From positions 1 to 32,620 of the forward strand of contig CANQGF010000010.1 in NCBI GenBank assembly GCA_947601485.1: a stretch of 32,620 nt of DNA. Direction: 5' to 3'. The translations under genes were made by a program, and so were the position numbers. This document shows, piece after piece, positions 1 through 32,620 of the stretch (position 1 is the first letter of the stretch; every line of letters begins with the position of its first letter). Under the pieces are notes generated by a model, which saw only the letters and a list, made by a program, of their open reading frames with translations, was not told the origin of the DNA and made no database searches. This stretch comes from an uncultured Bacilli bacterium. GTDB lineage: Bacteria > Bacillota_I > Bacilli_A > RF39 > UBA660.

Positions 1-27
1 TCTCTTTTTCTTACTTTTCAACATTTA

Positions 28-58
28 AAAAGATAGAAATTCTTTATTCCTATCTTTT
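28..58. terminator. Possible small hairpin terminator
   Basis: A 9-bp inverted repeat (AAAAGATAG at 28-36 with CTATCTTTT at 50-58) has a 13-base loop. The stem is AT-rich and ends in a T-run when read on either strand, so direction is unclear. It may end a gene that lies left of the window. The remaining bases 59-157 hold no gene that I can see. Confidence 0.35.
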
Positions 59-157
59 GAGGTCTGAATAGTTACAATTGCTTGATTTTATCTGGGTTTT
101 TAAGCCATAAGTATTTATGAAAAAATATAAACCACTATATGCAATTAGAATAAGTAC

Positions 158-194
158 AAAAAGTTATCGACTTAAAAATAGTTGATAACTTTTT
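158..194. terminator. Rho-independent terminator after mfd
   Basis: A 14-bp stem (158-171 with 181-194, one G-T wobble) surrounds a 9-base loop, with A and T runs at its two ends. It lies directly downstream of the mfd stop codon, so it should end the long tadA/dnaX-to-mfd transcript. The symmetry allows it to work in both directions. Confidence 0.8.
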
Positions 195-196
195 TA

Positions 197-3100
197 TTAA
201 TTATTTTTAATTGCCAGTAATAGTTTAACTAAATAATAGACATAGTGTTTTTCTAATCCTTTATAAAATAAAGTAATAATAATGCATTTATTTTGATATT
301 TAATATTAAATTTACTAGAAATACTCATAGTTTCAAATAATAATTTATCACCTTCAATATTTTGTGATAAATCTTCAGGTAAAGTAATTTCTACAAAGCG
401 ATTAGTAGTATTTATTTTAGTAATATTTAACATTTTACAAAGATTAGTAAACCATTCTTCATACATATAAATTTCCATATCTTGATCTATTTTACCAAAT
501 CTATCTTCTAATTCTTCTTTAACACTTGCTAATTTTTCTAATGAATCTATTTCATTAATTTTTTGGTGAATTTCAATTTTAACATCTTCATCAGATGCAT
601 AGTCATCTTTAATATGAGTTGATACTTCAATTAAATTTTTATTAGAGTCATCCTCTTCTTCAACATATTCACCTTTAGCTTTTTTAAGCTCATCTTCAAT
701 TAATTTAGTGTATAAAGAAATACCAACGGCATCGACAAAACCAGCTTGTTCACTACCAAAGATATCACCAGCACCTCGAATAGATAAATCACGCATCGCA
801 ATTTTATAACCACTTCCTAAATTGGTAAATTCTTTTATGGCTTGTAATCTTTTAATTGCTATATCATTAAGCATTTTCTTATTATCGTATAATAGATAAG
901 CATAAGCAACTTTATTACTTCGACCGACTCTACCTCTTATTTGATATAATTGAGCAAGTCCAAAACAATCTGCATTATAGACAATTAAAGTATTTGCATT
1001 AGAAATATCAATGCCATTTTCAATAATTGTAGTACAAATCAAAATATCATATTTATAAGAAACAAAATCATCCATTACATCTTCAAGTTCTTCTTTACTC
1101 ATACGTCCATGAGCATAACATATTCTGGCTTCTGGCACTAATTTACTAATTTTATCTACAATTTTATCTAAATCTTCGATGCGATTATATAAAATAAAAA
1201 CTTGACCATTACGACTTAATTCTTTATAAATAGCATCTTTTACTAATAGATCTTGTTCCGCCACTACATAAGTTTGAACTGGATAACGATTAACTGGTGG
1301 AGTATCAATAATGGATAAATCTCTTAAACCTGATAAAGCCATTTTAAGTGTTCTTGGTATAGGCGTAGCAGATAAAGTTAATACATTAACATCATTTTTA
1401 AATTGTTTTATTCTCTCTTTATGTTTAACCCCAAATCGTTGCTCTTCATCTACAACTAATAAACCCAATTTAGAAGGTTTAATATCATCACTTAAAATAC
1501 GATGAGTACCAACCAATATATCAACTGTTCCTTTTTGTAAATTCTCTAAAATTAATTTTGTCTCTTTAGTAGATGTAAAACGATTTAAAAGTCTAATTTC
1601 AACCGGATAATCTTTAAATCTTTCTTTAATAACTTTATATTGTTGTTTAGATAAAATGGTGGTAGGACATAAATACATTACTTGATAATTATTAACAATA
1701 GTTTTAAAAATAGCTCGCATAGCTACTTCGGTTTTACCAAAACCAACATCACCACACAAAAGACGGTCCATTGGAATAGTCTTTTTTAAATCTTCATTAA
1801 TTTCAAAGATAGCTTTACTTTGATCTCTCGTCTCAGTGTATGGGAAAGCATGAGCAAAAATTTCTTCTTCAGCATAATCTTTATAAGATACTCCTTTAAT
1901 CGCCGCTCTTTTAGCATATAAATCCATTAATTCTTTAGAAATATCTTTAGCTTTAGCTTTAATATAAGTTCTCGTTTTAGCCCAACTTGTAGAATTTAGT
2001 TTATTAATTTTAGGTTTTAAGCCATCTTTACTACTATATTTATAAATATTATTAATCTTTTCTACCGGAATATAAATTTTATCATTACCTTCATATAATA
2101 TTCTAATATAATCTTTAACAATACCGTTATTACTTAATGTAACAAGACCATCATATATACCGATTCCATGTGCTAAATGAACAACATAATCTCCCTTTTC
2201 TAAATCATTATAATTTTTAATTTTTTTACCAATATGAAGATTATTTTTATATTTAGTATCACTTTGGACTTCAATTCCAATATCGTTTTCGGATAGACAA
2301 ATATTATTTCCAATAATAAATCCTTTAGTTATTTTCTGTTTAATAATATTAGCATCTGGAATATATTCTTTAATTTCTTTTATTTCCCTATCTTTTGAAA
2401 GATAAAAATAAACTTTTTTCTTTTCTTTAGTCCATTTATAAACCATATTTTTTAAAAGTTCAAAATTTTCATTAAAATTAGGTGTTTCTTCAATATGAAG
2501 ATCCTTTTTATTATTAATGTTATCAATATATAAGATATAGTCTGGATTAATATCATCCATTGTAAACATATATTTTTGATTTTCATTTTTATCTAATTGA
2601 TATTCTAATATTTCATCATTTAATTTAGTATATGCTGCCTTAATTTGGTCCATATTGAGAAATATTACTATTGAGTCCCCTAAATAATCATATAAAGAAC
2701 TTTTATCTATAGTTTCTACTTCCGTAAAGGGTTTAATTGTTATTTGATCAATTTCTCTTATTGTTCTTTGCGTGTTTTCATCAAATACTCTAATAGATTC
2801 AATAGAATTACCAAATAATTCTAATCTAATAGGATGTTCTTCATTAACTACAAAAATATCGATAATAAATCCCCTTAAAGAATATTCTCCGGAAGTAGTA
2901 ACAATCGATTCTCTTTTATAACCGAAAGTCTCTAGCTTATTAACAAAATCATCACGATTAAAATCTTGATTTTTAGTAAGGTGATAGGCATTATTGCTTC
3001 CTTTATTAGGTAAAAATTTTAAATACCCCATTAAATTAGACACAACAATACATTTTTCTTTAGCTAAATGTTCTAAAACACCAAGTCTACCTAAAGTAAA

Positions 3101-3343
3101 TTCTGGAGACATAGCTACTACTTTAGAAGTAATAAAATCATCCATGGGGAATATTTCGGTATTTGGCTCATGTTCTTTAATAACATTATATAACTTATTA
3201 CTTTCATAAAGATTACTAGTAACAAGTAAAATGTTCTTTTGGGTTTTATTGTATAATGAAGACACATAAAAAGCGATTAACTCATTTGTTAATCCATAAG
3301 TTGTACTACCATTTGTAAAATTAAAATATTCGCTAAAATCCAT
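197..3343 (-). CDS. mfd: Transcription-repair coupling factor Mfd
   Basis: This is a DNA translocase that pushes stalled RNA polymerase off damaged DNA and recruits UvrA for nucleotide excision repair. The 1048-aa product is slightly shorter than the usual 1150 or so. Visible parts, in order, are an N-terminal UvrB-like region, a CarD/RNAP-interaction region (around residue 385, GDYVVHLAHGIGIYDG), and a RecG-like helicase core. The core has Walker A GDVGFGKTE near residue 530, the DEEQ box near 632, and the SATPIPRTL and QIRGRVGR motifs. The gene starts 5 bp after the pth stop and is the last gene of the left-arm operon, the same pth-mfd adjacency as in Bacillus. Identification is firm. Confidence 0.97.
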   Translation of the reverse strand: MDFSEYFNFTNGSTTYGLTNELIAFYVSSLYNKTQKNILLVTSNLYESNKLYNVIKEHEPNTEIFPMDDFITSKVVAMSPEFTLGRLGVLEHLAKEKCIVVSNLMGYLKFLPNKGSNNAYHLTKNQDFNRDDFVNKLETFGYKRESIVTTSGEYSLRGFIIDIFVVNEEHPIRLELFGNSIESIRVFDENTQRTIREIDQITIKPFTEVETIDKSSLYDYLGDSIVIFLNMDQIKAAYTKLNDEILEYQLDKNENQKYMFTMDDINPDYILYIDNINNKKDLHIEETPNFNENFELLKNMVYKWTKEKKKVYFYLSKDREIKEIKEYIPDANIIKQKITKGFIIGNNICLSENDIGIEVQSDTKYKNNLHIGKKIKNYNDLEKGDYVVHLAHGIGIYDGLVTLSNNGIVKDYIRILYEGNDKIYIPVEKINNIYKYSSKDGLKPKINKLNSTSWAKTRTYIKAKAKDISKELMDLYAKRAAIKGVSYKDYAEEEIFAHAFPYTETRDQSKAIFEINEDLKKTIPMDRLLCGDVGFGKTEVAMRAIFKTIVNNYQVMYLCPTTILSKQQYKVIKERFKDYPVEIRLLNRFTSTKETKLILENLQKGTVDILVGTHRILSDDIKPSKLGLLVVDEEQRFGVKHKERIKQFKNDVNVLTLSATPIPRTLKMALSGLRDLSIIDTPPVNRYPVQTYVVAEQDLLVKDAIYKELSRNGQVFILYNRIEDLDKIVDKISKLVPEARICYAHGRMSKEELEDVMDDFVSYKYDILICTTIIENGIDISNANTLIVYNADCFGLAQLYQIRGRVGRSNKVAYAYLLYDNKKMLNDIAIKRLQAIKEFTNLGSGYKIAMRDLSIRGAGDIFGSEQAGFVDAVGISLYTKLIEDELKKAKGEYVEEEDDSNKNLIEVSTHIKDDYASDEDVKIEIHQKINEIDSLEKLASVKEELEDRFGKIDQDMEIYMYEEWFTNLCKMLNITKINTTNRFVEITLPEDLSQNIEGDKLLFETMSISSKFNIKYQNKCIIITLFYKGLEKHYVYYLVKLLLAIKNN

Positions 3344-3348
3344 ATTAT

Positions 3349-3924
3349 CTAATCCTTTATATTTTCTTTATATTTAAAAATAGCAGAATCAATATTTTCA
3401 TTAATAAATAAATCAATACATCTATTATAATTAGCATAATTCATTTTTAAAGTTTCTAATTCTTCATTACTAAATTTACCTAAAACATATTTATCTGTTG
3501 GTATATGAGGATTTTTCCCTATCCCTATTTTTAGTCTACCAAAAGCATCCGTATTTAATTCACTAATAATTGACTTAATACCGTTATGTCCTCCAGAAGA
3601 GGAATTTTTTTTCATACGGTAACTAGCCAGTGGCAAGTCAACATCATCTTGGATAACTAAAATATTTTCCGGAGCAATATTATAATATTTACTTACTTTA
3701 GCTACTGCTATACCAGATAAATTCATATATGTCATTGGTTTAATAAATATAACTTCTTCATTATTAATTATGATCTTATAAAAATAAGATTCCATTTTTT
3801 CTTGCCAATCTGGCATATTTAAACTAATGGTATTTAAATAGTTATCTAACACCATAAATCCTACATTATGTCTCGTTTTCTTAAATTCATTACCAATATT
3901 TCCTAAACCCACAACTAATTTCAT
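3349..3924 (-). CDS. pth: Peptidyl-tRNA hydrolase
   Basis: The enzyme cleaves peptidyl-tRNA released by stalled or aborted ribosomes and so recycles tRNA. The 191-aa length is normal for the family. The opening VVGLGNIGNEF, the catalytic histidine in KTRHNVGF (about residue 19), the substrate-binding PMTYMNLSG and the catalytic aspartate in QDDVDLP are all present. It lies 2 bp downstream of the trmN6-like gene and 5 bp upstream of mfd, so the three are almost certainly co-transcribed. Confidence 0.97.
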   Translation of the reverse strand: MKLVVGLGNIGNEFKKTRHNVGFMVLDNYLNTISLNMPDWQEKMESYFYKIIINNEEVIFIKPMTYMNLSGIAVAKVSKYYNIAPENILVIQDDVDLPLASYRMKKNSSSGGHNGIKSIISELNTDAFGRLKIGIGKNPHIPTDKYVLGKFSNEELETLKMNYANYNRCIDLFINENIDSAIFKYKENIKD

Positions 3925-3926
3925 TT

Positions 3927-4637
3927 TTACTCCTTAAACATGCCTTGATATGTTTTTAAATTTTTAAGGCAAAGATAATTTTTTATTTTTACACCCGGAA
4001 GGGCATCTTTAACACATCTTACTAATACTAAATAAGGTTCATTATTATCTACCGTACTTATTAAAGCAATATTTTTAACTGGTATTTTATTTAGATTAGC
4101 ATTAATAATTATATCATCTAATCTATTAGAACGATGTACTAAATAAAATTCTCCTTTAGTATTTAAATGATTACTGGCAATTTGCATTACTTCTTCTAAT
4201 GTTATTTTTAATTCATGTCTAGCAATAGAAAGAGATGCTGAATTATTTAAATATTTACCAGTAGTAACCTTAAAATATGGAGGATTACAAGTAATAATAT
4301 CATACTTTTTATTTTTAATAATTTTTTGATGATCTTTAATATCTTCATTAAATATGGATATTTGAGAATCTAAATGATTATAATTAACACTTTCTACTGC
4401 TAAATCATAGATATGTTTTTGAATTTCAAAAGCATCGATTGAAGCTTTAGTTTTAGTAGCTAAAATAAGAGGAATTGCGGCATTACCACAGCCAATATCT
4501 AAAATATTTTTCACATTATTATTAAGTTTTACATACTCCGCTAATAAAATAGAATCCAAAGAAAATTTAAAGTTATCATCATCTTGATAAATTTTTAAAC
4601 CATAATCAAATAAGTCATTCAAATTTTTAGTTGGCAT
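3927..4637 (-). CDS. tRNA1(Val) adenine-N6-methyltransferase-like protein (YabB/TrmN6 family)
   Basis: This 236-aa protein is a class I SAM-dependent methyltransferase. The SAM-binding loop LDIGCGNAAIPL lies near residue 46, and the N6-adenine/amino-methyltransferase motif NPPY lies near residue 118. An N-terminal DGLKI-type segment (here DYGLKIYQ) is typical of YabB/TrmN6, which methylates adenosine 37 of tRNA-Val in Escherichia coli. The tRNA substrate in this organism is inferred from the family. The gene overlaps the end of ricT by 11 bp, the same ricT-yabB neighbourhood as in Bacillus, although the small DNA-replication regulator yabA that sits between them there is absent. Confidence 0.88.
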   Translation of the reverse strand: MPTKNLNDLFDYGLKIYQDDDNFKFSLDSILLAEYVKLNNNVKNILDIGCGNAAIPLILATKTKASIDAFEIQKHIYDLAVESVNYNHLDSQISIFNEDIKDHQKIIKNKKYDIITCNPPYFKVTTGKYLNNSASLSIARHELKITLEEVMQIASNHLNTKGEFYLVHRSNRLDDIIINANLNKIPVKNIALISTVDNNEPYLVLVRCVKDALPGVKIKNYLCLKNLKTYQGMFKE

Positions 4638-5430
4638 TTTTACTATTCTCTTTATCTAGGCTTGGTAAAGTAATTTCTTCTTTATTAGTACCTACTAAAA
4701 CTTTAAATTTACGATTTAAAATATCAACACTTATAACTTTGCCTTCACCATTTTTGGTATTATAGTTATCTCCCACTTGAGGAAGTCCTTTGGAACATTC
4801 AAGATAGTTTTCATTTTCATATTGCAAACAACATAGTAATCTGCCACATACACCATTAATTTTAGATGGATTTAAAGCTAAATTTTGATCTTTAGCTAAA
4901 TTCATTGAAACAACATCTATTTTATTTAAGAATCGACCACAACACAATTTTTCTCCACATACACCAATGCCACCAATTTCTTTGGCTTTATCACGCGCTC
5001 CAATTTGTCTTAACTCAATTCTTGTATGGTAGACACCAGCAAGTTTACGAGCAAGTTCCCTAAAATCTACTCTTTCATCAGAAGTAAAATTAAATAATAA
5101 TTGAACTCTATCAAAAGTAAATTCAGCACTTATAACATTCATATTTAAGTCTAATTCTTTAACAAAACTTCGACATTTATTTAAAGCTAATTGATTATCT
5201 TTTAAATTATTTTGAAATTGAATTGTATCTTCTTCTGTAGCTTTTCTTAATATATATTTATAATTGCTTTCTTCATCTTTATTAACATCTTTTGCTTCAT
5301 CAGCTATTTTTCCATATTGCAATCCTTTTTCTGTTTGAACAATTACATAATCATTTATTTGTAATTCATCTTCACTTAAAAAGAAATATTTTTTTCCATT
5401 TTCTCTATAAATAACACTATAAAGTTTCAT
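4627..5430 (-). CDS. ricT: PSP1-domain protein RicT (YaaT), RNase Y specificity factor
   Basis: In Bacillus, RicT forms the RicA-RicF-RicT complex that carries iron-sulfur clusters and steers RNase Y cleavage. It also influences the Spo0A phosphorelay, competence and biofilm genes. The 267-aa protein has the PSP1 core and the two diagnostic cysteine clusters: VCGEKLCCGRFL (about residues 155-166) and GVCGRLLCCLQYE (about 192-204), with a further Cys at ECSKG. The ATG at 5430 follows GAGGTGAT with 5-base spacing and overlaps the holB end by 14 bp, which suggests translational coupling. Neither ricA nor ricF is visible here. Confidence 0.93.
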   Translation of the reverse strand: MKLYSVIYRENGKKYFFLSEDELQINDYVIVQTEKGLQYGKIADEAKDVNKDEESNYKYILRKATEEDTIQFQNNLKDNQLALNKCRSFVKELDLNMNVISAEFTFDRVQLLFNFTSDERVDFRELARKLAGVYHTRIELRQIGARDKAKEIGGIGVCGEKLCCGRFLNKIDVVSMNLAKDQNLALNPSKINGVCGRLLCCLQYENENYLECSKGLPQVGDNYNTKNGEGKVISVDILNRKFKVLVGTNKEEITLPSLDKENSKNAN

Positions 5431-6283
5431 TATTTATCACCTCAAATTCTAGGACTAAACGATCTAGAAACATCTCGATGTTAACATTATAATTTATTTC
5501 ATTTAATAGTTCAATAAGATAATTTATTTTACGTTTTAAATTAGGTATATTTAAAAATTCTAAATATTTATCTTCATCATTTAAACTTTTATTTTCTAAT
5601 TTACAATATAAAATTTGACTATATTTATCTAGCATCATTTGCATTATTATTTTGATATCATTTTTTTCTAAATCTTGAAAATAGTCTCGGTTATAAATAA
5701 TTAGCCCTTTCTTTTCTATTTCAATTTTATTTAAATATTTTTGTAAAATATCATATAATTCATTATATTTATCTAAAGAAATATTATATTTTTCATATTG
5801 ATTAGCTGCAAAAAGAGCCTCAATTATTTGAGTTCTACTTCTAATTGTCGGCATAATATTATCTTTTTCATTAGTCACAAAAAAGCCAATAACATTACCA
5901 TCAGGTTCTTCTAAAAATTTAAGCATTGTATTAGCGGCTTCTTTATTCATTTTATGGGCATTAACAATGATATAAATAGATTCTTTTGTATATAAACTTT
6001 CTTTTGAAAAAAGATTTTTTAACTCAAGTATTTGGTCTTTCTTTATAAATTCTCCATCAGGATAAATAATTTTTAAACTAGGTAAATTTGATAAATCAAT
6101 TAAATGGCATAAAGAACATTTATCACAGTTATCTTGATATTCATGAACGCAAAAAATGTTCTTTATAACAGTTAAAAGAACTTTTAAACATTTATCAGTA
6201 TTATTAGTAGAAACTAAATAAGCATGAGCTAGCTTCTTATCATGATAATACCCAATTAAATTTTCTAACTCACTACAATTAAT
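5417..6283 (-). CDS. holB: DNA polymerase III delta' subunit, apparent ATT start
   Basis: Delta' is the clamp-loader subunit that, with tau/gamma (DnaX) and delta, opens the DnaN ring. The first ATG in frame (5950) lies mid-protein, just before the conserved EAANTMLKFLEEP. Upstream, the same frame encodes an obvious delta' N-terminus: KLAHAYLVST, a degenerate P-loop, zinc-type cysteines in CDKCSLCH, then a region ending IYIIVNAHKM. The frame is open back to the bofA stop and has no ATG, GTG or TTG. A perfect AGGAGG (6289-6294) overlapping the bofA stop precedes ATT at 6281-6283 by 5 bases, giving a 288-aa protein. ATT at 6284-6286 is closer and less likely. The lack of a normal Walker A is usual for delta'. 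The tmk gene that often precedes holB is missing. Confidence 0.85.
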   Translation of the reverse strand: MNCSELENLIGYYHDKKLAHAYLVSTNNTDKCLKVLLTVIKNIFCVHEYQDNCDKCSLCHLIDLSNLPSLKIIYPDGEFIKKDQILELKNLFSKESLYTKESIYIIVNAHKMNKEAANTMLKFLEEPDGNVIGFFVTNEKDNIMPTIRSRTQIIEALFAANQYEKYNISLDKYNELYDILQKYLNKIEIEKKGLIIYNRDYFQDLEKNDIKIIMQMMLDKYSQILYCKLENKSLNDEDKYLEFLNIPNLKRKINYLIELLNEINYNVNIEMFLDRLVLEFEVINNETL

Positions 6284-6292
6284 AATTACCTC

Positions 6293-6481
6293 CTAAGCAA
6301 TGAGATAAGAAATCGCAAATAAAGTTAATAAACCGGGAGCGCCAAGAAATGTAGTAAAACCTAATGTAAAAAAATTAATGGGTATATAAATACCAACATT
6401 TTTTAACATAATATTGATACCATAAATAATACCAAAAGAAAATACTATTTTTCTTAAGAATACTCCCAATTTTATTTTCAT
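6293..6481 (-). CDS. bofA: BofA-family small membrane protein
   Basis: The 62-aa hydrophobic protein has two probable membrane segments (about residues 8-28 and 35-61). Its C-terminal half, IYIPINFFTLGFTTFLGAPG, closely matches the signature of BofA (IHVPINLVTTAISGILGIPG in Bacillus, recalled from memory). BofA inhibits the SpoIVFB protease that activates sigma-K during sporulation. The usual N-terminal third is shorter here. It lies between recR and holB, the recR-bofA neighbourhood of Bacillus, and GGGTGAT precedes the ATG. Its stop codon overlaps the holB ribosome-binding site. Family membership is well supported; a sporulation role in this organism is not shown. Confidence 0.8.
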   Translation of the reverse strand: MKIKLGVFLRKIVFSFGIIYGINIMLKNVGIYIPINFFTLGFTTFLGAPGLLTLFAISYLIA

Positions 6482-6519
6482 TTTATCACCCTAATAAATT
6501 ATATTTAGTGTGCCTTTTT

Positions 6520-7122
6520 TTATTCGGAAATTTTCTTACGATCTTCTAATGCTTTATCAAGTGTTATAATATCTAGATAATCAATCTCCGCTCCCATTGG
6601 AAGCCCATAAGATAGTCTTGAAATTACAACATCTTTCTTTTCAAAAATTTTTTTAATGTATAAAGTAGTAGTTTCTCCCTCAATCGATGATTTTAAGGCT
6701 AATATAAGTTCGGGATGAGAAAGTGATTCAATTCTTTTTGTTAAAGATGATATGTTAATATCTTCAGGACCTATATTATCCATCGGAGAAATAAGACCAT
6801 TTAAAACATGGTAAACTCCTTTATAATTGCCCACTTTTTCAAAAGAAAAAACACTTTTATAATCTTCAATAACACAAATTAAGTTTTTATCACGGGTTTC
6901 ATCGTCACAGATATTACAAATTTCATTTTCTGTTAAATGACCACAAATTTTACATGGTTTTAGTCTTTTTTTAGCAATAACTAAATTATTAGAAAAATCA
7001 TTAACATCTTCTTCTTTTAATTCAATGGTTGCAAGTGCCATCCTTTCTGCGGATTTTTCCCCAACTCCGGGCATTTTTTTATAAAAATCAATTAATTTTT
7101 GTAATGATTCAGGATATATCAT
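6520..7122 (-). CDS. recR: Recombination protein RecR
   Basis: RecR acts with RecO (and RecF) to load RecA on gapped DNA during recombinational repair. The 200-aa length is standard. An N-terminal helix-hairpin-helix (KMPGVGEKSAERMA, about residues 15-28) is followed by a CxxC...CxxC zinc finger (CKICGHLTENEICNIC, about 56-71) and a Toprim domain starting ICVIEDYKSV (about 82). The start lies 2 bp after the ybaB stop. The dnaX-ybaB-recR order is conserved across bacteria. Confidence 0.97.
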   Translation of the reverse strand: MIYPESLQKLIDFYKKMPGVGEKSAERMALATIELKEEDVNDFSNNLVIAKKRLKPCKICGHLTENEICNICDDETRDKNLICVIEDYKSVFSFEKVGNYKGVYHVLNGLISPMDNIGPEDINISSLTKRIESLSHPELILALKSSIEGETTTLYIKKIFEKKDVVISRLSYGLPMGAEIDYLDIITLDKALEDRKKISE

Positions 7123-7124
7123 AA

Positions 7125-7424
7125 TTACATCAACCCATCTAATGCACCAGCATATTGACCTAATTTATCATTCATTGCTTGATTAATTTGAATAAAAGCA
7201 TCCTTAGTAGCTATGACTATCATATCCTCTAGAATTTCTTTATCTTCATCAGAAATTGGTCCTTGCTTTAAAATTTTAGCACTTTTAAGTACTCTACCAC
7301 CAGTAAATGTCATTTCTACCCATTCTGATTTACCAACAAACTCCATCTTTTCTAATTCTTCTTTTTTTAACATAATATCTTTTTGCATTTTTTGGGCTTG
7401 AGCCATTAAATTTTGCATATTCAT
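7125..7424 (-). CDS. YbaB/EbfC-family nucleoid-associated DNA-binding protein
   Basis: The 99-aa protein is typical for the family: a charged N-terminal helix (NLMAQAQKMQKDIMLKKEEL), a central beta sheet with the conserved GGRVLKSAKI region, and a C-terminal helix ending DGLM. YbaB-type dimers bind DNA in a tweezer fashion; the precise cellular role is unsettled. The ribosome-binding site is near perfect (AAGGAGGTGA, 6 bases before the ATG). It sits between dnaX and recR as in most bacteria. Confidence 0.93.
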   Translation of the reverse strand: MNMQNLMAQAQKMQKDIMLKKEELEKMEFVGKSEWVEMTFTGGRVLKSAKILKQGPISDEDKEILEDMIVIATKDAFIQINQAMNDKLGQYAGALDGLM

Positions 7425-7439
7425 CTTTCTTCACCTCCT

Positions 7440-8999
7440 TTAAATTATTTCAACTTTTGACAAATCAAAAACATCATTTACAATATTTTCTTTATCATCT
7501 TTTACTTTTTCTTTTTCTTCAATATATTTATATTCTTTTTTATCTTTTAAATTTGTAATATATTTATTTTTTTCAATATTCCATCTTTCATTGGAAATAA
7601 AAATAATCTTATATTCTCCATTTAAAGTTTCATTAAGATATTTTTCAATATCTTCTAAAATACCATTAGCGTTAGTGGCATTATGATCAGATGTCGTAAA
7701 TATAAAGTTTGTTAAAGATGATGCCACCAAAGAACTATCAAGTAAAATTCCTTTTATTTTTCCAGGTATATCTGCATTATTAAGTAAATTTTCTATTTTC
7801 TTTTTATTTTCTTCTAAATATTTTTTTTGAGCTCCATAAAAACAATTATTAATTCGAATATTAATTAATTCTTCATCATTTTCTGGATTTTTAGTAACTA
7901 TTACATCACTTTCATTTGTTTTATTTTCAACATTATTTACTTCGTTATTTAATTTAATTGTTTTATCCGAAATATTATTATCAAAATAATCTAATAAAAT
8001 CATTTCCAAGATTGTATAAGAATCAACGTTAACATTCACTTTATTCATGCTATCTACTAATTCTAAAATTAATTTTTTATAATCTTGAAGTGTTAAACGT
8101 TTTTGACTATGCTCAATTAAAATTTTTTTGGCTCTTATACTAGCAAAATCAATCAATCGTTTAACTAACGTTTTATAATCAAAGGCTCCTAAACGAAATT
8201 CTTTAATTAATTCTAAACATCCTTCTACATTATTATCTTCCAAACAAGAAAATAAATCTTCAATCTTTTTTCGGGAAACAATTTTTATGTGGTCTTCCAC
8301 ATATTCTAGGGTTATCTTATCCTTGCCTTTCGATAACTGATCTAGCAAACTTAAAGCATCGCGCATTCCACCATCAGCATAATAAGAAATTTCCATCAAA
8401 GCATTTTTTTCCATATCAATTTTTTCCTTAGCGCATATCTTTTGCATGCACTCGGATATTTTATCGACACTGATTTTTTGAAAATCGTATCGCTGACAAC
8501 GTGAAAGAATAGTTATTGGAACATTCTCTATATTCGTTGTCGCAAGAATGAAAATGGAATGCGCGGGCGGTTCTTCCAAAGTTAGTAATAAGGCATTAAA
8601 TGCACTAGGTGTTAACATGTGAACTTCATCTATAATATATACCTTATATTTTCCATTAGTTGGGGTGAGTTTTATATTATCGATAATTTCTCTAATATCA
8701 TCTACACTATTATTCGATGCCGCATCCAATTCTATTATATCAGGGTTTTCAGAAAAATGCACGCAAAATTCACATTTTCCACATGGAGAGCCGTCAACTG
8801 GACTTAAACAGTTAATTGCTTTAGCAAAAACTTTAGCAGTTGTTGTCTTACCAGTACCACGTGGACCAGAAAAAATATAGGCATGGGAAATGCTATTATT
8901 TTTGATTGAATTTTTTAATGTTTCTACAATATACTCTTGACCTACAATTTCATCAAAATTTGATGGACGATATTTTCGATATAAAACTTTATAATTCAT
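7440..8999 (-). CDS. dnaX: DNA polymerase III gamma/tau subunit
   Basis: DnaX is the motor of the clamp loader and, as tau, ties the polymerases to the replicative helicase. The 519-aa protein has the AAA+ core: Walker A GPRGTGKTT (about residues 44-52), zinc cysteines CLSPVDGSPCGKCEFC (about 63-78), Walker B IIDEVHML (about 121-128) and the sensor/arginine-finger region ILSRCQRYDF. A charged, low-complexity linker follows from about residue 340, then a divergent C-terminal tau-like domain. I did not find an obvious frameshift site for making gamma. Translation starts at an ATG after AAAGGAT. A promoter-like extended -10 lies just upstream, so dnaX may be transcribed both with tadA and on its own. 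Confidence 0.96.
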   Translation of the reverse strand: MNYKVLYRKYRPSNFDEIVGQEYIVETLKNSIKNNSISHAYIFSGPRGTGKTTTAKVFAKAINCLSPVDGSPCGKCEFCVHFSENPDIIELDAASNNSVDDIREIIDNIKLTPTNGKYKVYIIDEVHMLTPSAFNALLLTLEEPPAHSIFILATTNIENVPITILSRCQRYDFQKISVDKISECMQKICAKEKIDMEKNALMEISYYADGGMRDALSLLDQLSKGKDKITLEYVEDHIKIVSRKKIEDLFSCLEDNNVEGCLELIKEFRLGAFDYKTLVKRLIDFASIRAKKILIEHSQKRLTLQDYKKLILELVDSMNKVNVNVDSYTILEMILLDYFDNNISDKTIKLNNEVNNVENKTNESDVIVTKNPENDEELINIRINNCFYGAQKKYLEENKKKIENLLNNADIPGKIKGILLDSSLVASSLTNFIFTTSDHNATNANGILEDIEKYLNETLNGEYKIIFISNERWNIEKNKYITNLKDKKEYKYIEEKEKVKDDKENIVNDVFDLSKVEII

Positions 9000-9019
9000 G
9001 ATGTAATCCTTTCACAAAC

Positions 9020-9034
9020 ATTATAACACAAATA
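9020..9034 (-). promoter_or_regulatory. Extended -10 promoter for dnaX
   Basis: On the minus strand the interval between tadA and dnaX carries ATTTGTGTTATAAT, a TATAAT box with TG one base upstream. No good -35 is seen. The same 14 bases occur at the recF promoter. A start about 7 bases downstream of the box would give dnaX a very short leader that still contains its Shine-Dalgarno sequence. Confidence 0.5.
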
Positions 9035-9051
9035 TATTAAATATTACCTTA

Positions 9052-9462
9052 TTATTTACGTAATTTTTTAAAAAAATTATCCACTAAATTTTGATAAGGC
9101 TTCAAAATATTATCACAATCATTTGTACGTATATATTTATCACTTTTTTCAACATTAAAAGCATCTAATAAATAATATATTTTTTTGATTCTAGCTTCAT
9201 TAATTATTGTTTGACACATCTGACATGGCATTAATGTAACATACATAACTGCATGATCTAATCGCCAATCCCTAATTTTTTTTTCGGCTTTAATTATTGC
9301 GTTAATTTCGGCATGTCCTAATACATTTGCTTTTTTTTGTCTATTATTGTGAGCTTTGGCAACAATTTTATTATCTATTACAACAACAGCTCCCACAGGA
9401 ATTTCATTTTTGCGATATGCTTTCAACGCCTCTTTATATGCAGTTTCCATGTAATTTTTCAT
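9052..9462 (-). CDS. tadA: tRNA-specific adenosine-34 deaminase
   Basis: TadA converts adenosine to inosine at the wobble position of tRNA-Arg(ACG). The 136-aa protein has the zinc-coordinating and catalytic HAEIN (about residues 51-55) and PCQMC (about 81-85) motifs of the CDA fold, and the IPVGAVVV strand near the N-terminus. It is somewhat shorter than the common 150-165 aa because of short termini. It has its own promoter between the SRP RNA terminator and its ATG, with GAGGTT as the ribosome-binding site. SRP RNA next to tadA and dnaX is a conserved Bacilli arrangement. Confidence 0.94.
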   Translation of the reverse strand: MKNYMETAYKEALKAYRKNEIPVGAVVVIDNKIVAKAHNNRQKKANVLGHAEINAIIKAEKKIRDWRLDHAVMYVTLMPCQMCQTIINEARIKKIYYLLDAFNVEKSDKYIRTNDCDNILKPYQNLVDNFFKKLRK

Positions 9463-9479
9463 AAATAACCTCGATCGTT

Positions 9480-9508
9480 ATTATATATTAACAAAAGTTT
9501 AAGTTCAA
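9480..9508 (-). promoter_or_regulatory. Promoter of tadA and the downstream operon
   Basis: On the minus strand TTGAAC (9503-9508) and TATAAT (9480-9485) are separated by 17 bases, close to the housekeeping sigma-factor consensus. It lies between the SRP RNA terminator and the tadA ATG, so it can drive tadA and, by read-through, dnaX to mfd. Confidence 0.7.
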
Positions 9509-9541
9509 ATTTAGTAAACATCTTTTTATACATAAAAAAAA

Positions 9542-9612
9542 GCACACACAAATAGGGATCGATGTGGCTGCTGTCTTCCAACTCTGACCAGGTTACGATA
9601 TATTTGTTGTGC
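9542..9612 (-). ncRNA. ffs: Signal recognition particle RNA, short (4.5S-type)
   Basis: The minus strand carries the Ffh-binding domain: the apical core GGTCAG, a GGAA tetraloop, and CAGCAGCC pairing back. The ends pair with each other (GCACAACAAATA with TATTTGTGTGTGC), giving a single hairpin of about 71 nt without the Alu domain that Bacillus SRP RNA has. A run of eight Ts (9534-9541 on the opposite strand as As) follows as terminator. An extended -10 promoter lies just upstream. The RNA scaffolds Ffh for co-translational membrane targeting. Exact ends are estimated from the pairing. Confidence 0.9.
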
Positions 9613-9618
9613 AAATTG

Positions 9619-9647
9619 ATTATATCAAATTATTTTATTTTCAACAA
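9619..9647 (-). promoter_or_regulatory. Promoter of the SRP RNA gene
   Basis: On the minus strand TTGTTG (9642-9647) and TATAAT (9619-9624) are 17 bases apart. A TG dinucleotide one base before the -10 box makes it an extended -10. The predicted start lies about 7 bases downstream, at the first paired base of the RNA. It sits at the tadA-side edge of the parS interval. Confidence 0.75.
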
Positions 9648-9659
9648 CTTATTTTATAT

Positions 9660-9707
9660 TATTATGTAAACCAATTATTTCCCGGGAAATAATTGGTTTA
9701 CATAATA
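9660..9707. promoter_or_regulatory. Noc-binding site in a 48-bp perfect palindrome (left copy)
   Basis: The core ATTTCCCGGGAAAT (9677-9690) equals the Bacillus Noc-binding sequence as I recall it. The symmetry extends without a mismatch to 24 bp on each side, with arms that include TGTAAACCAATT and AATTGGTTTACA. The same 48 bases recur at 10627-10674. The length of the arms goes far beyond what Noc needs, so they may form a cruciform or bind a second factor. No T-run follows on the SRP side, so it does not look like an ordinary terminator. Confidence 0.85.
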
Positions 9708-9754
9708 TTTTTACAAAATTTTAAAAATTCGCATTATTTTTGTGATTTTATATA

Positions 9755-9770
9755 TGTTTCACGTGAAACA
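9755..9770. promoter_or_regulatory. parS site 1
   Basis: A perfect ParB-binding palindrome TGTTTCACGTGAAACA. The dyad symmetry extends to 32 bp (9747-9778) through TA-rich flanks that are unlike those of the other copies. Confidence 0.95.
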
Positions 9771-9891
9771 TATATAAATAAATTAAAATGTTTTTAAATG
9801 ATATAAAAAAACAAATTTTACTTTTTTTAAAAAATAAATATAAATTAATTTTTCTAATAAGTTTATAAATTAACTGTTTTTGATCGTACAA

Positions 9892-9907
9892 TGTTTCACG
9901 TGAAACA
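9892..9907. promoter_or_regulatory. parS site 2
   Basis: A perfect TGTTTCACGTGAAACA, centred 137 bp from site 1. The symmetry extends to 26 bp (9887-9912), with TACAA and TTGTA flanks. Confidence 0.95.
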
Positions 9908-10027
9908 TTGTAGTAATTTTTTACTTAAATACAATTATAAAAGGCTCAAATATTTATTTATAATGATAATTTATAAGCCAAATTAAAATATAATTTTATA
10001 TAGATAAATAATTTGAAATTTATCTTA

Positions 10028-10043
10028 TGTTTCACGTGAAACA
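10028..10043. promoter_or_regulatory. parS site 3
   Basis: A perfect TGTTTCACGTGAAACA, centred 136 bp from site 2. The symmetry extends to 24 bp (10024-10047), with CTTA and TAAG flanks. Confidence 0.95.
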
Positions 10044-10329
10044 TAAGGCTTTATTATTTAAATTGATATACAATATTAAATTTAATTTAAAAAATTTAAA
10101 TCAGTAATTATAACTAGTTAATATCATTTAAAATAAATAGCTTTATTTGAAAAGATTTGATTTTTATATTTTCTACAAGGTCATAATATATTTGAAACTA
10201 TTAAATAATATGGCTTGTTTTTTTAATTAAGTAATTATTACTTAATTATATTATGTAAAATACTATTGAAAGAGTATGATCACATGTGAAAGCACAGGCC
10301 ATGCACCAAATTAATAATAATTAATATAA

Positions 10330-10345
10330 TGTTTCACGTGAAACA
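10330..10345. promoter_or_regulatory. parS site 4
   Basis: A perfect TGTTTCACGTGAAACA, centred 302 bp from site 3. It has the longest symmetric context: 42 bp (10317-10358) without a mismatch, 13 paired bases beyond the core on each side. Confidence 0.95.
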
Positions 10346-10522
10346 TTATATTAATTATAAAAGTTAATAAAAATGATACAAAAACAAATTATCAATTAAT
10401 TAGTATTTAAAAATATAAAGAAATAATAATAAATATACAGTTTATAATTAATAATTAATAATTTTAAAATAATAAATTTATACTAAATAAAATATAATAA
10501 TTGTAATTCTAAAGATAGAGAA

Positions 10523-10538
10523 TGTTTCACGTGAAACA
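10523..10538. promoter_or_regulatory. parS site 5
   Basis: A perfect TGTTTCACGTGAAACA, centred 193 bp from site 4. Only one further base on each side is symmetric (10522-10539). Confidence 0.95.
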
Positions 10539-10626
10539 TAGAAATTATAATTAATTAAAATATTAAATTATAGATATTTAATCAAAATATATAAAAATAC
10601 AACAAAATATTAAGATTTGGTAAATA

Positions 10627-10674
10627 TATTATGTAAACCAATTATTTCCCGGGAAATAATTGGTTTACATAATA
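10627..10674. promoter_or_regulatory. Noc-binding site in a 48-bp perfect palindrome (right copy)
   Basis: It is identical over 48 bp to the copy at 9660-9707, with core ATTTCCCGGGAAAT at 10644-10657. Here the symmetry runs two bases further on each side (10625-10676). It lies just beyond the gyrA terminator, at the other edge of the parS cluster. Confidence 0.85.
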
Positions 10675-10708
10675 TAAAAAGGCACTAACTTTTTAATTAT
10701 TAGTACCT
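10674..10708 (-). terminator. Rho-independent terminator of recF-gyrB-gyrA
   Basis: On the minus strand GGTACTAA and TTAGTGCC form an 8-bp stem (one U-G wobble) followed by TTTTTAT. The left arm includes the last codons and stop of gyrA, so the terminator overlaps the gene end. It keeps gyrase transcription from entering the parS interval. Confidence 0.75.
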
Positions 10709-13176
10709 TCGTTATTTTGATGATCTTCAACATTATTTTCATTTTCAGAAGAATCATCTATAATTTTTTTAACAGCGGAAACAGTTGCAACAAACTGATT
10801 TTCTCTTAATGAAATAAGTCTTAATCCTTGAGTAACACGTCCAAGTAAGCTAATTTGTTGAACAGGTAGTTTAATAGTTATACCGGCATTAGTCATAATA
10901 ATAACATCGTTATCTTCTTCAACTACTTTAGCTGCAACTAAATTACCATTCTTTTCAGTAACATTTAAAGCTAAAACACCTTTGCTTCCACGTTTTGTTT
11001 GTCTAAATTCACAAACATTTGTTCTTTTTCCGTAACCTTTTTGAGTTACAAGTAAGATTGTAGAATTTTCATCAACTACTTCAAAACAAATACATTTTCC
11101 ACCATCAAGATTAATACCTTTAACACCAGCAGCAGTACGGCCCATTGGTCTAATCTCATTTTCATTAAATTTAACCATTTTTCCATTATCACTACCAAGT
11201 AGTATAATGTTATCTCCATTGGTTTTCTTAACATCAATTAATTCATCATTTTCAGACAACGTAATGCATATTTTACCAGTAGCTCTTATATTATCAAATT
11301 CTGATATTTTTGTCTTTTTAACAATACCTTTTTTAGTGGCAAATACTAAATATTTATTATTTTCTTCTTTTTCTATTTTCAATATAGAATTAATTGTTTC
11401 ATCTTTTTCTATTTGTAATAGATTTATAATTGGTAAACCTTTTGATTGACGGCTAAATTCTGGTATTTCGTATCCTTTTAATCGATATGTTTTGCCTTTA
11501 TTACTAAAGAACATAATATAATCATGGGTAGATAAATTAATTAAATGTTCAACATAATCTTCATCATTTGTAGTTAATCCTTTAATTCCAACACCACCAC
11601 GATTTTGTACTTTAAATGTATCATTTGCTGTTCTTTTAATATATCCTTTATTAGTTAACACAATCATAGCGTCTTCTTCTGGAATCAATGATTCATCTTC
11701 AATATATTCAATCGCTGTCATATCAATTTTTGTACGACGATCATCAGCATATTTGTCTTTAATTTCTAATAATTCATTCTTAATTATTTCTAATATCTTT
11801 TCTCTAGATGCCAATATACTTCTTAATTCATCTATTTTAATTAATAAATCATGTAATTCTTCTTCGATTTTAGCTCTTTCTAGACCCGTTAAACGACGTA
11901 ATTTTAATTCAAGTATTGCGTCAGCTTGAACATCTGATAAGCCATATTTTGCTATTAAAGTTTCCTTAGCAATAACATCAGTTTCGGAATCTCTAATTAT
12001 TTTAATAAAATCATCAAGATTATCAAGAGCTATTTTATAACCTTCCAATATATGAATTCTTTTTTCAGCTTTATCTAGATCAAATTGAGTCCTTCTTATG
12101 ATAACTTCTTCTTGGAAATTGATATATTTACTTATTATATCTTTTAATCCTAAAGTACGAGGAACTTTATTATCAATCATTAAGAAAATAATACCATAAG
12201 TTGTTTGAAATTGTGTATGTTTAAATAAATTATTTAAAACCACTTGAGGATTAGCATCTTTCTTTAATGTAATGGTAATTTTTACTCCATCTTTTAAGTC
12301 TGTGTGATAATCAGCTATACCATCAATTATTTTATTATGAACAAGTTCAGCAACTTTATTTTTTAAATCTGATACATTAACGCCATAAGGCACTTCATCA
12401 ACAATAATATAATGCTTTCCATCTTTTTCTTCAATCGTTGCTTTACTACGTATAGTTATTGTTCCACGGCCCGTTTCATAGGCTTTTTTAATACCACTAT
12501 TACCTAAAATTATACCACCAGTTGGAAAATCTGGACCTTTAATATATTGCATTAATCCTAAAGTATCAATATCTGGATTATCAATATAAGCTACACAGCC
12601 ATCAATAACTTCTCCTAAATTATGAGGTGGAATATTAGTGGCCATACCAACAGCAATTCCCATTGTTCCATTAACTAAAATATTAGGAAATCTTGAAGGT
12701 AATACTTCTGGTTCTTTTTCTGATTCATCAAAATTAGGAACAAAATTAACCGTTTCTTTATTAATATCTCTTAATAATTCTAAAGATAATTTATCGAGTC
12801 TTGCTTCCGTATAACGGTAAGCTGCAGCACCAGCACCAGCAATATTACCAAAGTTACCATGTCCATCTACTAATGGATTACGATAACTAAAGTCTTGAGC
12901 CATTCTAACCATAGCTTCATAGATACTTGAATCACCATGAGGATGGTATTTACCCATAACTTCACCAACTATTTTAGCTGATTTTTTATGTGGTTTATCT
13001 GGAGTATAACCTGATTCATACATAGACCATAAAATACGACGATGAACTGGTTTTAAGCCATCTCTTAAATCAGGAACTGCTCTTGAAACAATAACACTAA
13101 CTGAATAATCAATAAATGACTTTTTTATTTCTGTTACAATATTATTTTCTTGCAATTTATCTTTTTCGTGATTCAT
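10693..13176 (-). CDS. gyrA: DNA gyrase subunit A
   Basis: GyrA cuts and rejoins DNA in the A2B2 gyrase that introduces negative supercoils. The 827-aa protein is of normal length. The breakage-reunion domain shows the quinolone-region [12 protein letters not shown] (Ser near 83, Glu near 87, the usual sensitive residues) and the active-site Tyr in [11 protein letters not shown] (near residue 121). The C-terminal beta-pinwheel carries a GyrA box that reads QNRGGVG rather than QRRGGxG, a small deviation in a motif needed for DNA wrapping. The tail is acidic and Asn-rich. The ATG follows AGGAGG; the gap to gyrB is 9 bp. Confidence 0.97.
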
Positions 13177-13185
13177 AAAAACCTC

Positions 13186-15114
13186 CTAAATATCCAAGTT
13201 TTGAACGTATTCAGCATTTTCTTCAATGAATTTTCTTCTTGGCTCTACTTCTTCACCCATAAGCATTGAAAATGCTTCATCAGCGGCGATGGCATCATCA
13301 ACAGTTATTCTTCTTAATATTCTCGTATGAATATCCATAGTTGTTTCATTTAACTCATCAGGGTCCATTTCACCAAGACCTTTCATCCGGGCAATTTCAT
13401 ATTTAGTATTTGGATTAAGACTTGCTAAATAACTATCTCTTTCATCTTCATCCAATACATATTTTCTTACCTTACCATGTGTAATTCTAAATAAAGGCGG
13501 TTGAGCAGCATAAACATGTCCTGCTTCAACGATAGGTCTAAAGAAACGATAGAAAAGAGTTAAAAGTAATACTCTAATATGTGATCCATCAACATCGGCA
13601 TCGGTCATGATAATTATTTTATCATATCGAAGTTTACTTAAATCAAAGGCATCACCAATACCAGTACCAAAGGCTGTTATAATACTTCTTATTTCTTCAT
13701 TAGATAAGGCTTTATCAAGACGAGCTTTTTCAACATTTAATATCTTACCACGAAGCGGTAAAATAGCTTGAGTCATGGAATCTCTTCCTTTAACAGCTGA
13801 TCCACCAGCACTATCTCCTTCGACAATAAATATTTCACAAATAGATGGATCTTTTTCTTTACAATCTTCTAATTTTCCCCCGAAGTTACTAACTATATCT
13901 AAATCACCTTTACGACGGGATAATTCTCGTGCATTTTTAGCAGCAACTCTTGCTCTGGCGGCAGTCATACATTTATCAATAATTATTTTGGCTTCATTAG
14001 GATTTTCCATTAAAAATCTTTCAAAACCTTCAGAAAAAACATTATCTGCTAGTCTACGTACTTCTGAATTACCAAGTCTTCCTTTAGTTTGACCTTCAAA
14101 TTGAGGATTAGGATGCTTACAGGAAATAATCATCGTAAGTCCTTCTTTAACATCATCTCCGGTTAAAGATTCATCTTTTTCTTTTAAAATTCCAGCTTTT
14201 TTAGCATAATTATTAATAACTCTTGTTAAAGCTCTTCTAACACCTTCTTCATGAGTACCACCATCATGAGTGTTAATATTATTAACAAATGAGTAGATAC
14301 TATCAGAATATCCTGAATTATATTGCATTGCAACTTCAAAGAAAACACCATCTTCTTCACCTTGTAAATGAATTATTTCCTCATGAATTGGCGTTTTAGA
14401 GGTATTTAAGAATTTAACATATTCTGAAATACCGCCTTCATATAAGAATTTTTCCCCAGTAGTATCTTCACCATCACGATCATCTCTAATCGTTAAAGCT
14501 AAACCTCTATTTAAAAAGGCTAATTCTCTAATTCTTACTTTTAAAGTTTCATAATCAAAAATATCAGTATCAAAAATATCTGGATCAGGTTTAAAAGAAA
14601 CGGTTGTCCCTGTTCTTTCTTTTTCACATTCCCCAATCATCGTTAATTTTTGAACAGTTTTTCCACCATTTTCAAATTTAGCTTCATAAATTTTACCATC
14701 TTTATAAACAGTTACAGTTACCCATTTAGATAAGGCATTAACAACAGATGCTCCAACACCATGTAAGCCTCCACTAACTTTGTAACCACCACCACCAAAT
14801 TTACCACCAGCATGTAAAACAGTATAAACAGTTTCAACCGTTGAAATACCTGTTTTAGGATGAATACCAACTGGAATACCACGACCATTATCTTTTACAG
14901 TTATGGAATTTCCTTTATTGATAATAACTTCAATATGATTGCAAAAACCAGCTAAAGCTTCATCTATCGCATTATCAACAATTTCCCATACTAAATGATG
15001 AAGACCTTTAACATCAGTTGTTCCAATATACATACCTGGTCTTTTTCTAACAGCTTCAAGTCCCTCTAAAACTTGAATATCACTATCACTATAATGTAAA
15101 TTTTCTTCGTTCAT
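13186..15114 (-). CDS. gyrB: DNA gyrase subunit B
   Basis: GyrB is the ATPase half of gyrase. The 642-aa protein has the GHKL ATPase motifs ([37 protein letters not shown]), the Toprim EGDSAGGSA with DADVDGSHI, and the GyrB C-terminus with [11 protein letters not shown], which marks gyrase rather than topoisomerase IV by context. I chose the ATG at 15114 over the TTG three bases earlier because GAGGAGGAG sits 5 bases before it. The ATG shares one base with the recF stop (TGATG), a classic coupled junction. Confidence 0.97.
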
Positions 15115-16205
15115 CAAAACTCCTCCTCAACTAAATGATCTTTTACTTTAAAAATAGAAGCATTTTTTAATAAATTTTTATTTAATCTTTCTAATTCTGT
15201 TGTTGTTATAAATGTTTGAATATCACTATTTAAAAGTTCAATAATATTATCTATTTTTTCATTGTCTAAAGCACTAAATAAATCATCTAAAATTAAAATT
15301 GGTAAACTATCTTTAACATCTTTAATTAATTCAATTAAAGATAATTTAAACGCAAATATTGCATTCTTTTGTTGACCATTACTTCCCCATTCCGCAATAT
15401 TCTTTTTATCTAGTAAAAAAGTTATATCATCATGATGAATACCATATAATGTTTTACCCATTGCTATTTCTCTTTTATAATTCTTATTATAAAAATCAAT
15501 TATTTCTTCTTTTGTTTTATTTTTGTAATCAGAATTATATTTAATAATCAAATCTCCAAAGCCAAAGATTTTCTGATATTTTTCCCCAATATAATTATTT
15601 ATTTTAGTAATAAAATTATTTCTTGCTTCATAAATTTTTATCCCATAATTAACTAACTTATCTGTTAAAATATCTAAATATATTTTAGAAGCATTACCAT
15701 TTATATATAACTCTCTTAAATAAAAATTTCTTTGTTTTAATGTTTTATTATAATTATTTAAATAAATGATATAATCTTTTTCTAATTTACTTATTTCAAT
15801 ATTCATCTTTTTTCTACGTAATGCCGGTGATGAAGATAAAATCATTTGTTCATCAGGCTCTAATAAAACAATATTAATTTTTGTTATATAATCACTAACT
15901 TTTGAGATAACAGTGTTATTAATTTTAACTTTTTTACCTTCTTTATTAATAATTACTTCATAATTATTTGTGCTTTTATCTTCGACCTCACCTTCTATTT
16001 TTGTACTTATACACCCATTTTTTATTAACATTTTGTCATCGTTAATCCGAAAAGACTTGGTAATAGATAACGCATAAATAGCCTCGACTAAATTAGTTTT
16101 GCCCTCGCTATTATTACCATAAATAATATTTAAATGATTACTAAATTTTAAATTGACCTTTTCATAATTTCTGAAGTTAACCAATTTTAATGTGTTCAAT
16201 TTCAT
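15114..16205 (-). CDS. recF: DNA replication and repair protein RecF
   Basis: RecF is an SMC-like ATPase that helps RecO/RecR load RecA at gaps. The 363-aa protein has Walker [10 protein letters not shown] (about residues 30-38), the ABC-type signature region around [12 protein letters not shown], and Walker [15 protein letters not shown] (about 298-311). It starts after GAAGG. A promoter just upstream, overlapping the stop of the comK-like gene, suggests that recF-gyrB-gyrA forms its own unit. Its TGA stop overlaps the gyrB start, which also shows that TGA is a stop in this organism. Confidence 0.96.
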
Positions 16206-16270
16206 AATTTGACCTTCTTTGACGTTTTATTTAATAATCATAGTGTCTAAGTACACCTATACACACATTA

Positions 16271-16299
16271 ATTATAACACAAATAAAGGATATTTTAAA
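16271..16299 (-). promoter_or_regulatory. Promoter of recF-gyrB-gyrA
   Basis: On the minus strand TTTAAA (16294-16299) and TATAAT (16271-16276) are 17 bases apart, with TG one base before the -10 box. The -35 overlaps the last codon and stop of the upstream comK-like gene. The leader (about 16230-16260) contains an imperfect inverted repeat (ATAGGTGT and ACACTAT) that could be an operator or hairpin; I cannot say which. Confidence 0.65.
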
Positions 16300-16750
16300 C
16301 AAAATTTGCAGTATTTAACCATTTTAAGTAGTTATTTAATTTAATAATATTAATTAACATTCTTTCAAAGGAATATTTTGATATATTCACATCAAAAACA
16401 TTATTATTTAAACATTTTATTCTTAAATGATTTTTTTCTACTTCCTCATAATCTATTATTTTATTGGCTACAATTAATAAACATTCTTTATCCCTCAAAG
16501 AATTTATTTGCATAAAAATGATATTTTCCGCTACTGAAATTATAATTGGTACTTTATATTGAATTTTTAAGATATTTTTAACACTTTCAATTCTACCAGA
16601 CAAAGTACTTCCATGAAATAAACAATTTGAAGCTAATATTCTTTTAATATTTTTGTTGATAACTATTGAGTTTTCAACATCGTAACAAACAGTTTTATTT
16701 TCTTTTTTAAGTAAAGCAATCGTACTATTTTTAATAATATAACTATTCAT
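16295..16750 (-). CDS. comK: ComK-family competence transcription factor
   Basis: In Bacillus ComK is the master activator of genetic competence and binds paired A/T-rich boxes in the minor groove. This 151-aa protein aligns by eye with Bacillus ComK along most of its length. Here CLFHGSTLSGR corresponds to CRFFGSSYAGR there, IQYKVPIIISVAENIIFMQI to ISHKPPIMVDPSNQIFLFPT, and ISKYSFERMLINI to ISYNSFENQVYRT (Bacillus sequence from memory). The N-terminus and the C-terminal regulatory tail are shorter. A terminator separates it from dnaN; it has its own promoter and a strong GGAGG site. In Bacillus this slot holds the S4-domain gene yaaA. Whether it controls DNA uptake here is inferred. Confidence 0.8.
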   Translation of the reverse strand: MNSYIIKNSTIALLKKENKTVCYDVENSIVINKNIKRILASNCLFHGSTLSGRIESVKNILKIQYKVPIIISVAENIIFMQINSLRDKECLLIVANKIIDYEEVEKNHLRIKCLNNNVFDVNISKYSFERMLINIIKLNNYLKWLNTANFV

Positions 16751-16782
16751 TTTCTTCCTCCTTCTTCAAATTAATGACGTCT

Positions 16783-16791
16783 ACTATAGCA
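16783..16791 (-). promoter_or_regulatory. Extended -10 promoter of the comK-like gene
   Basis: On the minus strand TGCTATAGT is an extended -10 box (TATAGT at 16783-16788, TG one base upstream). A clear -35 at the right distance is missing, which would fit a promoter needing an activator, but that is speculation. Confidence 0.5.
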
Positions 16792-16823
16792 TATAGATTT
16801 TAAAAAATTTGTCGAAGGAAAGT

Positions 16824-16850
16824 AAAAAAGAGCTTTTTTTGCTCTTTTTT
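16824..16850. terminator. Terminator after dnaA-dnaN
   Basis: A perfect 10-bp stem (AAAAAAGAGC at 16824-16833 with GCTCTTTTTT at 16841-16850) has a 7-base loop of Ts. It lies just downstream of the dnaN stop on the minus strand and separates dnaA-dnaN from the comK-like gene. Confidence 0.85.
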
Positions 16851-16857
16851 GATCTTT

Positions 16858-17979
16858 TTAATAAGTTTTTACTGGTAAAATAAGTTCAATTAATGATTCA
16901 TCATCAACAGATTTAATTAATATAGGCTTATCATCACCATTCATTAATAGTAAAATATTATTATCTTTAATAACTTTTAAAGCTTCAAGCATATATCTTG
17001 AACTAAAAGCAATATCTAATCTTTCTTTATTATTACATTCAATCGCAATTTTTTCATCAGTTGTCCCAATTTCGCTAGCACTTGAAGAAATAGTCATTAA
17101 TTTATCATTTACTTCAACTCTAACAATATTTTTCTCTTTACTTTGAGCAAGTAGTGATGCTCGATCAACGGCGTCATTAAATTGTTTTAAATCTAAATTA
17201 ATAATATAAGCAAATTCTGAAGGAATAAAATGATTTGTATCAGGATATTGACCACTTAATAGATTAGTTTGGAATTCAATATTTTTATATTTAAACATAA
17301 TTTTGTTATTAAATACATGAATAATAACATCTTCACCATCAGTAGTTAACATTTTTTCAAGTTCATTTATACTTCTAGCAGGAATAATAATATTAATTGC
17401 GTTAGTAATTATATTATCAAGTTTAATACTCTTTTTAGCAAGACGATAAGAATCAGTTGCAATACATTCTAAACTATCACCAGCTATTTTTAAATTAACT
17501 CCTGTAAATAATAATCTTGCTTCTTGAGTTGATACAGCATAAGATGTTTCATTAATCATTGATTTTAAAAGTTCATCTTTTAAAACAATAGGTTCTTTTG
17601 ATTCATCGATTGCTATATTAGGATAATCATTTAGATCATAGCAATTTAAAACATATTCATTATTATCAGTATAAATATGAATTTTATTATTTTCTTCTAA
17701 TTCAAAATTTATAATATCAGATGGCATTTTTCTAATAATATCTAATATATATTTACTACTAATGATAATACTACCAGTTTTTTCAATCTTTTTAATATTT
17801 TTTTCTTCTATTTTAATACGAATAGAAAGTTCTGAATCACTAGCAAATAAACTTAAACTATCATTACTTAAATCAAATTTAATACCATTTAATATTGGGA
17901 TTGTTGTACGAGTACCAATAGCTCTAGATACATTTGTAAGAGCTTCAAGTAAAATATTTTTATCAATTACAAATTTCAT
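16858..17979 (-). CDS. dnaN: DNA polymerase III beta sliding clamp
   Basis: DnaN forms the ring that tethers polymerase to DNA. The 373-aa length and the three-domain layout are standard. Conserved segments include the N-terminal FVIDKNILLEALTNVSRAI, the central LLFTGVNL and ATDSYRLAKK (about residues 150-175), and the C-terminal ELILPVKTY, matching the LILPVRTY ending seen in Bacilli. GAAGGA precedes the ATG. It follows dnaA by about 150 bp, an interval that carries DnaA-box-like sequences. Confidence 0.97.
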   Translation of the reverse strand: MKFVIDKNILLEALTNVSRAIGTRTTIPILNGIKFDLSNDSLSLFASDSELSIRIKIEEKNIKKIEKTGSIIISSKYILDIIRKMPSDIINFELEENNKIHIYTDNNEYVLNCYDLNDYPNIAIDESKEPIVLKDELLKSMINETSYAVSTQEARLLFTGVNLKIAGDSLECIATDSYRLAKKSIKLDNIITNAINIIIPARSINELEKMLTTDGEDVIIHVFNNKIMFKYKNIEFQTNLLSGQYPDTNHFIPSEFAYIINLDLKQFNDAVDRASLLAQSKEKNIVRVEVNDKLMTISSSASEIGTTDEKIAIECNNKERLDIAFSSRYMLEALKVIKDNNILLLMNGDDKPILIKSVDDESLIELILPVKTY

Positions 17980-18133
17980 ATTAATTCCTTCTTTCTTTTA
18001 TATTAATTTTTATTATTATTTTTTATTATACTGTTAATAATGTGGAAAACTATCTTTTTCTTTTAAAATAACTTAAATTTTGATGTTAATAACTTGTTAT
18101 TTATCAACATTTTAATAACTTGTTTTTAACTTT
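17980..18133. other. dnaA-dnaN interval with DnaA-box-like sequences (part of oriC)
   Basis: Read on the minus strand, this 154-bp AT-rich spacer has TTTTCCACA directly followed by TTATTAACA (18033-18050), a TGTTGATAA box in the opposite sense (18101-18109) and a TAATAATAA tract. In Bacillus the unwinding element lies in this same interval. The boxes are near-consensus only, so the assignment rests on position as well as sequence. Confidence 0.6.
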
Positions 18134-19489
18134 TTATAACTTTGATTTAATTTCTTTAATAGTATTTTCTAAAGTTTGATTATGTTGTAATTCTTCTTTA
18201 ATCTTATCACAACTAGCTACAACTGTTGAATGATCTCTTCCCCCAAATTCAAAACCAATTTTAACTAGATTTTCTTCGGTTTCACTTCGGCATAGATACA
18301 TGGCAATATGTCTTGGCCAAGCTATATTATTACTTCTTTTTTTACTTTTTAAATCATCAACTGTTATCTTATAAAAATCCGCAACTACTTTTTGAATATG
18401 CGATATAGTATTTTCTTGATAAATGTTGTTATCTATTGCATCTTTACAAGCTTCAATCGCAAAATTTAAATCGATTCTTTCTGGTGTATACAAAGCTGTA
18501 TAAACAAGTAATCTTGTAATAGTACCTTCAATATGTCTTACATCACTTGGACAACCATTTGCTATATATTCAATAACATCTTTATTAACTTTATCTTTAA
18601 TACTAGTATTAGCTAGTTTTTGTTTAATAATTTCACAACGAAGTTCAAAATCAGGTGGATGAATATCAACTGGAAGACCCCATTTAAAACGACTTCTTAA
18701 ACGTTCCTCAATCTTTTTTAAATCATCCGGAGATCGATCCGATGAGATAATAATTTGTTTATTAGCTTGATTTAAAGCTTCAAAAGTATGAAAGAACTCT
18801 TGTTGGGTCATCGCAGAATCAACAATAAATTGAATATCATCTATAATTAAAACATCAACATTACGATATTTATTTTTAAAGTTATTAGCGTCTTCAATAG
18901 AATCTTGATCTTTATCTTTTTTAAATAAATTAACATATTCTTCTCTAAAATCACTACTAGTTGTATATAAAACTCTTTTTTTAGAATGTTCCGTTATATA
19001 ATTACCAATAGCGTTCATTAAATGGGTTTTTCCAGTTCCACTTTTACCATAAATAAAGAGTGGATTACGTATTGTTCCCGGTGATTGGGCAACATTCATC
19101 GCTGAAATAAATGCTAGACGATTAGATTCCCCAACAACATAATTATCAAAATTAAGATTAGGTTTTAAATTAGTATTCCATACTATAATTTGATTTTCTT
19201 CATTATTACTTTTAGATGTTTCAATATTAGTTTTATCTTCTAATTCTTCCTCGGTATAAAATTTAAAATCATAATTAATACCAGTTAAGGAAAACATTGT
19301 ACTATCAATTAAATCTGAATAAGTATTTTTAAGTATTTGTTTATGAACAGGAAGAGGTACTTTAATAGTAATTTCTTTATCATCAATATTAACAAGTTCT
19401 AAATCATTAAACCAAGCTGTAAATGTTCCTGGACTAACTTCGCTTTCTATTTCTGATAAAAATTTCTTAAATAATTCTTGTGTTTTCAT
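18134..19489 (-). CDS. dnaA: Chromosomal replication initiator DnaA
   Basis: DnaA binds its boxes and melts the origin. The 451-aa protein has an N-terminal helicase-loading domain, a short variable linker (about residues 85-115), the AAA+ domain with Walker A GKSGTGKTH (about 150) and Walker B VLIIDDIQF (about 215), and the C-terminal box-binding domain with the signature FGGRDHSTVVASCDKI. A GAGGT site precedes the ATG. Divergent rpmH lies across the origin interval, as in most Bacillota. Confidence 0.98.
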   Translation of the reverse strand: MKTQELFKKFLSEIESEVSPGTFTAWFNDLELVNIDDKEITIKVPLPVHKQILKNTYSDLIDSTMFSLTGINYDFKFYTEEELEDKTNIETSKSNNEENQIIVWNTNLKPNLNFDNYVVGESNRLAFISAMNVAQSPGTIRNPLFIYGKSGTGKTHLMNAIGNYITEHSKKRVLYTTSSDFREEYVNLFKKDKDQDSIEDANNFKNKYRNVDVLIIDDIQFIVDSAMTQQEFFHTFEALNQANKQIIISSDRSPDDLKKIEERLRSRFKWGLPVDIHPPDFELRCEIIKQKLANTSIKDKVNKDVIEYIANGCPSDVRHIEGTITRLLVYTALYTPERIDLNFAIEACKDAIDNNIYQENTISHIQKVVADFYKITVDDLKSKKRSNNIAWPRHIAMYLCRSETEENLVKIGFEFGGRDHSTVVASCDKIKEELQHNQTLENTIKEIKSKL

Positions 19490-19524
19490 ACCTCACCCCA
19501 CAATCATATATATATCCCAAGTTA

Positions 19525-19553
19525 ATTGTAACTTAAATGAAAATTTATTACAA
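19525..19553 (-). promoter_or_regulatory. Promoter of dnaA
   Basis: On the minus strand TTGTAA (19548-19553) and TACAAT (19525-19530) are 17 bases apart, about 36 bp upstream of the dnaA ATG. DnaA-box-like sequences lie immediately upstream, which would allow autoregulation. Confidence 0.55.
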
Positions 19554-19809
19554 GAAGAAATTAAAAAAATTGTGTTTTCAACATTATTTTCCACATCGAT
19601 TTAGTAGATAAAATCTATGATAAATGAACTTTTTAACAATTTCAACAAATTTTTTAAACATTTTTAACTTTTTAACATTTTATAATGATAATAATTAATG
19701 TTGAAAATGTTAAAAGTGTTAATTTACGATTATTTCTCATATAATTAAAATATATTATTGTTAATATAATGTTAGAAAGTTTATATAATTAAAGTATTTA
19801 GGAATTTTC

Positions 19810-19839
19810 TTGACATATCCCTAATATTAATGGTATATT
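19810..19839 (+). promoter_or_regulatory. Promoter of rpmH-rnpA
   Basis: A perfect TTGACA (19810-19815) and TATATT (19834-19839) are 18 bases apart. It is the closest to consensus -35 in the window, as expected for a ribosomal-protein operon. Confidence 0.75.
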
Positions 19840-19870
19840 AAGGTGGCTTAAGGAGAAAGAGGTGTATTAA

Positions 19871-19993
19871 ATGAAAAGAACTTATCAACCAAATAATCGT
19901 AAAAAAGCTAAAAAGCATGGGTTCTTTGCTCGTAAAGGTACAAAGATTATTAATGACCGTCGTAGAAAAGGACGTAAGGAATTAACTAAATAA
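19871..19993 (+). CDS. rpmH: Ribosomal protein bL34, short form
   Basis: bL34 is a small basic protein of the large ribosomal subunit. The 40-aa product opens with [12 protein letters not shown], continues KHGFFAR and ends with the conserved RRRKGRKEL. The usual length is 44; four residues are missing from the stretch after ARKGTK, where Bacillus has a longer NGR-VLA-type segment. GAGGTG precedes the ATG by 6 bases. It heads the conserved rpmH-rnpA-yidC-jag cluster. Confidence 0.95.
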
Positions 19994-20015
19994 TTTCTTA
20001 CGCATTTTTTTAATT

Positions 20016-20345
20016 ATGAAAAAAAGAGATGTTGTAAAATCTAATGATTTATTTAATAGTATTATTAAAGATGGCAAAAGAGTAAGTAATAAATATTTTA
20101 TTATTTGTTCTTTACCTAAAGAAAATCCTCAAAATAATTATGGAATAGCAGTAGGTAAAAAGATTGGTAATGCTGTTGTAAGAAATAAATTAAAAAGGCA
20201 AATAAGAAATATTATCTCTAATAATACCTTTTTATTTCCAAATTTTCATAATTATATTATAATATGTAAAAGAGATATATTATCACTTTCATATAATGAG
20301 ATGAATGAAAATATAGTATATTTATTAAATAAGGAGAATAACTAA
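20016..20345 (+). CDS. rnpA: Ribonuclease P protein component
   Basis: RnpA is the protein cofactor of the RNase P ribozyme that trims tRNA 5' ends. The 109-aa protein has the family's RNR signature region as GKKIGNAVVRNKLKRQIRN (about residues 46-64) and the N-terminal VVKSNDLFNSIIKDGKRVSN. There is hardly any Shine-Dalgarno sequence before its ATG; it lies 22 bp after rpmH and is probably translated by coupling. Its stop abuts the yidC start. Confidence 0.96.
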   Translation: MKKRDVVKSNDLFNSIIKDGKRVSNKYFIICSLPKENPQNNYGIAVGKKIGNAVVRNKLKRQIRNIISNNTFLFPNFHNYIIICKRDILSLSYNEMNENIVYLLNKENN

Positions 20346-21389
20346 ATGAAAAAGAAATTATTAGTGTTATTTCTAGTAGTACTTTTAACTAGTGGTTGTG
20401 GTACTAGTGATTATATTAAGGATGAAGATAAAAAAGTTGTTCAATATACTGAAACAGGTCAAAATTTACCTAATAATATTTTATGTAAACCAGAAGTTGA
20501 TTCAGAATTGTATAAAGAATATGAAAAATATAATGATGAATTAAAAATACCACTTGAAGATTTACCACTTTGTAGTGAATTTAAATTAAATTCTAATAAG
20601 GCATCAGGATTATGGGAACTTATCTTTGTAAAACCTTTAGCTTATTTAATTTTAAAACTAGGAAATTTAATTGGCAATATGGGTATTTCTTTAATTTTAG
20701 TTGGTCTTGCTATAAGATTAATTTTACTTCCATCAGCTTATAAAACACAAAAACAAAGTAAAAATATGCAAAAGGTCCAACAAGATATGCAAAAAATTGA
20801 ACTTAAATATCGTGGTCGAGAAGATAAAGAATCAATGATGATGAAAAGTCAAGAAATGATGAATGTTTATAAAAAGAATAATGTTAAACCAATGTCTGGT
20901 TGTTTAGTATCATTCTTACAACTTCCTATATTCTTTGCTTTCTTACAAGCTATCAATCGTGTACCAGCCATTTTTGAAGATAAATTACTAGGTTTTAATT
21001 TAGGTATGACACCTTATGTAGGATTATCAAAAGGTAATTATTTATATATTTTATTAATAGTTTTAATTGCTTTATCAACTTATTTTTCATTTAAATATTC
21101 AATGCGTAGTGCTGGAGCAATTAATCAAACCAAAGAAATGCAAGATCAAATGGGAATGATGACAAAAATTATGACAGTTATGATTGTTATTACATCTTTC
21201 TCATTATCAACTGCATTAGCATTTTATTGGATTGTAACTTATGCATTTATAGCTATTCAAACTTATATTTTTAGAAGGTTATCTGGAGAAAATAAAAAGA
21301 AGGATAAAAAAGATAAGGATAATAAAAAAGATAAAATAAAAGATAAGTTAGAAATTAAAAGAGGTATGAAGTATGGAAATAATATCTAA
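20346..21389 (+). CDS. yidC: Membrane protein insertase YidC/SpoIIIJ/Oxa1 family
   Basis: YidC inserts membrane proteins, alone or with SecYEG. The 347-aa protein starts with a lipoprotein signal (LLTSGC, Cys near residue 18), then an extracellular stretch of about 70 residues with three more cysteines. Five membrane segments follow, with the groove arginine in GLAIRLILLPSAYKTQKQS (about residues 120-138) and a conserved cytoplasmic hairpin. The C-terminal tail is very Lys-rich, typical of ribosome contact. AAGGAG precedes the ATG and the gene overlaps jag by 17 bp. The four Cys in the outer part are slightly unusual. Confidence 0.95.
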   Translation: MKKKLLVLFLVVLLTSGCGTSDYIKDEDKKVVQYTETGQNLPNNILCKPEVDSELYKEYEKYNDELKIPLEDLPLCSEFKLNSNKASGLWELIFVKPLAYLILKLGNLIGNMGISLILVGLAIRLILLPSAYKTQKQSKNMQKVQQDMQKIELKYRGREDKESMMMKSQEMMNVYKKNNVKPMSGCLVSFLQLPIFFAFLQAINRVPAIFEDKLLGFNLGMTPYVGLSKGNYLYILLIVLIALSTYFSFKYSMRSAGAINQTKEMQDQMGMMTKIMTVMIVITSFSLSTALAFYWIVTYAFIAIQTYIFRRLSGENKKKDKKDKDNKKDKIKDKLEIKRGMKYGNNI

Positions 21390-21981
21390 AGAGGGTAAAG
21401 ATTTAGAAAGTGTACTAACAAGTATTTGTGAAGAAAATAATATCACCGAAGATGATTTCTATTATAATTATGTAGAAAAAAAGAATGGCTTATTTAATAA
21501 GAATAGTATTATTGAAGTAAAAGTTTATTTAAAGAGTGAATTATTACAATATACTAAAGATTATTTGGAAGAATTACTTACTAATATGGGACTTTCTGTT
21601 AATTTTGAAACTAAACTTCGAGATGGTGTCATTTGTATTAAAATCTATTCTTCTAATAATCCGGTTATAATTGGTCGAGAAGGTAATACTTTAAAAGCTT
21701 TAGAAAATATTGTTAAACAAAAACTAAATACGGAATTTAATATAAAAGCTTTAATTAATTTAGATGTAGAAAATTATCGAGAAAAACAAGAGCAAAGATT
21801 AATAAGATTAGCAAGAAATTTAGCTAAAGAAGTAGCTAAAACTAAAGTGGAAATAGAACTTGATAATATGAATGCCTACGATAGAAGAATAATTCATAAT
21901 GCTTTAACTAATTTTAAAGGAGTTAAAACTGAAAGTACTGGCGAAGAGCCAAATAGACATGTTGTTATAAAACCTGAATAA
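21373..21981 (+). CDS. jag: RNA-binding protein Jag/KhpB (EloR)
   Basis: Jag/KhpB proteins bind RNA and affect cell elongation in related bacteria. The 202-aa protein has an N-terminal Jag domain (about residues 1-50), a KH domain with the GREG loop (IIGREGNTLKALENIV, about 97-112) and a C-terminal R3H domain (RRIIHNAL and NRHVVI). Overlap with yidC is the standard arrangement. A terminator follows. Confidence 0.95.
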   Translation: MEIISKEGKDLESVLTSICEENNITEDDFYYNYVEKKNGLFNKNSIIEVKVYLKSELLQYTKDYLEELLTNMGLSVNFETKLRDGVICIKIYSSNNPVIIGREGNTLKALENIVKQKLNTEFNIKALINLDVENYREKQEQRLIRLARNLAKEVAKTKVEIELDNMNAYDRRIIHNALTNFKGVKTESTGEEPNRHVVIKPE

Positions 21982-21985
21982 TTTA

Positions 21986-22017
21986 AGAAGACGTCACATT
22001 AAATTGAACGTCTTTTA
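21986..22017 (+). terminator. Terminator after rpmH-rnpA-yidC-jag
   Basis: AAGACGT (21988-21994) pairs with ACGTCTT (22008-22014) around a 13-base loop, followed by a T-run. It separates the jag operon from mnmE. Confidence 0.7.
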
Positions 22018-22060
22018 TTTTGTTTTAATATCATTCAAATTATAGTGCAATTTACCTTTA

Positions 22061-22091
22061 TTTGTGCTATTATATACCCGTGTAAGCGGGG
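22061..22091 (+). promoter_or_regulatory. mnmE extended -10 promoter and GC hairpin at the ribosome-binding site
   Basis: TTTGTGCTATTAT (22061-22073) is an extended -10 box, very like those at recF and dnaX. It is followed directly by a CCCG/CGGG mini-hairpin (22077-22090) whose right arm is the G-rich Shine-Dalgarno of mnmE. Such pairing could dampen translation, but the start site of the RNA is not known. Confidence 0.45.
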
Positions 22092-22097
22092 ATGTAT

Positions 22098-23435
22098 ATG
22101 GAAGATACTATATGTGCTGTGGCAACTTCTTTAGGAGTTGGGGCTATTTCAATTATTAGAGTTAGTGGTAATAATGCTTTAAATATTGTTTCTAAAATAT
22201 TTAAAGGACCCAATTTAAAAAAAGTAAAAAGTCATACAATTAATTATGGTTATATATATGATAAAGATGAAGTTATTGATGAAGTTTTATTAACGGTTAT
22301 GTTAGCTCCTAAAACTTATACTAAAGAAGATATTATTGAAATTAATTCTCATGGTGGTATAAATACAACAAATAAAATAATGGAATTACTTCTTAATATG
22401 GGTTGTCGTTTAGCTGAACCAGGTGAGTTTACCAAAAGAGCATTTTTAAATGGGCGAATTGATTTAACTCAAGCAGAATCAGTTAATGATTTAATTAATT
22501 CTTCTTCAGATAATCAAAGAAAATTAGCTTTAAATAATTTGCAAGGAACGCTTACTAAAAAAATTAGAAATTTAAGAAAAGAAATTGTTTCTTTAATAGC
22601 TAGTATTGAAGTAAATATAGATTATCCAGAATATGATGATATTGAAGTAATTACAAAAGATATATTAATTCCTAAATTAAATAATATTAAAGAACAAATA
22701 AAAAAAATAATTAATGATTCTAAAAATAGTCAAATTATAAAAGAAGGAATAAATGTAGCTATAGTGGGAAGACCAAATGTAGGAAAGAGTAGTATTTTAA
22801 ATAGATTATTAGATGAAGATAAAGCTATTGTAACTAATATAGCTGGTACAACAAGAGATATCGTTGAAGGGTCAATTTCTTTAAATGGCTTTAAAGTTAA
22901 TTTTATTGATACCGCAGGAATTAGAGAAACCACCGATGTTGTAGAGAAGATTGGTGTATCTAAAAGTAAAAAAATTATTAAAAAAGCTGATATTGTTATT
23001 GTGGTTTTAAATGGTAATGAAAAATTAAGTTTAGATGATGAAAAATTAATTAAAAGTGTTCCTTATAAAAAAAGAATTATTTTTGTTAATAAATCAGATT
23101 TAAAATTAAAAATAATGGTAAAAGATGATTATATCGTTGGAAATAGTAAAAATGATGATGGTTTAGATACTTTAAAAAGTAGTATTATAACTAAATTGAA
23201 TTTAGAAAATATTACAAAAGATATGACTTATATTTCTAATGTTAGACAATTAGATTTATTAAAAAAAGCTTTAAAAAGTTTAGAAGATGCCTTAAATAAT
23301 TTAGAATGTATGCCAGTTGATATGGCTTTAATAGATATTAAAAATGCTTGGAATTATTTAGGAGAAATAACTGGTGAAGTATATCAAGATGAATTATTAG
23401 ATACTTTATTTAGCAATTTTTGTTTAGGAAAGTAG
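22098..23435 (+). CDS. mnmE: tRNA modification GTPase MnmE (TrmE)
   Basis: With MnmG it installs the aminomethyl or carboxymethylaminomethyl group on wobble uridine 34 of certain tRNAs. The 445-aa protein has the N-terminal folate-binding domain (TICAVATSLGVGAISIIRVSG), a G domain with G1 GRPNVGKSS (about residues 224-232), G2 GTTRD, G3 DTAG and G4 NKSD, and the C-terminal catalytic FCLGK. I prefer the ATG at 22098 to the one at 22092 because GGGG lies 6 bases before it and the family starts at this point. mnmG follows 7 bp later. Confidence 0.97.
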   Translation: MEDTICAVATSLGVGAISIIRVSGNNALNIVSKIFKGPNLKKVKSHTINYGYIYDKDEVIDEVLLTVMLAPKTYTKEDIIEINSHGGINTTNKIMELLLNMGCRLAEPGEFTKRAFLNGRIDLTQAESVNDLINSSSDNQRKLALNNLQGTLTKKIRNLRKEIVSLIASIEVNIDYPEYDDIEVITKDILIPKLNNIKEQIKKIINDSKNSQIIKEGINVAIVGRPNVGKSSILNRLLDEDKAIVTNIAGTTRDIVEGSISLNGFKVNFIDTAGIRETTDVVEKIGVSKSKKIIKKADIVIVVLNGNEKLSLDDEKLIKSVPYKKRIIFVNKSDLKLKIMVKDDYIVGNSKNDDGLDTLKSSIITKLNLENITKDMTYISNVRQLDLLKKALKSLEDALNNLECMPVDMALIDIKNAWNYLGEITGEVYQDELLDTLFSNFCLGK

Positions 23436-23442
23436 TGATTAT

Positions 23443-25305
23443 ATGTATGATGTAATAGTAGTGGGTGGTGGACATGCTGGTTGTGAAGCTAGTAATGCCG
23501 CATCTAAAATGGGAATGAAAACCCTTCTTTTAACTATGAATAAAAATAATATTGCTGATATGCCATGTAATCCTTCGATTGGAGGAACCGCTAAAGGAAT
23601 TATTGTAAGAGAAATTGATGCTTTAGGGGGCTTAATGGGTATTGTGGCTGATAAAAGTCATTTTCAAATCAAAATGCTTAATAATAGTAAAGGACCTGCC
23701 GTTAGAAGTTTAAGATGTCAAGCTGATAAAAGAGTTTATCCTAAAGTAATGTTAGAATATTTAGAAAAAAATCCTAATTTAGAAATTAGGGAAGGTTTAG
23801 TTGAAGATTTAATTGTGGAAGATGGTACAGTAAAAGGAGTTATTTTAGCAAGTGGGGAAGAAATATTTAGTAAAGAAGTAATTTTAACAACAGGTACTTA
23901 TTTAAAAGCTAATGTTTTAGTAGGTAGTGAAAATACTCCATCTGGACCTCATGGTGAAGGAAGAAGTAATAATTTATCTGATAATTTAAAAAAGTATGGT
24001 TTAAATATTTTAAGACTTAAAACTGGTACACCACCAAGAATCGCTAAAGATAGTATAGATTTTTCTAAAATGAGTGAAGAAGTTGGAGATGATACCTACC
24101 TTACATTTAGTTTTGATACTAAACCAGTTTATGATCTAAATAATCAACAAAAATGTTATCTTTTATATACTAATGATAAAACTCATGAAATTATTAAAAG
24201 TCATTTGAAAGAATCCGCTATGTATGGCGGATATGTTACGGGAGTTGGTCCTAGATATTGCCCATCAATCGAAGATAAAGTAGTAAGATTTAGTGATAAA
24301 GAAAGACATCAACTATTTTTAGAGCCAGAAAGTATCTATTATGATGAATGGTATTTACAAGGATTTTCAACAAGTATGCCAAAGTATGTTCAAGAAGAAA
24401 TGGTTCATTCGTTAAAAGGATTAGAGAATGCTAAAATTACTAAATATGCTTATGCAATAGAGTATGATGCGGTATCATCTTTACAAATAAGTCCTAGTTT
24501 AGAAAACAAAGTATTAAAAAATTTATTTACTGCTGGTCAAATTAATGGGACAAGTGGTTATGAAGAAGCTGCTGGCCAAGGTTTAATGGCTGGGATAAAT
24601 GCCGCTTTAAAGATTCAAGGAAAAGATGCCTTAATTTTACTTCGAAGTGATGCTTATATTGGTGTTTTAATAGATGATTTAGTAACAAAGGGTGTAACTG
24701 ATCCTTATAGAATGCTTACTAGTAGGGCAGAATTTAGATTATTACTTCGTCATGATAATGCTGATTTAAGATTACGTGAATATGGTTATCAAGTGGGAAT
24801 GATTAGTGAAGAACAATATAAAAGATTAAATAAGAAAAAAGAAGATATTGCTAATTTAATGAATGAAATAAAAAATTTAAAATTAGTCATAACTAAAGAT
24901 ATAAAAGATATTTTTAAAGAAAATAATATTGAAATTCCTAAAAAAACAATGTCTTATGAAGAATTATTAAAAAGACCCGAAATAACTTTTGACTTTTTAA
25001 AGAAATTTACTAATTTTAAATATAGTGATGAAGTTTTAGAACAAGTAGAAATTTCTCTTAAATATAGTGGATATATAAATAAAGCTTATAAAGAAGCTAC
25101 TAAATTACAAAAAATAGAAGAAAAACAAATCCCAAGTGATATTGATTATAGTAAAGTTAGAAATTTAGCAAGTGAAGCTAGACAAAAATTAAGTGAGGTA
25201 AAACCAAGAACGATAGCTCAAGCTTCTAGGATTAGTGGGGTAAATCCGGTTGATATTTCTATTTTAGCTGTTTATTTAAAAAAGGAATATAATAAAGATG
25301 AATAA
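23443..25305 (+). CDS. mnmG: tRNA uridine 5-carboxymethylaminomethyl modification enzyme MnmG (GidA)
   Basis: It is the FAD-dependent partner of MnmE in wobble-uridine modification. The 620-aa protein has the N-terminal dinucleotide-binding GGGHAGCEA (about residues 8-16), the conserved MPCNPSIGGTAKG (about 40-52), GTYLKA, the FTAGQINGTSGYEEAAGQGL block (about residue 360) and the helical C-terminal domain that contacts tRNA and MnmE. Its end overlaps the rsmG start by 8 bp. Confidence 0.97.
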   Translation: MYDVIVVGGGHAGCEASNAASKMGMKTLLLTMNKNNIADMPCNPSIGGTAKGIIVREIDALGGLMGIVADKSHFQIKMLNNSKGPAVRSLRCQADKRVYPKVMLEYLEKNPNLEIREGLVEDLIVEDGTVKGVILASGEEIFSKEVILTTGTYLKANVLVGSENTPSGPHGEGRSNNLSDNLKKYGLNILRLKTGTPPRIAKDSIDFSKMSEEVGDDTYLTFSFDTKPVYDLNNQQKCYLLYTNDKTHEIIKSHLKESAMYGGYVTGVGPRYCPSIEDKVVRFSDKERHQLFLEPESIYYDEWYLQGFSTSMPKYVQEEMVHSLKGLENAKITKYAYAIEYDAVSSLQISPSLENKVLKNLFTAGQINGTSGYEEAAGQGLMAGINAALKIQGKDALILLRSDAYIGVLIDDLVTKGVTDPYRMLTSRAEFRLLLRHDNADLRLREYGYQVGMISEEQYKRLNKKKEDIANLMNEIKNLKLVITKDIKDIFKENNIEIPKKTMSYEELLKRPEITFDFLKKFTNFKYSDEVLEQVEISLKYSGYINKAYKEATKLQKIEEKQIPSDIDYSKVRNLASEARQKLSEVKPRTIAQASRISGVNPVDISILAVYLKKEYNKDE

Positions 25306-26014
25306 AGAAGAATTTATTAAAAGTATTGAAAAATTAGCTATAAATTATAATGATAATATGTTAGAAAAATTAGAGATTTATAAAGAATTTTTAAAAGAAT
25401 ATAATACTCATACTAATTTAACCGCTATTAAAGATGATGAAGGTATTTATTTAAAACATTTTTATGATTCTTTAACTATTGTTAAAGCTATTGATTTAAA
25501 CAAAGTAGATAATTTAATTGATATTGGTACGGGTGCGGGATTTCCAGGAATGGTTATTAAAATATTCTTTCCCCATATTAATGTTTATTTACTTGATTCT
25601 AACCATAAGAAAACTACATTTTTAAATGAACTTCAAACTAAATTAAATCTAAATTGTGAAATAATTAATGAAAGAATAGAAGATTATGCTAAAAATAATT
25701 TAAATAAATTTGATGTTGTTACTTCAAGAGCGGTAGCTAATTTAAGAGTATTATCTGAACTTGCTTTGCCTTTAGTAAAAGAAGAGGGATACTTTATTGC
25801 CCTTAAAGGAAATGTTGAAGAAGAAATAGAAGAAGCTAAAGATACTATTGCCATTTTAGGAGGAACAATTTATAAACAAGAAACATTTTATTTATATCGA
25901 AATGAAGGTTTAAGAAATATCCTAGTTATTCAAAAAAAGAAAAAAACATTAAGTGAAAATTTGCGCCCTTATGATAAAATTGTTAAAAAACCATTGAAAA
26001 AAAGTAATTTTTAA
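25298..26014 (+). CDS. rsmG: 16S rRNA (guanine-527-N7)-methyltransferase RsmG
   Basis: RsmG methylates G527 in the 530 loop of 16S rRNA; its loss gives low-level streptomycin resistance in other bacteria. The 238-aa protein has the family's HTNLTAI region (about residues 35-41), the SAM loop DIGTGAGFPG (about 74-83) and TSRAVANL (about 145). It closes the mnmE-mnmG-rsmG cluster. In Bacillus noc comes next; here about 2.5 kb of mobile-element remnants and an unknown gene intervene. Confidence 0.95.
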   Translation: MNKEEFIKSIEKLAINYNDNMLEKLEIYKEFLKEYNTHTNLTAIKDDEGIYLKHFYDSLTIVKAIDLNKVDNLIDIGTGAGFPGMVIKIFFPHINVYLLDSNHKKTTFLNELQTKLNLNCEIINERIEDYAKNNLNKFDVVTSRAVANLRVLSELALPLVKEEGYFIALKGNVEEEIEEAKDTIAILGGTIYKQETFYLYRNEGLRNILVIQKKKKTLSENLRPYDKIVKKPLKKSNF

Positions 26015-26028
26015 TTTTTGACTTTCAT

Positions 26029-26057
26029 ACAATGGCAATCCCTTTTCCAATGTTTTT
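26029..26057 (+). terminator. Probable terminator after rsmG
   Basis: ACAATGG (26029-26035) and CCAATGT (26047-26053) form an imperfect stem with one mismatch, followed by TTTTTT. It is weaker than the other terminators but lies where one is expected. Confidence 0.4.
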
Positions 26058-26110
26058 TCAATTTTTAATTATTCTTAATTCTCAAAGTAAAAGCAATTTT
26101 TATAAAACCA

Positions 26111-26212
26111 GTTGCATTTACTTTGAGAATAAGGGTTGCTTTTACTTTGAGAAAAACCTTATTTATAATAATTAAAATTGTTATTAGATATAATTGCCTT
26201 TACTTTGAGAAT
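26111..26212 (+). repeat. Three extra direct copies of the IS end motif (left side)
   Basis: Copies of the motif TTGCTTTTACTTTGAGAAT occur at 26111-26130 (one base missing), 26135-26153 and 26194-26212, all in the orientation of the right end. They lie just inside the left end of the element. Confidence 0.75.
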
Positions 26213-26241
26213 TTGTATAATACATCTCATTCTTTATACTA

Positions 26242-26350
26242 AAAGTTCTTTGATTCTTTCTTTCAAGAAAGAAGGCCTAACCGGCGAGGTTGCTATTTAG
26301 CCTTTCCCGGCTTCTTTGATTACTTTCTTTTCCGTAAAAGAAAGTAATGC
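26242..26350 (+). repeat. Paired hairpin modules of unlike composition
   Basis: Two related units each start TTCTTTGATT. The first folds as TTCTTTC/GAAAGAA (26254-26260 with 26267-26273) and the second as a perfect 12-bp stem with loop CCGT (26320-26331 with 26336-26347). Between them is a GC-richer stretch with CCGGCGAGG and CCTTTCCCGG that could also pair. It is not coding. It looks like a REP-type or structured-RNA module carried by the element; I do not recognise a named family. Confidence 0.55.
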
Positions 26351-26412
26351 CCGTCTGGCAAGACATTATTACTTTATGTTAAAATATCATCTCATATGGA
26401 GGTGATGTTTTT

Positions 26413-26460
26413 ATGTCTTATAAAAAAGAATACTATTTATCTTTTCAAGCTCTTAAATAG
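26413..26460 (+). CDS. Possible 15-aa leader peptide
   Basis: A strong ribosome-binding site (GGAGGTGATG, 26398-26407) precedes an ATG that opens only MSYKKEYYLSFQALK. The codons overlap a perfect 10-bp inverted repeat (26429-26438 with 26455-26464) and a second, 14-bp hairpin follows. The pattern resembles a leader peptide with attenuator before the element's genes, or simply the stump of a gene cut by a deletion. Confidence 0.35.
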   Translation: MSYKKEYYLSFQALK

Positions 26461-26472
26461 TATTCACAAACA

Positions 26473-26531
26473 AATCTATCTAATTAATAGACAAACTTAT
26501 TTTATCACATTCCTTTTTAATTAGATAGATG
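26473..26531 (+). other. 14-bp hairpin upstream of the element's first gene
   Basis: ATCTATCTAATTAA (26474-26487) pairs with TTAATTAGATAGAT (26518-26531) across a loop of 30 bases. It lies about 36 bp before the 89-aa ORF. It lacks a T-run directly after the stem, so a role in regulating translation or transposition is as likely as termination. The rest of 26015-26566 holds the terminator, repeats and modules listed separately. Confidence 0.5.
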
Positions 26532-26566
26532 TAAATTTTAATAGTTAAAAAGGAGGATTTTATTTT

Positions 26567-26836
26567 ATGAATAACTATTATGAATTTAAATATAACGAAG
26601 ATAGAGAATCTTTTGAATATTTTAATTCTCTACCTATTAATGTTTTAAAAAATATTCTAAATGAAAATTTTAATTATATTGAAACTAGCTTAATTAATTA
26701 TGCTAATGTATTTAAAGAGATATTTGAAAGTAAAGATTATGATGAGTTTTATTATACTTGTTTATCATTAGTTGAAGAGTTAAATGATATTAAAATTATA
26801 ATTAATATTTTAAAGGATAGAGATAAAAATGAGTAA
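26567..26836 (+). CDS. Unknown 89-aa protein, partner of the IS30-like transposase
   Basis: I do not recognise this family. The acidic, Asn- and Tyr-rich protein appears all-helical (for example LPINVLKNILNENFNYIETS and a C-terminal LNDIKIIINILKDRD). There is no signal or membrane segment. GGAGG stands 10 bases before the ATG. Its last codons overlap the transposase start by 8 bp (ATGAGTAA), so the two are translated together. This suggests a transposition regulator or accessory protein, which is inferred from position only. Confidence 0.6.
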   Translation: MNNYYEFKYNEDRESFEYFNSLPINVLKNILNENFNYIETSLINYANVFKEIFESKDYDEFYYTCLSLVEELNDIKIIINILKDRDKNE

Positions 26837-27485
26837 AGGTCATTTATCTTATTCCGATAGATTAGCTATTGAAAATATGCTTAATGAAGGTCATAATGAT
26901 GCACCAGTCTTATTAACTTTGGAAATTGTTCCGATTAACTTTTTATTTATCTTTAAAATTGATAGTCAAACTAAAGATGAGGTTATTAAAAAAATAACTT
27001 ATTTTAAAGATTTAATTGGTAATGAAACCTTTGATAGACTCACGGAAATATTGTTAACGGATAATGGGAAAGAATTTTATATTGGTGAAGAAGCTTTAAC
27101 TCTTTCTTCTAATATTCATTTATTTTATTGTCATCCTTATTCTTCCTACGAAAAAGGTTCCATTGAAAATAATCATGAACTTATTAGAAGAATTATTCCT
27201 AAAGGTGTTTCTTTAAAGCCATATACGCAAAATGAACTTAATTTACTTTGTTCTCATATTAATAGTTTATTTAGAAAAAAATTAGATGGTAAATGTCCTT
27301 TTGATTTAATTGAACAATATATTCCTTTAGATAAAATTAAAAAATTATGTTTATCTAAAATTAATCCTTTAGATGTGTGTTTAATACCTGAATTACTTGG
27401 TGATAAAAACATCAATAATATTAAGAAATATTTAGATAAAAATGATATCAAAAAAGCTAACATTTCTTTTATTAAAAATGACTGA
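26829..27485 (+). pseudogene. IS30-family transposase with large internal in-frame deletion
   Basis: The 218-aa frame begins with the IS30-type helix-turn-helix start (GHLSYSDRLAIENMLNEG, residues 4-21) and jumps at about residue 23 into the catalytic domain (DAPVLLTLE). The second catalytic Asp is D78 in LLTDNGKEF and the Glu is E113 in EKGSIENNHELIRR, a spacing of 34 residues that fits IS30. The first catalytic Asp and the rest of the DNA-binding domain, about 120 residues by family length, are missing. It cannot be an active DDE enzyme but could still make a truncated protein. The frame ends with TGA just inside the right inverted repeat. Confidence 0.85.
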
Positions 27486-27491
27486 TTTAAA

Positions 27492-27618
27492 ATTGCTTTT
27501 ACTTTGAGAATAGCCAAAAATTGTTAAAAAAATCGGTATACTTTTTAACCGATTTTTTAGTTGCTTTTACTTTTGTCTTTTAATTACTAAATTTGCTGGT
27601 TGCTTTTACTTTGAGAAT
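27492..27618 (+). repeat. IS end motif copies on the right side
   Basis: TTGCTTTTACTTTGAGAAT occurs at 27493-27511 (the element's right end) and at 27600-27618. A degenerate copy that stops after TTTACTTTTG lies at 27560-27575. All three have the same orientation and are spaced about 65 and 40 bp apart. Confidence 0.75.
27527..27558. terminator. Bidirectional terminator beyond the element
   Basis: AAAAAATCGGT (27527-27537) and ACCGATTTTTT (27548-27558) form a perfect 11-bp stem with a 10-base loop and a T-run. It lies between two copies of the IS end motif and would stop transcription leaving the transposase gene. Confidence 0.8.
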
Positions 27619-27668
27619 TCACCAATTTTTAATTATCAACCTATTTGGTGTCAATGATTATAAAAGAT

Positions 27669-27698
27669 TTGAAATGTATACTGTCTATTTGTTATAAT
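27669..27698 (+). promoter_or_regulatory. Promoter of the 234-aa unknown gene
   Basis: TTGAAA (27669-27674) and a consensus TATAAT (27693-27698) are 18 bases apart, about 38 bp before the ATG. Confidence 0.6.
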
Positions 27699-27735
27699 AA
27701 AAGCATAAGTAATTTTTATATTATGGAGGTTTTAG

Positions 27736-28440
27736 ATGGATAAAGCAAAAAGAATTAGTAACATGTTAGCACAAAGATTAACTTGGTATGCTGAAGCTAA
27801 TTGTGATATTACGCAGATTAAAGATCCGAATATAATGCGGAAGTTTGAAGAATTACAACGAAAAAATGAATTTATAATTTTTTCTTTTTTAAGTAAGATT
27901 TTTCTTGATGATACGGTAAAAGAAGGAATGATAAGTAGAGGCAACAGTGGTACTTATACATCATTGTTTAATTTTACGAAAGAGAAAGATATTGCTTTAG
28001 GATTTCATAGTTACGCAACATCATCATTAGTAATAGGGGCTGATATATGCGTCAAAAATGGTGATAGTTGGAATGATATTTTTGCTGTTGAAACTAAGCC
28101 AATAGACCCTAATGTACCAATGCTAAGATATGTAAAAAATCCTCCGATAAGTGAAGATATGACTTTAATGGATTGTTATGTTAAATTTTTAATTCCTTAT
28201 AAAGAAGGCTATTTATATTTTTCAAATGAGAACGATTTAAATACTGTTATAGCAACGTATATTGAAGACAAAGATTTAAAAGCTAGTTTAATGGAAGTGA
28301 AATTTTATATTAGAGATAATGGTATAGAAGGAAAATCTGTTGATTTAAACGATATGACAGTTGGTGAAATATTTAATTTATTATTATCTAAAAATTATGA
28401 AATTTTATATGATAAAGTAAATAATATGAGTTTAAAATAA
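27736..28440 (+). CDS. Unknown 234-aa cytoplasmic protein
   Basis: I do not recognise this protein. It is soluble by composition, with no signal or membrane segment. A helical N-terminal third (RISNMLAQRLTWYAEAN, then FEELQRKNEFIIFSFLSKIF) is followed by a region rich in beta-type segments and aromatic residues (ALGFHSYATSSLVIGADICV; FAVETKPIDPNVPML; CYVKFLIPYKEGYLYFSNEN) and a helical end. It has its own promoter, a GGAGGT site and a terminator, so it is a monocistronic unit. It stands between the IS remnant and noc, a slot that is empty in Bacillus, and may be acquired DNA. Confidence 0.75.
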   Translation: MDKAKRISNMLAQRLTWYAEANCDITQIKDPNIMRKFEELQRKNEFIIFSFLSKIFLDDTVKEGMISRGNSGTYTSLFNFTKEKDIALGFHSYATSSLVIGADICVKNGDSWNDIFAVETKPIDPNVPMLRYVKNPPISEDMTLMDCYVKFLIPYKEGYLYFSNENDLNTVIATYIEDKDLKASLMEVKFYIRDNGIEGKSVDLNDMTVGEIFNLLLSKNYEILYDKVNNMSLK

Positions 28441-28460
28441 ACTTAAGAAATAAGTTTTTT
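28439..28460 (+). terminator. Terminator of the 234-aa gene
   Basis: AAACTTA (28439-28445) pairs with TAAGTTT (28451-28457) around a 5-base loop and runs into Ts. It overlaps the stop codon of the gene. Confidence 0.7.
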
Positions 28461-28469
28461 TAAAAGCTC

Positions 28470-28498
28470 TTGCAAAAAGGCTTTAAATAAGATAGAAT
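28470..28498 (+). promoter_or_regulatory. Promoter of noc
   Basis: TTGCAA (28470-28475) and TAGAAT (28493-28498) are separated by 17 bases, 39 bp before the chosen GTG start. Confidence 0.55.
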
Positions 28499-28537
28499 TA
28501 ATAGGTAAGAATAAAAGTAGTGAAGGGGTCTGATTTT

Positions 28538-29593
28538 GTGAATCCAAGAATGGAAACTACCGGACAAGTTTTAAATATACCGATTGAAGACATTATTCCT
28601 AACCGTTTTCAACCAAGACTTTCATTTGATGAAGAAGGATTAAAGGAACTTGCATCTTCAATTAAAGAACATGGGATTATTCAACCCCTAGTTTTAAGAC
28701 GCCTTAATGATAAATATGAAATAATTGCTGGTGAAAGACGTTATAAAGCCGCTAAAATGGCAGGTCTTGCAAGTGTACCTGGTATTATTGCTGAAATGGA
28801 TGATAAAAGAAGTGCTGAAGTAGCTATTGTTGAAAATGTTCAAAGAAGAGATTTAACTTCTATTGAAGAAGCTAAATCTTATAAAGCTTTACTTGATAAA
28901 GGTTATTTAACCCAAGAAGAACTTGCTAAAAAGATGGGATTAAGTCAATCTGCTGTAGCTAATAAATTACGTTTATTATCATTAGCACCTGCAGTGCAAG
29001 ATGCTTTAATGGAAGGAAAAATATCTGAAAGGCATGCAAGAAGTCTTCTTACCCTAGATGATTTAACTAGCCAAGAAAAATGGCTTGATGTAATTCTTAA
29101 TGAAAGACTTACGGTTAAAGAACTTGATCGAAGATTAAGTAAGGAAAAAGCAAGTATGAAAGAAAATGATAGTAATAATGATATTCCAAAGATCAATTTA
29201 GATAATGAACTTAAAATATCTAATGAAGAGAATGATGAACAAATTTATGATGATGACAATAATAAAATTTCCTTCTTCGATTATATTACTAAACAATTAA
29301 ATGCTACAATGAATAATATTAATGATGATGAAGATAATAATATTATTGGTTCAAATCCGATAAAAGAAGATACAAATCCTTTTAATAATGCTTTAGAAAA
29401 TGCTGTAGATTCTTCCGATATTGAATTATTAGATTTTGAAATGCCAAGCAAAGAAACTAAAGATATGAATAAAGTTAATACTTTAATAGATGAATTAGTT
29501 AATAATTTAAAGAATGATAATTATACAGTCATTATGAATAAAGATGATAATGATAATACAGTGAAGTTTGAAATAACTGTTAATAAAGGTTAA
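28538..29593 (+). CDS. noc: ParB-family nucleoid occlusion protein Noc-like
   Basis: Noc is a CTP-dependent DNA clamp that keeps the division ring off the nucleoid. This 351-aa protein has the ParB CTP-binding motifs (GERRYKAAKMAG, about residues 67-78; ENVQRRDLTSIEEA, about 102-115) and the helix-turn-helix SQSAVANKLRLL. At the four positions that separate Noc from ParB (recalled Noc set Q, K, K, R) it reads Q, K, S, R. About 100 acidic, Asn-rich residues link the DNA-binding region to the C-terminal dimer domain, longer than in Bacillus. The GTG at 28538 has AGGGG 9 bases upstream; the GTG at 28520 has none. Neither start gives the N-terminal amphipathic membrane helix of Bacillus Noc. It could instead be the organism's only ParB. 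Confidence 0.85.
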   Translation: MNPRMETTGQVLNIPIEDIIPNRFQPRLSFDEEGLKELASSIKEHGIIQPLVLRRLNDKYEIIAGERRYKAAKMAGLASVPGIIAEMDDKRSAEVAIVENVQRRDLTSIEEAKSYKALLDKGYLTQEELAKKMGLSQSAVANKLRLLSLAPAVQDALMEGKISERHARSLLTLDDLTSQEKWLDVILNERLTVKELDRRLSKEKASMKENDSNNDIPKINLDNELKISNEENDEQIYDDDNNKISFFDYITKQLNATMNNINDDEDNNIIGSNPIKEDTNPFNNALENAVDSSDIELLDFEMPSKETKDMNKVNTLIDELVNNLKNDNYTVIMNKDDNDNTVKFEITVNKG

Positions 29594-29625
29594 AAAAGTC
29601 TCAAAGTTAATTTTGAGATTTTTCT
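29593..29625. terminator. Convergent terminator between noc and the PBP gene
   Basis: TCTCAAA (29599-29605) and TTTGAGA (29612-29618) form a 7-bp stem with A and T runs on either side. The stem and loop overlap the last codons and stop of the minus-strand PBP gene, so one structure can serve both genes. Confidence 0.75.
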
Positions 29626-31532
29626 TTTAATGGTTCACTACCTTTTAAAAAATAATAAACATAAGCTCTACTAGTATCATTAGTATATTCTCCAGTCACA
29701 GCATCTAAAATGACTCCGACAACATTTTGGGGTGTTTCATACCAGTTATTGCTTAAACCAGTTTGAATTTCTTCCATAGTATCTGCCCATATATTTTTAG
29801 AAATAATACTATAACCATTAGCAAATTCTCTATTATCATCATATCCAATCCATACAAGCATTAAATCATCTTTATTATAACCAACAGTCCAATAGTCAGT
29901 TTCTGTAGATCCTGTTTTAATGGCATATTTACGACTTAATTTACTAGCAATAACTGATGCTGTTGCGGTAGTATAATCTCTAAAATTAGAATTAGAAGTA
30001 GCGGTTAATAATTCATTTAATATATAAACATAATTAGGATTTAAAACTAGACTTTTTTGATTTTGCTTTGCATATATAACGTTTCCATTTGGGTCTTCAA
30101 TCTTTCTTATTAAATATAAATCTTTTTTATAACCACCACTGGCAAGAGTAGTATATCCTGTGGCAAAATCTAATATATTTATTTCACCCGTACCTAAAGC
30201 TAGTGAAACATTGGGGTCTAAATCTTCTTTAATACCAACTTTTTTGGCTGTATTTACTAAATTATTTACTCCTAAAAATAGATTAGTTTTAACAGCATAT
30301 ATATTATCAGAAAAGGCAATCGCCGCGGCCATTGTAATTTCTTTATTAGCATATTTATTATTAAAATTATTGGGTGAATAAGTATCTTTACTATTTAAAT
30401 TAAAAGTAGTAAATTCACTAGAAAACTTGGAAGCACTAGTTAAATTATTTTCTAAAGCACTATAATATAAAAATGGTTTCATCGTAGATCCTACTTGTCT
30501 TTTTGATGATGTTGCTCTATTGAATTGACTACTTCCATAATCTATGCCACCAGTTAAAGCCTCAACTTTTCCCGTGTCTGGATCAACAATGACACTCGCA
30601 ACTTGTAAATCATTATCACTAATATTATTTAATATATTTTTTTCTAATGCTGTTTGTTTATCCATATCTAAATTAGTATATATCTTTAATCCACCCGTTT
30701 GTAAAATACTTTTACTAATTCCTAAACCTTCTAATTCTTTATAAACAGCATCTTGATAATACATAAGCATTTGCAAATTTTTTTCATTGTATTTACCATA
30801 GATAGGAACATTTTCTAAATCTATTTTATCATAATCATCTTTAGTAATATAATTATTGTTTAAAAGTGAGGTCGCTACAATATGAGCTCTTTTTAAGGAT
30901 GCTTCTTTATTAGATACGGGATTCATTTTATTAGGACTTTTAGGAATACCCGCTAAAATGATGGCTTCTTCTAAACTTAAATCATTAGCTTCTTTATTAA
31001 AATAGTAAGAAGCGGCATTACTTATTCCATAATTACCATTACCATAATTGATTGTATTTAAATAAGCTTCTAAAATTTCATCTTTATCATATTGAATTTC
31101 CACAATAATGGTTAAAAAAGCTTCTTCAATTTTTCTTTTCCAAGTTTGACCAAAATCTAAATAAAGGTTTTTAACTAGTTGTTGAGTTATCGTGGAACCT
31201 CCTTGAACAATCTCACCATTGGTCATATTTTCATAAATAGCTTTAATAATTCTAACAAAATCAAAACCATGATGGGTATAAAAATTCTTGTCTTCAATCG
31301 AAACTACAGCTTTTTTTAAATCATCATCAATATCTTCTAATGCTGCCCAGGATGATGTACTACTACCAAGATAAACTAAATCATCTTTATTATCATATAA
31401 ATAATATGTTCCATTACTGGTTATATTAAGTTTTGGGGTAATAAGGGCATAAATATTAATACCAATATAAAGAAATATAAAAGTTAAAAATGCAAAAATT
31501 GTTAGTTTTAAAAGTATTTTACCCACTTTCAT
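29607..31532 (-). CDS. Class A penicillin-binding protein (PBP1a type)
   Basis: This bifunctional enzyme polymerises and cross-links peptidoglycan outside the membrane. The 641-aa protein has one N-terminal membrane anchor (about residues 8-31), a GT51 glycosyltransferase domain with EDKNFYTHHGFD (about 78-89) and GGSTITQQLVKNLYLD, and a transpeptidase domain with STMK (Ser near 349), SDN (near 407) and KTGST (near 538). The C-terminus is short. Its presence shows a walled cell. It is transcribed toward noc, and GGTGA precedes the ATG. The C-terminal motif order and length fit PonA/PbpF-like enzymes; I cannot tell which. Confidence 0.95.
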   Translation of the reverse strand: MKVGKILLKLTIFAFLTFIFLYIGINIYALITPKLNITSNGTYYLYDNKDDLVYLGSSTSSWAALEDIDDDLKKAVVSIEDKNFYTHHGFDFVRIIKAIYENMTNGEIVQGGSTITQQLVKNLYLDFGQTWKRKIEEAFLTIIVEIQYDKDEILEAYLNTINYGNGNYGISNAASYYFNKEANDLSLEEAIILAGIPKSPNKMNPVSNKEASLKRAHIVATSLLNNNYITKDDYDKIDLENVPIYGKYNEKNLQMLMYYQDAVYKELEGLGISKSILQTGGLKIYTNLDMDKQTALEKNILNNISDNDLQVASVIVDPDTGKVEALTGGIDYGSSQFNRATSSKRQVGSTMKPFLYYSALENNLTSASKFSSEFTTFNLNSKDTYSPNNFNNKYANKEITMAAAIAFSDNIYAVKTNLFLGVNNLVNTAKKVGIKEDLDPNVSLALGTGEINILDFATGYTTLASGGYKKDLYLIRKIEDPNGNVIYAKQNQKSLVLNPNYVYILNELLTATSNSNFRDYTTATASVIASKLSRKYAIKTGSTETDYWTVGYNKDDLMLVWIGYDDNREFANGYSIISKNIWADTMEEIQTGLSNNWYETPQNVVGVILDAVTGEYTNDTSRAYVYYFLKGSEPLKEKSQN

Positions 31533-31576
31533 TTTTTCACCTAAATATTATTATGTAAAAAAATATAAAAATTATG

Positions 31577-31605
31577 TTGAATTTATATATAGGTTATGTT
31601 ATAGT
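31577..31605 (+). promoter_or_regulatory. Promoter of the 111-aa gene
   Basis: TTGAAT (31577-31582) and TATAGT (31600-31605) are 17 bases apart, with TG one base before the -10 box. Transcription would begin near 31612, downstream of the only ATG in the frame (31574), so that ATG cannot be the start if this promoter is right. Confidence 0.65.
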
Positions 31606-31636
31606 TTTTAAGAAAAAGGAAGAAATAGGTGGTTTT

Positions 31637-31972
31637 ATTAGAAAGATTATTTGGCAATTATTTAATAATAAAGAAAAAATAATTGATAAAAAAGATGTTT
31701 TGTGTGAGTTTGAAAATAATATTATTAAATATATTGAAGATGATGGTGTAAATATATTAGATTTAAATAATAAAATATATGAAAGAGAAAATAAAGATTA
31801 TAAATTAAAAATAGATGTTGTTAATAATACTTTTATGTTTAATTTAAAAGAGAAAAATTATACTTTAAATAATAAATTATTAAGTAGTAGTTTAGATATA
31901 AAAGATGATATTATTACGTTAAATTATGCTTTAGATAATGAAGAAAAAAAGATTATAATACAAATGTTATAG
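31637..31972 (+). CDS. Unknown 111-aa protein, apparent ATT start
   Basis: I do not recognise this small charged protein; it is rich in Lys, Asp and Asn and looks like a beta-rich soluble domain (KLKIDVVNNTFMFNLKEKNY, then DIITLNYAL). The frame is open from an ATG at 31574, but a good promoter lies between that ATG and the conserved-looking part, and the ATG has no ribosome-binding site. ATT at 31637 has AGGTG 5 bases upstream and no ATG, GTG or TTG is as well placed in frame. A TTG inside the frame (about 31703) lacks a site. The gene stands between a divergent PBP gene and rpoE. Confidence 0.55.
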   Translation: MRKIIWQLFNNKEKIIDKKDVLCEFENNIIKYIEDDGVNILDLNNKIYERENKDYKLKIDVVNNTFMFNLKEKNYTLNNKLLSSSLDIKDDIITLNYALDNEEKKIIIQML

Positions 31973-32021
31973 TATATTTATTGATATGTGCATATAATGT
32001 GAAAGAAATGAGGAGAAGAAA

Positions 32022-32474
32022 ATGAATTTAAAAGATATATCAAAAGAAGAATTAGAAGCAATGAGTTATGATGATATTGCTTATTTAATATTAGAAAATA
32101 ATAAAAGAAAAATGAAAATATTTGATTTATTTAAAAAAGTTTGTGATGTACTTGGATTACCTGTAGAAACAGTTGAAGAACATATTTCTGACTTTTTTGA
32201 ATTATTATCAACTAATAAAAAATTTGTCTTACTTCCTAATGGTTATTGGGATTTAGCTATTAATCATGTTCAAGAAATGATTGTTGAAGATGATGATGAC
32301 GATTTAGCTAGTGAAGAATTAGAAGATGAAAATTTAGATGAAGATATCATCGATAGTGAAAATGAAGATGATGAAAATATTTATTATGATGATGATTTAG
32401 ATGATGCTGATGAAGATGACGATGATCTAAAAGATTTAATTATTGTTGATGATGAAGAAAATTCTCAAGAATAA
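32022..32474 (+). CDS. rpoE: DNA-directed RNA polymerase delta subunit
   Basis: Delta is a Bacilli-specific RNA polymerase subunit that helps recycle polymerase and affects promoter-complex stability. The 150-aa protein has the N-terminal HARE-HTH domain (MSYDDIAYLILENNKRKM, FDLFKKVCDVLGLP, NGYWDLA, about residues 14-88) and the typical disordered, very acidic C-terminal half made of Asp and Glu. AGGAGA stands before the ATG. In Bacillus pyrG follows; here an AGGAGG site at 32609 announces a gene beyond the window. Confidence 0.93.
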   Translation: MNLKDISKEELEAMSYDDIAYLILENNKRKMKIFDLFKKVCDVLGLPVETVEEHISDFFELLSTNKKFVLLPNGYWDLAINHVQEMIVEDDDDDLASEELEDENLDEDIIDSENEDDENIYYDDDLDDADEDDDDLKDLIIVDDEENSQE

Positions 32475-32521
32475 GATATAACATTTATAATAAATAAACA
32501 TATAAATAAAATGAATGAAAT

Positions 32522-32546
32522 GTGAGACGAAATGTTTCACTTTTTT
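32522..32546 (+). terminator. Possible terminator after rpoE
   Basis: GTGAGA (32522-32527) can pair with TTTCAC (32535-32540, one G-T wobble) and is followed by six Ts. The right arm, TGTTTCAC, is also half a parS site, probably by chance. Confidence 0.45.
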
Positions 32547-32556
32547 AAAAGACTCT

Positions 32557-32614
32557 TATAATAAAAACTAGATAAGTCAAGTAATACAAAATTTGATAAA
32601 ATTAATCTAGGAGG
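32557..32614 (+). promoter_or_regulatory. -10 box and ribosome-binding site of a gene beyond the window
   Basis: A consensus TATAAT (32557-32562) without a good -35, and AGGAGG (32609-32614) just before the end of the window, indicate a plus-strand gene starting right after it. By Bacilli gene order pyrG (CTP synthase) is likely, but no codon of it is seen. Confidence 0.5.
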
Positions 32615-32620
32615 ATAAAG

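Follow-up and report, generated by a model that had tools for sequence, protein, structure and literature searches.

In Bacillus subtilis, SMC is loaded by ParB at parS, at the origin. The parS-ParB(Spo0J)-SMC system of B. subtilis and Staphylococcus aureus resembles the locus described here in its exact 16-bp parS near dnaA-gyrA and in its genes for ParA and ParB; B. subtilis, however, has eight parS scattered over many kb (PMC8357415), whereas here five lie within 0.8 kb, in one intergenic gap, with flanks extended as palindromes, unlike those of the parS system in either species. The Noc system of the same two species has the motif ATTTCCCGGGAAAT of its Noc-binding site (NBS) in common with the present locus, where noc lies near rsmG and encodes Q/K/R at three of the four specificity positions; S. 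aureus carries 41 Noc loci (PMC5540599), against two exact NBS here rather than tens over the origin side, and the present Noc is without the N-terminal membrane helix of B. subtilis and S. aureus Noc. Near the terminus of B. subtilis, XerD unloads SMC (Karaboja et al. 2021, as cited in PMC8357415, PMC8242196, and PMC10945525). As far as the citing passages describe them, the XerD-specific unloading sites of the terminus are like the half-sites reported below in having an XerD arm without an XerC arm, and the latter would, if bound, act on the same SMC; the half-sites reported here differ in lying at the origin-near loading site and in being joined to NBS at a fixed spacing. Finally, perfect stems of any sequence are known to arise and to be repaired by template switching, which brings compensatory changes of several bases (PMC8794818); the stems found here are of the same kind, but belong to a protein-binding palindrome and not to an RNA gene, and the process is deduced from their pattern.

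Our joint reading of the locus, to which we give a probability of roughly 0.55, is a parS centromere with flanks shaped by template switching, bracketed by Noc sites and XerD half-sites that would be bound side by side.

The parS array and the symmetry of its flanks

The window (the whole stretch of DNA analysed, 32,620 nucleotides) contains five exact copies of TGTTTCACGTGAAACA, starting at 9755, 9892, 10028, 10330, and 10523, where 0.16 are expected at up to three mismatches; they match the 16-bp TGTTNCACGTGAAACA by which an origin-near parS is recognised. The array is located in the gap between the gene for the small SRP RNA (9536-9616, minus strand; RF00169, 50.7 bits) on the left and gyrA (10693-13176, minus strand), whose 3' end faces the array, on the right. 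The same gene cluster also holds dnaN and dnaA, the latter (18134-19489, minus strand) putting about 8-9 kb between the array and the beginning of the oriC gene cluster. With two mismatches tolerated, the 1.37-Mb assembly still yielded no other parS; genes for ParA and ParB are adjacent on a separate contig (C11), and the best match of this ParB is Spo0J (6sdk). By its sequence, the array is the origin-proximal centromere of this gut bacterium, with five parS predicted to be bound by ParB.

Each parS (none assigned to a strand) is the centre of a perfect palindrome: site 1 (9755-9770) of one of 32 bp at 9747-9778, site 2 (9892-9907) of 26 bp at 9887-9912, site 3 (10028-10043) of 24 bp at 10024-10047, site 4 (10330-10345) of 42 bp at 10317-10358, and site 5 (10523-10538) of 18 bp at 10522-10539. 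All five lengths and positions had been given in the first-pass annotation and were recovered. It had also held that the flanking bases differ in every copy, which is correct beyond the first pair only: this A-T pair outside the 16-mer, the ninth of the palindrome, is invariant in all five sites and in 97 of 98 sites of the genus, so that the conserved core of parS is 18 bp. Site 5 has zero extension past it. Zero-spacer palindromes with arms of at least 9 number exactly seven in the whole window, namely the five parS and two NBS brackets; a window-wide excess of palindromes was rejected, as these seven are the only ones.

Whether such symmetry could be chance in AT-rich DNA is a fair question in a region of 85% A+T, where any pair matches at p of about 0.37. 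Random left and right flanks, drawn from the same intergenic DNA and paired (200,000 draws), gave a mean of 0.64 extra pairs, with at least eight in 0.07% of draws (P = 0.0007) and at least 13 in none (P < 5e-6), which bears out the earlier judgement that the 13 extra pairs of site 4 are hard to obtain by chance. The summed extension over the five parS is 31 pairs, a total never attained under this composition-true null; when site 4 and the fixed first pair are both left out, the null probability is still 0.0004. Relatives likewise have symmetric flanks. Over 100 parS sites from 34 congeneric genomes the mean perfect extension is 4.20 pairs, against 2.02 after permutation of right flanks among sites, which preserves every positional base preference (p = 0.0002, the minimum attainable with 5000 shuffles). 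The extension is 3.69 vs 1.58 in a set of 32 flank clusters, very conservative because single-linkage clustering joins too many flanks when the DNA is AT-rich; 4.29 vs 2.62 under permutation within genomes with gyrA-proximal sites excluded; and 3.49 vs 1.65 in other genera of the same family. Chance is thereby rejected, by the window null and by the genus permutations alike, and we find it scarcely credible as the origin of the symmetry. In other Bacilli families, non-coding parS have an extension of 2.95 vs 0.98 (n = 19), whereas coding parS, at 1.36 vs 0.99 (n = 14), have no symmetry effect. Retention of symmetry without conservation of sequence, as first described for the five sites, is thus real and general.

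Causes of the flank symmetry

The excess of symmetry sits in the first 6-7 pairs beyond the 16-mer, with background levels from the ninth onward. Neighbouring pairs within a site are correlated (phi 0.33-0.48), runs being either present or absent: 23 sites of the genus have at least seven pairs, against 4.4 under independent positions, and after the first mismatch pairing drops to background (0.31). The identity of the pair is free, A-U and U-A flips being about equal. Symmetry without sequence around protein-binding palindromes is usually taken as extra protein contacts, and symmetric ParB contacts beyond the known site had indeed been proposed at first pass. If ParB or another dimer contacted symmetric bases well outside the 16-bp parS, symmetry would be selected for binding; pairs 1-3 do have preferences in the genus (A-T in 99%; A-T in 75%; then C-G or T-A), from which the recognised site may be about 18-22 bp. 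Past pair 3, however, there is little preference beyond composition, yet left and right of each site agree. Contacts would constrain each half separately, and the halves need not match; a contact preference would moreover yield a consensus, and one is present at pairs 1-3 alone. With pair identity free, runs correlated and ending abruptly, and coding parS without symmetry, this part of the first-pass annotation was not supported, and wider contacts appear to us very improbable.

Hairpin selection, the other cause put forward at first pass, holds that the parS palindromes double as intrinsic terminators or cruciforms, pairing being kept while the sequence drifts. A sister clade shows such selection at least once, at its gyrA-proximal site. 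There, 24-40 bp separate an NBS from the parS closest to gyrA, a site that retains 5-8 extra pairs in nearly all genomes as its sequence changes (paired flank variants CAA/TTG, TAA/TTA, GCAA/TTGC, and others). The compensatory paired changes at orthologous sites that had been named as a check are present: in ten sister-clade sites both sides changed in 19 cells, vs 9.3 shuffled (0/500), and offsetting the partner by 1-3 columns abolishes the pairing. An A-rich tail, which corresponds to a U-tract in the gyrA transcript, accompanies 8/12 of these sites vs 0/13 other sites. Because it combines a compensated stem with a U-tract in the gyrA transcript, the sister-clade parS probably doubles as the gyrA terminator, and its stem, just past gyrA, would be retained for its usefulness in ending transcription. 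The window also has terminator-like patterns, at both NBS palindromes, parS 2, and parS 3 (6 vs 0.0 in shuffles), with weak tails, and the 52-bp NBS palindrome, 16 bp past gyrA, could act as a terminator. For the window's own parS the claim was not supported; site 4, the longest parS palindrome, is without a U-tract, and site 5, the gyrA-proximal one, is the least symmetric of the five. Nor does the wider pattern favour it, the effect being nearly as strong away from gyrA (3.91 vs 2.01) and the stems in the genus parS flanks, unlike RNA-selected ones, being neither enriched in GC (0.16 vs 0.21) nor over-represented in wobble pairs or mismatches. The U-tract was rejected as a general cause, as it is confined to the sister-clade gyrA-proximal site. 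As an explanation of the parS palindromes at large, hairpin selection seems to us rather unlikely, although clearly less so than wider contacts.

Template-switch homogenisation, absent from the first-pass annotation, fits the general pattern at least as well as hairpin selection and is, to judge from that pattern, the likeliest general cause: mirror runs that are contiguous, free in sequence, and abruptly ending fit template switching at hairpins. The strong palindrome of 16-18 bp would nucleate hairpins in replicating DNA, and template switching would copy one parS flank onto the other, leaving perfect runs with abrupt ends in any sequence. NBS palindromes without an XerD arm are likewise symmetric. 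Against it, some parS sites in sister species remain asymmetric, and the mutational process, if real, must therefore be slow. The outcome expected of template switching is much like that expected of hairpin selection. More than 150 sites form a natural series in which contact, terminator, and mutational causes can be told apart, and the series speaks for the last two.

Noc sites and XerD half-sites bracketing the array

Two further perfect palindromes, omitted at first pass, flank the array, at 9660-9707 (48 bp) and at 10625-10676 (52 bp). They have 49 identical bases in common, and the centre of each is an NBS, with the 16-mer TATTTCCCGGGAAATA at 9676-9691 in the left bracket and its counterpart at 10643-10658 in the right one, on the gyrA side (no strand assigned to either). 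The exact NBS 14-mer ATTTCCCGGGAAAT occurs twice in the assembly, both copies bracketing parS, and contig C9 has one copy with a single mismatch; in the genus it is present in 35/38 genomes. The spread of many NBS over the origin-proximal chromosome was thus not found, the two exact sites of the assembly both being at the array. Many congeners have an extra NBS about 6.2 kb from the array, approximately corresponding to the gap at 16295-16750, where the window has a gene for a ComK-family protein in an unusual location, between recF and dnaN.

The presumed reader of both NBS is the ParB-family nucleoid occlusion protein Noc, encoded at 28520-29593 (plus strand), whose best PDB matches are the Noc structures 7ng0, 7nfu, and 7ol9; it scores 272 bits with the NCBIfam noc model, under the cut-off of 315. 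Specificity for NBS is set by Q173, K179/K184, and R201, one lysine, 179 or 184, being reported as sufficient (PMC7383237); the specificity residues here are Q, K, S, and R, with Q/K/R at positions 173, 179, and 201. An N-terminal amphipathic membrane-targeting helix was not found in this protein, which starts MKGSDFVNPRMETTGQVLNIPIEDI and leaves no room for an extension, so that membrane tethering by Noc is doubtful. Ahead of its C-terminal end, Noc contains a long insert (roughly 100 residues) that is acidic and of low complexity. Directly before noc lies an ORF of 234 aa (27736-28440) without a Pfam or NCBIfam match, and the stretch 26567-27485, between rsmG and noc, resembles a broken IS30 copy (an ORF of 89 aa, then one of 218 aa that matches the C-terminal part of IS30-family transposase; 73 bits, cut-off 80).

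Each NBS has TTATGTAAACCAA on both sides, a sequence identical to the XerD arm in the dif of this genome. The putative XerD half-site TTATGTAAACC abuts the left NBS at 9662-9672 (plus strand), with a mirror copy at 9695-9705 (minus strand); in the right bracket the half-site abuts the NBS at 10629-10639 (plus strand), with a mirror copy at 10662-10672 (minus strand), all four having XerD-arm identity. The assembly contains TTATGTAAACCAA at dif (contig C2, position 13742) and in the four array copies, with no others, and likewise five copies of TTATGTNAACCAA, which are dif and the four bracket arms. For comparison, dif ends in TTATGTAAACT in B. subtilis and in TTATGTTAAAT in Escherichia coli, which in each case is the arm for XerD (PMC3025954). 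Nearly all genomes of the genus have one dif-like site each, with the arm TTATGT[A/T]AACC followed by AA, and dif with this arm was found in 27 loci of the genus. In the present genome (L104, stretch G000:C2:13742-15440), dif is about 1.2 kb from a gene for an XerD-like protein (TIGR02225, 320.3 bits, just under the equivalog cut-off of 329.6), and an XerC-like gene on contig C3 is also just below its NCBIfam equivalog cut-off (313.3 vs 335.15). In another genome a lone XerD half-site lies 5.6 kb from dif (G026:C8:37540, L146), which recalls the XerD-specific sites near the terminus. Four genomes have additional XerD half-sites at a distance of about 10 kb; these resembled an oriC element but were rejected as chance occurrences, because the sequence around them forms a single conserved coding frame; the window has a near-copy at 20481, inside the ORF 20346-21389.

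Across 38 genomes of the genus, the 86 copies of TTATGTNAACCAA divide into 35 at dif, 42 at parS/NBS arrays, and 9 elsewhere, of which some fall within a conserved coding frame. At the array loci, 49/51 occurrences of TTATGTNAAC are at exactly 15 nt from the NBS, a spacing at which the XerD arm is separated from the NBS 16-mer by three bases. Element maps include one-sided and two-sided versions of the arm, and 31/33 of the one-sided arms point to gyrA/oriC in a manual count from the maps, in which sites of related genomes are not independent. The exact arm beside an NBS is present in 6/6 genomes of the window's clade and absent from about half of the genus, and its presence on a tree of gyrA fragments requires seven changes; the arm is therefore dispensable. 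An exact-match scan of 84,980 species genomes, a set from which near-identical records may be absent, recovered the exact composite on 16 contigs, all from uncultured Bacilli/Erysipelotrichaceae/'Mycoplasma' MAGs, mostly gut-derived.

We infer that XerD binds the half-sites of the brackets, although another protein could read them. Were the arm part of an extended NBS read by Noc itself, or the site of an unrelated regulator, its constant distance from the NBS (49/51) would be as expected of a bipartite operator. Against such a reader, the identity with dif of the same genome extends over 13 nt, taking in the XerD arm and two bases after it, and arm position 7 varies in the array copies as it does in dif. 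In an arm-bearing genome, moreover, an NBS outside the parS array (G025, L153) is without the arm, which is thus not part of the general Noc site and seems tied to the parS array. We consider a reader other than XerD improbable.

Proposed function and meaning

The sequence itself establishes that the palindromes exist and are symmetric in excess, that the bracket arms are identical with the XerD arm, that their spacing from the NBS is fixed, and that the arm is nearly confined to dif and the arrays. With regard to function, Noc and XerD would bind the brackets side by side, and a half-site without an XerC arm would most simply keep XerD at the edge of the array, where it could restrict or time the departure of SMC, or would couple XerD to Noc. 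Since ParB loads SMC at parS and XerD unloads it at terminus sites in B. subtilis, the most likely role of the brackets would be either to restrict or time how SMC leaves the loading zone, or to anchor XerD and Noc near the origin. Tentatively, and at somewhat less than even odds, we picture an SMC loading zone fenced by Noc-XerD composites with fixed spacing and mostly one polarity, in which XerD, both dimer resolvase and SMC unloader of the terminus side, would stand next to Noc, so that the origin would link loading and unloading with division control.

We know of no Noc-XerD composite described at a parS array, and a literature search found no paper linking XerD to Noc sites. The brackets are a more interesting find than the flanks, their parts being known and their arrangement not known as described. 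They also make up a compact native module, in which ParB, Noc, and XerD can be studied on one 1-kb DNA. That exact XerD half-sites are tied to Noc sites within the loading array suggests that the origin, too, can be a place of regulated SMC release, and hints that the machineries for the start and the end of chromosome organisation may meet at one locus.

Follow-up and report, generated by a model that had tools for sequence, protein, structure and literature searches.

The gene at positions 28538-29593 of the window (the whole 32,620-nucleotide stretch analysed here, from an uncultured Bacilli bacterium) encodes a Noc-clade ParB-family protein. Our best reading is that it belongs to a Noc lineage in which the N-terminal helix is gone and the binding sites (NBS) are confined to the origin region, a reading that we find more interesting than the dual binding of parS and NBS put forward in the original prediction for this protein. 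In the current view, Noc is anchored to the membrane and blocks cell division along the whole chromosome. These parts of Noc come apart in a lineage that has retained the DNA specificity but has its sites confined to the origin and no helix.

The genome to which the window belongs, as contig C10, amounts to 1.37 Mb in 91 contigs and is 94.7% complete; its nearest named relatives are uncultured Bacilli from metagenomes of animal gut and other sources. The Noc family studied is that of gut Bacilli with genomes of ~1 Mb; it comprises 141 genomes, 38 of them in the window's genus, and most are fragmented metagenome assemblies.

A Noc-clade protein and a separate ParB

The domains and residues of the protein that matter for the argument are the following.

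28538-29593, + strand: noc-type gene, 351 residues, with ParB_N, HTH_ParB, a disordered acidic linker and a C-terminal dimer-type domain (family searches, PDB scores, tree, model)
28565-28846, + strand: N-terminal domain, residues 10-103, putatively CTP-binding, motifs GERR and ENVQR (PF02195, 8.6e-34)
28850-29149, + strand: HTH DNA-binding domain, residues 105-204 (PF17762, 2.2e-31)
28946-28948, + strand: specificity residue Q137 (position 173), NBS type (alignment position)
28964-28966, + strand: specificity residue K143 (position 179), permissive lysine (alignment position)
28979-28981, + strand: specificity residue S148 (position 184), ordinary within the family (alignment position)
29030-29032, + strand: specificity residue R165 (position 201), NBS type (alignment position)
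29156-29464, + strand: acidic, mostly disordered linker, about residues 207-309 (pLDDT <50 at 214-245 and 258-303; composition)
29267-29311, + strand: motif M1, ISFFDYITKQLNATM, residues 244-258, a degenerate copy of [KRT]FFN[FY]LE (family comparison; modelled helix at 246-258, low confidence)
29417-29446, + strand: motif M2, DIELLDFEMP, residues 294-303 (family comparison)
29465-29587, + strand: C-terminal dimer-type domain, residues 310-350 (helix-strand-strand, pLDDT ~86-91 over 311-350)

The frame starts with GTG and has an AAGGGG stretch upstream of the start. Its best match is the NCBIfam Noc model TIGR04285, at 272.4 bits and thus under the curated cut-off of 315, and against PDB sequences it scores 189.6 bits to Noc versus 171.5 to Spo0J. 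A quick tree without bootstrap (73 rows, sampling roughly one in two of the Nocs and ParBs and adding some named extras, with several outgroup rows on long branches) puts 48 family Nocs in one group (SH-aLRT 98), on a Noc side (SH-aLRT 95) that includes the Nocs of B. subtilis and Geobacillus, and all 20 ParBs on the opposite side. The family counts given below refer to 79 distinct Nocs (83 minus four duplicates); Noc-like proteins without PN[RQ]FQPR (L092-L095) were left out of this set, and proteins of three of these loci, or their relatives, were used in the tree as outgroups only. The motifs G65-E66-R67-R68 and E99-N100-x-Q102-R103 are present in 79/79, and the window Noc would bind CTP, judging from its family membership. 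AlphaFold2 models of this protein and of a relative (L044) have both N-terminal domains and the C-terminal domain folded and the linker disordered, and the predicted DNA-binding domain superposes at 1.3-1.8 A on 6y93, the structure of a Noc DNA-binding domain with NBS.

At the four positions that set specificity (173, 179, 184 and 201 in Caulobacter ParB numbering), the residues Q, K, S and R first read for this protein are indeed found. Lysine 184 is absent, and so are the R173 and G201 of parS-type ParB, with Q and R in their place. Q173 and R201 occur in 79/79 family Nocs and K179 in 76/79; the complete reads are QKNR (29), QKSR (25), QKTR (17), QKGR and QTDR (two each) and, in single Nocs, QKAR, QKKR, QKQR and QTNR. 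Serine, asparagine or threonine at 184 is hence usual, since 71 of the 79 read QK[SNT]R. The family departs here from the ~400 Nocs of a published survey, which almost invariably have lysine at 179 and 184 (PMC7383237), lysine not being the rule at its position 184. The same study reports that a single lysine, at 179 or 184, is all that Q173 and R201 require for NBS-specific reading, that QTAG and QTAR variants with lysine at neither position fail, and that dual-specificity variants carry mostly T or S at 201 (Jalal 2020, PMC7383237). Given the QKSR read and this lysine rule, the window Noc is predicted to be NBS-specific, binding NBS only. Three Nocs of the family (L087, L090 and L091) read QTNR or QTDR, with lysine at neither 179 nor 184. 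They are predicted to be non-functional by the published rule, which leaves them unaccounted for, and under it they should bind poorly or in some other way.

A separate parA-parB pair was looked for elsewhere in the genome and found on contig 11. As stated originally, no further ParB-family gene lies inside the window. The genome's own ParB gene (L002:1300-2187, - strand) adjoins a parA-type gene and is the only other HTH_ParB match in the genome. Its product carries an N-terminal GKGL-type motif, presumably the motif by which ParB contacts ParA; the window Noc has neither this motif nor a neighbouring parA. The PDB scores of this ParB are the opposite of those of the window Noc (191 to Spo0J versus 150.5 to Noc). 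Its four positions read R, L, N, S, i.e. with serine at 201, and S201 recurs in 10 of the 25 family ParBs read at this position (25 of 30 loci, one being not found and four having no anchor string). Glycine 201 has been called absolutely conserved in ParB (PMC7383237).

These observations bear directly on the idea of a dual-specificity Noc serving parS as well as NBS. Three of its four specificity residues are Noc-type and one is neither, and parS and NBS lie side by side in the window, both points in favour of the idea. Yet NBS specificity takes no more than a single lysine at either 179 or 184, so that K179 with R201 is the NBS-specific combination under the published rule, the reported dual variants mostly have T or S where this protein has arginine (PMC7383237), and a parA-parB pair is encoded elsewhere in the genome. 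We thus find the dual binding unsupported and have dropped it, in view of the rule, of the separate pair and of the family spread at position 184; we would be very surprised if it held. If there is any dual binder here, the ParB, with R, L, N, S, is more likely to be it than the Noc, because it has S201, the position where published dual variants mostly have T or S.

NBS, parS and XerD-type arms in the origin block

The origin block, mfd-dnaX-tadA-gyrAB-recF-dnaN-dnaA-yidC-mnmEG-rsmG-noc, is 29.4 kb long in the window. The names mfd, pth, ricT, recR, dnaX, tadA, mnmE, mnmG, rsmG, rnpA and yidC come from family searches, and gyrA, gyrB, recF, dnaN, dnaA and jag from size and gene order only. 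Both site types are present in the genome, as had been claimed, with five exact parS and two exact NBS in the window.

9660-9707, no strand: composite site 1, a 48-bp perfect palindrome with NBS core 9676-9691 and XerD-type half-sites 9662-9674 and 9693-9705 (site and palindrome search, genus dif comparison)
9755-9770, no strand: parS 1 (exact 16-mer)
9892-9907, no strand: parS 2 (exact 16-mer)
10028-10043, no strand: parS 3 (exact 16-mer)
10330-10345, no strand: parS 4 (exact 16-mer)
10523-10538, no strand: parS 5 (exact 16-mer)
10625-10676, no strand: composite site 2, a 52-bp perfect palindrome with NBS core 10643-10658 and XerD-type half-sites 10629-10641 and 10660-10672 (site and palindrome search, genus dif comparison)
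18134-19489, - strand: dnaA, origin landmark (named by its place in the gene order, without a family search)

The parS array lies between tadA and gyrA and is bracketed by the NBS at 9676 and 10643. Among 100 shuffles, none reaches five parS matches at <=3 mismatches and two reach two NBS matches at <=3 mismatches, both NBS of the window being exact 16-mers. Exact parS 12-mers are found genome-wide in this array only. The NBS 12-mer core at <=1 mismatch occurs in three places of the genome versus five for the control, and a one-mismatch NBS on contig 9, with no palindrome and no arm, was put down to chance. Window parS are also embedded in perfect palindromes, 24-42 bp long, whose arms are unrelated to one another (9747-9778, 9887-9912, 10024-10047, 10317-10358); over 68 parS in genus loci, the extension past the 14-mer reaches 14 base pairs per side, far above the chance level of ~0.35 per pair. 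At the other end of the block, rsmG and noc adjoin in relatives, as presumably in Bacillus too, and parA-parB comes next in some relatives. The rsmG-noc interval of the window (26014-28538) holds extra ORFs, with an IS30-type transposase fragment at 26829-27485 and a 234-residue ORF at 27736-28440 that has no Pfam or NCBIfam match.

The exact NBS 14-mer is present in 116 of the 141 family genomes (0-20 per genome, 25 genomes having none) and the exact parS 14-mer in 94, and a reversed-pattern control gave zero matches in every family genome. Of 216 genomes of the class that lie outside the family, nine have an exact NBS. Families f17 (two genomes) and f19 (one) have NBS too, and the sites of G171 and G347 lie near noc or gyrA. 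Within the genus, 36 of the 38 genomes have NBS at <=1 mismatch, with 1-7 sites in each genome that has any.

To place the sites, we fetched up to 20 kb around them in 46 family genomes, which are those with places listed by the search and not a random draw, and aligned the window's proteins. NBS are confined almost wholly to the origin block in the family: 116 of the 119 located exact NBS fall within fetched stretches that include two or more origin-block genes (120 sites in 46 genomes, the site of G095 being not located), bearing in mind that an exact-match search misses degenerate NBS and that scattered weak sites may exist (the window's own genome was checked at one mismatch). The three sites outside this rule are G015:C1:104579, G140:C42:2141, which is on a 10-kb contig, and G004:C38:7285, which is on the noc-parAB contig, beyond parB. 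NBS and parS are often close, since 40 of the 107 counted NBS, in 23 of the 46 genomes, lie within 1.5 kb of parS. A fixed parS-NBS spacing was considered and dropped. One locus (L168, G110:C1:48477-49749) has four parS-NBS units, each with a start-to-start spacing of 27-28 bp, and the spacing differs elsewhere.

Both NBS of the window are flanked by arms on each side. The arm reads TTATGT[ACT]AAC and then CCAATT, or a sequence close to this, and stands beside 38 of the 63 distinct NBS in the genus loci compared (arms in loci L228-L239, L256, L266 and L282); its distance to the core is constant in all 46 arms. Eight sites are two-sided, as both are in the window, and in most relatives having any arms these are one-sided. 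The palindromes at the window's NBS exist because two arms flank a symmetric core; as most armed NBS of the genus are one-sided, the extended palindrome was dropped as an independent NBS signal. In 22 origin regions of the genus, arms are found on 34 of the 62 NBS within 1.5 kb of parS versus 0 of the 12 that are farther, and in 12 of the 22 genomes; another set of 12 arm-bearing genomes, from the genus loci, shares 10 with these, the union being 14. At <=1 mismatch, the half-site occurs 41 times beside NBS and six times elsewhere in 428,625 bases of genus regions. Since arms are found on 0 of 123 NBS in the origin regions of other genera, they are a derived, genus-level feature.

The missing helix and the acidic linker

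An N-terminal amphipathic helix is reported for every Noc examined by Adams 2015 (PMC4331003), and the membrane helix of Noc has been tied to CTP (Jalal 2021, PMC8429893). The window Noc, as expected from the first reading of its sequence, has no helix of the Bacillus type. Only 11 further in-frame codons lie upstream of its start, so that there is no room for such a helix to have gone undetected. Across the family, PNRFQPR is preceded by 14-21 residues, counted from the chosen start, in 79/79 Nocs, and the open frame upstream of PNRFQPR spans 16-31 residues in 76/79, the exceptions being L096, L038 and L039, this last the long one with 60 residues. With starts chosen by script and sequences read by eye, without a helix predictor, none of the 79 has an N-terminal helix in the usual place, and the Noc-like outgroup proteins L093 and L095 likewise start without an obvious one.

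The long acidic linker before the dimer domain is there as described, but not the "about 100 acidic residues" attributed to it: the linker has ~106 residues in all, 27 of them D/E and nine K/R. In the 79 family Nocs, linkers range from 84 to 312 residues and from -9 to -59 in net charge. Two motifs recur in them. FF[ND] is found in 65/79 linkers and the strict form [KRT]FFN[FYNL] in 59/79 (shuffle mean 0.085, maximum 1/79 over 200 shuffles); the M2-type pattern occurs in 27/79 (shuffle mean 0.745, maximum 4). The M1 of the window fits the loose form only and misses the strict pattern, and its M2 is good. FF[ND] is not essential in all members, because 14/79 linkers are without it. M1 is modelled as a helix at pLDDT ~50 in both the window Noc and L044 (AlphaFold2), its median hydrophobic moment stands at the 91st percentile of linker windows (65 sequences), and its flanks are acidic in most family members. 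M1 is similar to the R7-F8-F9 core of the B. subtilis helix, a likeness that may be due to convergence or to chance. In B. subtilis, the changes F5A, F8A and F9A each abolish Noc function (PMC4331003). An acidic extension placed after the C-terminal domain rather than before it is seen in a Noc of family f17 (L225, a 681-residue frame), which also contains the motif ISFFDNL and ends in GFWNLFK.

It had further been suggested that the protein acts by another route than Bacillus Noc. This is plausible, and is supported indirectly by the absence of the helix, by the conserved linker motif and by the confinement of NBS to the origin.

Comparison with known systems and possible roles

The window Noc has in common with the Nocs of B. 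subtilis and Geobacillus (TIGR04285; PDB 7ol9, 7nfu, 7ng0, 6y93) the clade, the domain order, Q173, K179 and R201, and the NBS sequence. It differs from them by lacking the N-terminal helix and K184, by scoring under the family cut-off and by having a long acidic linker, with FF motifs typical of its family. Whereas NBS are widely spread in Bacillus and Staphylococcus, and a typical Noc has them over much of the chromosome except the terminus, here they are found almost only in the origin block, often interleaved with parS. The likeness to S. aureus Noc lies in the NBS core, in origin-biased sites and in a possible action through protein contacts. S. aureus Noc is reported to have 41 loci, of which a single one lies outside the origin-proximal half, and to act on replication initiation (PMC5540599); genomes of the genus that have any NBS, in contrast, have 1-7, nearly all in a block of ~30 kb. 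The fold, the CTP motifs and the centromere region are shared with ParB/Spo0J and parS, from which the window Noc is set apart by Q/R rather than R/G at two base-contacting positions and by the presence of a separate ParB in the genome.

We think it probable that the window Noc acts locally at the origin, as a clamp loaded at NBS only. Noc would load at the handful of NBS situated within the parS centromere and oriC or adjoining them, and CTP would close it into a sliding clamp. It would then spread a few kilobases, in the origin region only, over a stretch that takes in the centromere and, in the case of many NBS, the surroundings of oriC; the spreading reported for S. aureus Noc is 8-10 kb (PMC5540599). 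The short hydrophobic motifs of the linker would link the origin to the membrane, to the divisome or to a replication factor, and the outcome would be origin positioning, a local division block or replication control, not chromosome-wide nucleoid occlusion. By analogy with the condensates of B. subtilis Noc, which are reported to recruit FtsZ (PMC9606368), FtsZ-recruiting condensates are a possible further route for an acidic disordered linker.

Other roles can be envisaged for this protein. It might be an ordinary Noc whose M1 is a relocated membrane-targeting amphipathic helix, with division being blocked over the origin region. The M1 core [KR]FFN[FY]L does resemble R7-F8-F9 of the B. subtilis helix, its hydrophobic moment is high (91st percentile) and it is helical in both models, but its flanks are acidic in most members where those of the Bacillus helix are basic, model confidence at M1 is ~50 and a protein-binding motif accounts for the same data; this leaves the relocated helix rather doubtful. 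A regulator of replication initiation, acting on DnaA through species-specific contacts as S. aureus Noc might, would fit with NBS that surround dnaA and gyrA, and S. aureus Noc is reported to restrain initiation, with the proposal that it depends on contacts with unknown partners (PMC5540599). However, no recurring NBS position was seen at dnaA itself, a single site of G044 being located between rnpA and dnaA, and the analogy is partial, since S. aureus sites extend over half the chromosome. We hold such a regulator to be unlikely. Finally, the few NBS, the small genomes and linkers varying between 84 and 312 residues might be those of a relic, a Noc losing its role in reduced genomes while its linker drifts. 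This is at odds with main DNA-binding and CTP motif residues that are invariant in 79/79, with the NBS kept in 36/38 genus genomes and with linker motifs conserved far above shuffles, and it appears improbable to us.

The conserved linker motif is a candidate for the partner contact that the work on S. aureus could not find. The window also offers a natural case of ParB, Noc and possibly XerD sites within one short element. A dif-like place is found in 35 of the 38 genus genomes, and a second one in a few (G383, G393, G398), with a pattern fitted to the genus, i.e. built from two best matches of a B. subtilis-like pattern that itself mostly failed. The right half of the genus dif reads TTATGT[AT]AACCA[AT] in 30 loci, 28 of which end in AA, and the NBS arm agrees with this XerD half over 13 positions, including the same variable base. 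From this likeness the arm is a putative XerD-binding site. It differs from dif in being a half-site only, located at the origin and fused to NBS, whereas the reported unloading of SMC by XerD takes place at the terminus (Karaboja 2021 as cited in PMC12322038). One might tentatively speculate that in this genus, where the composite sites bracket the parS array or are scattered through it, Noc and XerD sit together at the centromere and set up a boundary, open to switching, for the SMC that ParB loads, or else an origin tether, with the linker motif of Noc replacing the helix, although we would not bet on it. If true, a single element at the origin would join Noc, ParB, XerD and SMC. We found no report of XerD-NBS sites or of an origin-confined Noc in the open-access literature searched. 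At one site, in G398, a dif-like left half precedes the arm.
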